From assembly GCA_016800925.1 (NCBI GenBank), contig JABCPU010000067.1, positions 1-64,000 on the forward strand: 64,000 nt of DNA, given 5' to 3'. The notes beneath the pieces were generated by a model. That model ran no database searches. It was given only the letters and a program-made list of their open reading frames with translations, and was not told where the DNA came from. The DNA comes from Suillus spraguei (taxonomy: Eukaryota > Basidiomycota > Agaricomycetes > Boletales > Suillaceae). The position numbers and the translations under genes are program-made. Shown in pieces: positions 1 to 64,000 of this stretch (the first letter of the stretch is position 1; each line of letters begins with the position of its first letter).

Positions 1-211
1 CATGGTCAAGGAATTGCTCTTTCCAGGATTTAGCATTCTTTTCAGTCATGAAGGATGTTATGAAAATGATCTTCTGCTTGTCAGTGGTGTAAAGCTTTTC
101 GTTGATGTCGAAGCATAGATTGCATGACTGGATAAATTCGCGAGAGTTGTCACGATCTCCATCAAAACCGGTTGGCTGACCGATTTGGTATTCGAATTCT
201 TTGGTCGTCAT
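1..211 (-). pseudogene. chromovirus Gag N-terminal fragment (runs off left edge)
   Basis: Reading from 211 down to 1 gives an uninterrupted start of a Gag protein, beginning M-T-T-K-E-F-E. It matches residue for residue, with few changes, the Gag of the chromovirus at 40143 (the segments ending FIQSC, NEKLYTT and KEQFL correspond). Gag forms the particle of LTR retrotransposons. The stretch 212-339 is the untranslated leader between this gag start and the adjoining LTR at 340-813. Only about 70 residues lie in the window, so I cannot tell whether the rest is intact. Identification rests on the internal comparison with the second copy. Confidence 0.8.
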
Positions 212-327
212 ATTTGGCGATTCGTCTGGTGAGTTATACTTTCTCGGTGCCTACACGCGCTGTCTTGCTGTCCGTTAGGGCTTATCAGGGTTCAGGGTCG
301 AAGACTGGATAGTCGACGATCAAGTAG

Positions 328-338
328 ACTTTAATCTT
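328..338 (-). promoter_or_regulatory. primer-binding site of left-edge chromovirus (self-priming type)
   Basis: The 11 bases next to the LTR are the exact complement of an 11-base stretch inside the LTR (600-610). This is the same arrangement as at 39911-39921 and fits Tf1/sushi-type self-priming, in which the 5' end of the element's own RNA primes reverse transcription. Confidence 0.65.
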
Positions 339-339
339 T

Positions 340-813
340 TGTTATGAACTGGGGTGGCGTCACCAGCAACAGTGAAAAGACACAGACGGTCTGCTGGGAG
401 GTTCTTACAATGTCCAAAGAGGACAAGGTGAAAGTACAAGGAATGTGTTCCAAGTATGATCAAGGGTTCGGCCTCAAAGACAAGTCTAAGAGGTTCTACA
501 AGAATAGAGACTAAGGCTAAGGAGTGCTTAGACTTAGAGACGATTCAAGACGACTTAGGTTGGAGACCTAAGCGAAGGAAGTTCCAGGTAAAACCCAGTA
601 AGATTAAAGTGAAGTATACAAGCATAATACAATGTGCTTAAATAAGTCAATATGTGTGCACGGACCAAGAGAGTCGTGAGAATGTAAGTGCGTATCCAAA
701 GAAGGAAGGCAACTATAGTACAGATGCGTTGAGCATGTGAGTCAGAGTTCGTTATGTAATATACAAGTAAAGGAAACAAAGAGAAAATAACAGGGGCACG
801 TACAATTGTAACA
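340..813 (-). mobile_element. LTR family A, 5' LTR of left-edge chromovirus
   Basis: On the minus strand this begins TGTTACAATTG and ends GTTCATAACA, and it is followed by a leader and the gag start at 211. It aligns with the LTRs at 39275-39909 and 48795-49428 but is shorter (474 versus about 635 bp), so it carries internal deletions. The shared parts include the promoter-proximal TATA region and the block rich in CTTAGTC-type motifs. No target duplication can be assessed because the element's other end is outside the window. Confidence 0.8.
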
Positions 814-1038
814 GCTGTTCAAGTTTGACACCCAGGCCATTGGATTAACTCAAATGCACCATGGCCACGGTGATTGCCGTCACGACAATGGTCAGCGGAT
901 ATTATTGCTGGCAGTTATAGGGTGTGAGAAATGTTATTCTAGTGAGTATTCATGTATCTTTTGAAATATATATCATGTTGACAACTGGTTGGTCTCCATC
1001 TCCCCCATCAATCTAAATCCCCCACTTGTCCATAACAT
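814..1038. other. unassigned spacer
   Basis: This short spacer lies between the family A LTR and the first recognisable codons of the broken gene at 1039. I see no gene or repeat in it. Confidence 0.4.
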
Positions 1039-1719
1039 CATGCCACCACGTCAGGCTCAAAGCATTGGGTGCGGGCGTGGTTGTGGGACATACCCAGAGC
1101 CTTCAACCTCAACTTTTGAGAACATACCACCATTCCAGGCCAATCTGTTTTTACCAAGTGTCACTCAGAGTGGTACATTGAACAAACGTTTTGCTGCTGC
1201 TGCGACCATGATACAGGTAAGTACAGGTCTTTCACACGACCTACCCACCTCACTGCGATCAGATGGGACTGCTCATCGACACACTCCAAGACCATCAATT
1301 GAGATGTTGTAGTACTCTGCCATCTCAAAACAGGCTTCGGCCATACTCAAACCCTCCCCTTTCCCGAGCTGCCAGTGTCGTTTCTGGCTCACAACCTGTA
1401 ATGTCCAACAATGATGAAGATGCTGAAACAAGTTACTCCCACCGCTGGCGACGTGAAAAATGTGGCTCCAGCAAGAAATCGGTCAGGGAGACATGCCAAA
1501 TCACCTATTATGCAGCTGAAGATCAAAATATTGTGTATTGGGCGCAAAAACTTGTCGTTATTGATATGATTACAGTTCATGGGTGGTTGACCAAACTCAA
1601 GAGAGCTATCCTTCAGAAATCGTTGAGGGAGTGTATTCATCAAGTGAATGCAAAATATTCTCACAGTATGTTGTTCTCATCTCTACCAGGTGCTACTGAT
1701 TTCATGTATTTACACCCTT

Positions 1720-2580
1720 TGTTACAAGAACACCTTCTTGCACCCCTACTATCATTTTTCCTCCTATGCATCGCCATCTACTCTCATCCCGACAAGGCCT
1801 CCATCCTCGTCCTCTGCTACCTCATCTGGCTTGCTGTCATCACTCCTTACCTCGCCTATGCTCGCCTCCTCCATCATCATTAAACATGCCCTCTTCGCGC
1901 ACCTTCTACCTCCTTCACGCCTACACACGCTTCTCTCACTTCACGCACTTCAAGTGCCTCCTCTGCGCTCGTCACATTACCTTGCACTTCAACATGCACA
2001 CTCGCTCGGTTCATGGGAACCCCCTGTCTACCTTCATGGACGTCTTGGTATCATGTTATGCTTTATCCTTTTACCGTTTACCTTTCTTGACTCGTGCGTC
2101 GCCTCATTGGCTCGTACCCTTTATACCTTCAGCTCCGCACTTATGACTCCTTCGCGCACATGCACATTCTCATTGGTTGATATGCCTCTGACTTGTTTAT
2201 GAGCATGTGTCCTCTTATTGGCTATCTGGCTTCATACTTAATTCAGCGATACTTACGTATTCGCGCTCCGCTTCAATCTTACGTATAAATATGCACAGAT
2301 GGCCTTTGTACTTCTTTAACTTGAATCTAATTGATCTTCGACCCTGAACTTCCTTTCGATAAGCTTTTCATAAGCTTATTGTCTCTATTTGAACTTCGTA
2401 GAAGCTCATCGCTTCTACATCTTTGATCGTCATCAAGAACCTCGTCCCTGTGACATAGGTCATGAGACAGCGCGTAGCACCCACCTCCGACCAACACAAC
2501 TAGCGCACTCCGCGCTAGGGGACTGATACACATGGGCCACCGCTCTTGACAGAGCACCCATTGCAGACACCACTCAAGTT
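1720..2580. mobile_element. probable solo LTR or LTR-like insert (family E), ends not fixed
   Basis: This block separates coding pieces of the gene at 1039-4923. It is pyrimidine-rich, carries a TATA-like motif near 2283 and starts close to a TGTTAC motif, all typical of fungal LTRs. I could not find a matching second copy in the window or a convincing target duplication, so orientation and exact ends are unknown. Confidence 0.3.
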
Positions 2581-2602
2581 CATTAGCACCTGGCTAGGTC
2601 GC

Positions 2603-3369
2603 TGTCATATACCATACTTCTAATCTCAGATCCGATCATATCCGTCCAGATCCAATCGTTTCCATATCCGTCCGGTCCACAGATCCTGTCCGGACACCCT
2701 CCCGAATGTACTCACTTCTCGCACCTTAACTCCCTGGTGAACATCTGCGTCTATCTCCTTTCGTCATTTCTCCTACTACCGGTACTCCGGCTGTTTATAT
2801 TTCCGTCCTGTGTTACTGATCCGTTTCCTGTGTTCATTTCCGATTCATGCTTACTGATCCGCTGTGCAATAACTAATAGACTTCCGTTACACTTCGTACA
2901 TAGCCCTCGGTCCCGGACTTGCTAATTATCCGTCTTAGAAACTTACTGTATATAAACCACTTGTAGATCTCCGTAGAACCTTAGTTCGAATATCATCTTA
3001 GATTCTACTCATTCTGCCTCCTCCGGACTTAAGCCACTCTCCGCTTTAAGTCACCTTCCGAGACTTAGGATTGACTCCTATAGTCTATACCTCCGACTCT
3101 ATCTTCGGATAGTCCATCTCCGTTAGTTTCTAGTTAGGAACTCGTTCCGAAACTAGCCTTAATCTCTGTCCTCTCCTTACATTCCGAGTTACCTTCGGAC
3201 GTGTTATATCCGGCACCTTCGAACACCCGGATCCGTCACGCAACCCCTTCCGGGTCTTCGGACAAATAACTCCTCCCTGAAATAAGGGGCATTACTCGAG
3301 AAAGGGCACAGTGTACGAACTGAGGCCAAAGCCCTTCGGATCTCTCTACCCTTGAGTACAGTCTTAACA
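2603..3369 (+). mobile_element. solo LTR, family C (copy 1)
   Basis: The 767-bp block begins TGTCATATACC and ends GTCTTAACA. It is flanked by the perfect 5-bp duplication GTCGC (2598-2602 and 3370-3374). It is closely matched by copies at 38208-38913 and 58310-59078. A TATA box (TATATAAA, about 2948) sits about two fifths of the way in. No internal retroelement sequence adjoins it, so it is a solo LTR left by recombination between two LTRs. Removing it with one copy of the duplication restores the reading frame across T-A-L-I-A-T of the host gene. Confidence 0.92.
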
Positions 3370-4259
3370 GTCGCTAACAGCCTTAATAGCAACTGATGAT
3401 ATCCTGGCATTGGCGAGCCAGGAGCTTTCCACTGTGTGTGGGCGACTTGCTACGACTGCAGAGGGCCATATACACCATTACAACCTGGAACCGAGTACTC
3501 CTATGTCGCCACAGGACCATGAACAATTCATGAAGGCTCAACAGGTGGTACTATATGACACAAGTCAGGAGAACTTCGCCAACTACTTCCTTAACTGGAG
3601 AGACCCCATCACTAAGGAACTTGTCCTGTTTGGACACCCAGCGATAGCAGGAACCCACCTCGAAGGGTGGTACAACAACCCACTGTCGCCAGTGTATGAG
3701 GAAAGTTTTCGGCAGAAGATCAGCACAACACCTGATCGCATGTTTACATTATCAGTGGCCTCAGTAAGTGACACATATTTTTGTGAAGTTTGCTAATATC
3801 CTACCAGGTGTGCTGCAGAATAGACCATCATGTTGAAGGTTGCCTTTTGTGATCGGGAAATGTCTTGCAGTTTGGAGGCGAATCATATGCACATATCAAG
3901 CAAGGTGTATATACCATGCTCATGGCAGCATGTGAAATGCACCCAGAGAAAATTGACAAATTCTTGTTTGATTTGCACCAATGGGGACTGTAAGTTGAAG
4001 CAGTCTCCCACAGCACACACACTGACAATTTCACAGGCAAATAATGCACAAATGAATGGGCATTGCATCTCCCACCAAGTCCCTCAAGGTATATATCCCA
4101 TCAGCAGCTGAGCTCTTGGGGACCCACAGACAAGAACATTGCTCATATCCACCAGAGGATACATCATCCGCCAGGCCTTCGCATCTACCACAGAATACGC
4201 AATCCACTGGGCCTTCACATCCACCACAGGATACACCGTCTGCCAGGCCTTCGCATCTG

Positions 4260-4532
4260 CATCAGGAAATTCACACATTCCTTGACGTGCCCTTATGCGG
4301 ACTTATTTACACTTAACTGCCTTGGTGAAATTGAATCTACTTGTCCAAAATTTCAATGTGAATGAATTCAGAAAAAAAAAGTTGAGATATATTAATATAC
4401 ATGTTTTATTGTATTTCGCACTCAAAAAATATAAGATATGCCAGGTGAATGATGTGAGAGAGAGCAAACAAGTTTTGAGATAAGTGAGTTAAGCTGATTA
4501 AGCATGTTAAGGAATGTGTGAATTTCCTGATG
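4260..4532. mobile_element. MITE G (copy 1)
   Basis: The 273-bp AT-rich element has inverted termini of at least 24 bp that start CATCAGGAAATTCACACATT and read the same from the other end. It is flanked by TG on both sides (4258-4259 and 4533-4534). Comparison with neighbouring copies of the host repeat shows that a single TG was the original target. A second copy is at 35193-35438. It has no coding capacity, so it would depend on a transposase elsewhere. Confidence 0.8.
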
Positions 4533-4938
4533 TGCCACAGGATACGTCCACTGGGCCTTCATACTCGTGCATTGACCAGTCACCGACATTGCAGACAGGA
4601 CAACAGGGCACTGTGCCTTTATACCCTGACATGCCAGGGAGGTACTCACCTGTTGCACAATTCCCTCCTCAAGATGATTTGCCCCCATTGCGCTATGATC
4701 TTTCAAGCTCTCGCTCACTTAATTCTATCCAGTCGCCGGGCCCACAGCTCACTGGCAGTATGCCTGGGGGATATTCTAATACTATGGGGGGGACTCAGAC
4801 ATACTGGCGGGGCTCGCTGATGGATTAGATGATTTCACTTTTGGAGGCCCAGGTTGGAACTTTAACCCTGATGATTGGAACCCAGATGCGTATCCAGCGA
4901 GTCATGATGATGAGATTTTTAGAGTACTAGTAGTAGTA

Positions 4939-5460
4939 CTGTATAGTTTTGACACTAGCTTCAAGCCCATCAGCCCATGACCATGTCATGCTTAGCTTCA
5001 TAGCTTCAAACCCCAGTGTGACCTGTGACGATGCCTAAATAGCTTTGCTACACCAGCTAAGATATAAGCTCTGTTTCACTCCAGCCATGCAATCTAAAAC
5101 TGATACATTCATCACTTCTGAGTGGCTTTCATGTGGTTGTGTCTTTGAACAGATGACTATTCCACCCTCTGTGTGGCATCAAATCAAACACCTGTTGGCC
5201 ATCCCAGCTATCATTCAGTCAATCATACATTCACAAACACTGTCTGTCACACAACTCCTCAACATTAATCTTCCTGCTTCACTTGATTGCAAATAAGATG
5301 TACAATGACTTTTGGATGCATATGAGTAATATATATGTTTTTTTTCTGTTTTTACCATATGTCACAAATTAGCTTCACTTCCCAAAAATTCGCGTGACGG
5401 TCACGCCAAATAGCAACAGAGCCTGTGACGCGTGACGAAGCTAGTGTCGAAACTATACAG
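4939..5460. mobile_element. TA-flanked TIR element F (copy 1)
   Basis: The 522-bp element has terminal inverted repeats of about 24 bp beginning CTGTATAGTTT and continuing GACACTAGCTTC. TA dinucleotides flank it (4937-4938 and 5461-5462), as for Tc1/mariner-like transposons. A reverse-oriented copy is at 50800-51328. A 69-codon open frame beginning M-Q-S-K-T lies inside and is shared by both copies. It has no recognisable transposase motif, and five of the six differences between the copies change the amino acid, so it is not evidently under protein constraint. It is most likely non-autonomous. Confidence 0.78.
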
Positions 5461-5610
5461 TAGTGTGCCAATGTCTATCTAATCACTCAAGATTCAATAT
5501 TATTTCTTTGGTGTTTCGGCATCTTGATCTTATCATACGGCGAACTGACGCTGACGGCAGCTAGGATGTTTAAAATTGTTCTAAACGCAACTAAACCAAA
5601 AACGGATTTA

Positions 5611-5710
5611 CTACAGTGCTACAGCGTGCTACAGCGTGCTACAGCGTGCTACAGCGTGCTACAGCGTGCTACAGCGTGCTACAGCGTGCTACAGCGTGCT
5701 ACAGCGTGCT
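5611..5710. repeat. 10-bp minisatellite, about 10 units
   Basis: Nine perfect copies of ACAGCGTGCT (5621-5710) are preceded by one degenerate unit. The unit is not a multiple of three, so an open frame across it cycles through three phases. It lies downstream of the dehydrogenase gene. Confidence 0.97.
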
Positions 5711-5979
5711 ACCGTAGTAACGACCAACTACCGTATTCAACTTTGCTACCGAAATTTCTGTCGATACGTAGCACTCCGGAGGTGGTTTCAACCCACTGAT
5801 GGAGGGCAGGGTTTTTCACGCAAGTTGTGCAACATTCAGCTGCTGGAATCTTTGCCATTTCTGGTACAGATACCTCTGGAAACGGTTACGTATAGATTGA
5901 AACTGTTATATATCCTCCACACTTATGTATGGGATACAACACGAGATTGCTCGATATCTACACTCGGCCTTTGCACGCC

Positions 5980-7516
5980 TCACCCCAATTTGATTACTAC
6001 CTTTCCGACATGCTTCTGGCTCTCGAGGTACGCATAGGCATCAATAGCCTCCTCGAAGGGAAAGACTTTGTCTATCACTGGATGGATTTGACGCGCTGTA
6101 AGAAGTCGGTTCATGTCCTCAAACCTATAAGTCGCCTATCAGTACAATAGGGATACAAAAATTAGATCGTACTGTTTGACAGAGCCAATCAAAATTCCGC
6201 GGAAGATGATCGCTTTTGAGACCGCAGCGCCTACGGGAATACCGTTATCGCCCTGCATAAATGAGGAGCGTTAATAGTGTCAATAAAGATACAGATATAA
6301 AGCATACCCCGGACACGAAACCGATGATATGGATCCACCCAGCATGCCGTACGGCATTGATACATTTCAGCATAGTGTTGGGCCCTCCGACCTATATCAC
6401 ACTTGATTAGGTTCGCCACAATTATGCATTTTAGGCAGACTGACTTCGATGATGTGGTCAACGCCACGGCCGCCGGTCTAAATATATTAGGCGCGCTAGT
6501 GTGAAGACACCAAAAGTAAACGTACAATATTCAAGACTTCTTCGTCCCACTTCACGTTCTTCTTGTAGTTGATGATGTGCTGCACACCCAATTTCTTTGC
6601 GACTTGTAATTTTTCATCGGAGGATGATGTGACAATGACGGTCGCACCAGAAGCAAGGGCAATTTGGGCACCGAACCTAACAGATTTGCTTGTACACCGG
6701 TTGATATTGTCAGTGAACTGTCACATACATTGAAACGCCGCCGGTACCAAGAACGAGGACGTAATCTCCACCTTTGAGAGGGACAGGACCAAGACAAGCG
6801 TTGTAAGCTGTTAACGCCGCGCATCTACAAAAGTTTGAGCATTTCAAGATAAGGACAGATAGTCAACTTACGGAAGAGTCGAGCCTTCTTCGTATGAGAG
6901 ATGTTCTGGGATGCGGACTAACGACTTAAATAGAGATTCACAATCAACACGACACTAATGTCAAAAGAACACATACGTGAACGGGTACGTTGATGTACTC
7001 TCGGAGCACGCCATCGATGTGGCCACCAAGTCCAGTGAATTTGATGTCTTTAGTGACATCGCCATGGATATGGTCCAGTGCAAAGTTTGGGCAGACACGA
7101 TCTCCAACATTCCATCCCTTGACGTCTTGGCCAAGTGCAATAATCTCGCCTGCACCATCAGAGCAAGGAACGATATCCCACTTTTGCCTGTGACACCCGT
7201 GTTGAGCGTGAATTCAACTTTAAAAATAAACAATACTCACTGTGGGTAGCGTCCTTTGGAGACCAATAGGTCACGAAACTGAGAGTACGTTGAATCTCTG
7301 CAGTTGAATACTTTAATAACGACAGACCTGCAAGGAGACGGCATGTATTTTGATGGTCACTTCGGTGGCTTTTGGCTTAGAGAGAGCCACAGATTGAAGC
7401 TTCAAATTCTGGTAGCCATCACCCTACCCCACCGTTTGAGAGTCAATGTCGACCTTTATTTGTATGCGTACGCGTACCTGGGTGCGATATTCACGAGTAA
7501 TAGTTGGGACAGACAT
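5980..7516 (-). CDS. zinc-type MDR alcohol dehydrogenase / quinone oxidoreductase-like protein
   Basis: This is a spliced gene with about eight short GT-AG introns. Exon 1 starts M-S-V-P-T-I-T-R-E-Y. Later exons give the GroES-like catalytic domain (F-R-D-L-L-V-S-K-G-R-Y, then C-S-D-G-A-G-E-I-I-A-L-G and G-D-R-V-C-P-N-F). The Rossmann cofactor domain follows, with the nucleotide-binding V-L-V-L-G-T-G-G-V-S and A-S-G-A-T-V-I-V-T-S-S-S-D-E-K-L. The C-terminus (F-P-F-E-E-A-I-D-A-Y-A-Y-L and K-V-V-I-K-L-G, stop at 5980-5982) is typical of the family. Such enzymes reduce or oxidise alcohols, aldehydes or quinones with NAD(P)H in the cytosol; the substrate cannot be read from sequence. The structural-zinc cysteine cluster of classic alcohol dehydrogenases is not evident. 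All exon joins I traced kept frame, so the gene looks intact. Confidence 0.88.
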
Positions 7517-9140
7517 CGCTGCTTCAGCTATGCGTCACAGTGGGGTAATCGCCGTGGTGGAATATCAGTTCCTGCCTGAGACTACCACATACTTATAGTG
7601 TAAGAATAACATGAGGATAAATGACAAAACCAAGCCTGTGCGTGTGAATGCATCCTAGTGCTCACTGATACCTGCGACTCAGAGTAACTACTTCGATAGC
7701 TGAAGCAGAATCATCTAAACCGCTTTCGTGCGATTTAGCTTAATAAGAACCAGTGACGTCACCTGGATGATTAATCACTCAGTCAGCACTTTCCTTTCAG
7801 AAATTGACTATGTGATATTAGATTTCGCCTCCTGAGTCCGGAGATTCATCAGTCGATATCGCAATATGTTAGCCTAGTGCTTAGTGCAAACCGCATGCGA
7901 AAATACTGATGCGGCACATTGTACCAATAACTTGAAGAACACTTAGACCTCAAATGCCATAAGCACGGCGTCCTCAATTCTTATTGGCTGCAACTTGGAA
8001 CTTAGATACCTTAAACGTTCCGTGCTTACATATCGCCACTTTGCTCCGTTCGCCTTCAGACGTTCAACTATCGTGATTTACAGGGATGTCTGTATGGATC
8101 CTGTCGCTCCCCTCGCGTCTTAATAGTGCTCCAGTGTCTCATCGCCCTCTCGAAAGTGCCGTGTATAGCTCTGTCCGTGTGCGAACAAATCCGCGCGTAC
8201 GAAGTTAAGCACAGCTCTCTCCAGCCTCAGCCCTTGGCATCTTTTGAATGTAGTTGCAGGTTGCAGAGAGCTCAGGAAACTGCTTGCGGCGACGATTTGG
8301 CGGAGCAGCTAAGGATGTCAACTCACCTGCCCCACATGATTCAACGACATAACTCATCAATGCACTCCCATGCAACTCTATTATACTATTACCGTTGCGT
8401 TTCTAATGTGATCCGCTCGTGCTCAAAACGGGTGCACATATAGTGCTTGGCAAGTGCCAGCACACGCCCATGGCAGTCACACGATTTTTTCCCCCGCGGG
8501 ATCCACTGTTCCCTGCTTACATATGCAGAATACCTAGAACGTACCGTTGTCTCCAAACACTGAGGTATGGTTTCTGGTCCCCGTCGTCCCGCCGTCTCTT
8601 ACTATGTTTTCCCTGGTATATTTCTTGTCTTAGCTTCAAACAATGGCTACAATATCGAGGACTCAGCTGATCACTGATGGCGGCCGACATGGGAACTTGA
8701 TTGGCGCCCTCTAGAGGCACTGCATACTCTGCACACATGTAATTCTAATCATGGGGCCTAGGTAATAGTCACAGTTGCGTTTGACAAAGCCCTCCCCCTG
8801 AATAACGTGGGAGTTGAGGACTTGATCACCCTCTAACTAGAGGCCCACACAGCCCCCCCACAGGTACCTCCAATCATACGGCCCATGTGGGAGTCACAGG
8901 TGCTCTGGCTGTTCGTATTATCCTTCAACTTAAATACGGTACATCAATCCCCAGGACAGCCCATAAGGTACCGCGTCTTAACAGTTTTAGTGATTAAGCT
9001 GTACGATGATCGATTCTCACCGAGTCAGCGTTATCTAAGGACTCAATTCCCCCCACTTCGAGTCTGCCCTGATACCCTTCTTCAAGATATCCGTTCACTA
9101 CACCTGTACCTCTTCTTACCATCTTGCTCATTTCTCGAAT
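7517..9140. other. intergenic region with a short dispersed repeat
   Basis: I find no gene here. Around 7855-7945 a stretch beginning ATCGCAATATGTT and including GTGCTTAGTG, AAATACTGATG and CATTGTAC recurs in diverged form at 12762-12875. This points to an old dispersed repeat that lies next to two host genes. The rest is unassigned; the final part is presumably the promoter of the membrane-protein gene. Confidence 0.5.
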
Positions 9141-11372
9141 ATGCATCTCGTTCGCCTCTTTACGTATTTTGCTTCTTGTTTATCAGTTGCGCGTGCGTTC
9201 AGTGTGACTGTTGGGACTCCCACTCAATGTGGTCCTCTCACCATTTCATGGACCGGTAAGCGCATATCTTGTACATTTTATACGCTCCCTAAACTTTGTC
9301 GGGGATGTCAGATGGGCAACCACCATTCGAGATAACCTTAACTGCTGTTCGTCGGCGCTATCCTCTCAAGCGCATCAATCGCGCGCTAATTTTTGTGTTT
9401 TTCAGTCTCTGGGGGATTGCATGAATATATCTGTACCAACATCAGCCTTCAGTAATGACAAAGGCTCTTATTCAATACCGCAATTGCCGTTGTCGACAGG
9501 AACACAGTTTCTACTCACTATGTCTGACGCCACTGAATTTGGTTCGGGTGGGACGACAAACATATTAACTGTTGGGAATCCGGGTGCAAATAACAACTGT
9601 AGCACCACAGTTTCGACACCTCCTTTCACGTTTACGTTGTCATCGTTGACGCAATGCAAGTAAGTTTGGTTTGCATATTTTTGTGGCACTGACCTACTAC
9701 TACTGCAGTCCATTTACTGTTACGGCTAATGATGTGGCAGTCCCGCCCATTACTATTGCGGTCAGGTCATCGCCAACTCTATCGAAACAATTTACTTATT
9801 TTGCCACAGCAACTTATTCCTGGTGGACAACCAGACGTATTCAGTTCGGCGACTACCTCTTTTAGCTCGGTTTTGGATGTTAACGCAGGGACGGACATCA
9901 TGTATTTTGTCACCGATTCCACGGGCAAATCAGGTGGTGTCTCTGGGCTCAAGCAGGTCTCAGGGTCGAGTGATTCCTCGTGCCTAAGTGGCAACTCACC
10001 GTCATCTACCGCAGTGTCGACGACGGCGACTTCGACAGCTACGGCGACGTCGACAGCGACGGCCATGACTATGACCACGACCACAGCCATGGCTTCATCG
10101 ACACCTAGTTCAAGTAGCAATGTTGCCCTTATCGCAGGCGCGGCAGGTGGTAGTACGGGGGCGGTCCTTGTTGCATTGGTCATCCTCGGCATGTGCTTGC
10201 GGCGTAAACGGAGAGCGTCTCGTTCTCCGGATGTTCAATCTGCTACAAAAAGTTATCCACGCCAATTGCATGCAGATCCGAAATACGAAGTTGGCCCTTA
10301 CAGTAACGTTCCGCCAGAATCCCATTTCCTACACAGGACAAACCCCCTCAGCTTCCATACCCTACCTACTCAACCCAGCTTGAGAACCCAGTCAGATATG
10401 ACCAATTTGTCCGCCGGCGACTTCGCAGTTCACGCCCCTCTCTCATCATTCAACCAGGCACAACATTCGCGCCAGAGTTCCAACACAAACTTTCCTGCCT
10501 ACGGGGATGCCCAAAGTTCGACCATATTATCCGCTCGTAGCGGAATGGCTGCATTGTCTCAACCACTGTCGCCAAATTACCCATTACAAAACCCTGTTGG
10601 CTATCCACTATCCATTCAACCCGGCAGCCAATCCCCCCCTCTTAATGAGTCTACCGGAAATCCCACAGTCAGCGACCACCCCACCCCACTCAATCAGGCA
10701 CTGTATTCACGCCAGAGCTCAAACCCAGACTTTGCTGTGTATGGAGACGCTCAAAGTTTAGCTATGCCATTTGATAACAGACGAATGGCTACCATCCCTG
10801 AGACGCCATTATCATCACCATGGGAGGTGAATCCTGTTAGCTACCTTGGTCCACCCGTTCAGTCTGGATTCCAACCAAGCCCTAGTTTTAATGCGGCTGT
10901 AGCAAAGTTGGCGGCTAGGGAGTTTTCCGCGGCCTTCAATCAGACACAGCCTTCTAACACAGACTTTGCTGTCAAAGCAGACGCTCGAGTATCTGATATG
11001 ACACCCAATGAGCATATGGCTGTGGCGCCTCGACCAGCATCGCCATTACCACGGAAGACAGAGCTTGTCTACCTTTCTCCACCCGGATTTCAACCAGTCT
11101 CTACCTCTGCCGACAACATCGGAGTCAGTAACGCTTCCACACCTTTCAATCAGATGCTAAATATCCGTCAGAGCCCTAACACAGACGCTGGAAGTCAATC
11201 GATGGCATCTGCTAGCGCGCAAACAGCCACAACAGCAGCCGGTCAAACGGCCTACCAACCTTCTACTCGAGTCATGGTGCATACCGACGTTGATGATGTT
11301 ATGCCAAATGGCAATGGTGTAGTTGAACTCCCGCCACAGTATTCAGAACATCGCGGCGTCCGTGCCATGTGA
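9141..11372 (+). CDS. secreted-then-anchored Ser/Thr-rich single-pass membrane protein
   Basis: Five exons join cleanly: 9141-9255, 9312-9346, 9406-9659, 9709-9760 and 9810-11372, giving about 672 residues. An N-terminal signal peptide (hydrophobic L-F-T-Y-F-A-S-C-L-S-V-A-R-A) precedes a beta-rich ectodomain (T-P-T-Q-C-G-P-L-T-I-S-W, later F-L-L-T-M-S-D-A-T) with four or more cysteines. A Thr/Ser/Ala stalk follows, with repeated T-A-T-S-T-A-T. Next come one transmembrane helix (about residues 285-310, N-V-A-L-I-A-G-A-A-G-G) and a basic stop-transfer R-R-K-R-R. The cytoplasmic tail is long and disordered, and contains a diverged repeat of about 75-90 residues (R-Q-S-S-N-T/P followed by A-V-Y-G-D-A). 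The layout resembles fungal cell-surface sensors of the WSC/Mid2 kind, but I saw no WSC domain. The family is common in Agaricomycetes; the function is unknown. Confidence 0.85.
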
Positions 11373-12499
11373 TGTCAGTCTGCGTTGTGACTTATCGTGG
11401 CGGCGCCAGCACTAGTCACCGGCTCACTTATATCAAACACACATCACATTGTATCCTTTCCTCTTCTCCTTATGCATAAAACCATCCATTTCCAATTCAT
11501 TTGCACTGCTCTCTCTATTCGCTTCTTTCTTCTGTTATTATGCTTGTGAACGTATAGCAGCTTCGTCTTCTCGGTCCACTCGTACAAATAATTTTCTGTG
11601 ATCACACTTCCACCGTCTGACTGTGCTGACGGGTCTGCTATGTCTGATAAGGCCCTCTTGAACACGAATGACAAGTAAGTCTGCTGGTATAGTGTTTGTG
11701 CTAGCAAGAGATAAAGCACAAGGGACCGCGTCTAGAACACTAGCAATGGAAATGTAGCGTCAAAGGACGGTACACCTGTTTTAACTTGTGACAGCTGCGA
11801 GCAACATTCTGCGGGGCATACACGGGCAAATAGTTGTTCGGGTGTTATTTGTTATATCTTACCAAGTATGTGCGAACTTGCACAATCGTTACGATGTCAT
11901 TGACCTAATTTGGCCTGCCAAGAATGCAAAACATAATCTATGTTAGAATATTGGCGATTGAGCCAGATCGGTCGAGACTGCACAAACCCGACAGGAGCGA
12001 TATGCATTCGATCCTGCGTGACGCTAAGGAAGCCATTAACATCTGTAGGCGTACGAGGAAGTACGGTGGCAGTAGAGATCGTGTTCATCTTGTGTGCCAT
12101 TGCTTGATGTAAGCATGTCGGAAACAAGATGCGACGACAAATCCAAATTGGATTGGAGCCAAGGATGCTGTTGCGTAGATACGTGCATGCAACTCGAGAT
12201 AGTAAACGGATCATGATAAATTGGATATGGTTCAACCGTGACAGATGATGGTGGGACACAACAGCCCGACACGTATCTGTGCAAAAATGACACCGTCGAA
12301 ACTGCCCACGACATGAATTAGCAAAGCCTGACGTCAAAACGAATACGCACGAGTCACTTAGAGCGAGCAGTGGACAGAGAGATGAAAAGAACTACACACC
12401 TTGGATGTCTCACGTCATATACGAGTCAAACTTGTGAGAATACTTGTGGGCGATGCTGTGGCATATCAGCTTGGTCACCTGAGTTGGTGGCGTACCTCA
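11373..12499. other. intergenic region, nothing recognised
   Basis: The region between the membrane-protein gene and the helicase relic contains only short open frames in several phases, with no codon pattern or motif I can support. Confidence 0.45.
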
Positions 12500-12757
12500 G
12501 GTCTCATCCTCACGGTCCATGCAAAGTACCAACTTCTGCAGCCGCTTTGATAGCTGTCAGACAGACGTTGCTGCAACGCATCGTGGTTGGGTACAGGCAA
12601 CGGCATTTTCTTCGGATGCCCATCCAGATTCCGGGAGGCAGTTCCCAGCCTGGAGTAAGATGGAACCTGGATTATCCGTGATATTTGATGATTGTTCATG
12701 TGTTGTTTTTCCTGACCCTGTTTGACTGATAACGAGCGTGACATACCCCGAGTCCAT
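12500..12757 (-). pseudogene. relic of a DEAH-box RNA helicase (ATP-binding region)
   Basis: The minus strand encodes Q-T-G-S-G-K-T-T (the Walker A / motif I of DEAH/RHA helicases) and, about 35 codons later, A-C-T-Q-P-R-C-V-A-A-T-S-V (motif Ia, normally T-Q-P-R-R-V-A-A). Between them the usual I-P-Q-(Y/F)-L-x-x-A-G segment can be seen only in another frame (Q-V-P-S-Y), so there is at least one frame break. The rest of the protein (DEAH motif, helicase C, OB fold) is not recognisable. Such helicases remodel spliceosomal or ribosomal RNA; this copy is almost certainly a non-functional fragment. The second arginine of motif Ia is changed to cysteine. Confidence 0.75.
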
Positions 12758-12759
12758 AT

Positions 12760-12935
12760 CGCAATATGTTGTGGCGGGTGCTTAGTGTAATCCGCACGTG
12801 GTTTCGTCGGTCAAATGGGGCAACTAAAAATACTGATGATTATATTCTGGACATTGTACGAACCTGTAGCAGTGCAACATCCACGCGTACAGTAAACAGA
12901 GTAAATAGTTCATCGTCATAAACGAACCACATACG
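12760..12935. repeat. diverged copy of the 7855 dispersed repeat
   Basis: This stretch shares ATCGCAATATGTT, GTGCTTAGTG and AAATACTGATG blocks, in the same order, with 7855-7945. It lies just downstream of the palmitoyltransferase stop codon. Confidence 0.5.
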
Positions 12936-15641
12936 CTAGACCTGATTCAAAGGTTCATAGCCTCTCCGGCTGGAGCCCATACCCATCCGCATGCTGAGCT
13001 TGCTGAGCAGACTCTTACTCCTGCTGCTATTGGGACCTTCGTGATCGTGCTCAAGTTCGGCTCGTTCCGCTTCCTTCCGTTTCTTTGCTTCCTCGAAACC
13101 TTCCAAGGGCACATCATACACTTGCCATACTCCACGCCAAGCTCCTTGCCCATACTCCAGAAATCCTTGCAGTTCCGTACTGCTCCAAAATCAAATGGAT
13201 TACGCGCATGTGAGGTGAGTCCGCGTGCGGCACGTCCACGCGTGAACCGGTCGAGGCCGAGGAGGTTGAGTAGGAAGGCGGTACATGTTCCGGGTGCGGT
13301 GAGGGTCCCGCAGAAAGTGTGGTTATGGGCCTGTTTGTGAGCACCACCCTCTGCTTCACTGTCGGTGTCGCCATTCTGCTGGTGAGCGCCATGGTGGTGC
13401 CGATGTCCCATCTGGACACCCGCACCTCCACTACCAGCAGCGAGGGTACCGCGACCACCCATGAAGCCGAAACGCCCGAGGTTAGAGACCTCGAACGTTG
13501 TTAGTTGTCTGGTCACTTGCCAGTACTGTGTCACGAGAAGCACAGAAGTCCACGTCAGTTGCAGTGCTGACCACAGCGAGACGCAAAGAAGGAATGCATC
13601 CTTCAAGGCTGGCTCGCAAAGGATTGCGAAGCAGTCAACGGATTCGGGCAATGACATTGACGAGAAATCTGTCATTACTCAAATGAGACTCTTCGGAAAG
13701 ATAATGACCGAGAACATACATTCATAAACAAGGTAGTCAAACAACACGATGTCGATGACTAATGCCGAGACAAAGAGCAAAAACTGCCTATGGTTATTTG
13801 CCCCAACTACAAACTGCATCAGAGTTGGAGTGCCAGTATTCAAGGAACTTAGCTCACCACAGTTCCAGACCCATGGGCAATGGCTATGATAGACGAAGTT
13901 CACTTTTAGCTCTCTAAGATAGGACAAGACATACTGGTCACTTCGCGCTACACATCGATCACAAATACGACAATGTTTTGACCGTAGGGGTTTCTTTGCC
14001 TGTGTAAAATGTTGACATGAGTCTGCACCTTACAATATTGGCACGCACCATGCATTGTATGCAAATGTTTGCCCGTTGAGTCTGCCCTCTGAAGCAAGGT
14101 CTTCGATGATCTGCAGGCTCCGTTATCATGTGCAGATTCATTACGGAACGCAAATAGACTTACTGCCTTCAATTCTCCGTCGTGTGCTGGTCGGGGGCAA
14201 AGACCTGGGTCCAACGTAATGGCACGGAAGAAGTTATACAGACATAGACCAAATATGATTGCGAAGGCAAGGTGGACAAAGGCATGCGATTCTGTCTCTG
14301 GAATGATGTCAGCCCGCGGTTGCAAAAGTATGGCACATGACGTACGCTGTACAAGTCGTGTTATCCAGCAGTAACCAACCCATAGCATCGACCCTGCGAT
14401 AATGCCCGCAAAATATGGGCTTTGATTTACTGTTCCAACGTAGGTGTTCTTATTCAACAGCACTCGGGTTACGATCTGCTTTTCATGAGCTATCGCATAG
14501 TCATGCGAGTCTGTCGTCACTTACATGATGCATGGCAAAAAACTCAGCCATGGCGAGTATAATACCAGTATACCACGGCAGAATAGCAAGCGTGGTAAAA
14601 TGAAATATAGAAACAAGGAGGGTAAAATGAATATAACAATCTTGGTATTGCGCTAAAGCCGGATCAGAAGTTTACAGAGGGGGATCAAAGAGTGAACAGA
14701 CCTCGTTTAATGGTTTCGCTTTGACCACACCATGTTCCGTTAATCCACCCTCTTCCATGGCTCTCTTCCATGCGCCTAGGCTCTTTAATTCAACGGCCAT
14801 ATCTCTTGGCGTACGGTTCTCAAGATCTTTTGCGTGGATATCAGCGCCCATTTCAATGAGGCGCCGGAGGATTACCCGATTGCCCCGGACCACAGCCCAG
14901 TGTAACGGAGTAAGTCCAGTATCGTCTTTCAAGTTAGGATTTGCACCGTGCTTAAGCAGAAGATCTACGGACAATGCATCGCCTTGATACGCAGCCCACA
15001 TCAATGACGTATGGCCTTGTAAGTCACGAGAATCGATGTTCACAGGTTGATGCAGAAGTAAAGGAGCGGCATTACTGACGACGAGTGTGTCACGAGGTGG
15101 AGGGAGTTGTAGCCTTGGGTGTCAGCAATGGTTGGATCAGCATTGTGGGATATGAGCAGTTGCACGATGTAGAGGTATCCATTGCGCGCGGCCCATTGCA
15201 GAGGAGTAGCCTGTAGGTCACCCCCTATTGCGTCTATCTCCGCGCCCTGTTCTATGAGATAGCGGCAGGTTGCAAGCTGGGCATTGATTGCTGCCCAGTG
15301 AAGAGGAGTGCTGCGGACATTCATGAGTGTAACAAAAGGATTTGGGCTAGGCTTACACATTCTGGTCATCCCTGTCTGTGACCTTGCATTTTCCAGACTC
15401 TACGAGTTCACGAATGGCATTGAGATCCCCGCGCTGCGCTGCTGAGATTATTTCTGCCTGTATGACCGTTAGAAATTAGAGCCTGCAGGAGTGAACTAAT
15501 ACTAATTACCACGGGTTGAGCAGACGGTTGAGAGTAAGATATATTAGTCGCGGTAGCTTGCTCGTGAACTACTTGAGTTGTGGGATCGGATTTTTTGGGT
15601 TCGTTCATGTCGTTCGTGCAGTCGTTGGCTGTCGTGGTCAT
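12936..15641 (-). CDS. AKR1-type palmitoyltransferase (ankyrin repeats + DHHC), with frame breaks
   Basis: The gene has many exons, read from 15641 down. The acidic N-terminus starts M-T-T-T-A-N-D-C. Then come [15 protein letters not shown] and about five ankyrin repeats (for example S-T-P-L-H-W-A-A and [10 protein letters not shown]). Two pairs of membrane helices follow, then [15 protein letters not shown], and the Cys-rich catalytic domain [14 protein letters not shown] split by introns before [10 protein letters not shown]. The remainder has two more helices, a His/Gly-rich loop, N-P-F-D-F-G, and the end E-P-L-N-Q-V. This family S-acylates cysteines of Golgi/endocytic proteins. The DHHC catalytic motif is intact. 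Three places need a one-base correction to stay in frame (about 13122, 14064 and 14595), each beside a homopolymer; see findings. The 5' end is duplicated at 21990-22150. Confidence 0.82.
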
Positions 15642-17286
15642 TCGCAGCGAGCTGAATGCCATCCACGTGAGTTGATGACGTGACGACGTGACGTGACTAC
15701 CATCAATCTCAATTCTCAAAGTTCCGCTCAGGTCGCACGCCTTCGGGCAAAACATGCACGGCAGCACTACTTTTGGGAGTGTTTTGGAGGCCTTGTGCAT
15801 GACATGACCGTCCCACTCCAGCGATCGATTGGTCACATATATGAGGCTCTTTGTCACTTATTTTTCTATTATGTTTGCCCTTTTTGCTGCCAGTTCTTTC
15901 ATTATCTTCGGCCAACCATTACATAATGAGGTACGTCATAGTACAACTGGCAGGCTGTTTGAGCTTGAATCATCGTATGATGACTTCCCAACACAATAAT
16001 TTTTTCACTCGACACAGAAGGCATGAATCTAATGATAAGGAGACATCCTAATATTGCGCGGCTACTTGCTTCCACAAATAAAGATTTTGGGACTTCACAC
16101 CGAAACTGCCAGGGGAACGTCACTTATAAGTGCGTACATATGCGCTACTTCAGGCTGCCAGATCATAAACTGTCGCTAAACTGTCGTGGTAGCTACTGGC
16201 TAATATAGGCTTTATCCTTAAGTGCGAAAATATTTAAATTACCCTACGATTTGGATTTGTCCCTCGATTGGCATATGAATGCGCCGCTTCCTTCAAAAGC
16301 ATTTCTCCGCAGCCCGTCGTGACTCTATGCTAATGAGCACCTAGAAAATTGGGCTGATGCCAAAATACAAGCAGAGAAAGATGTTGCCTGGTGGGTGGAT
16401 GTAGAAGCTGGATTGGATGTTGCAGGGGTCGGTGATATGGCTTCGTTCAATGTGTTGGGATGGGGAGGGACAAAAGTTCTCATTTGATATTGTACTAGAT
16501 TACTCTACGTGTAGTTGATATTGCGCTTGTCCTGATCAGTTCTACTTCTCGCGAACCGATGTGCGGGCTATAATGTCATTCACCGTCTCCCTTGGCTTGT
16601 ATGAGTTCATAGTTAGCTGTATCTGGCAGTACCTTATTTACCTGCTCCGATGCTTCCATACAAGAAAACGATGTATAAACAATGGTGTTCATCTGAATTA
16701 GTATGTAGTAGAACTGCGCTCTAACTTTGTAGCATGGTCCCTATACATTCCATTACATGAATTGACTATATTGCACTGATTTCATCGTACACCAATATAT
16801 ACCATGGTCCTTTTTTCACGTGCCAGTGGCGGATGAATTGCAAAATATTGTCCATGCGCAGGCCAGGCTGTCAAAGGACAGTAAGATGATTAGTAGTGGG
16901 ACCGGCGAATTTCAAACTCTATGATATCAGGCGCTGCCTTGGATCCACGACGATCGATTATAGTCAGTTAGCAGAGTTTTCAGTTGCAAAGTCTGCATCT
17001 ACAGCACTGGCGACGTGGTGAGTGATGAAATACCGTATATTACAAGATGGGAAAACATGAGCAAGATATAAAAATACATAGTCCGGTCACCGAACTACAG
17101 TCATGAACGGCTTTTGGAACGTGCAACCGCTCAAGAGCCCGAGGTTGGTAGGAACAACGATAGGTGCAACGTTCAGGACTGCTAGCGGCGGGCTGCGGGT
17201 CAACGGCTCAAGAGTCCGGACTGAAGACGAGAGGATTCCAAAGCGTCACGTCATGGACTAAGTATTATAGAACATGTCAGGTGTGG
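15642..17286. other. intergenic part of duplicated unit 1
   Basis: This spacer between AKR1 and NLR1 has no gene of its own that I can support. It is matched, with many indels, by 22140-23512 (for example CCCTCGATTGGCATATGAA near 16260 and 22820), showing that it belongs to the tandem duplication. Confidence 0.7.
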
Positions 17287-20200
17287 CTACCTTGAGTCGT
17301 TGAAACATACCTTCACAATTTTTTCCCCTTCAGATAAGACGACAAAACAAGAGCGCAGACCCTTCAAACACCACTCCATTTCCAACCAGGGGACGATATG
17401 ACCATTCCAAAAAGCCTGGAATATACAATTGAGTGTGTCATCCCATGGGCTGGGGGCACGCGAGAGATGTACGGTCCAGTTATGACAGGCGTACTTGAGA
17501 GCGTCGCAAGCTGTTCGACTGCGTTCCCGTGCTGCGTTTGCAGAGCTCTCAAAGGCATTCATAGCATGAATGATCTGCCTGTCTGATAGAAGGCTTTCTG
17601 GTATTGCAGAGGTGGAATGATGCTGGTGTCTTAATGCCAAGAAAACCGGAAACATCAAGAAATCTGGCAATGTTTTGATTTGCTGGATGACTTGAGAAGC
17701 TGGGAGTAAAGGCGCGTCACTGGAGATGATATACTCGTTGATTGCGTCGGATGTCTTCAAAAATTCTTCCATTGTTACCCAGACGGAGGCCTCGGGAGTG
17801 GACTGCCACTCTTGACCGCAGGGAGTCTGCAGCCAGTCTCGTCCTGCCTGGGTCTGCAGCCAGTCTTGTCCTGCCTGGGTCTGCAGCCAATCTTGTCCTG
17901 CCTGGGTCTGCATCCAGTCTCGTACACCCTCGGATTGCAGCCAGTCACGTGCTCCCTGAGTCTGCAGCCAGTCTCGTGCTCCCTGGGTCTGCAGCCAGTC
18001 TTGCCCTGCCTGGGTCTGCAGCCAGTCCCATCCTCCCTCGGTCTGCAGCCGGTCTTGTACTCCCCGAGTCTGCAGCCAGTCTCGTCCTTCCTGGGTCTGC
18101 AGCCAGTCTCGTCCTCTCTGGGTCTGCAGCCAGTCTCGTCCTCCCAGTGTCTGCAGCCAGTCGCGTCCTCCCTGGGTCTGCAGCCAATCTTGTCCTCCCT
18201 CTGTCTGCAGCCAGTCTCGTCCTTCCTGTGTCTGCAGCCAGTCTCGTACTCTCTGGGTCTGCAGCCAGTCTCGTACTCTCTGGGTCTGCAGCCAGTCTCG
18301 TCCTCCCAGTGTCTGCAGCCAATCTCGTCCTCCCAGTGTCTGCAGCCAGTCTCGTCCTCCCAGTGTCTGCAGCCAGTCGCGTCCTCCCTGGGTCTGCAGC
18401 CAGTCTCGTCCTCCCTGGGTCTGCAGCCAGTCTCGTCCTCCCTGAGTCTGCAGCCAGTCTCGTCCTCCCTGGGTCTGCAGCCAGTCTCGTCCTCCCTGGG
18501 TCTGCAGCCAGTCCCGTCCTCCCTCTGTCTGCAGCCAGTTCCGTCCTCCCTCTGTCTGCAGCCAGTCTCGTCCTTCCTGTGTCTGCAACCAGTCTCGTAC
18601 TTTCTGGGTCTGCAGCCAGTCCTGTCCTCCCGCGGTCTGCAGCCAGTCTTGTCCTCCCTTGTCTGCAGCCAGTTTTGGCCTCCTTGGGTCTGCAGCCAGT
18701 CTCGTCCTCCCCAGGTCTGCAGCCAGTCTTGTCCCCCATAGGTCTGCAGCCAGTCTCGTCCTCCCTCGGTTTGCACCCAGTCCTGTCCTTCAAATGTCTG
18801 CAGCCAGTCTCGTCCTCCCCTGGTTCGCAGCCAGTCTCGTCCTCCCGGGTCCGCAGCCAGTCTCGTCCGTCCTGGGTATGCAACCAGTCTCGGTCTCCCA
18901 GATCTGCAGCCAGGATCGTCCTTCCATGTCTGCAGCCAGCCCCGTGCTCGCTGGGTCTGCAGCCAGTCTCGTCCTCCCCGTGTCTGCAGCCAGTCTTGTC
19001 CTCCCCATGTCTGCAGCCAGCTTTGTACACCCTCGGACTGCAGCCAGTCTTGTCCTCCCTGGGTCTGCAGCCAGTCTTGTCCTCCCCATGTCAGCAGCCA
19101 CCCCGTGCTCTCTGGGTCTGCAGCCAGTCTTGTCCTCCCTGGGTCTGTAACCAGTCTCGTCCTCCCTGTGTTCGCAGCCAGTCTCGTCCTCCCTCGGTTT
19201 GCAGCCAGTCTTGTCCTACCTGGGTCTGCAGCCAGTCTTGTCCTCCCCATGTCTGCAGCCAGTCCCGTGCTCTCTGGGTCTGCAGCCAGTCTTGTCCTCC
19301 CTGGGTACGCAGCCAATCTCGTCCTCCCTCAGTCTGCAGCCAGCCTTGTCCTCCCTCAGTCCTGCAACCAGTTTCGTGCTCTCTGGGTCTGCAACCAGTC
19401 TTGTCCCCCTGGGTCTGCAGCCAGTCTTGTCCTCCCTGGATCTGCAGCCAGGCACCCCCGTCCATGGTCCCCAGCCAAGATTGTAGATCTGAAGTGCGAC
19501 CTCCTCGAAGCCACAGCAAAGAGATGATAACTGACAGTGGCTCTAAGGGCTGAACAAGGAACGCTAATGAATCTTTTAACTTATGGGGGTCCTCGGCTTG
19601 CATAGCTTTACTTTGCTTCTTCAGTTCTGAGAGTGCATCCAAGAGAGCCGTGCTTTTTTGGAATCGCATTTATCAAGCGGAGAGAGGAACGTGCGAGTAG
19701 GGAGTGAGGGTGAGGCAATGCAATATCGTGTACTTGAGGGAGGCTGCAGTTTGAGCGGTCGAAAACATAGTCGCGAATGGACGAGTGATAGATATTTACG
19801 GGGAGGGTGCTGTCTGTCGGGATATCCATAACAGACCGTAGCTGAATCAGCGTTGTCTGCACATCTCTGCCAAAATTAGGGCCAAGAAGTGTTGATATTT
19901 GCGCTATGGGCAGGGGGTCTGTCAGGGCAGCAACGAGGGACAAGTGCAGGTATGCCCGCTTGGGCTCAGCACAGGTAGAGAGGATAAGGTCGTATAACTT
20001 GTACACCTCTGTTCCTGGTAGCAGCTCGCTCGTCAGCCGGACCATCAGCTGCAACCGATCACGAGGGTCACTGTCTTCATCGTCAACAATAAACTTCATC
20101 ATCGTAGACGCCACGATGAAACGTCTGCCAGCTCGGCTCGCCAGCTTCGCAAGGTCACCCTCTGATGGCTGCGGGAAATCGGGATGGCGGGATTGCAGCC

Positions 20201-21068
20201 CTCTGAATGAATGCTGCAAAAATACATAAATGTCATTGTCGACATCGGCACCGTCTAGCGAGATGACGGTAGCAATGCCCTTCCCAGAAGTTTTCACTGG
20301 TATCTCGCACACCAGCGAGCGCACCTCTTCGTTCTGAAAGGCTTCGCAGATATGGGATTCTGAGCGACTCGTGAGCAGAATGTGGGTTACGGGCAGATCA
20401 GGGTCACGAAGAGCCCGTGCAAGGGAAAGGATTAGATCGGTAAGCTCAGGTTCGGATGTGCATTCATCAAGGGCATCCACAACAAACGTCAAAGGCGGAC
20501 ATCCACGCAATCTTGGTCGAAGGTTCCGGAGGGGTTGGAGAAAGAGAGCCTCCATCTGGTCACAGAGAGGCGCGTCTGGGTCTAGTAGAGCAGGATTGTT
20601 GCGGATGGCTCTGTTCACATGTTGCCGGATGCTTGGAAAATTGGTGGCAAGCTGGTAGGCGAGCGTCGCAAAGAAATACCTAGTCGTGCCACGTGTGGTG
20701 TGTTTGCGCGAGAAAAAGAACGTTCCCGCTAGCCGCTTTTCGACACTTGTTTCTTCAGTCACTTTGAGACTTTTCATCTTCTCAGCTACTGTAAACGCGA
20801 CGGCAGACTTTCCAACGCCAGCCGTGCCATGCAGCCAAATGAGTTGATTCTTCGTTGTATCATCCAGGAATCCGTGGATGTATTTGAGGAGATCCACCCG
20901 GGTTCCTTGCAAACATTTCGGGTGGGGCTGACGCTCAGGAGAGTTATATTGAGCACCCTTGACAGCAACCTGGGATAGTCTCGCCCAAGTTCCTTCAGGA
21001 GCTGTCAAAGAAGTTAGAGAGCATGTAAGAGATGAAGGATGGAGATACTGACATTGATCGTCGCTCAT
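17287..21068 (-). CDS. NLR1: NACHT STAND protein with a nonapeptide-repeat array
   Basis: The start at 21068 (M-S-D-D-Q, intron 1 beginning GTCAGT) joins to E-G-T-W-A-R-L-S-Q. The NACHT module has the pre-P-loop segment C-L-Q-G-T-R, Walker A G-T-A-G-V-G-K-S, Walker B L-T-F-V-V-D-A-L-D-E-C, sensor L-L-T-S-R-S-E, and a winged-helix region through S-S-I-R-D-Y-V. NACHT NTPases are switch-like sensors; in fungi they act in non-self recognition and cell death. After S-W-L-G-T-M-D-G-G comes an array of about 60 nine-residue units (consensus W-L-Q-T-Q-G-G-R-D, 17823-19460). A helical C-terminus follows (F-L-K-T-S-D-A-I-N-E-Y, H-L-S-R-A-P-S-P, W-C-L-K-G-L-R-S-C), stopping at 17287 or splicing at GTATGT just before. 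One extra T at 19654-19659 compared with NLR2, and several indels inside the array, break the frame as given. No WD40 or ANK repeats are present. Confidence 0.8.
17823..19460. repeat. 27-bp coding tandem array, about 60 units
   Basis: A 27-bp unit (on the + strand starting CAGCCAGTCTCGTCCTCCCT and ending GGGTCTG) is repeated without spacer. Variation is concentrated at a few positions (CTCGT/CTTGT, CTCC/CTGC, CTGGG/CTCGG). The unit length is a multiple of three and stop-free in every frame, so several overlapping long open frames appear on both strands. The sense frame is fixed by the unique NLR1 sequence on both sides and reads W-L-Q-T-(Q/L/E)-G-(G/V/A)-(R/Q)-D. Confidence 0.97.
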
Positions 21069-21807
21069 CGATGAAGGTTGTGATATAAGAGATGTGATGA
21101 ACGAACTCAAAGTACTGGCTGGGTTCCAAGGTGCGGTTAAAAATAATTTAGGTGATAGTTATCTGGAGGGACAACGTACGAAAATTTGAATCGAAGCTTT
21201 TAAGACTTCAAGCTTCAGTCGTGGAACGACTCAGCTGTCGAATGTAAAGCGTGGTGAAAATGGAATAGATGAATGGATGTTTCAGCTTATTCTGCTATGG
21301 GAGGCTCGCTGGATGGTGGTGAAATGTGGTTGAAGGAGGAGTAGACGCTTGCAGTTGCAGGAGGACACCATGAGGCTGCTGTGCGGCCATACTAATGTGA
21401 CTGCACAGCCAGACAGAACCACGTCAACACTGCTTAGAGGTGAACTGGAGGTGTGCATCGTTATCATCTGATCCCCTAGGTTTCCGCAGCCAAGTATGAT
21501 CAATTACATTAGTATCAGTGTGACTTCTATTGAATAAATGGGAGACTGAAATGCAGGGGAGTACACTGTGGACAAAGTGCGGATCTTATTGCAACAAGGG
21601 GCAGTCAGGCTAATACATCTTCCGAGCATTCAACTCAAATACTAATACTTCGCCCCAACTTTTAATCACTCAAGTACAAAACATACTAGCGGGCCTCAGT
21701 ACCTATAGCAAACTCATTTTCAAATTTGTTTTCGCAGTCTGATAACTAAAATGATACTCCACAAATCAACGGCGCAGCAACAAACCCTATGCTCGGTTAA
21801 AATGACC
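21069..21807. other. NLR1 upstream region
   Basis: No gene is recognised. The stretch is matched by 25830-26500 upstream of NLR2, so it probably holds the shared promoter of the NLR and, at its right end, that of GPHR. Confidence 0.6.
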
Positions 21808-21990
21808 GCACAAGTATTGCATCAGTTTGTCTAAATGGTTCTGGACATATTTCTCATTTATAACTCTAAAGAGGATTTCTATCCATTAGCTGCCGCATCT
21901 GCTTGCAAAAGAAGCTGTACAGTGTACAAGGACCTTCAACCACTCGCCCCGCAAGACACGTTGCCTGGGTCTGCGCAATCAAGTAGGATA
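21808..21990 (+). pseudogene. truncated 5' fragment of GPHR gene
   Basis: The fragment matches 26502-26700 of the full GPHR gene: ATGACCGCACAA, the intron around CTGGACATATTTCTCA, and the exon encoding the L-Q-K-K-L-Y region (with small indels). It stops abruptly near 21990, where AKR1 sequence begins. It lacks all later exons and cannot encode a functional protein. Confidence 0.85.
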
Positions 21991-22150
21991 CAGACAGTTG
22001 AATGTGTTAGTCGTTGTAGCTTGCTCGTGAACTACTTGAATTGTAGGATCGGATTTTTGGATTCGTTCATGTCGTTCGTGCGGTGGCTGTCATGGTCGTT
22101 CGCAGCGAGCTGAATGCCATCCGACGTGACGATATGACGTGACTACCATC
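21990..22150 (-). pseudogene. truncated 5' fragment of AKR1 gene
   Basis: The fragment matches 15530-15700: the first-exon region that encodes the acidic N-terminus of the palmitoyltransferase, plus its upstream sequence (TAGCTTGCTCGTGAACTACTTG is shared). It contains indels relative to the full gene and has no downstream exons. Confidence 0.85.
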
Positions 22151-23512
22151 AGAGGTCTCACGCCTACGACCCAAGCTTCGGATCGATGTGTTGAGATCGT
22201 ATTTTGCCTTTGCTTCTCAGATAAAAACTTACTCATAGTCATCTGAATCTACTAGTCAGGTCTCCAGAGGCGTCCGCATTGTACCAACTCACGGTAGGAT
22301 CGCGGTATACTCAATGCAGCGGCACTGCTTTTAGGAGTGTTTTGATGGCCACTCCAGCGATTGATCACATATATAAGGCTGTTTGTCACTTCCGCTGCAG
22401 GTTTTTCTAGTATGTTTATCAATTTTGCTGCTTCTTACTACCTGCTTCATTAATTTCAGTCAAGCCTTAATGAGATATGTCATACAACTGCGGCACTGCT
22501 TGAGCTCGAATCATCGTACGACGACTTCCCAGCACAATAGTTTTTTTTACTTGACACAGAAAGCATGAATCTCGAGATCGCATGCATCACTCATTCAAGG
22601 AGACATTCTTACTATTGCGCGGCTACCTGCCTCAATAAATCCAGGTTTTGGGACTTCACACCGAAAATGTCAGTGGAACATCACCTATGAGGTGCGTACA
22701 ATGTACATGTGCGCTACCTCGGGCTGCTAGATCATAAACACGTCACTGAACTGTTGTGTTAGCTACTGGCTACCATTTGTCCTTAAGCGCAAAAACATTT
22801 AAATTACCCTACGGTTTGTCCCTCGATTGGCATATGAACGCGCCGCTTCCTTAAGCATTTCCGCAGCTTAATGTCGTGACTCGTATATCCATGATGCTGT
22901 TCAGAGGTATCTCTAAGGAACACCTATGAAATTGAGCTAATGCCCAAATGCAAGCAAAAAAGATGTTGCTTGGTGGGTGGATGTCGGACTTGGAGTGGAT
23001 GATGCAAGGGCGGGTAATATGGCTTCGTACATCAATGCATAGCATGCCCCTTTTTTCACGGGGCAGTGACGGATGTATCTCAAAATATTGTCCATGCGCA
23101 GTGCCGAAGGACTGTGAGATGATTAGTAGTGGGACTTAGACTCCATGATATCAGGCGCTGCCTTGGATCTACTTGTTCATGACTATCGATTATAGTCAGT
23201 TGGCAGGGCTTTCAGTCTCACTGGCCACGTGGTGAGTTATAAAATACCGTATATTATAAGATGGGAAAACATGAGCAAGATATAAAAATACATAGTGCAG
23301 TCACCAAACTACAGTGATGAACGACCTCTATGACGGTGCGAACAGGCTTTTTGAATGTGCAACTGCTTCAAGAGCTCGAGGTGCAACGCTCATGAGTGCT
23401 AGCGGTGGGCTGCGGGTCAACGGCTCAAGAGTCCGGACAGAAGATGAGAGAACTACAAGAGTGTCACGTCATGGACTAAATATCATAGAACATAAGGCGA
23501 CGTCAGGTGTGG
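22151..23512. other. intergenic part of duplicated unit 2
   Basis: This is the counterpart of 15700-17286 with many small deletions. No independent gene is seen. Confidence 0.65.
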
Positions 23513-25820
23513 CTAGCTTGAGTCATTGAAACATACCTTCGCAAATTTTTGCCCTTCGGATAAGGCGACAAGACAAGACCGCAAACCCTTCAAACACCAC
23601 TCCATTTCCAGCCAGGGGACGATATGATCATTCCAAAAAGCCCGGAATGTACGATTGAGTGTGTCATCCCGTGAGCTGGGGGCATGCGAGAGATGTACAG
23701 CCCAGTTATGACAGGCGTACTTAAGAGCGTCGCAAGCTGTTCGACTGCGTTCCCGTGCTGCGTTTGCAGAGCTCTTGAAGGCATTCATAGCATGAATTAT
23801 CTCCCTGTCTGATAGAAGAAGGCTTTCTGATATTGCAGAGGTGGAATGATGCTGTCTTAATGTCAGGAAAACCGGAAACATCAAGAAATCTGGCAATGTT
23901 TTGATTTGCTGGATGACTTGAAAAGCTGGCAGTAAAGGCGCGTTGCTGGTAATGATATACTCGTTGATTGCTTCGGATGTCTTCAAGAATTCTTCCATTG
24001 TCACCCAGACGGAGGCCGCAGGAGTGGACTGCCACTCTTGACCACCGGGAGTCTCCAGCCAGTCCCATCCTGCCTGGGTTTGCAGCCAGTCTTGTCCTGC
24101 CTGGATCTGCAGCCAGTCTTGTCCCGCATGGGTCTGCATCCAGTCTCATACACCCTTGGACTGCAGCCAGTCTCGTCCTCCTTGGGTCTGCATCCATGGA
24201 TCTACAGCCAGGCACCCCCGTCCATGGTCCCCAACCAAGATTGTAAATCTGAAGTGCAATCTCCTTGAAGCCACAGTAAAGAGATGACAACTGACAGTGG
24301 CTCTAGCGGCTGAGCAAGGAACGCTAATGAATCTTTTAACTTATGGGGGTCCTCGGCTTGCATAGCTTTACTTTGCTTCTTCAGTTCTGATAACGCATCC
24401 AAGAGAGACGTACTTTTTGGAATCGCATTGATCAAGCGGAGAGAGGAACGTGCGAGTAGGGAGTGAGGTGATGCAATATCGCGTACTTGAGGGAGGCTGC
24501 AGTTTGAGGGGTCGGAAACATAGTCGCGAATGGACGGGTGATAGATATTTACAGGGAGGGTGCTGTCTGTCGGGATATCCATGACAGACCGTAGCTGAAT
24601 CAGCGTTGTCTGCACATCTCTGCCCAAACTAGGGCCAAGAAGTGTTGAGATTTGCGATATGGGCAGGGGGTCCGTCAGGACAGCAACGAGGGACAAGTGC
24701 AGGTGTGCCCGCTTGGGGTCGCCACAGGTAGAGAGGATAAGATCATATAACTTGTACACCTCTGTTCCTGGTAGCATCTCGCTGGTCAAATCGAGCATCA
24801 GCTGCAACCGATCACGAGGATCACTATCTTCATCGTTCACAATAAACCTCATCATCGTAGCTGCCACGATGAAACGTCTGCCAGCTCGGCTCGCCAGCTT
24901 CGCAAGGTCAGTCTCTGATGGCTGCGGGAAATCGGAATGGCGGTATTGCAGCTCTCTGAATGAATGCTGCAAAAATATATAGATGTCATTGTCGACATCG
25001 GCACCGTCTAGCGAGATGACAGTACCCATGCCCTCCCCAGAAGTTTTCACTGGTATCTCGCACACCAGCGGGTGCACCTCTTCGTTCTGAAAGGCTTTGC
25101 AGATATGCGATTCCGAGCGACTCGTGAGCAGAATGTGGGTTATAGGCAGACCGGGGTCACGAAGAGCCCGTGCAAGGGAAAGGATTAGATCGGTAAGCTC
25201 AGGTTCGGATGTGCATTCATCGAGAGCATCGACAACAAACGTCAAAGGCGGACATCCACGCAATCTGGGTCGAAGGTTCCGGAGGGGTTGGAGAAAGAGA
25301 GCCTCCATCTGGTCACAGAGAGGCGTGTCTGGGTCTAGTAGAGCGGAATTGTTGCGGATGGCTCTGTTCACATGTTGCCGGATGTTTGGAAAATTGGTGG
25401 CAAGCTGGTAGGCGAGCGCCGCAAAGAAATATCTAGTCGTGCCACGTGTGGTGTGTTTGCGCGAGAAAAAGAACGTTCCCGCTAGCCGCTTTTCGACACT
25501 TGTTTCTTCAGTCACTTTGAGACTTTTCATCTTCTCAGCTACTGTAAACGCGACGGCAGACTTTCCAACGCCAGCCGTGCCATGCAGCCAAATGAGTTGA
25601 TTCTTCGTTGTATCGTCCAGGAATCCGTGGATGTATTTGAGGAGATCCACCCGAGTTCCTTGCAAACATTTCGGGTGGGGCTGACGCTCAGGGGAGTTAT
25701 ATTGAGCACCCTTGACAGCAACCTGGGACAGTCTCGCCCAAGTTCCTTCAAGAGCTGTTAAAGAGGTTAGAGAGATGCGAGAGATAAGATATGGAAGTAC
25801 TGACATTGATCGTCACTCAT
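23513..25820 (-). pseudogene. NLR2: NACHT STAND paralogue with interrupted short repeat array
   Basis: This is a close paralogue of NLR1 in the tandem duplication. The start at 25820 (M-S-D-D-Q, intron GTCAGT...AACAG) leads into one uninterrupted NACHT frame: Walker A G-T-A-G-V-G-K-S, Walker B V-V-D-A-L-D-E-C, then L-I-N-A-I-P-K-S-T-S-L-L-D-A-L, which is in frame here, unlike in NLR1. After S-W-L-G-T-M-D-G-G-A-W-L a TAG (complement of 24202-24204) ends the frame where NLR1 has CAG. A second stop (TGA for CGA, near 24146) and a frame change follow within about six nonapeptide units (24045-24200). The conserved helical C-terminus (23513-24040) then continues open. As read, the product would be a repeat-less NACHT protein of about 500 residues. 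It could still be expressed as a truncated sensor, or the stops may be real inactivation. Confidence 0.82.
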
Positions 25821-26501
25821 TGATGAAAGTGTGGCTGGATTCCAAGGTGCGGTCAGAAATAATTTAGGCGATAGTTATCTGGAGGGACGACGTACGAAAT
25901 TTAAATCGAATTTTGTAAGACTTCAATCGTGGAACGACCCAGCTGTCGATTTATGGAGAGTGTGAAGCGTGATGAAAATGGAATAGACGGATGGATGTTT
26001 CAATTTATTTTACTCTGGAAGACTGTTGGATGGTGGTGGAATGTGGTTGAAGGACGAGTAGACGCTTGCCGTCCTTGTAGGGGGACACCGTGAGGTTCAA
26101 GTTGCTGTGCGGCCATATCAGTGTGACTGCACAGCCAGACAGAATCCCATCGACACTGCAGACTCAGACTCCCGGAGGTAAACCGTTATCATGTGATCCC
26201 CTAGGTGTGATCTGCATCATGTGATTTCTATTGAATAAATGGGAGACTGGGAGTGCCGCAGCGGACAAAGTACGGATCTTGTTGAGACGAGTAGCATGAT
26301 TTTGTGGGCGGCAGGCTAATACATCTTCCGAGCATTCACCTGCCCCCTAGTCCACCCTGACTTCTAACTTTCACCCAATTGCAAACGTATTACTGGGCCA
26401 TTTTGTGCAGGTTCATTTCTAAGCGACTATACCGCAAAGCAACAACGCAGCAACAAACCCTATGCTCGGGTTAAGGTTCCACGACTTCTCAATCTCCCTC
26501 C
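25821..26501. other. divergent promoter region NLR2 / GPHR
   Basis: The two genes start 681 bp apart on opposite strands. The sequence is shared in part with 21069-21807. No further gene is seen. Confidence 0.6.
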
Positions 26502-28450
26502 ATGACCGCACAACAAGTATTCCTGGTAGTTGCATCAGGGTATATCCCTTGTCTAAATGATTCTGGACATATTTCTCACATATGACTTTAAAGAGGATTT
26601 CTATTCATTAGTTGCCGCATCTTCCTGCAAAAGAAGTTGTACAAGGACCTTCAACAACTCGCCCCGCAAGACACGTTGCCTGGGTCTGCGCAATCAAGTA
26701 GCATACAACCATGGCATTCAACACTCGCGCAGACGTGTTTCTCTCTCTGCTTCTCTGAATGCACTATCCTATTCTGCATGGTTATGTGTCAGGGTTTGGA
26801 TTGGTTGGAACCGAGGTGCGTCGTGGCTCGATTGTGCAAGCTTCTGCAGTGACTGAGTCTGTACGTGCACAACAGGATTCGTCTTCTGAGCTGGCAAACA
26901 ACGCTATTCCTTCTATTGTTCACGATTCTACTACTTGTTCCGATATCGTTCAGCCTCATCTTGACCTACCGTCCTGGTAAGATGCCGTATTCCCTCCTAT
27001 CTACCCAATCGTATCCTAACAATCCCAGATAATCCAGGTTTTATGCAATCTCGTGCATTGCCCATCCGTGTTGCTGTTGCACTAGCACCTGTGGCGCTTT
27101 TCGTATTTGCCCTTTCATATATTCCACTCCCCGCTGAGCTGTTCTTGTACAGCCCGCTCACAGCAGTCACTGCACGGCTGGTCACGTTGGGAACTACGGT
27201 CCTCGGATTACTTTCCGGACTCGGTGCGGTCAGTGGTGCATGGGGCATCTTCAGCCAGTCTCGGTGAGTAGACGCTCGACCAGTCATAACTGCTATTCAA
27301 CTTGCATAGATCAATACCCTCGGCGTCATCGATTGCGTCTGCTGAAAACGCGCTTGAAAGAGTAAAGAACGATCTGCGGGACCGTTCTCGTGACTTGGAT
27401 GACTATGTAAGCTCAAAGGTACTGTGGACCAGCATAATTCGTTGTACTTCGTCTCAGATATTTCAGCCGCAACCAGATGGATCATGGCTGTCACGCATGT
27501 CGTTCAAACGAAATGGACGCAAGTATTGTCTGTCTGTTTCTTCAGAATCTATATTCACATTGTCGATTCTTTGTAAGTAGAAAGCTCGATACAGCAGGAA
27601 GTTATTGGTCTTCAGGCTCTTGGAGAGCAGATGAGCCTTCGCGTTGTTGCTCTCAAACGCAACCGAATTGCAGCGGAGTATGCAGAGTCGTTGACAGGGA
27701 AGACTGTCACGTGGTCATGGGCAGTTTATTGCGTCTGCAGAGTATGTAGTGTAAGTGGACTTCTTCTCTACTGTGAAACTTTCGGTCACGTCCATCCCAG
27801 TCAGCCTTCAATATTCTCTCTCCGACTGTGTCGAACTCGAGTTCGTCCTCCGCATCATATGGGGATATAGTTGCGCATATACTTGCATGGCTATTTTCTT
27901 TCCTCCCCTTGTCTGCGGCAGGAGATGAAGGAGAGTCAAAAATTGACATTCCATCTTTATCAAAACAAATCAGTCTTTGCCTTGTGGGCGTCATCATTTT
28001 ATGTTCTCTCCGCTTGGTGCTTCGTGGCGTCACAAAAGTGAGTTGTCTGTTGAGTATTCGTTTATCTATGTGTTGATTGCATACAGGCATTTCCTGTCAC
28101 ATCACGTAAAACATCAGCATCACTGATGCTGTTGACCCTCGCGCAACTCATGGTATTGGCAAAACTTTCTTTAATGTTACTTGTATGACTAAATGGACAA
28201 TTAGGGCATATATCTCCTGTCGACTCTTGTGCAGCTTCGCACAACCTTTCCACCTACAGTATCCACTGTGATAGGCGACCCTCAAGATCCTCAGGGTCCG
28301 TCTGATGATAGCATGAACTTGTTTGCGACGCTGCCAGAGTACTCGCTATTCGGTGGCTTGTTTGATTGGTCATTCCTGATCGGTGCGGTGGGATGCGCAG
28401 TCGCTCGCTGGGCGAGAAGTTCATTCGAAAGAGACGACTTGGATATGTAG
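26502..28450 (+). CDS. Golgi pH regulator (GPR89/GPHR family) anion channel
   Basis: The spliced gene starts M-T-A-Q-Q-V-F-L-V-V-A-S-G. Exon 2 reads R-I-F-L-Q-K-K-L-Y-K-D-L-Q-Q-L, followed by C-F-S-L-C-F-S-E-C-T-I-L-F-C-M-V-M-C-Q-G and L-E-P-R joined to I-R-L-L-S-W-Q-T-T-L-F-L-L. Next come Y-R-P-D-N-P-G-F, the hallmark helix with L-L-S-G-L-G-A-V-S, and a cytoplasmic coiled-coil loop (A-L-E-R-V-K-N-D-L, then E-V-I-G-L-Q-A-L-G-E-Q-M). The C-terminal domain (I-S-L-C-L-V-G-V-I-I-L, L-L-T-L-A-Q-L-M joined to G-I-Y-L-L-S-T-L) ends F-D-W-S-F-L-I-G-A. About eight or nine transmembrane helices are expected. In animals GPHR is a voltage-dependent anion channel that supports Golgi acidification. About eight introns were traced and all kept frame. 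The gene survives intact at the right edge of the tandem duplication. Confidence 0.9.
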
Positions 28451-29438
28451 AACATTCGCTATACATGTAGTGACCATTATTTGGCCTTGTTAAATTCCGA
28501 AGCTGATGCCTATTCCGGCAAAGTGTGGCACTTGCCTAATCCAGTCCGAAGTGAACAGAAGGTCTGTGCACGAGGAGTTGCATATAAAAGGAGGGCGCGA
28601 ACGAGATGAATCCTTACCACTCTGGCCTTTTGGCTTAGATCAAGTGTAGTATCTGTTCTTAATAGTTTAACCACTATTATGAGGGCACCGCCCTCATTCT
28701 TTGGTTATCAAATTTTTGCCGCCCTTGTCTTCTCGAGCTCTGCTTGCAACTCGAGAGGTGTGATGACCTTGCCACTGCACTATCGGCTTGTGTCGTCGGG
28801 GGATTCTTTGCTTATGGGACCTTGTCTTCTCTTTGCTTTAGCGTCTCTTCATGATCCCTTGGTCATGGATGATCCATAGCAAACAGATGGCATAGATTTC
28901 CTTGGCTTTATGGAATATGCATTGGATGAATGTCATGTAAAATTGTCCTACATTTATATATACGAGGACGCGCCTTTCGCAGGAAATATAATATTACCAG
29001 AGTCTTGTTGTTTGTTCGCCCTTGGAGCGGTGCGGACAGCATAATTATTCAACCAAATTCAAACGGTGTTCCGCGCGTTCAACTTCATTATCAGTGCATT
29101 TATATTAATAGACAAATCATATCTCATGATATTATTCTGCGTGCAAATTGACCTTGAGCAAAATGTACAGATCCTTTTGAATGCAGTCTTGCACTGCGTG
29201 ACGTGGCAGCTATTATTGCGCTAGTGGTGATTGGTAATAATTTGTAGATATGGGAAAGATCAGGTGAGATTCACTTGCTATCCTTGTGTAAATGTGAGCG
29301 GTGCTTGGGGCGGCAAACACCATAGCGCCAAAAGTGTGGCGGATCTTGAATCATGAGCGTTTCAGAACTTACTTGAGCACCCTACTATTAGATCTAAAGA
29401 TCTAAGACTCCTAGTTTCATCTCTAAATTCTGTTGGTC
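28451..29438. other. intergenic region with one doubtful small ORF
   Basis: A TATA-like TATAAAAG (about 28583) precedes a 66-codon open frame at 28679-28879. Its first residues (M-R-A-P-P-S-F-F-G-Y, then hydrophobic A-A-L-V-F-S-S-S-A-C) could form a signal peptide. With no homology or second copy I cannot claim it as a gene. The remainder holds nothing recognisable. Confidence 0.4.
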
Positions 29439-32400
29439 ATGCAGGCTCTCGTCGCCCCTCCTGGCGTGGAACAGATTCCCGATCCCCAACTAGTTGATGC
29501 TGAACTTCGTGATGCCCGTGAGGGTGTGGAAAGTATGAGATTGCTTGGGAAACATATTACTTCTGTGGCATCCGCAGCAAAGGATGGCCCAGAAGATCTC
29601 GATGCCGCAGACAGTTTCCAGATCACATATCTTCAACCACTCAGAATTTTCAATACTGTCGTTGGGAATCTTGCGGATGTATGGGCTACTCTTCTTGGTT
29701 GGAAGCGACCCAATTAAGTTATATAGGTACATCCTTACGCAAAGATGGTGCTGAGTGTGCTGTCTGCTGCATCCAAAGTACGTGTAGTTCTACCCTCATA
29801 TTCAGCAGTTGCTGACTCCATGTAGATTATTCTCGCTCAAACAGAATGTGACCGATCGGTGCAATCTCTTCTCAAGAAATTAGGACAAGTCTACGATTTC
29901 ATGTCACAAGACGACACTCTTTGCCAGATTTCATCCATGCGCACCATCGCTGGACTGATTACCCAGCAGACTCTAGAGTGCGCGCGTTTCATCAGGGACT
30001 ACTCAGAGAAGAAGAGCTTTTGTAAGTTATCGAGCTATTACCCTCCACATATTGTGAATCTTATAAGTTATCGTTATCGCAGGGAAGAAACTCGGGAAAA
30101 TATTATCTCTGAGACGGATGATCTGATTACACGGTACAACAAGGCTTGGATGACCTTATGCAACAATTCCGGGACCAAGCTATTCGCGACATAGCCGATC
30201 TCGTCCGGTTTACGAGTAAGGATTCCGTCGTGCTTCTGACTTTCCATCCACTCATACCCCTTCAGGTGACGAAGTGGGTGACAAACTGGATCTTAGCGAT
30301 ATGGATATACTTTACGCAGCGGGCGCGGGACTAGATCCCACCAAACAATGCTTACCAGGGACGCTCACGGATATTCTCTCCCAGCTCATTGGATGGATCA
30401 CTGACATTGAAGATAGTACTCAGCGTGTGCTATGGCTATCTGGCCCTGCAGGCACAGGCAAATCAACAACCGCTCACACAATCGCTAACTGGTTCGACGA
30501 CTTGGGAGGGCTTGGTTCGTGTTTCTGCTTCGACTGGCACCGGGAAGAAGACAAACGTCATGAAAAGGTCTTCTCCACCATCGCTCGCGACCTCGCTGAA
30601 CGTGACGCGGAGATGAAACGAACGTTGGCAGGCATAGTCGAAAATGCAACTGCACTCGCGAACACCACAAATATCATCCAGCAGTGGTGCAAGCTGTTCA
30701 TGGAACCGCTGATGAAGTCATCTGGGTCGAGTGTGGGGCCTGTCTTGATCATCATTGAAGCATTAGATGAAAGCGGCGGAGTCGAGACACGGCGTAATCT
30801 TCTCCGCATACTTGCAGGTACACTAGAGGGCGAAGGTCTTCCCCAAATCACTGAACTCCCATCCAACTTTCGGATTATCGTCACCTCTCGCCCACTTCGT
30901 GATATCCATGATGCATTTAATGGTGCTCAGCATATCCTACGATTATCCATAGATGACATTCCAGAAGCAGTCTCGCAGGGAGACATCCGTACTTTTGTAT
31001 CTCACGAGCTGAAAAAGCTGCCTGGTCTTGGGGACAAAGAGTTTGGAGACCTCGCCGACAAAGCTGGTGGACTATTCGAGTGGGCGCGTCTTGCATGCAG
31101 ATACATTCAAGAAACCCCCCTTGGCTCATACCCCATTGATCGCTTCAATGCTGTCGTGTCCCACGATCATGGAAAGCGGGAAAACTTGTTGTATGGCATG
31201 TATCGCTTAATTTTAGGAGAAAACATACGGGAGGACAGACACACCACGGAAGTTGGCTATCAGCAAGGGCTAGCAAGGTTTCGTTCCGTGATGGGCCAAA
31301 TACTTGGCTCAGCCGAACCCCTCCCTCTAAATGCCCTGAATGCCATGCAGAGCCATTTTCCAGATGAAAGGGAGCATTACGGTGTGGAAGTTGTGGTAGC
31401 ACACATGGGATCGCTGCTAAGCGGCACCACCAACTCATCTAACCCCATCCGACCCCTTCACGCATCCTTCCGCGAATTCTTGACAAACAAATCATCCAGC
31501 GGAGACTTTTTCATAGAGATGTCGAACTCGCAACGCGATCTTGCTTTTGCGTCACTTCGAGTGATGGAACACGACCTTCGCTTCAATATGTGTGATTTAA
31601 AGTCTTCATACCTCCCCAATAGTCAAGACGCCGGGCTGCCGGATCGAGTCGCAACATGCATTCCCCCACATCTATCCTATTCCTGTCGATTTTGGGCTAT
31701 GCATGTGCGAGCAACGGACTTTGACACGGAGCTCGCAAAGGAAATAGTGTCACTCTTCGACAACGAGCGGCTACTCTTCTGGATCGAGGCACTCGGTCTC
31801 CTCAATGCACTCAGTATGGCAGTTTCCATGCTTCCCCTCATTTCCCGGTGGCTGAAGGTGAGAACAGAGTCATTTGGTTCTATCAGCAAAGTGCTTACAT
31901 GTGAACACAGGAATTGGGCTATAAGCGCATGCAGAGCAATGAGATAAAAAAGAACGTACAGGTCTATGAAAATCTCTCGTCTGCTGTAATAGATGTGCAG
32001 AGATTCGTCAAAGTCTTTGGTGGGATGGTTTTGCACAGCACACCGCATCTGTATGTATCAGCGCTGCATTTTCGCCCATCAAGTCCACAATAGCTGCAAA
32101 GTTTACTGCACATTTTCCGAGCACTCTCGTCTGATACATGGACATCTTGTGAACTGGCTAGTTATTCAGGCGATCAGCAGGCACTCCCGTCAGGTTTTGT
32201 CAGTCTCGTTCTCGCCCGATGGCACTCGCATCGTGTCCGGTTCTATTGACTCCACTGTCCGACTGGGGATGCAGCGATGGGGCTGCCATTGAGTGAGCCC
32301 TTCCAAGGGCACACTCGTTCGGTTTGGTCAGTGTCGTTCTCCCCTGACGGCACTCGCATCGTGTCTGGTTCTTTTGATTCCACTATCCGGCAGTGGGATG

Positions 32401-33368
32401 CAGCGACAGGGCTGCCATTGGGTGAGCCCTTCCGAGGGCACACCGGTTCGATTTGGTCAGTGTCGTTCTCCCCTGACGGCACTCGCATGTGTCTAGTTCT
32501 TTTGATTCCACCGTCCGGCTGTGGGACGCAACGAGCTTATCGTGTCTGGTTCTTTTGATTCCACTGTCCGGCTGTGGGATGCAGCGACGGGGCTGACATT
32601 GGGTGAGCCCTTTCAAGGGCACACCCATTCAGTTTTGTCAGTCTCGTTCTCGCCGATGGCACTCATATCGTGTCTAGTTCTTCGGATTGCACTGTCCGAC
32701 TATGGGATGTAGCGACAGGGCTGCCATTTGGTGAGCCCCAGGCACCTATGCGGTTGAGTCAGTCTCGTTCTCCCCTGATGGCACTCGCATCGTGTCTGGC
32801 TCACGGGATTTCACTGTCTGGTTGTGGGATGCAGCGACGGGGCTGCCATTGTGTGAGCCCTTCCGAGGGCACACTAGTTGGGTTTTGTCAGTCTCGCTCT
32901 CCCCTGATGGCTCATGCATCGCGTCTGGTTCGGAGGATTCCACTATCCGGCTGTGGGATCCAGCGATGGGGCAGTCATTCCAGGAGCACACTGAGATTCA
33001 CTCCTTCCCATCCTCTTTCGATAAAAAATACCCCGCACCTCGCAAACAGGAGACTACCTTGCCAACCAATGCTAGTGACAATCCTCCCATTTGCTTCGCA
33101 TCAAGTTTGGAGTATGCACTGCACAACACTGCTGAGCTACTCAAGGGCACCTCTCATCATGACTTCATTCAAACCCTGTCGTGCTGGAAGATGATGGATG
33201 GATGGTAGGACCTGATCGTCAGCTGCTTTTCTGGGTACCACCCGCTTCCCAAGAACAACCATTTCACACTCCTGGACTGGGACTGTATCTATGGTACCAA
33301 GTGAGCAAGAGATTGATCTGAGTCGCATGGCTCATGGAGAATACTGGTCGAATTGCCAAGATGCGTGA
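29439..33368 (+). CDS. NLR3: NACHT-WD40 STAND protein, WD40 region frame-disrupted
   Basis: Exon 1 is 29439-29678, and short introns separate several further exons. The helical N-terminal domain ([19 protein letters not shown], then [22 protein letters not shown]) is of the kind found on basidiomycete NACHT-WD proteins and resembles 'Goodbye'-type domains. C-L-P-G-T leads into NACHT: Walker A G-P-A-G-T-G-K-S, Walker [12 protein letters not shown], sensor V-T-S-R-P-L, and [11 protein letters not shown]. After an intron at 31859 comes a linker, then about six or seven WD40 units (32180-32980; [15 protein letters not shown]). The tail I-D-L-S-R-M-A-H-G is typical of this family, with a stop near 33366. 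Walker B has E in place of the first acidic D. The WD40 part contains several single-base frame breaks and one truncated unit, so the repeat domain as given is not translatable. Confidence 0.8.
32180..32985. repeat. WD40 coding tandem repeats, about 126-129 bp unit
   Basis: There are six to seven near-identical units (marked by CACTCGCATCGTGTCTGGTT and GGGCTGCCATTG), each encoding one 42-43 residue WD40 repeat. High identity between units is characteristic of fungal NLR recognition repeats. One unit near 32520-32545 is deleted down to a short piece, and another near 32735-32770 is shortened. Confidence 0.9.
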
Positions 33369-34159
33369 GTTCTCAGCTTTGACCTCGTCCCTCATAGTTG
33401 CTAAATCAACACTTCTAGTTCTATCTGATTGTAGCAATACAGAGTGTACAGTTTTGTTCTATATCCATCCTACACCTGACACCGAGCTTGAATTCCAATT
33501 TGTTGAAGTGAAATGACCCGCAGACCGGGTGACTTCAAACGCTACCGCTAGATCGGCCGCCGAGCGTATACCTTATGAAACAGGTGCTTCCATCAGAGAC
33601 GTAGTTGCGCCCTTACACACCTGTCGTACCAGTTGATGATCAAGGACCCTTGAGCACGAGCGACCATCAGCGCCGAGACGGCCATCTTGTGATGACCTTA
33701 GCCTTCTTGCACGTGAGGCATCGTCCTGCAATGACTCAGTATCGCACGTACGGGTACTGATTGAGTCATACTCATCTCTGACTCGGGTCAGACTTACGGA
33801 GTCCCGACAAAGGTGTTAATGTCACGGTGCAAGTAGAATTCGACTCACTGCTGCAGTGTTGTCGGACGGCGTTGTCCTCGAATTGCTAGTAAGTCTCGAC
33901 CAGAGTTCAAGCAAAGAACGTAACCTGGAGTCCATGATCATCACCGCCATTATTGTGGTTGCAATTGCGGAGTGAACGCTTCCGCAAGACTTCGGAGCAT
34001 GGCACAGCTTGGAGGTGCCCAAAATCTGGTGCGTGCTACAATTGAGCTTACCCCCTGTTCCGTAGTATAACAACGGCACGATGAGGCGAGATGTTTGCTG
34101 CTCTACTGTTCTTCCTTGCTCCTCAGGATGCTTTAAAATTCGTCTTGTAATACATGATC
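33369..34159. other. intergenic region, nothing recognised
   Basis: The region lies between NLR3 and the dehydrogenase remnant. It has only short open frames with no recognisable motif. Confidence 0.4.
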
Positions 34160-35010
34160 CTTTACGGTCGATTCCTAGCATTGTTGTTCCGATACCAATT
34201 ATCGCATATCAAATTCAACGGGTATTGGAAGTCCTCCAGGCCCACGAAGTCTTCTTTATGCTTCTCGCCGGAACGAACTGATAGAAGATGCTAATACTCC
34301 CAGCTTTGTCGTTGATCCGACTTGCTCATGCTCCTCAAAACGGTTGTTGACCCACGACCGCGCCAGTGCATCTCGATGTTTCCCCCAGCATTCCGTACCT
34401 TATTTGTGGCAGTCAGAAGGACTTTGCGGTCAGCGGCAAAGCTGGAAAAAGGGTTATTGGTCAACACATGTCGCAGAGCCCTTAGGATTTACATAGAGCC
34501 AGTTGGTGCATAAGGCGATGTATTGCTGATGAGTTCCAGAGTCTTCTCATAATTTGGGTCATCGTACCTAAGAAATTGTTAATACATCTGGCCGTATTAC
34601 AGAGCACAACTGCTACAAATATTATTTCTTCTTTCATCGTGATCGAGTCAGGATCTTTGGTTAGAATGATGGTAGGCTCAGTGAAGGAGTCGTCACATGT
34701 GGGACCATGAGAAAGTCACAGGTGGGTCATACTATCCACCTTACCGGTGCCTCCGATGAGAACCTTCCCTCCCGCGTCCTTGACTTTCTGTATCAAACCC
34801 ATAAGCCAAACAACCTCTGTGATATCACTCAGTAACCAGTACACAGCACGATGCATAGAAGCGAAAGGCACATCACAGATCCCATAAAAATAAAGTTGCT
34901 GGATTCTGATGGTGACCCGACTTTGATGTTCACAACCTCAGACAAGAACAGATCTTTGAAACCAGATGACCAAAGCAAAGAGAAAAATATAGCTGTGACG
35001 ACAACATAGA
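34160..35010 (-). pseudogene. 3' remnant of delta-1-pyrroline-5-carboxylate dehydrogenase (PUT2-like)
   Basis: Read on the minus strand, the pieces E-V-V-N-I-K-V-G-S-P-S-E-S-S-N-F-I, V-K-D-A-G-G-K-V-L-I-G-G-T-G, I-L-T-K-D-P-D-S-I-T-M-K-E-E-I, K-T-L-E-L-I-S-N-T-S-P-Y-A, F-A-A-D-R-K-V-L-L-T-A-T-N-K and D-F-V-G-L-E-D-F-Q-Y-P come in the correct order for P5C dehydrogenase. That enzyme is the mitochondrial aldehyde dehydrogenase making glutamate in proline breakdown. Several frame changes and stops separate the pieces, and the catalytic-Cys region and the N-terminal half are missing. The left copy is cut where retroelement sequence begins (about 35010-35042). It is clearly non-functional as read. 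An intact copy elsewhere is expected. Confidence 0.8.
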
Positions 35011-35042
35011 AGGGTCCACATTCCAATTAAACAGTGTTTCAT

Positions 35043-36637
35043 TGTCATATACTGTACATTCAGGCCCGATCCATGGACATCCAGACACCCAATCCATACA
35101 TCCTAGTCCACCCATCCAATCCAGCTCACATATCCAATCCACCCATCCACTCCAATCCATATCCATCCATATCTAATCCATATCCATATCTGCATCAGGA
35201 AATCGCACATTCCTTAACGTGCCTTATCGACTTATTTACACTTAACTGCTTGTGAATTGAATCTACTTGTCCAAATTTCAACGTGAATGAATCAAAAAAA
35301 AAGTTAGATATATAAATACATGTTTATTGTATTTCGCACTCAAAAAATATAAATATCAGTAATGATGTGAGAGAGAAACAAGTTTGAGATAATGATTAAG
35401 CTGATTAAGCATGTCAAGAATGTGTGAATTTCCTGATGTGACTCAGTCCATCCATCCAATCTGATCCACCCATCCGATCCGTGGCCATATCTGATCCATG
35501 TCCATATCCGATCCATGCTCATATCCGAAACTATTCCCGCACACCTGCATGTTACTCCTTTTAGGTTAATACCTGTGTCCGGCTTTCGGTTATCTCTGCA
35601 CCTCTGGCTTTTGGTTATCTTGACTTCCATCTTGATGAGATATTTCATACAAGTCTTATTTCTGAGTTCATAGCCTTGTGTTCTGCAATGCCTCAGACAT
35701 AGCCTTGGACTATCCTTACTTGCCTTCCGGCATTCTACCTACAGTATATAAACTTGTAGTACAACTCCTGCAGACCTCAGTCTGATCATTGTTTTCCTAC
35801 TCCTGTATATTCCTTTGACTTCTGTATCTTGTTATCATGTCTATATAAATCCATTTCCATTCTCGCACTTGGGCTCTGGCCCTCGTAAGCTTCCGACTCA
35901 GACCTATGGGATCATTCCCTAGGCCGGAGCTTTGATCCTATGTCCTATATCCTTTTCGGACTTTGTCCATTTCCTGTCTCTCATCTGTTTCACCTCCGAC
36001 TCTACCTTTGGTAGTCTTATCCTGTCTGTTTCTATTCCGGACCTTGTCTGGAGTAGTCTATACTATCTCTACACCATATCCAGACCTACTCCTCTCTAGT
36101 AGTTCAATACCTCCCTTAAGATCCATAGAGCTACACTCGTCCAATCATCAAATCATCCAATCATCCAATCATCCGCTCTTCCGCTCCTCTGAGCTTCGGA
36201 CCTTTGGACCTCTGGTCCTCCAGATCCATCCTATCCTATCCTCTGACATCTATGGATCATCTTTCTCTCTGGAGCTCTGCTCCTATCCTGCCCTGGACTT
36301 TGTCCAGTGATCCATCTTCATCTGTTCTACTTGGGACTTGTTCCAGTAGTCTTACCATTACTCCCTACCATCCGGAAATAGTTCCGGTGCATTCCAGGGC
36401 TCATCCAGAAGTCCTTCGGAGCTCTATCGAGCTATTCTGTTCTACAGAGTTCATCCGGACTCCGTCCGGACTCCACTATAACTCCCCCTTGGACTTCATC
36501 TGAAATTAAGGGCACATACTTGGGTAAGGGGCACAGCATACAAGCTGAGGCCAAGCCCCTTTGACTTTCCGTCCCTCCAGTACAACCCCATGTAAGACCA
36601 GGACTTCTTAGTAGCCCAGTTTTGCATGGTTGTAACA
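35043..36637 (+). mobile_element. solo LTR, family D, with a MITE inside
   Basis: The block begins TGTCATATACTG and ends GGTTGTAACA. It is flanked by the 5-bp duplication TTCAT (35038-35042 and 36638-36642). It is 1595 bp long, of which 246 bp is MITE G. A TATA box (TATATAAA) lies near 35746. Its first part is rich in ATCCAATCCATATCC-like short tandem repeats. It shares a start and an AAGGGCACA...GGGGCACAG segment with family C, so the two families are related. It sits at the junction between the P5CDH remnant and the copia element. Confidence 0.8.
35193..35438. mobile_element. MITE G (copy 2)
   Basis: This copy matches 4260-4532 with the same CATCAGGAAAT...TTTCCTGATG termini and TG on both sides (35191-35192 and 35439-35440). 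It is 27 bp shorter. Nearly every difference is loss of one base from a short homopolymer (for example CC to C, GG to G, TTTT to TTT). Confidence 0.8.
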
Positions 36638-36657
36638 TTCATATGGCATCTTCCCTT

Positions 36658-37552
36658 TTATGCCTGCAGCTGGGCTGCAGCCTGTGACGTAGGTGGCAGT
36701 TTACATTGCATCCACCCAGAAATATTTTGGCAACTTGGATTCTTCCAGCATGGCTGTGGTGAGTATTGAAAGCATTGATTCATGCGCTCTGCAATGCCAT
36801 TTTGCTCTGGGGTGTCAGCTGTGGTGGTTTCGAGTATGGTGCTATTGGTGCAAAGTTCCTCATGCATGTTGTTACCAGTGTATTCCCCTCCACCATTGCT
36901 GTGTATAAATTCAGTGTGAAGCATGGAAAAGCGCTCTTCATGGACTTCAGAGCAGAAAAATGTTTGAACATCTTCCATTGCTTGTACTGCTTGAGTATAT
37001 TACTCTTGTGCTTCAGGAAATAGATCCGAGGGAATCTGGAATACTCATTGATGATGACCATCCAATAGCAGAATCCTTTGCACAATTTAGGGGTAATTGG
37101 CCCACCTACATCTGTGTAGATGATTTGGATGGCACACATGTTGCATGTGCACTGGTCGTGAGTTGGAATGGAAGTTTCTTTATCTTCCCTAGCACGCATG
37201 GCTTGCAGAAGGTAGGTTGTCCAGTGATAGCATCAATCCCAGGAAGTTGGCCATTTGCCATCATGTGCTGTATGCAATCCACGCCTATGTGTCCCATTCT
37301 TTGGTGAAGAAGGTTTATATCCACTATCATGAGCACTTGTTCTATGAAGGTGAGCAGAGCGCCTTTGACATGATATAGGCCACTCTTATGCTTTGCAGTT
37401 AAGACAAGGCTTGTGCCTTTGTAGACTCCACGCTTATCCATTGAGGCATCAAAATACATGGACAGTCCATGGCGTGCAAGTTTGGAGACTGATATGAGCA
37501 ATATCATGAAGGCTAGAATGTGCAGTGTATTGGACAGTTCAACATCATACAC
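36658..37552 (-). pseudogene. copia integrase region (degenerate)
   Basis: The region encodes the pre-integrase zinc-binding module (H-Q-R-M-G-H-I...F-C-K-P-C-V-L-G-K), then I-Y-T-D-V-G-G-P-I-T at the first catalytic Asp, H-S-N-G-G-G-E-Y (second catalytic Asp replaced) and T-P-E-Q-N-G-I-A-E-R-M-N (catalytic Glu retained). Two overlapping frames are needed, so there is a frame break near 36850-37110. The C-terminal part is lost at the LTR D insertion. Confidence 0.8.
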
Positions 37553-38202
37553 CTGCCCTCATATAGTGGTGCAAAAGGTGACAGTTCCTTTTCCAATTGA
37601 GTCCACTGTGGAGTCATCACCAAAACTGATCTTGTGCGCTGGATGGATTGTGTGATATGTTCCTGTTTGAACCAAGTGCAATGTGGGACCATGTGCGATG
37701 AGGCGCCTAAATCAATGATGACGTCCAGGCGATCCTTAGTGACAGATGTGGAGTAAGCCTGAACATGCTTTGCCAAAGCCTTAGAGATATGTACATGTTC
37801 TCTAACTGCAGTGCTCTTAGTGTCTACTTCTGAGTCTGAGTCTGCAGGTGATTCCACTTTCTTTGTCTTATCCTTCTTTTTCTTCTTTCCCTCCTTGAGC
37901 ATGTGGCTTTGCTCCTTGATCACATTACAGTCTCACATGTCATGCATAGCTGTTTGATGGAGTGCACACCATGTTTCAGGTTGCACACTTGCTGCAGTGT
38001 GTGCACTCAAGGTGGTAACAGGTTGGCACACAACCTCTGCAATGACTCTGGTCTCAGTTGCATTGAAAGTGAGGTCCTTTTCTGCAATGGTATTGAGGAC
38101 AGAGGAGGCAAAGTGCACCAGTCAGGGGTATCAGGAAGGGAGTGCATAAGCACAAATGCAATGATTCTGGAATCGATGGTGAAGTTCATGCCTGTTAAGT
38201 GC
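37553..38202 (-). pseudogene. copia Gag C-terminus and protease (degenerate)
   Basis: From 38202 down the strand encodes H-L-T-G-M-N-F-T-I-D-S-R-I-I, then E-T-R-V-I-A-E, a Lys-rich linker (K-K-K-K-K-D) and the protease start I-I-D-L-G-A-S-S-H-M, the usual D-S-G-A-S-x-H-M with D-S-G changed to D-L-G. Frame changes occur near 38100 and 37930. Confidence 0.7.
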
Positions 38203-38207
38203 GACTC

Positions 38208-38913
38208 TGTCATATACCATACTTCTGATCTCCTATCCAATCAGATCCAATCAATCCTACTTCTGTCTGGTCCACAGATCTGATCCAGAACCCCGATCCG
38301 AACCTTCCTACATCTTGTCTTCTATCACCACTGCTAAACCAACACCTATCCCTTTGGTATCTTTCCTATGTCCAGTATTCTGGCTATGTATATTTTCTGT
38401 CCTGCTTATTGATCTTTCTTGTTCTTTGTCATGCTTACTGATCTGCTGTGCTTTTACAAATAGACTTCCATTATACATTGTACATAGCCCTCGGTCCTGG
38501 ACTTGTTAATTATCCGTGCTAGTTACTTACAGTATATAAACCATTTGTAGATCTCTGTAGAACCTTAGTTCAAATATCATCTTAGATTCTACTCATTCTG
38601 TTCTTCTGGACTTGAGTTACTTCTGACTCTTGTTATCTTCCGAGACTTAGGATTGATTCCTATAAGTCTATACCTCTGACTCTACCTTCGGATAGTCTAC
38701 CTCCATTAGTTTCTAGTTAGGAACTTCGTTCCGAGACTAGCCTTATCCCTTGTTCCATTTCTACGTTCCAGATAACATTTGGATGTCTGAATCCTCAGAC
38801 CTTCAGACATATACCTTTCTCCAAAATAAAGGGCAATACTCGGAAAGGGGCACAGTGTATGAACTGAGGCCAAAGCCCTTCTGATCCTTTACCCTTTGAG
38901 TATGGTCTTAACA
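38208..38913 (+). mobile_element. solo LTR, family C (copy 2)
   Basis: This 706-bp copy begins TGTCATATACC, ends GTCTTAACA and is flanked by the perfect duplication GACTC (38203-38207 and 38914-38918). It interrupts the copia gag between H-S-L-E-S-V and H-L-T-G-M. It is more diverged and shorter than copies 1 and 3. Confidence 0.92.
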
Positions 38914-38918
38914 GACTC

Positions 38919-39274
38919 AAGGCTATGGAACTTTGTGATGTGGTCATTAATCTGCAATGTGCCATCCCACTTGAAAGCAATGAGTTGTTCAAAGATGTAG
39001 AAGGCATTAGTGACACTCAACATATTGTGGATTTTCATGAGTTTGTCAAAAAGTGCCTTTGCTGTTGCACATGCTTGTGTCTTCATGAGGAGGGCATCTG
39101 AGATGTGGTCTTGAATGATACCATATGCCTTCTCATTGTGTGCAGCCCACGATTCCATCACCTCACTGCTAGTGGTTGTTGGGAGTGAGGCAGAAGAGGC
39201 TGAGGTGGTGGAGATACTAGAAGCAGTAGTTACAGCAGTTGGGTCAGGGTCTGTGCCTGTGACAACATGCAGTA
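38919..39274 (-). pseudogene. copia Gag middle segment
   Basis: An open stretch encodes a Ser/Thr-rich linker followed by V-M-E-S-W-A-A-H-N-E-K-A-Y-G-I-I-Q-D-H-I, A-L-F-D-K-L-M-K-I-H-N and A-F-K-W-D-G-T-L-Q-I-N-D-H-I, characteristic of UBN2-type copia Gag. It is separated from its N-terminus by the 10-kb gypsy insertion; the N-terminal codons resume at 49434. Confidence 0.8.
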
Positions 39275-39909
39275 TGTTACAGTGATACATGCCCCTATTC
39301 ATTTTCCCTTCTACTCTTGTGTATCACGTGATACAGAGCCTATCACTCGGACACTTCCACTTCCATCAGACATCACATGACCACATGACTTGACTACTAT
39401 GTCATCGTGACATCATATCATGTGATGTCTTGACTCCCCATGACTCAGTTCTTGGACCTGGCCAGTTTAGCATATGCGTACACTAAACATGTGCTCTTAT
39501 CTTGACCCATGGTTTCAACATGCTTGTACAATACATACCTTCCTTATTAGGATACACAGTTATATTCCCATGGTTACCTGGTCTGTGCGCACATATGTAC
39601 CTATATAAGCACAGTATACTTGTAGTAGATTCCTTACTTTAATCTTACTGTGTTTTACCTGGATTCCTCTTTGCTAAGGACCCCCAATCCTTAGTCATCT
39701 TAAATCATCTCTAAGTCTAAGCACTCCTTAGCCTTAGTCTCTATTTCCATAGAACCTCTGAGACTTGTCTCTGAGGCTGAACCCTTGATCGTACTCAGAA
39801 CTAGTTCCTTGTACTTTTACCTTGCTCTCTTTTGAGCATTGTAGAACTTCCCAGCAGACTGTCTGTGTCTTTTCACTATCACTGGTAACACTACCCCAGT
39901 TCACAACAA
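39275..39909 (+). mobile_element. 5' LTR, family A
   Basis: The 635-bp LTR begins TGTTACAGTG and ends TTCACAACA. It contains the TATA box at 39602 and the putative transcript start at 39636. It pairs with the 634-bp 3' LTR at 48795-49428. Differences between the pair are mostly C/T and G/A transitions. Confidence 0.93.
39602..39609 (+). promoter_or_regulatory. LTR A TATA box
   Basis: TATATAAG lies 34 bp upstream of the stretch ACTTTAATCTT (39636-39646), which is the predicted 5' end of the element RNA because it complements the primer-binding site exactly. Confidence 0.65.
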
Positions 39910-39910
39910 A

Positions 39911-39921
39911 AGATTAAAGTC
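39911..39921 (+). promoter_or_regulatory. self-priming primer-binding site
   Basis: AAGATTAAAGT starts one base after the 5' LTR and is the perfect 11-nt reverse complement of 39636-39646 in the R region. In Tf1 of fission yeast and the related sushi clade, the first 11 nt of the mRNA fold back on such a site and are nicked to prime cDNA synthesis. I see no match to a tRNA 3' end. Confidence 0.72.
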
Positions 39922-40142
39922 TATCTGATCGTCGACTATCCAGTCTTCGACCCCGAACCCTGATTGCTTAGATAAGCAGACTAGCGTATGTGTACACTAA
40001 TGTGATTGTTGACTAGGTAACAGCCCTAGCAACCAGAAGACCTAACGGACAGCAAGACTGCATGTGTAGGCACCAAGAACATATACTCAACCCTGACAAC
40101 TTTCTAGAGTCACATAAAGAAATTCACTGACTTCTTTCCATC

Positions 40143-40971
40143 ATGACTACCACTGCCACTGGAAAAGAATTTGAATTCAAGATTGGTCCCCCAACCACAT
40201 TTGACAGAGATTGTGAAAACTCTGCAGAGTTTATCCTATCATGCAATGCCTACTTTAACATCAATGAAAAGCTCTACACCACCAACAAACAGAAGATTAT
40301 CTTCATTTCCTCCTTCATGACCAAAGGAAATGCCAAGTTATGGAAGGAACAGTTCCTCGCTCACGCTCAGTCTGTGGACTCAAGCAGGAGTAAGGCAGGT
40401 TATGGAGATATGAAGCAGTTCATGAAGAGCTTCAATGAAGCCTGTGAGCCAGTAGACTCAAGAGGAACTGCAATGACAAAACTTAGAGATCTGAAACAAG
40501 GAAATGGAGATCTCCAGACATACATCACTGATTTCGAAGCCCTTGCAGCTAAAGCCAAGATAACAGATGACACAATGAAGATCCAGTTCTTCCAGGACAG
40601 CCTGAATCTAGGCATCCTAACCAAGCTATTTGCACCAGGAGATGTCCCTGACATATACTGAAACATTGTATCACAATGTGTTGCCATTGACAATTCCCAC
40701 CAACACCTTAATGTGACAAGGACATGTCATGCTCCACAGAAAAAGAAGAATTATGGAAATGCCCATTACACGCCCCACCACAACCTGAACACCATGATTG
40801 TGGACTGCATTTCAGATGCAGAAAGATCTGAATGCATGAGGAATGGACTATGCTTCAGATACCAAAAGAGTGGGCATCGCTCCAACCATTGCCCTGAAAG
40901 AAGGAAGAACACATTGGTCTGTCAGGCTGAAGTCCAGGACCTTCCTAATGAAGAAGATGAAGATGAAATAG
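40143..40971 (+). pseudogene. chromovirus Gag
   Basis: The ORF starts M-T-T-T-A-T-G-K-E-F-E at 40143 and reads through N-E-K-L-Y-T-T, F-M-T-K-G-N-A-K-L-W-K-E-Q-F and L-R-D-L-K-Q-G-N-G-D-L-Q-T-Y (retrotransposon Gag domain) to a TGA at 40659-40661 where TGG is expected. Beyond it the same protein continues to a zinc knuckle C-F-R-Y-Q-K-S-G-H-R-S-N-H-C whose second Cys is now Tyr. The frame ends at the family B LTR inserted at 40972. Confidence 0.88.
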
Positions 40972-41903
40972 TGTAAAGATACAACCTAACCTGGGCTGTA
41001 GATAAACTACCTCCTAAGTTAGTATGCGAGTCTTGTGCTCCATCTAGTCTGCTTCACTTGTGAAAACAAGAGCGTTCGACCCTAAAGGGGGATGCCTATT
41101 AGTATGGTCAAGTTCAAGTCAAACTTATGTGCAAATGAAGTGTCATGGTCAGCGGTAAGTTGCTGCAGTCAGCAATGATGCCGCCGGAACTAGTGTCATA
41201 AGTAGCGGTACTACCGTGGTCGAGATATAGTCAGAAACAGTTGCATCGAGCGATGATATCAGCGGTAGCAGTAAGGTTGCAAGCGGTGCAAAGAAACAGT
41301 AAAGAAGGCCACAGTACTTTCAGTGGTAAAGTAGCGGTGCGTGAGAAGTTCAGTCAAAATAACAGTCAAAAGTCCAGCAGTGTGCCAGCGGTAATGGAGA
41401 ACGAGCGATAAGGAAACTTTAAAGACTATGTCCACTACTGGGTAGATCCAGAGCTAGACAATAATCCTGACCTATAGTATGTGCAATGGTGTAAAATCAG
41501 GTGCTTTATCGTGTGGGGTACACAGTGCTTATATCCTAATTCGTATGTACTCAGAATACTCTAGGCAAGATCAGTAGCGCTCGAGTGTAGTAACCACCAT
41601 ATGTAAACATAGCGCGAGGTGCTGCGGCACAAGGCAACATGTAATAAGACTTGCTGTGGAATCAGTGATAATGAACATAAAACAAACGACGCACCAAATG
41701 GAGCTATGCGGATGCGGCAAGGACATGGGAGGACATTGGTACGTGGAGCGTGATGTGGTAGTCAGTACGGTGTGCGGTAAGCATGGGATGCCGCCAGAAG
41801 TGCTAAAGGGGTAAGATGGCCATGGACAAGTGGTAACTCCTATAGATGTGAGACAAGTGTCAAAAGATAGGGTTTTAAGCCCAGCACCAATATGTTCGTT
41901 ACA
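40972..41903 (-). mobile_element. solo LTR, family B (copy 1)
   Basis: On the minus strand this 932-bp LTR begins TGTAACGAACATATTGG and ends ATCTTTACA. Flanking 4-mers are ATAG (40968-40971) and ATGG (41904-41907), a 4-bp duplication with one mismatch. It lies between the Gag zinc knuckle and protease of the chromovirus. Confidence 0.85.
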
Positions 41904-43089
41904 ATGGTTTGCCATATCATGCAGGATTTTTAGAATGGAGAGACAAGAAATTGACATATGTTTCTCTCAATGTATTCCTATGACTTGTATGTGCAGTAGG
42001 ACAATGAAAGGAACTTCATGTTCCCATTACCCTTCTCTCACATACTCGTTTGAAATCCATCGACACCACTGCCATCATAGATTCCAGAGCAGCCGGAACC
42101 TTCATCTCTGAGGAGTTTGTGAAGCTCCATAAAATCACCCAAAGAAAGCTTGATAAGCCTTTCAAAGTCATGACCGCTGATGGCACCTATATCAAAGGAG
42201 GACCTATCATGCACTACTGTTTTCTAATGGTCAAAGTTGATCAATGAACCATGTTTGGGAAATTCAATATCACCAAACTAGGCTGACGTGATCAGATTCT
42301 ATTGGGGATCCCTTGGCTTCATGCAATAAACCCAGTCATCAACTGGACCACCAAAACCCTTACCCTATCATGCACCCCCAAATCTGATGAACTTGAGATC
42401 GACTCTGACAAAGACAGAAAGAAGAATGGTCTTCCTATTGACTTCCCTGAACATGAAAAGAAGTCAGAAGAGAAGCCGCAGCAGAAGAGAAAATGGAAGA
42501 ATTCGAAACTTCCACAGAAGAAGGTAGTTGCCTTTGCCACTCCCTTTGTTCCTAAACAGGAACCTGAACTGGAGCCAAAACCTAGGGTATGTGTGCCACA
42601 TGCAACATCACCAGAACCCCGCATACAACTGCCATGAGCAGTATCACTGATTCCCTGTGTTGAGAAACACAAGAACAACACCAAGCCCAAACACTGGGCC
42701 AGACCTGAACCTATCAAGCAGCGGCCAATAGAGGAACAAAAGTATGGAAAGAAAAAGCCAAAGAAGAGGTACCTGGATGAGACAAGAATGTGCCAAAATT
42801 ATCCAAATACTATGTACCACCGAAAACTTTCCAGTACTCTGAACCTACCCCTTCAGCTTCGATCAAGGACATCCCTGATGAACCCGTGCCCTCATTGATT
42901 TTAACCAAGGATGATGACCAATTCAACACGATGCAAGATGTCTGGCATGCACCAGAAGTACACAAAATTTCCTCTTACAAGCTCAGAGATAGAGAGTTTC
43001 TTGTGGAGTATGACACCAATGGAGTTAGCATGAGAATTATTGAAGAAGTATCCATGGACACACCATTAACATGTGATGGAACTTCCTGA
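41904..43089 (+). pseudogene. chromovirus protease and N-terminal Pol remnant
   Basis: T-T-A-I-I-D-S-R-A-A-G-T-F-I-S is the aspartic protease active-site region, with the required Gly after D-S replaced by Arg. It is followed by Q-R-K-L-D-K-P-F-K-V-M-T-A-D-G, then L-G-I-P-W-L-H-A-I-N-P-V-I-N-W (the conserved end of protease), a Lys-rich linker and the start of Pol, ending at the next family B LTR (43090). Several stops interrupt it. Confidence 0.8.
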
Positions 43090-43910
43090 TGTAAAGATAC
43101 AATCTAGCCTGGGCTGTAGATGAACCATGGCCTAAACTAGTATGCAAGTCTTGCGCTCTGTCTAGTCTGCTTCACTTGCAAAGCAAGAGCGTTCGACCCT
43201 AAAGGGAATGCTAAGTTAGTATAGTTCAATAAAGCCCAACCTGCAGTGTGTGACTGCTGTCGGAGGTAGCGAGATGCTAGTGGTGACCTCCGGTCCATGG
43301 GAAACTTGCGGTAAAACTGCGGTAAGGCGTGGGAAACTGGCGGTAAAACAAGTGGTGAAGCATAGCGATGAAGTGCGGGAAAGCGGTAAAGAGCAGTGGT
43401 GCGTGCAGCAGTAAAACAATTCTTAAGAGACAGTGACTTCAGCAAAAGACTTTATTCCATTAGAGACAGTAGTGGTGACAACTCCTAAGTACCGTGTGTA
43501 CCATAGAGGGAAAAGTAAAAGTACCGGAATGTGCGAAGAGTCCTTTTTAACATGTACTGTGAACGGCCGGAATACATAGCGAGAATGGTAGCGAGATAGA
43601 GATATTTAGCTAAGAAGCACACAGCGAGCAAGCGGTGTTATGGAAGGTAAGGTAAGTCTTGCCGTAGCTTTAGTAACAGCGGAAATGAATATGCTACACA
43701 CCAATGGATCTTAGATGGAAATGGAATGGACAAGAGGACATCGGTAGTGAGATTCAGTAAGGGGCAAGGATCCACGGAGCAAAAACGGTACCGGCAAAGC
43801 AAAAAGGGGTAATGCTCACTATAGGGGTTTTCTTGGTAGCCGCTGTAGGCAGTAATGAGACACTTGTGTAAAACAGCACTTTCATGGTCAGCGTGACTTT
43901 GTTCGCTACA
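43090..43910 (-). mobile_element. family B LTR (copy 2), degraded
   Basis: The 3' end (GTAAAGATACAA...CTAGTCTGCTTCACTT on the + strand) clearly matches family B, but the rest is diverged and about 130 bp shorter. No target duplication is found (CTGA before, CCGC after). The reverse transcriptase palm that should lie on its right is missing, so a deletion probably removed one flank together with the RT. Confidence 0.6.
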
Positions 43911-45827
43911 CCGCCAAGACCAAGGGAATCACCGAATGGCCAATTCCAAAATCAGTAAAAGATGTTTGGTCATTCCTTGGTTTTTGCAACTTCTACTGCA
44001 CGATCATTTCCCACTACTCCGACATCACCTGACCCCTTATCAAATTAACAAAGAAAAATAAGGCCTTTGATTGGTCACCTGAATGCATGGACACCTTTGA
44101 AGAACTGAAAAGACATTTTACATCCCAACCGGTACTCTGTAACCCTGATCCTTCCCGACAATTCACTATGGCTACCAATGCTTCGCTCGTAGCCACTGGT
44201 GGGGTCCTTTTGCAGACTGATGAGGATGGTGTTTATCACCCATGTGCCTATCTCTCACAGTCCCTGAACCCTGCAGAGCGCAATTACCAGATCTTTGATC
44301 GGGAACTACTTGCTGTAATCTAGGCTCTGAACACATGGCATCATTATCTTGAAGGAAACCCACACCCCATCCTGGTATTCACCAACCACAAGAACCTTCT
44401 GTACTTTAGGAGTGCACAGAAGCTCACTCGTCGCCAAGCATGTTGGCAATTGATTTTGTCTATTTATGACATCAAATTGCATCATGTTGCAGGTACTAAA
44501 CTAGCTGTACCTGATGCACTATCCTGCCGGCCCAACTATGACTCCAGCAAAGATGATAATGAGGACCAGACCCTCCTCCCTGATGCTCTATTTGTGCATC
44601 TTATTGACACTGACCTGAAGGATGTGTTATCATCCTCTGACCCCCTCGACAACCCTGTCTTCAAGACAGCCTCTGACACCCTTGATGACATGTGCCTTCC
44701 CCCTATGAAGTCAGCACTTTCTGATTGGAAGATTGAGGAGAATGTCCTCTATTACAAGAACTGTACCTACATCCCTCCAGCACACCGCACCGATATCTTA
44801 TGATGATATCATGATTATCCTACTGCGGGACATCCCAGTAGATTCAAAACTGAAGAGCTCATGAAACAAGAAGCCTGGTGGCCTGCTATGGGCTCCTACA
44901 TCCAGAAATACATAGAGGGTTGCGCCCTTTGTCAGAAAATGAAAGTAGATACCCATCCTGTCCGACCTCTGCTTACCCCAATTCCCTCATCAATGACTCG
45001 ACCTTTCTCCCAGGTCTCTGCCGATCTTATCACTGACCTCCCTGTATCTGGAGGCTTTGACAGTATCATGGTCATGGTAGACCATGACCTTATGAAAGGG
45101 GTAATTATTATTCCTTGTTTGAAAACCATCTCCTCCGAAGGCATTGCCAAACTATTTCTGAAGCATGTCTATTGCTGATTCGGACTCCATGACAAAGTCA
45201 TCTCTGATCATGGCCTGCAGTTCTTATCCCATTTCTCCAAGGAACTTGCCCAACTTCTCAACTACATTATTGCTCTGTCTACCGTGTACCACCCTCAAAC
45301 TGATGGTCAAACAGAACAGCTCAATCAAGACCTCAAAATGTACCTGTGCATCTATTGCCGCAATAATCCTGAAGATTGGGTAGAGCATCTACCAATTGCT
45401 GAATTCATCCACAACCACTGAAAACATGATGCAAGGAATGCATCACCGTTCTACCTGATGATGGGATATGAGCCACATGTCATTCCCCATCTGATTCCCA
45501 ACTCAACTGTCCCCGCAGCAGAAGATCAAGTATGATCTCTGCAGAAGACAAGAGAAGAAGCAATCGCTTGCCATAACATTACCATGCAGACAATGGCCAA
45601 ATGATCCTGAGGAGAGAAGTACACCCCATGGAAGATTGGAGATAAGGTCTGGCTGTCTGCAGCTAATCTTAGACTGAAACTCCCATCACGGAAGCTTGCA
45701 CCAAAATGATACGGACCATTCCCTATCACTGCAGTTCTGTCGCCCATCACATTCACACTCAAGCTTCCTCCACAGTGGAAGATTCACCCCACATTCCATG
45801 CTTCCATCTTATCAGCCTTTACGACTG
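43911..45827 (+). pseudogene. chromovirus RNase H and integrase
   Basis: The region reads [18 protein letters not shown] (end of RT), then F-D-W-S-P-E-C and an RNase H start A-T-N-A-S-L-V-A-T-G-G-V-L whose first catalytic Asp is Asn. R-N-Y-x-I-F-D-R-E-L-L-A-V-I and H-V-A-G-T-K-L-A-V-P-D-A-L-S follow. Integrase has C-A-L-C-Q-K-M-K, the core segment S-D-H-G-L-Q-F, and Y-H-P-Q-T-D-G-Q-T-E. About eight stops or frame breaks are present; several stops replace Trp or Arg codons, as expected from C-to-T change. Confidence 0.87.
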
Positions 45828-45921
45828 GGGTGGCGTCACTGCATCGAAGGTGCATTTTCCGTTTTAAGAAAAGAGAATAAAGGGAAAATGAATAGGGCAC
45901 GTACGACTGTAACAAGCCTAT
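45828..45921 (-). mobile_element. internally deleted fragment of LTR A
   Basis: Both ends of family A are recognisable (CTGGGGTGGCGTCACT at the left, GGGCACGTACGACTGTAACA at the right) with only about 60 bp between them. It lies at the end of the integrase coding region, immediately left of the full solo LTR A at 45940. Confidence 0.55.
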
Positions 45922-45939
45922 AGCGAAAATGACATACAT

Positions 45940-47526
45940 TGTTACAAACTGGGGTGGTGTCACCAGCGACAGTGAAAAGACACAGATGGTGTAACAAACA
46001 TATTGGCACTGGCCTTAAAAAACCCTATCTTTTGGTGCATATCTCACGTCTATAGGAATCTCCACCAGTCCAAAGGCCGTCTTACTCCTTTTAGCATTGC
46101 CAGTGGCATTCCATGCTTACCGCACACCTACCAACTGCTGCACCACGTTCCACATACCAATGTCCTTCCATGTCCTTGCTGTGTCTGCATAGCTCCATTT
46201 GATGCATAGCTTGTTTTATGTTCGTTATCATGATTCCCAGCAAGCCTTATTACATGTTGCCTCGTGCCACAGCCGCCTCACGCTATGTTTACATATGGCG
46301 GTTACCATACTTGAGCACTACTGATTTTGCCTAACACATTCTGAGTACATACAATTTAGGATATAAGCACCACGTACCCCACACTATACAACACCTTATT
46401 TTCACTGTACTATAGGTCAGGATTAGTGTCTAGCTCTGGATCTACCCAGTAGTGGACATAGTCTTTAAAGTTTCCTTACTGCTCGTTAATCAACATCGCT
46501 TATTCACTGTTACCGCTGGCACACCACTAGATCCTTGACCCCTATTTTGACTGAACTTCATGCTCACTGCTACCCTACCGCTGAGAGTACGCGGACTTCT
46601 TTACTGTTTCTTTGCACCGCTCGCACCTTACTGCTACCACTGACTTTATTGCTCGTTATCACTCACTCAACGCTACATTTACAAGCATTATCTCTACCAC
46701 GGTAGCACCGCTACACACGACGCTAGTCCCAGCAGCATCATCACTGACCGCAGCAACTTACCGGTGACTACGACATTATATTCGCACATTGGATTGACTT
46801 GAACTTGACTATACTAACAGGCATCCCCCTTTAGGGTCGAATGCTCTTGCTTTGCAAGTGAAGCAGACTAGATGGAGCGCAAGACCACACATACTAACTT
46901 AGGAGGTAGTTTATCCACAGCCCAGGTTAGGTTGTATCTTTACAATGGTCTGCTGGGAAGTTCTACAATGCTCACAAGAGAGCAAAGTGAAAGTACAAGG
47001 AACTAGTTCCGAGTACGATCAAGGGTTCAGCCTTAAAGACAAGTCTAGGAGGTTCTACGAGAATAGAGACTAAGGCTAAGGAGTGCTTAGACTTAGAGAC
47101 AATTCAAGACGACTAAGGATTGGAGGTCCTTAGCGAAGAGAAATCCAGGTAAAACCCAGTAAGATTAAAGTGAGTAATCTACTACAAGTACACTGTGCTT
47201 ATATAGGTATGTATGTGCGCACAGACCAGGTAACCATGGGAATATAACTGCGTATCCTAATAAGGAAGGCATGTATCGTACAAGTGTGTTGAAACACATG
47301 AGTCAGAGGTAAGAGCACGTGTTTAGCGTATGCGTATGCTAAACTGGCTGGATCCGAGAACGGAGTCATGGGGAGTCAGGACATCACATATTATGATGAT
47401 GTAGTAATTGAGTCATGCAGTCATGTGATGTCTGATGGAAGTGGAAGTGTCCAAGCAGTACGCTCCATGTCATGTGATACACTATAGTAGAAGGGAAAAT
47501 AAATAGGGGCACGTATGACTGTAACA
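45940..47526 (-). mobile_element. solo LTR A with a nested family B LTR
   Basis: The LTR is on the minus strand and flanked by the 5-bp duplication TACAT (45935-45939 and 47527-47531). Without the family B insert (45990-46944 plus its 4-bp duplication) it is 628 bp. It inserted into the parent chromovirus of the same family, between the integrase C-terminus and the chromodomain. Confidence 0.9.
45990..46944 (+). mobile_element. solo LTR, family B (copy 3)
   Basis: The 955-bp LTR begins TGTAACAAACATATTGG and ends ATCTTTACA, with the perfect 4-bp duplication ATGG (45986-45989 and 46945-46948). Removing it rejoins the LTR A sequence CACAGATGGTCTGCTGG, which matches other LTR A copies. A TATA-like GGATATAAGCACC is near 46369. 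Confidence 0.93.
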
Positions 47527-47531
47527 TACAT

Positions 47532-48790
47532 GGCCCAAACTTCCTAGAACCTCCACCTGACATTATTGAAGAAGAAGAAGAATACAAAGTAGAAGATATT
47601 CTTTCCCACAAAGGCACTGGTAGTCACTGAAGATACATATCTTGTGACGTGGAAGGGATACTCATCAGGGGATAACAAATAGCTCCCTGAAGGAAACTTG
47701 AAGAACTCTACTTGAATCCTGAATGCTTATAAGAAGCGAAACTCACTCTGATCATTCTTCAGTCAAAAAAACTGCTGATACTACTGAAATATCTCAACCT
47801 TCCATATCCTCTTCAGACGCCTCAAGTCTCATTAATCCATCCTCTGTTGTATTCTCTGAAACTTCAGAACAAACTCAGTTAAGATGGGAAGCCATCATCT
47901 TCGACTCTTGGCATGCCTTGCAACTTGACAACTACATCTCATGCATGAATGACATCATGCTAAAATAATTGATTCTTGTCATGAGAATGGCAGAACTCCT
48001 TGTAACTCCTGCTGCCATTATGGACACCACTACCACCACGTGTTACATCCAAAAGACTATCAAGTAAGCTGTCATATGGCTCCTTGCTGCCAAAGATTTT
48101 ACCAGTACAATCCTGAACCTTGATCAGGAATTGAATTCTCCCTATCGGCTGCCTGTGGCCTTCATACCTTACCACCACACTCCTCTGTCACCACCAAACC
48201 TGATCTAGATGATCACTATGCACCATCCACATTCCATGAATTAATCCCAGCTCCTCCTGAATACTCTCAAAGAACATCATCATCATCATATTGTTAGAAC
48301 CATCATGTCTATGGGAGTTGACCCACTCATGATTCTTGACCTCCATCACTCCCCATTCCCTGATCAAACCAACTCACAATATATACCCTCAAGCTTGCAC
48401 AACATGATGCCTTTATATGTACCCAACAACATTACACTGACGTCTATTGCCACTGATGTTATCAGCATGGTCACAAACTCCGACACTGCTCTCAATACTT
48501 CTGCCATGTCTGCAGAAAGTTTGCACCAGGACATCTCACTGATGTTTGCTGGACACTAGACAAATGAACATTGTTGAGGAAGAAACCTGGAGATGTAGAA
48601 TACTATGCTGATTTGAAAACACTGGAGGAAGCCTTCGATCAGACCGTTGCTACTAGAGTGCAAGGAAGAATGCCTAGTATGGTTGATGCAGAAACTTGGC
48701 TTGCAGACATTGACTTCAACACTGCTTGGTCAGCGTGGAGACAGACTTCTAGTTTGTATTAGTTCAGTGAACCAACCACTTAATAGAGGG
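47532..48790 (+). pseudogene. chromodomain and C-terminal extension of chromovirus Pol
   Basis: [20 protein letters not shown] is the start of a classical chromodomain, followed after a stop by pieces equivalent to the W-K-G-Y strand (one frame break). About 1 kb of further coding-like sequence then runs to the 3' LTR (L-R-W-E-A-I-I-F-D-S-W-H-A-L-Q, and near the end Y-Y-A-D-L-K-T-L-E-E-A-F-D and W-S-A-W-R-Q-T). The extension has stops. Its function is unknown. Confidence 0.7.
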
Positions 48791-48791
48791 G
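48785..48791 (+). promoter_or_regulatory. polypurine tract
   Basis: AGAGGGG lies three bases before the 3' LTR start at 48795, the expected place and composition for plus-strand priming. Confidence 0.65.
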
Positions 48792-48794
48792 TAA

Positions 48795-49428
48795 TGTTAC
48801 AGTTGTATGTGCCCCTATTCATTTTCCCTTCTACTCTTGTGTATCACATGATACAGAGCCTATCGCTCGGACACTTCCACTTTCATCAGACATCATGTGA
48901 CCGCATGACTCGACTACTATGTCATTGTGATGTCATATCATGTGATGTCTTGACTCCCCATGACTCAGTTCTCAGACCCAGCCAGTTTAGCATACATCTA
49001 CACTAAACACATGCTCTTATCTTGACCACATGTTTCAACATGCTTGTACAATACATGCCTTCCTTATTAGGATATGCAGTTATATTCTCACGCTTACCTG
49101 GTCTGTGCGCACATATGTACCTATATAAGCACAGTATACTTGTAGTAGATTCCTTACTTTAATCTTACTGTGTTTTACCTGGATTCCTCTTTGCTAAGGG
49201 CCCCCAATCCTTAGTCATCTTAAATCATCTCTAAGTCTAAGCACTCCTTAGCCTTAGTCTCTATTCTCATAGAACCTCTGTGACTTGTCTCTGAGGCTGA
49301 ACCCTTGATCGTACTCAGAACTAGTTCCTTGTACTTTTACCTTGCTCTCTTTTGAGCATTGTAGAACTTCCCAGCAGACTGTCTGTGTCTTTTCACTGTT
49401 GCTGGTGATGCCACCCCAGTTCATAACA
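48795..49428 (+). mobile_element. 3' LTR, family A
   Basis: The 634-bp LTR begins TGTTACAGTT and ends TTCATAACA, followed by CAGTA, the right-hand target duplication of the chromovirus. Confidence 0.93.
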
Positions 49429-49433
49429 CAGTA

Positions 49434-49539
49434 CTTTCTCTCTGTGAAATTTTCCAGTGATGCAAAGTTTCCATAGCTGAAAATTCTCTGGGCCTGTAAG
49501 GACTGGGGTTGCAAGGGTGTTGCTGGTGGAGGATGTCAT
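49434..49539 (-). pseudogene. copia Gag N-terminus
   Basis: The start M-T-S-S-T-S-N-T-L-A-T-P-V-L-T-G-P-E-N-F continues Q-L-W-K-L and is typical of the copia Gag N-terminus (F-x-x-W-K motif). It is cut at the gypsy insertion; the continuation lies at 39274. Confidence 0.8.
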
Positions 49540-49602
49540 GTCTGAGAGGTGTGCAACCTTATGAGTTGTTTCTGCTAGGTTGCTGGCTAGTTGGTGTAAC
49601 CA

Positions 49603-49613
49603 GGGCTCATAAC
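49603..49613 (-). promoter_or_regulatory. copia primer-binding site, initiator tRNA-Met anticodon type
   Basis: On the element's strand this reads GTTATGAGCCC, directly after the LTR. It complements GGGCTCATAAC, the anticodon stem-loop (anticodon CAT) of eukaryotic initiator tRNA-Met. Several copia elements, such as Drosophila copia, prime with a half tRNA ending there rather than with the tRNA 3' end. Confidence 0.72.
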
Positions 49614-50476
49614 TGACAAAACTAAGTAAAAGCAGCATATACCACACTCAGCCGCTATCCAAAGGAAGGATGAGAGAAAAAAAAACGAAAAGCAAGAGAC
49701 AGATCAAACTAAGGGTAAGAGAAAGGAAGAGAAGGACGTCTGATGACAGTGTAGATACAAAGGGAAAAAAATACACGAAACAGAACTAAAAAAGAAATGA
49801 GATATAAACTGAGAAACAAGCAATAAAAAGAAAGAGAATCGTACATGTGATAATGTGACATGTATGACACATACTAGAGTTCTAAGATCACGGACACATT
49901 ATTCTTATCTATCGATAGCACATAAAGATCTTTCATCTCATCAGAAATTCGTTATAAAGCGGTTATAGGATTTAATGGAGTTTGTTTGTCTTAGCTGGTT
50001 TAACGCTTAAAATTGAGAAAATAATGATGTATTAATATGACAGAGAACAGCATTATTCACCTAAAGTAAAAGCGGCATATACCACACTACTACATAGTCA
50101 GATATAAAGTAAATATTAATGACAATAAGTGCATACCTCAGCCACTATCCAAAGGAAGGATGAGAAAATGACTGAGGGAAAATTACATGACAAGGGTCCA
50201 TTATATGATAAGAAAAACGAGCTCACTCAGACACCATGAGGCTCACTTGAGAAATCCCTAACCTCTCCACTATTACATGTGCACCCAAGCACCTCTGAGG
50301 TGCACTTAAGCATGCATGTGCTAGTGTGCACACAGTAGCACTGAAATGCAATGAAATGCAACAAAATGCGATGAAGTGTGATGAAGTGCGACAAAACATG
50401 AAAAACACGAAAAGCATGAAGAAGGCATAGTGAGGTGCACACTTCGCCAAAGGTGCAAACTCATCTGGTTTTGTCA
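49614..50476 (-). mobile_element. copia 5' LTR
   Basis: The 863-bp block has perfect 9-bp inverted ends (TGACAAAAC...GTTTTGTCA). It abuts the primer-binding site and the copia gag start. Inside, a stretch with GGCATATACCACACT and CTATCCAAAGGAAGGATGAG occurs twice (49636-49672 and 50062-50166), an internal direct repeat. The region is A-rich on the + strand. Confidence 0.72.
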
Positions 50477-50797
50477 GGAGCAGAATTACATCATCCTACA
50501 GCTACAACAGCTATAATTTCAAGGACTCATATGTTCACTGATGGTTGCCAACATGTTTCAAACAGCAAAATCTGCCAGTCGTTGGACTGCAGTCCATGCA
50601 TTCAGGATCTGAGTTTCACTTGACTGCATCGTTCTCACTCCTACTGCCATGGGAATTGCAATTCAGTGCCACGTCTTGCAGGAGGGGCTGGGTTGCCCCT
50701 TCAAGGCCTCTATCCACAAACTATGTCACTATTTATTTGAATAAAGTAAATAGTTCCTTATATTCTCACTGCCACTACTAAGATTGCTGCATGACAG
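50477..50797. other. unassigned region between copia LTR and TIR element
   Basis: One short open frame but no recognisable gene. It is the original right-hand flank of the copia insertion. Confidence 0.4.
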
Positions 50798-50799
50798 TA

Positions 50800-51328
50800 C
50801 TGTATAGTTTCGACACTAGGTTCGTCATGTGTCACAGGCTCTGTTGAATCGAAGCTATTTGGCATGACCATCACACGAATTTTTGGGAAGTGAAGCTAAT
50901 TTGTGACATATGGTAAAAATGGATATATATATATATATTACTTTAATGCATCCAAAAGTCATTGTACATCTTATTTGCAATCAAGTGAAGCAGGAAGATT
51001 AATGTTGAGGAGTTGTGTGACAGACGGTGTTTGTGAATGGATGATTGCCTGAATGATAGCTGGGATGGCCAACAGGTGTTTGATTTGATGCCACACAGAG
51101 GGTGGAAGAGTCATCTGTTCAAAGACACAACCATATGAAAGCCACTCAGAAGTGATGAATGTATTAGTTTTAGATTGCATGGCTGGAGTGAAACACAGCT
51201 TATGTCTTAGCTGGTGTAGTGAAGCTATTTAGGCATAGTCACAGGTCACACTGGGGTTTGAAGCTATGAAGCTAAGCATGACATGGTCACAGGCTGATGG
51301 GCTTGAAGCTAGTGTTGAAACTATACAG
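50800..51328. mobile_element. TA-flanked TIR element F (copy 2, reversed)
   Basis: This 529-bp copy matches 4939-5460 in reverse orientation, with the same CTGTATAG/CTATACAG ends and TA on both sides (50798-50799 and 51329-51330). A (TA)n run near 50920-50940 replaces a T-run of copy 1. The shared 69-codon frame is on the minus strand at 50971-51180. Confidence 0.8.
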
Positions 51329-51529
51329 TAACGTAAGATATCATAGGCCCTGGCCCACGGATTCATTACGTGGTACCCTAAGAGATTTCATCAGCTCAAG
51401 ACTCTGATTCTGTGGAAATGTTCCGCATCTTCCTGCATTACATGACCTGGTTAGCGGGTATCTCAATATGGTCTGATGAGAGCAAGCATATGACAGCTAT
51501 CCCATTCAGTCATCGTGTTCTGTAAGATC

Positions 51530-53369
51530 CTACTCGACTCGTCTGTTCCACGTCAAATAACGCTGTGGAAGCCAATCGGGTACCTTCCATTCTTTATCAG
51601 AACACTCAGCAAGAATCATTTGCGCGATAACTTCGGCACTGACAGCCACATTGTGTATGAAATGAGCTCAAGATGGTGTAGCCGCACAATATGAGACTTA
51701 CCATCCAAATGCGCGTGGCATTCCATGGCCAGTATATCCTGCGGCGATGTACTGTTTCCTGTACGGGTATTGGTTCTGATTGGCTACAAGTAAGTCTACC
51801 AGGGAACCAACCTGCAGAGGAATACATCAACGATAGTAGCTACAAGAGTTGCTTGGTCGTACAAACGGGTCCCTCATCTTCGTGTAGCCCGTGATACCGG
51901 TCTAAACCCTCGTTAGGGATAATTTCACACACGTAAAAATAGTACTTACCCATTCCATCTCAGGCTCTGAACCGGGGTCATATTTACCTTCGAATACAAA
52001 CGGCAAGAATTCGCGGAGCGCTTTCCCAACAAGAGGGTGCGTTTTGGAGTCATCGTCCACGTAACTGGATGCCGCAGCTTCCTCGCAACCGCCGATGATA
52101 ATCAACGGTTTTTCGGTGTCGTGTGTTATGGGTCGGGGGAACCAGTATGCAAACCCCTGAAAGAGATATTAGTTACGACAAGATGGACTAGGATGTAGCG
52201 ACTTACTTCGTTTCCGCTCCAACTCGGTATCTTAATTTGATCTGCACCGACAGAAGCACGGGTGGCTATTATTTGTCCTCGATGGGGTATAATTCCATCT
52301 GGACCTGCGAGAAAGGGAAGGAGATAAGAGGCGTATCCATTTGTGGCATGGACGACACGGGAGCACAATATGCTACCCCGGTTCGTCACAACTGTATAAG
52401 TGGAAGAGTTATTAGTCGTTTCATGCGTGACTGCAGTCACCGGCGTCCGAGTGTGCAAGCTGAGGGTGGCATATTGTCTAGCATGTGCTTGAGCATGCTG
52501 GTACAGCTTCGTGACGAGTTTCAGCGGCCACAAATTATACCCTGGCGCGAGAAATCCTGGGTAAGGGGCGCCATATTCCTGGTAATGAGCAGGTTGGATC
52601 AGACTAGATATATTACCAACAAAACGAGTACCTCCTCGATTTCCTCCTTTGAGAACCATTCCACATCATCTAGGTTGAGTTGTGCTTGACGTGCCATATC
52701 GAAGTCCTTATGTGCATTTTTTGCTTCCTTCTCCGTGAACAAGAGATTTATGTGTCCACCTTCTACGAGGTCGATGTCGCCCGTCCAGCCATTTTCCTTG
52801 ATGATTTTGACGAGCAGAGAAGCGGTGTGTTGCTCGAGTTCATAGGACTTAATTGCCTCAACTGTATTGAATAATGCCTGACGTTGAGAAAACTCGAGGA
52901 AAACGGCCGGGGTAAGATGACCACCATTCCTTCCTACGAAGGATGTTTTGTGCATGAGGAACTAAGGAAACACATAGTGCTCCACGCACCGGTCGCTCCT
53001 GAGCCTGAGATGCGTCAGTACTGTATAAAAAGCTCACAGCCAGCATGGTACAGACTGACAGAAATCTCTAGCCTCGAGTATCACGATCCTGAGCGGGCAT
53101 TCGACAGAAAGCGAGGTGGCATTCAAAAGTTCGATAAGGTGGTACGCGACGCCAACGCCTGTGATACCGGCCCCGATGATACAGACGTCTGCCTCACTAG
53201 GCAGAGGATCTTTGCTGCCTTCGCCAGCGAGCGGATTTGCGTCTGGGGAGGAATCGATCCAGAAGGAGCCGGTTGGATTGCGAGATGGGAGTTTAGCGGG
53301 AGGACTTGGACGTTCCAATGGCGGTGTTTCGAGTACCTTCTGAGAAAGTATCTGAGGGTTAACAGGCAT
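51530..53369 (-). CDS. FAD-dependent oxidoreductase, DAO family
   Basis: The gene has about seven exons, starting M-P-V-N-P-Q-I-L-S-Q at 53369. The dinucleotide-binding motif V-C-I-I-G-A-G-I-T-G-V-G-V-A-Y-H-L is followed by V-I-L-E-A-R-D-F-C, then G-R-N-G-G-H-L-T-P, where FAD/substrate contacts lie in this family. Next come H-A-T-N-G-Y-A-S-Y-L-L-P-F-L-A-G and H-R-G-Q-I-I-A-T-R. The C-terminal F-A-Y-W-F-P-R-P, I-I-I-G-G-C and A-A-G-Y-T-G-H-G-M-P-R-A-F-G-C are typical of fungal DAO proteins (PF01266) that oxidise amino acids or small amines. Substrate unknown. The stop is at 51530-51532 after N-R-R-V-E. All splices traced kept frame, so it appears intact. Confidence 0.88.
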
Positions 53370-54876
53370 TATCGATCAACTGAGAAGAAAACAGAAAACG
53401 AGAAAGGTCCAGTCTCTCATTTCTGTAAACTCAAGTCCCAACGATAAGATAATACGGTATGACCGGTGACGGTCCGAAGATAACCACGAACAAAGTCAAG
53501 CGGCCGCGGTGACATAAACCTTTTCTTCGCAGACGTTAAACGTTAGGGCTTCAAGACCATTCTTGAATTTTGATGTTATTATAGAGACGTGGTCAGAATA
53601 AAGTGAACCTGAATAGCCTGGCATCACGACTCGATTGAGTACGTCACGATTTGTGCAATGCCCCGTGCTCAAGATCATCATCTTGAAAGATTATATTTTA
53701 CTAGACCCGGGTATACGCTTTGTTGATGTTTATATTGAATGCCACTTAGCAACTCATCCACTTCTTTCTCTCTACTTGCTCTTTCTCTCGACCGGCGTCA
53801 AGTCTACAGAATAATACTGCAACAAACGACATATATTTTTCAAAAAAAAAATGGCCTTATTATTTATGGCATGTTTATTGTGCCTCCGTCATTCATGTCT
53901 TTCATCCTGCTTGCAGAAAGTCTCATTGCCCATTCAAAGCACACGTTATCGAGTCTCGCATCTATTTTGCCTCATACTGCTGTGTCATGTACTACTTTGA
54001 AGTTCGGTCTCTCTGTTCGCAATAAAACTTGGCCGGGTCCCAAACTGGGGGACTTCGCTTGCCTTATCTCAGTAAGACCTTGGTGTAAAATTGATTCAAA
54101 GGTCTAATAATTCCAATCTGCACCTCCATTATCAGTCACCGTCGTGGCAGCCTCTGGAGACGACACAAATGATAGATCAATGCAGACTGTGCGGATGTCA
54201 TCTTACAGTGATTCCCACCTCGCTAAGTATGCTAGTGCGAGCGATCAACATCACATACGGTTCACTCCGAAATTATGTGAATAGATGATACGCACCCTTC
54301 TTGAAGCCAGTCAATTCATTGTTCATCGAAATTTTGCGGCCCGTAGTGTCTATATACACTTCATTTCGGTTTCAACCTTTTCCTTCCTTGCGCGTTGTCT
54401 CCGCTTATTCATGTGGCTTCATTATTCCCCGACAACCGCCTGTCCATGATAAGGACTATTAATAGTCGCCCCAAGGACAATCCCAAAAACATCTATGATT
54501 TATCTCAACTCCTACTAGAGTATGAGCAGTATACGTGCGAACGTTGTGTTTGTTAAGGGTCGCCTATTTGTTCCCTTATCTGACGTGTTTACAGCACCAA
54601 GATTCCCATGGTTTCGCTGTCGTCCTCCGATTGCGTGGTGCTGGCCATATGACCCTTCCATATGACACGTCTCCAAGAGCATATCCAGCCCAAACACCTC
54701 GTCACGTTTAAGGGAAGCCATATCCTGGTTGATTTTTGCCAAGAAAAGATCATCGTAACCTGATCGATCTTTGAAATTCGTCGCTGGACATGTTATATCG
54801 CATTCAGTACGCCTGGTGGTATTAATCGTCAGGTATTTAAGATAACCAGGCTCCAAAGGCGCCTCAGCGGTGCATC
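53370..54876. other. intergenic region between two host genes
   Basis: The genes on each side point outward, so this should contain both promoters. A 113-codon open frame on the minus strand (54515-54856) has no recognisable motif; I do not claim it. Confidence 0.45.
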
Positions 54877-55657
54877 ATGAGTCTATTAAAAATCCCCTTC
54901 ATTATAGCTTCGTCCATTGGCGTCCATATTTCGTTCAGTTCTTCTTCTCCACCACCTTCACCCGAAGAGAAGGTGGAGCCTCCTATGTTCGAAACCATTG
55001 TCATACGGTTTCAGAGTGTTTGGGGCAATGATATAAAGAAGGTGTGCTGGTTCCGCTGCATTTATTGTTATTTATATGAACCAGTGGGCGATATAACAGA
55101 TCTGCACGTGGGCAGCATCGTCTATTGAAGTAGCCAACATCCTTGTCGTGCATATGGATCCCTCGCGAATTCCAGAGGGCATCTATGGCGCCAGAGCTCT
55201 GCAGCTTCTGCGCGCTCTTCACACCACGCCAATCACCCCCACTTTCCTTTTCGGCAGTCTTGCTGTCACGATTGGCGGACTCATCAGGCTTTATTGTGTG
55301 TCAACGTTAGGAAAGTGTTGGAGCTGGCAGCTCAGTATCAGACGAAATCACCGACTTGTGACGAGCGGGCCATACTCTCTCGTTCGCCACCCAAGCTATA
55401 CCGGTTTCATCCTACAATATATTGGGCTCATTGTTATGTATGGAGAGCAAGGCTCGTGGTTGAGGCAGTCCGGGATTCTACAAGTGCCTTTAGTAAACGT
55501 GCTAGTAGCAATGGGCTTCTTCGCGTTTACGATATGTGCTTGGATGGCCGTCAGTCGACCTTCAGTGGAGGACAAGATGCTTCAGCGTGCACTGGGAAAA
55601 GACTGGGAGAATTGGGCGGGGAGGGTGAAGTACCGATTGCTCCCTGGGGTTTATTGA
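54877..55657 (+). CDS. isoprenylcysteine carboxyl methyltransferase-like membrane protein
   Basis: Exons 54877-55041 and 55100-55657 give 240 residues; both join points keep frame. The hydrophobic N-terminus is followed by E-V-A-N-I-L-V-V and helices (T-F-L-F-G-S-L-A-V-T-I-G-G). The conserved cofactor-binding region R-R-N-H-R-L-V-T-S-G-P-Y-S-L-V-R-H-P-S-Y-T-G is the hallmark of the ICMT/PEMT superfamily. After another helix pair comes the E-D-K-M-L-Q-R-A-L-G-K-D-W-E-N-W motif. Members methylate prenylcysteine carboxylates at the ER using S-adenosylmethionine. Mushrooms have many diverged copies, so the true substrate may differ from Ras-type proteins. Confidence 0.87.
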
Positions 55658-55994
55658 TCACATACATGCTGAGCGGTCCGCATGCTTGTTTCTTCGCCGT
55701 ACTGGATTGTGTTTCATGGTGTTCTGGGTTTATTTTTATTGTACACATACTACATAAATCATAAAGAACGATTTGTATCCATAGCAAGGATGCTGGCCGC
55801 TTCAGCAGCATGTTATTCCTCTATGTCCTCAGCAGCTGGGAGGGGTCAGTGGCTGATGCACATGTCTATCATGATGCTCGCATAATGGACTTTCATATTC
55901 CTCCTGGCAAGTACTATGTAGCCGATGTTGGATATGCAGCGAGCCCCTTCAGTGACAAACTCCATACTATACAAGTCACCCGACCCACATAATA
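55658..55994. other. intergenic region, nothing recognised
   Basis: Downstream of the methyltransferase and before the minisatellite; no gene seen. Confidence 0.4.
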
Positions 55995-57530
55995 TCCCGT
56001 CAAAGACGGGCCAGTGGACCATGGGCCAAGGTTATGTATATCCTTGATGTTGACGGATGGGCTGGGGAGAATATTATTTCTGATGGAGAGGGGTGGGCCG
56101 GGAGAATTTTATTTTCAGGAGAGATGGGTGGGCCAAGGGAAACATGATTTCTGATGTTGACAGATGGGCCAGGGGGATATCATCACTGACAGAGATGGGT
56201 GGGCCCATCTGGGTAATATGTAGAGTAATAGACAGCTGGGCTGAAGAGAGATGGAAGGCAAACATTATTGCATAGACGGGTGGGCTGATGTAACGAACAT
56301 ATTGGCGCTGGGCTTAAAACCCCATATTTTGACACTCGTCTCACGTCTACAGGAGTTACCACTAGTCCATGGCCTTCTTACCCCTTTAGCAGTACCGGCA
56401 GCATCCCATGCTTACCGCACACCATACTGACTACCGCACCTCGTTCCACGAACCGATGTCCTTCCATGTCCTTGCCGCATCCGCATAGCTCCATTTGGTG
56501 CATAGTTTGTTTCCTGTTCGTTATCACTGATTCCACGGCAAGCATTATTACATGTTGCCTCATGCCGCAGCGCCTCGCGCTATGTTTACTTACGGGGGTT
56601 ACTACACTCCAGCACTACTGATCTCGCCTAGAGTATTCCTAGTACATACGAATTAGGATATAAGCACCGTGTACCCCACACGATAAAGCACCTGATTTTA
56701 CACCATTGCACGTACTATAGGTCAGGATTATTGTCTAGCTCTGGATCAACCCAGTAATGGACATAGTCTTTAAAGTTCCCTTATCGCTCGTTAATACATC
56801 ACGCTCGTTCTCCGTTACCGCCGGCATACCGCTGGACTTTTGATTGTTACTTTTGACTGAACTTCTCACGCTCCGCTACTTTACCACTGAAAGTACTGCG
56901 GACTTCTTTACTGTTTCTTTGCACTGCTCGCAACCTTACCGCTACCGCGGAGACCACTGCTCGACATCCTCGCTAGATGCAACTGTTACTGACTTTATCT
57001 CGATGACGGTAGCACCGCAAAGCACGACACTAGTTCCGCGGTATCATCACTGACCATGGCAGCTTACCGCTGACTCGGACGCTTGTTTTGCAAATAAGTT
57101 GGACTCAAACTTGACCATACTAAATAGGCATCCCCCTTTAGGGTCGAATGCTCTTGTTCTTACAAGTGAAGCAGACTAGACGGAGCGCAAGACTAACATA
57201 CTAGCTTAGGCAGTGGTTTATCTACAGCCCAGGCTAGGTTGAATCTTTACACTGAGGTAAGAGAATATTACATATATGGGTGGGCTGAGGGTGCAGTAAA
57301 ATATTTATTGCATAGACGGGTGGGCCAAGGTAAGAGAATATTACATATACAGGTGGGCTGAGGGTGGAGTAAAATATTTATTGCATAGACAGGTGGGCCG
57401 AAGTGGGGGAATTTTACATAGACGGGTGGGCCGACATGGAGGTATATTGCATATATGGGTGGGCCGAGGTAAAATATATTACATATATGGGTGTGCCTAG
57501 ATATGTATCATAAAGACGTACAGCTGATGT
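55995..57530. repeat. minisatellite H, split by a solo LTR
   Basis: At 55995-56288 and 57252-57530 degenerate units of about 35-75 bp recur, each centred on GACGGGTGGGC or a variant (GATGGGTGGGCC, ACAGGTGGGCTGAGG) followed by an AT-rich AATATTAC/AAATATTTATTG part. The two blocks were one array until the family B LTR at 56289 inserted. Confidence 0.8.
56289..57251 (+). mobile_element. solo LTR, family B (copy 4)
   Basis: The 963-bp LTR begins TGTAACGAACATATTGG and ends ATCTTTACA, with the perfect 4-bp duplication CTGA (56285-56288 and 57252-57255). It inserted in minisatellite H. A TATA-like GGATATAAGCACC is near 56657. Confidence 0.92.
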
Positions 57531-57839
57531 AGCCACCAGAGAATCAAACACATAGGATACATGCACCCTATGAGTGCATATACCTACCATCAACCACCAA
57601 AAATCTAAACCCTGAAGCACGAAAACCTGAATGCACCATGTCTGACGTTCACTGATAATTGAGTCCCGAAGCCCAAAAACCCGAAACCTGAACCTTGGTG
57701 TACACCATATCCTATTGTCTAACACAACAAATCACTAAGTCTCGAAACCGAACCACCCGACCACCTGAAGCCCGAAACACGAGACTCAGATGTCAAAACT
57801 CACAAAAATGTAAATGTCAAATTCAAATTTCACTGAGTG

Positions 57840-60030
57840 CCAAACCCGAGTACCGAGTGCTGGGTGCTGGGTGCCAGATGCCAAGTCCCAAAACCTGGAA
57901 CTCAAAACTGGAGATTCAAACTAGATATTTCCTGAATTCCGGATACCTGGACACCCAAAACACAACACACAAGGTGAAAGATTTAAAGTCCATGTGTTGA
58001 GTCATCTAGTGCTGAGTGCCAGGTGCCAGGTGCCAGGTGCAGAGTCCTGAAACTAGAAACTCAAGATTCGAGACAAAAAGATATCTACCAAAAATGTGTG
58101 GATCAAAGTTTTGTTGTTGCCTGACATTTTTCTGAGTCCCAAGTACCTAACCCCAAAACTGTGGACTACCGGATTTCGAGATTCGGGGTTCGGCACTCAA
58201 GATTCGAGATTTGAGATGAAAAAGATATCTACCAAAAATGTGTGGATCAAAGTCATTTTATTGCCTAACATTTGTTTTGGTCTCAAGTGCAGAATCCCAA
58301 GTACCGACCTGTCATATACCATACTTCTAATCTCAGATCCGATCATATCCGTCCAGATCCGATCGTTTCCATATCCGTCTGGTCCACAGATCCTGTCCGG
58401 ACCACCCATCCGAATGTACTCACTTCTCGCACCTTAACTCCCTGGTGAACATCTGCGTCTATCTCCTTTCGTCTTTTCTCCTACTACCGGTACTCCGGCT
58501 GCTTATATTTCCGTCCTGTGTTACTGATCCGTTTCCTGTGTTCATTTCCGATTCATGCTTACTGATCCACTGTGCAATAACTAATAGACTTCCGTTACAC
58601 TTCGTACATAGCCCTCGGTCCCAGACTTGCTAATTATCCGTCTTAGATACTTACTGTATATAAACCACTTGTAGATCTCCGTAGAACCTTAGTTCGAATA
58701 TCATCTTAGATTCTACTCATTCTGCCTCCTCCGGACTTAAGCCACTCTCTGCTTTAAGTCACCCTCCGAGACTTAGGATTGACTCCTATAGTCTATACCT
58801 CCGACTCTATCTTCGGATAGTCCATCTCCGTTAGTTTCTAGTTAGGAACTCGTTCCGAAACTAGCCTTAGTCTCTGCCCTCTCCTTACGTTCCGAATTAC
58901 CTTCGGACGTATTATATCCGACACCTTTGGACACCCGGATCCGTCACGCAACCCCTTCCGGGCCTTCGGACGAATAACTCCTCCCTGAAATAAGGGGCAT
59001 TACTCAAGAAAGGGGCACAGTGTACGAACTGAGGCCAAAGCCCTTCGGATCTCTCTACCCTTGAGTACAGTCTTAACACGACCCCAGAAATAGTGGACTA
59101 CTGGAGTTCAGAGTTTGGGGTTCGGCACTTAGAATGTGTGGATCAATATGTGTCTATTGCCTCACATTGTTCTGAGTCGCAAGTCGCAAGTGCCAGGTGC
59201 TGGGGTTCAGGGTTCAGCACTTACAATATGTGGATCAATATCTTTCACATTTTTATGAGTCCCAAGTCCTGAGTCCCGAGTGCCGGGTGCCAGAGTTCGG
59301 GGTTCGGCACTCAACATGTGTGAATCAATATCTTTGTATTGCCTCACATTGTTCTAAGTCCTGGGTGCCAGGGTTCGGGGTTTGGCACTTAAAATATGTG
59401 GATCAATATCTGTCACATTGTTATGAGTCCCGAGTCCTGATTCCCGAGTGCGGGTGCTGGAGTTCGGTGTTCGGCACCCAACATGTGTGAATCAATATCT
59501 TTGTATTGCCTCACATTGTTATAAGTCCTGGGTGCCGGGGTTCGGGGTTCAGTACTTGAAATATGTGGATCGATATCTTTACATTGTATTTGTTATGAGT
59601 CCTGAGTCCTGATTCCCGAGTGCTGGGTGCCAGAGTTCGGGTTTGGCACTCAACATGTGTGAATCAATATCTTTGTATTGCCTCACATTGTTCTAAGTCC
59701 CAGGTGCTGGAGTTTGGGGTTCAGCACTTAAGATATATGGATTGATATGCTTCACATTGTTATGAGTCCCAAGTCCGAATCTCGAGTTTCTGGTGTCAGC
59801 ACTCTGCAGCTGGCACCTGGCACCTGGCACCTGGCACCTGGCTACTGGCACCTGGCACCCAGCACCCAGCACCTGGCACTCAGCACTAGGTGACTCGACA
59901 GATAGGCTTCAAATTCTTTACATTGTGTGTTGTGTTTCAGGTGGCCGGGTATCTGGAATTTGTGAAATATCTATTTTGAATCTCCAGTGTCCAGTTCCGG
60001 ATTTCCGGACTTGGTATCCAGCACTGACAT
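57840..60030. repeat. satellite I bounded by long inverted repeats
   Basis: Tandem, degenerate units of about 90-130 bp (containing GAGTGCTGGGTGCCAG, GTTCGGGGTTCGGCACT and ATGTGTGGATCAATATC-like parts) fill 58030-58309 and 59084-59800. The outer parts, about 57868-58035 and 59860-60025, are diverged inverted copies of each other; TGTGTTGTGTTT, ATATCTA and CTCAGCACTAG blocks pair across. Family C LTR copy 3 interrupts the block. No coding sequence is seen. Confidence 0.78.
58310..59078 (+). mobile_element. solo LTR, family C (copy 3)
   Basis: The 769-bp LTR begins TGTCATATACC and ends GTCTTAACA, with the perfect duplication CGACC (58305-58309 and 59079-59083). It is nearly identical to copy 1 (2603-3369), so both inserted recently. 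It lies inside satellite I. Confidence 0.94.
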
Positions 60031-60081
60031 TCATTCAAACAATTTATATACATCTATCAACATGCAATTATGATTATGTAG

Positions 60082-62205
60082 TCATTTCAACCTCATCAGC
60101 AGAGGTTCAACCTTCACCTCAACATCCATATCATCAGAATTATATTCTGGTACAAGGTTGCCTGGATCATCCAGGTCCACAATTTGCCAGATGTTTGTGG
60201 ACCCTCAGGCTGAATCTGGCTGAGCTCAAATATGAGACCCTCAATGACAGATGCTGGCTGGACTTTCGGAGACGGAGGCTCCATCCCTGCCATATCCAAG
60301 TCAATGAGGGGAGCAAGTGCAGATGGGAGGGGTGAGATGGACAGGGGGACAGATTGATCAAGCAAAAAGGTTGCATTGACAGGAGAGTCGGGAAGTGGAA
60401 ATATGGGTGCCGGTCGATGACTTTGCATCAAAGGCCCTCATGGAGGCATTGCAGAGTATCAATCTTACCATCCTGCTCCGCCACATGAGCCTCAAGAAGA
60501 GCAATTCGAGCAGCACCATCCCGAATCGCAATTGCCATGGAATGGAGATCTGGCATGGGCACATCAAGTGCGGATGAGGCACTGCAGCACTCGAAGATGG
60601 AATAGCTAAGTGAAAGATAAGGTCAGATAGTCATAGAAAATTGGGGTGACTTACGAGCTGGTGCAGGTGCAGGTGTCTTGGCGGCAGTGATTGTCTTGCT
60701 GCACCCACAGGACAGTGCCTTGGGTGTGGTCACAGCAGGGACAGCCGGAGTGCTGGAGGGGCCACAAGATTGACTACAAGTTTGGGCCCTGGACTGCAAG
60801 GCAGCCGGAGCATTGGAGGGAGCTCTGGAAGGTGTCCTGGAGCGCGTCTGGTGGGTGGTAGACTTCCCTTGAATGCATTTGGGCGGGGATCCCAGAGATG
60901 CTGGGACACATTTGATCTTCTTGGTGGCGCAGCGGACGCACGACAGACACGGGGCATGGGTCCTCCTGTCCAACCAAGTGGCGCAGGCCAATTCTGCTGG
61001 GTGCAATGATGGCAGGGGTTGTTCTGTGGGTTTTGTTAGTTGATGGACTCATTGGAATTCATTAGAGTACTTACTGGGCTGGGAATGAGAATATCATTTG
61101 TATCAGTGACTGGAGGTTCCTCAGCCAGAGTGCTGGACATTGCCTGGGGGGTCTCAACGACCTCCGGACGACTGCCGGAGGTGGCCTGATAATGGGTAAG
61201 CATAGGCGGAGGTCCAGACAAAGAATGATGACTGACCATAACCTTGGGTGGACTGCCAGCAATGAGCTGATGATATATAAGCATTTTTCCAAGTGCCAGA
61301 CGACTAAATATTACTTACTGAAGCAGGACTGAATAATTGCTTCTTCAGGGAATGGGTGAATGAGGGGAATGTGGCATCCCTACAACAATTGTGGAGGGCC
61401 GGGGCAGGTTGAGTGCTGGCACTCCACTCGAGATAGGCTACAAAAAATTGAGAGAATGAAACCAATGAACTGGACAACATACCTGAACAATTGAGTCTTC
61501 CTCATCTTCTGACTCCACGAACACCTTTGGCTTCACATTGCGAGTTGCCTTGACATGCTTGCAACCCTTCTTCACCAACTTCAGAGGTGAGGAAGAGTGT
61601 CCGGACATCATGGGGGACTTCCTCTTCCTGCTCCCTTCCACTTCCAGCTCTAGGTCAGCAACAACCACCTTACCTTTTCCTTTGTCCCGGAACTCGGCGG
61701 AGGTGTTGGTGGAAGAACCGGCAACATTGCTGGCAACAACGGGTGGGGAGGGAAGGTCAACAGTGATTGAGCCAATTGAAGGGTTAGGCATGACAGGGAG
61801 ATCACCTGAATGGTCACCTAACACCTCCCAGGCACTAATCTTGCTGTGCCAGGAGTGTTTCAACACCCGGGGGTCGTCATGGTTGATGCTGTGCCAGTTG
61901 GGCCACACCTGGGGAGTCATGGACCTAACTCTCATCAACTCCTTGGAACAGGATGCAATGATGCTGGGCATGTAAGGCCATTTCTCATGCTCCCAGATGA
62001 TCTCAGCCTACCTGGATATTAGAAAAACCAAAAGTAAAATAAACAAATGAATGCTACTTACCACAAGATTAGTGACTTGTGCTGTCAGAGCAAGGTGGGC
62101 TTGGCCTGTGCTGGCAGGCATGAGCCAAGCCCCAGCGATGATGCCCACAATCTGAGCAGTGGTTGCCTTGAGACTGGCCAAAGAGGTTTCAACTGGAGTA
62201 GACAT
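60082..62205 (-). CDS. lineage-specific protein with a Cys-rich (Zn-binding?) motif and coiled coil
   Basis: Multi-exon, reading down from M-S-T-P-V-E-T-S-L-A-S-L-K-A-T at 62205. Exons with clean GTAAGT/GTATGT donors encode, in order: A-E-I-I-W-E-H-E-K-W-P-Y-M, W-P-N-W-H-S-I-N-H-D-D-P-R, a Lys/Arg-rich S-R-K-R-K-S segment, an acidic E-S-E-D-E-E-D, a Pro/Ser linker, then C-A-T-W-L-D-R-R-T-H-A-P-C-L-S-C-V-R-C and K-K-I-K-C, which could bind zinc. A predicted coiled coil (A-R-I-A-L-L-E-A-H-V-A-E-Q-D-G-K-I) and an acidic tail follow, with a stop at 60082. Two frame changes in the last exon need checking. Such proteins occur in many copies in Agaricomycete genomes, often near transposons; function unknown. 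The basic/acidic pattern suggests a nuclear or DNA-binding role. Confidence 0.6.
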
Positions 62206-62528
62206 TTGGATTGATTTGAAAGATGTGAAAAGCTTGAGATAAGTTTGAAATCTGTTATCACTAGGATGAAGTTTCAAAAGAAACCAGACAATTGAAGGAT
62301 GATCTTGATAAGTGTTGATTGTTTGTCTTTGTTTGGTCATGGTTCAACTTTCAGCAGTTGCCAGCCATGTGTTGAACTTCGAAGTTATCAGTTATCAATC
62401 AGTTTGATTAGTTGATCAGACATCATGAGATCTTAACCAGCAGTCAGATTTTATGAACCTCTGGTCACTGAATACAACTCAATGGATGTGGATGACTCAA
62501 CTAAGTCCCGGATTTCACTAGGTATGTT

Positions 62529-64000
62529 GTGCTTTCAGTACAGCTTTCATCAGGTATGTGTTGCTTTCAGTATATCTTCAAATTGACCAGACATTTATTA
62601 GATGCATGTGATGATGTATACCTTGGGCTGGATGATGAGATCAACTATGATTCTGGGTCATCAGGTGGTCTGGATGTCTCGGATGCAATTCCTGGTAGGT
62701 TTCTCAATTCAAATGTAGATAATCCAACTTTCCATCTTCATTCAATCCATCCAGATCAATTATACCTGGCTCAGGCTGACGAACTCCCTTTGTTCAACGA
62801 TCCGGACTTGTACCTAGGGCCTGACGATGATCTTATTGATTGTGATGAAGTACCGGAATGTGCTGATGTTGAGATTGATGCTCCGGCTATCCCAGGATTA
62901 CCCATTCCATGTGAGTTAATTCATACCATCTCATTTTCATTATTGATGTGATCTCCCAAGCGAATGCAACACCTCCTGAACGACAATCCCCCATACTGGA
63001 ACTCAGCAATGAAGAACTGCGTGCCATGCTTCGGGAGCTCATGCCACTCAGGTCATATGATCAAAGAGAATGTGAGTGTTTAATTGTTCATTATGTATCT
63101 TTCTGCTAATTTTATGTAAGTTGAATCAATTCTAGATCACCTGGGTCATTACTAACAGCATCATGGCAATCTTCTGGAGCCTACCATACATCAACTCCTT
63201 GAGGCTGACTGACCATTCCGAGTGGCTTGGGCTGACACATCCAACAAACTCAGAAGAGCTGATATGGACCTCCGGAGGTTGCAAAGGGCCAAGCAGATGA
63301 GCTCTGAATTATTGCTGGTATTAGATACCCTCATTGAGAAGTGTGATGATCAACCCCATATGTAAATATTTGGATATTCATTCACATACTTACATCATGT
63401 ACACCACTGAATTTTTAATGTATAACAATGACATTTCCAATCAATTTTAGATGATACAAACCCTAGTGTTGAATACCAACTACCAATGATTGATACTTGG
63501 GGTCTGGAGCTCGGTGATCAGGATTCATCCGGACCCTGGTGCTTGGGATTCAACATTTGGGATATGGGACATGGTGTTCTGAGAAGTGTGACAAAGGATG
63601 ATAGTGTGGTACAAATGGGGGCAGTTTGGTCTATGTACATTATTTCCTTCTCCTTGCTCTGGTTACTCGAAGTGTACTGTCTACTGGCTTTTGAGACTTA
63701 CTCCGGGTGGTCCTTGTGGATGGTTCAATCACAGCTTTCTTGCCCCATATGCTCCTTGGTTCTGGTGACATGTTCCTCTCTTCCACTTCCTCAGTCAACC
63801 CGGCCAGGAGGTCGCCCATTCATGATGTCAAAAGTGCACCTGTTTTGGCCAGCTTGGCCGGGCGAGGCTTTGGCATTGAACATGGAACTTCTGTCCAGAT
63901 TTCCAGGCACAATACTGATGTGTCTGTTGACATGCTTGAGAAAGCCATGATGCAGTTGCTCAAGGAGCCAGCCCCAGGCCATCGGGATGATATCACATCA
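62529..64000 (+). CDS. lineage-specific acidic hypothetical protein, partial at right edge
   Basis: This is divergently transcribed from the gene at 60082-62205. Coding-like pieces read H-L-L-D-A-C-D-D-V-Y-L-G-L-D-D-E, then D-Q-L-Y-L-A-Q-A-D-E-L-P-L-F-N-D-P-D-L-Y up to a GTGAGT donor near 62911. The next piece is L-S-N-E-E-L-R-A-M-L-R-E-L-M-P-L-R-S. A helical piece L-R-R-A-D-M-D-L-R-R-L-Q-R-A-K-Q-M-S and L-D-T-L-I-E-K-C-D-D follows near 63245-63365, with two upstream in-frame stops, and after it P-M-I-D-T-W-G-L-E-L. From about 63700 one frame (V-D-G-S-I-T-A-F-L-P-H-M-L) stays open to the window edge. Exon joins are uncertain and stops may mean decay. No known domain is recognised. Confidence 0.4.

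Follow-up and report, generated by a model that had tools for sequence, protein, structure and literature searches.

A tryptophan-anchored nonapeptide array as a candidate sensor in a NACHT receptor family of Suillus and Rhizopogon

Fungal NLRs carry arrays of WD40, ANK or TPR repeats, and both the internal identity of such arrays and the shuffling of their units are described in the available parts of PMC4986451, PMC10197012, PMC9815663 and PMC12881547. According to the same partial texts, the repeat units are 20–40 residues long (PMC12881547; PMC10197012), and repeats more than 85% identical over at least 100 residues are found in a minority of fungal NLRs (PMC4986451). In the HET-E/HNWD receptors of Podospora, a NACHT ATPase is combined with near-identical repeats varying in number between alleles, and in HET-E the repeats set the recognition specificity (PMC12881547; PMC10197012); ANK and TPR receptors also have fast-evolving, internally similar arrays beside NACHT or NB-ARC (PMC4986451; PMC9815663). 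A nonapeptide unit is not mentioned in the available parts of these four articles, and our literature search on fungal NLRs, judged by titles and the beginnings of abstracts, revealed no article describing one, in agreement with a preliminary description of the DNA analyzed here, which had proposed a repeat class without a known description.

The analyzed stretch, further called the window, comprises 64,000 nucleotides of a Suillus spraguei contig. It contains a gene in which an array of about sixty nine-residue units separates a NACHT module from a conserved C-terminal domain (Table 1), as had been proposed from its sequence. A NACHT nucleotide-binding domain with a P-loop, one of the criteria for a fungal NLR, is present: the NACHT ORF matches PF24883 (NPHP3_N) with 87.7 bits (cut-off 24.8) and PF05729 (NACHT) with 37.9 bits (cut-off 26.7). 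Its last ∼15 residues (∼19608–19655) are out of frame relative to the homologues, and the segment linking NACHT to the array is found in another frame because of a one-base indel. The gene probably has a short last exon following the putative splice donor. We counted 60 occurrences of the core TGGCTGCAGAC with at most one mismatch in the window (53 in the main array, six in a second copy of the gene and one elsewhere), while shuffling yields 1.5 expected occurrences and reached 60 in none of 100 shuffles. Over the best 108-residue stretch of the array, the mean pairwise identity between units is 85.9% (75.4% for all 31 units), which just reaches the yardstick of PMC4986451, although the two measures may differ.

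Table 1. Features of the window (positions are those of the whole stretch).
Feature	Position	Strand	Remarks
27-bp array, ∼60 units, consensus GGRDWLQTQ	17825–19451	-	TRF, 60.4 copies
NACHT module ORF, 516 aa stop to stop	19608–21158	-	PF24883 and PF05729 matches
NACHT core	∼20325–20870	-	P-loop GTAGVGKSA
Conserved segment linking NACHT to array, ALLDALSELKKQSKAMQ ... SWLGTMDGGAW	19452–19669	-	Same ORF as NACHT on C28
Cap and C-terminal helical domain, QSTPEASVWVTMEEF ... WCLKGLRSC ... EKIVK	17311–17799	-	Conserved in own genome and homologues
GTATGT, likely splice donor right after K codon	17305–17310	-	From sequence; many homologues diverge past the same K
Tandem second copy of array NACHT gene	23513–25812	-	Short array, in-frame stop
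NACHT ORF, second copy	24202–25812	-	PF24883 86.8 bits, PF05729 39.5 bits
Short array, second copy	24051–24196	-	5.4 units (TRF); in-frame stop 24146–24148
C-terminal domain, second copy	23537–24025	-	86% identical to first copy
ORF of 603 aa antisense to array	17742–19553	+	
Third NACHT/NPHP3_N ORF	30223–31944	+	
Tandem DNA repeat, ∼128–181 bp	32180–32979	+	Weak WD40 match, below cut-off
Gag-like retrotransposon ORF	40134–40658	+	PF03732
Ankyrin repeats beside cysteine-rich stretch	13679–15399	-	Adjoins array gene
Perfect 10-bp tandem repeat, 9.7 copies (GTGCTACAGC)	5616–5712		

No WD40, ANK or TPR Pfam model matches the window gene, and the nonapeptide array stands in their place, so that the preliminary statement that it replaces such repeats holds for this gene. 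Unlike the HET-E/HNWD receptors with their WD40 repeats, the Suillus family has a nine-residue tryptophan repeat, and the array precedes the C-terminus rather than forming it. From the ANK and TPR receptors the gene differs in having units of nine residues instead of 20–40 (PMC12881547; PMC10197012, both in their available parts). An N-terminal effector domain, including one of the HET type, was not found by Pfam in the short stretch ahead of NACHT within the window ORF.

The array had been described as perfectly spaced; however, the spacing is imperfect, and one-base indels in the window copy break the open frame and place its W-L-Q-T units in three frames. In the same genome, an 18-kb contig (C28) matches the window at positions 17001–20868 (99.1% identity) and 22521–29050 (99.3%). 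A single ORF of 1219 residues on C28 covers the NACHT part, the array, which is open throughout, and the C-terminal domain, and the TRF copy number is unchanged; the extreme N-terminus of this ORF departs from the window copy. The second, tandem copy in the window appears to be truly degenerate, since a stop is likewise present in its near-identical counterpart on C28. C28 leaves the window sequence within the NACHT gene, in its 5' part (L031, from ∼3872 onward; compare window positions 20868–22521), and is ∼6.3 kb longer than the window between the two matching stretches, and therefore an insertion or rearrangement has taken place there in one haplotype.

Runs at 32 loci, with haplotype twins counted, provided 1448 units. 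The most conserved residues are W5 (98%, a somewhat high figure because the unit finder favors units with W), L6 (94%), G2 (87%), T8 (82%), Q7 (73%) and D4 (56%), while positions 1, 3, 4 and 9 are the most variable. In the W frame, stops were found in 16 of 1317 unit windows, while the two remaining forward frames had 138 and 101 and the three reverse frames 179, 106 and 29; stops are thus 6- to 11-fold less frequent in the W frame than in every other frame but one (29 vs. 16 for the latter). Together with the single ORF on C28, this supports the earlier claim that the array is coding and is read in the W-L-Q-T frame. Some public models change frame within arrays (P0091, P0098). An 18-residue period of two units was considered and rejected, as identity at lag 2 is not above that at lag 1 and is about equal to that at lag 3.

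The family is large in its own genome (86.2 Mb in 1256 contigs), where a translated search gave at least 205 matches. Among the best 30 loci, the matched stretch has no stop in 22 and contains stops in eight, and open frames of at least 900 residues are present at ten. The C-terminal domain gave 134 matches, fragments included. With an array-only DNA query, ∼150 of 379 matches were listed and formed 37 clusters, each of the 37 being followed on the same strand by the C-terminal domain within 1 kb; the repeat as a non-coding satellite elsewhere in the genome, named in the preliminary description as evidence that would speak against it, is not what these clusters represent. A wider map comprises 69 array loci, most of them from a query that included the C-terminal domain. 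This domain lies downstream in 68 and upstream in none, and NACHT lies within 4 kb upstream in 61, tying the repeat to NACHT as had been suggested; none was matched there in the remaining eight, two of which are near a contig start. Seven of the 69 have NACHT also downstream, as tandem neighbors would give, and several loci occur twice in near-identical form, on separate contigs, as expected of two haplotypes.

Homologues were found in public proteins. A search with the array plus C-terminus from an intact paralogue retrieved 102 hits, of which 98 (P0001–P0098) have at least three units, while P0099–P0102 are RTX-like, low-scoring or unnamed; all array hits carrying an organism name belong to Suillus or Rhizopogon. 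The same holds for the named ones among the 63 hits of the C-terminal domain alone, and among the 120 listed of the 247 hits of a NACHT plus C-terminus model without the array. The family thus appears to have expanded in Suillineae, as far as sequence searches can tell. In 104 homologous protein models, some of them truncated, we counted 3038 units, spaced by nine residues in 2577 cases. The number of units per protein has a median of 27 and a maximum of 73, and therefore sixty units are many but not unique. The unit and its placement are kept across Suillus and Rhizopogon. In six public gene models (P0108, which has no units, P0112, P0113, P0121, P0127 and P0135), NACHT is joined to the C-terminal domain without the array; these may be splice variants, array-free copies or prediction errors, and, given these models, the array may be intronic in some family members. 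The replacement of WD40 by the array is not universal: P0071 has WD40 repeats fused to a nonapeptide array without NACHT, and P0158 from Suillus lakei has WD40 repeats N-terminal to a NACHT of the array-gene lineage.

To follow array turnover, we compared nine near-identical or related locus pairs. In five of them, the flanks are near-identical (98.1–99.9% at the 5' side, 99.1–100% at the 3' side) and the arrays differ by whole units: 63/65 in L045/L047, 65/73 in L039/L044, 34/43 in L034/L040, 53/43 in L033/L041 and 32/34 in L035/L042, the last by the unit finder, which can miss single units through one-base indels (by length, this pair differs by 28 bp, that is, one unit and one base). L023/L025, L037/L038 and L036/L046 are more distant pairs, and the window and C28 copies, the remaining pair, have equal TRF copy numbers. 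That contigs of one genome, otherwise near-identical, differ by whole units is in line with the fast turnover assumed earlier, although these differences could partly reflect assembly collapse of repeats. We also calculated codon pN/pS within arrays for 25 of 33 loci; the eight removed were the window copy, the short L032, a duplicate and five haplotype twins. The ratio is 1.54 (1.19–2.10) for codons 1, 3 and 9 and 0.33 (0.23–0.50) for codons 6–8, these groups having been picked after the data were seen. As single codons in wrong frames are equally extreme, this pattern may reflect uneven mutability. With pooling, the W frame has a within-array pN/pS of 0.72, only slightly below the 0.77–1.03 of the other five frames. 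Diversifying selection as a proof of a sensor was set aside for the same wrong-frame control.

These data bear on whether the array is functional at all. The W-L-Q-T units in three frames and the one-base indels relative to C28 would fit a window copy that is a pseudogene broken by frameshifts. However, over 1626 aligned bases of the array, the two copies differ by seven one-base indels and no substitutions, while the rest of the first C28 match has 26 substitutions and two one-base indels in 2239 bases, with the substitutions mostly located on the 5' side of the array, close to where the match ends. Indels are frequent in the second, 6.5-kb match as well (29 of one base vs. 21 substitutions), which is the pattern of sequencing errors. 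We consider a pseudogene improbable; the window frameshifts are most likely assembly errors, because the C28 array is open in one ORF and differs by indels without substitutions. On a broader scale, the array might be a tolerated coding minisatellite without a function of its own, expanding within a birth-and-death gene family through slippage and unequal exchange. Such an origin would agree with the stops in eight of the best 30 loci, the highly variable unit number between near-identical contigs, the absence of the array from six gene models and the wrong-frame match of the codon contrast, and also with the fact that the non-W frames are stop-free in 86–98% of unit windows. On the other hand, the near-invariant tryptophan and leucine (even with a finder that favors W), the rarity of W-frame stops and the retention of the unit and its place across two genera argue against it, and we regard a functionless minisatellite as similarly improbable.

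The other question is whether the array is an already known repeat. It matches PF00353 (RTX) with 102.3 bits against a cut-off of 23, which would be expected if an RTX-like calcium-binding beta-roll had been adopted by a fungal receptor. RTX nonapeptides have the motif GGxGxDxUx, with G1, G2 and D6. The array shares with them the nine-residue period and the G-x-D-x-L spacing, and in a control test the original unit scored 50.9 bits while PF00353 was matched by none of eight permuted or reversed units; therefore, the likeness exceeds chance periodicity and rests on G-x-D-x-L. Still, two of these eight controls passed the cut-offs of unrelated families (up to 41 bits), and the RTX motif itself is not there: an alignment on D-x-L places the two signature glycines at T8 and at variable position 9 and puts W5, the best conserved residue, at a position that is free in RTX; D occupies the calcium aspartate position in 56% of the 1448 units and in 41% of the 3038 units across species. 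In addition, the raised similarity at lag 2 that a turn of two units might produce is absent, and the array stands in an intracellular receptor context. A beta-roll of this kind is thus unlikely, if somewhat less so than the two preceding explanations, and the Pfam calcium-binding label on array proteins is probably wrong. One homologue (P0017) is already named 'Ca2+-binding RTX toxin-like protein'. By sequence, only lipases were retrieved among solved structures, with E of 0.02–0.03. A search for a prokaryotic source with one degenerate DNA pattern, a weak test, gave no matches in the genome contigs searched.

Structure predictions bear on the same point. One AlphaFold2 run, for P0036, gave a helix per unit with pLDDT of 77–87 over residues 531–730 and below 57 over residues 741–800, which speaks against a beta-roll, while another run modeled the array as a beta-solenoid and did not reproduce the helices. 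Hence, the solenoid of the preliminary "regular solenoid or coil" was predicted, but the runs conflict between helix and strand; we lean slightly towards one short helix per unit. In a structure search with a homologue model, the NACHT part matched STAND/AAA+ ATPases including Avs3 (8dgc), the likeness to Avs3 and other STAND NTPases being in the fold of this part, which whole-protein searches mainly test.

With somewhat better than even confidence, we interpret these genes as a Suillineae family of NLR-type (STAND/NACHT) receptors in which a tryptophan-anchored nonapeptide solenoid serves as the fast-changing sensor. By analogy with known receptors, the array between the NACHT/winged-helix module and the C-terminal helical domain would be the variable part of the receptor. 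It would fold as a regular solenoid in which W5, L6, T8 and G2 form the core and turn while positions 9, 1 and 3 are exposed, and would bind a ligand or partner; binding would free the NACHT ATPase to oligomerize, as in known NLRs. Specificity would be set by the number of units and the exposed residues, and would change fast through recombination between near-identical units, as in the WD40 repeats of HET-E. Since no N-terminal effector domain was found, signaling would need a partner protein. The role of the array in recognition is thus suggested by analogy. More tentatively, and with less than even confidence, the solenoid may be modular at the level of the nine-residue unit, each contributing one short helix or strand in which Trp-Leu forms a near-invariant core and two or three positions are free.

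Some features of the neighborhood may be noted. The third NACHT ORF and the tandem repeat that follows it (30223–32979) probably make up a NACHT-WD40 receptor of the ordinary kind, its repeats being highly similar. The cysteine-rich stretch next to the ankyrin repeats presumably resembles a DHHC palmitoyltransferase motif.

For annotators, the family is a warning that the 'calcium-binding RTX' label on such proteins is probably wrong. It would also offer a simple system for watching evolution repeat by repeat, with unit-level differences visible between near-identical contigs of one genome. A nine-residue unit in a large gene family of pine-associated mushrooms would widen the range of repeats able to serve as an immune or self/non-self sensor. 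If the modular solenoid is real, cells could retune recognition by adding, dropping or swapping single units, and the array would be a different class of eukaryotic NLR sensor, changing in far finer steps than WD40, ANK, TPR or LRR.
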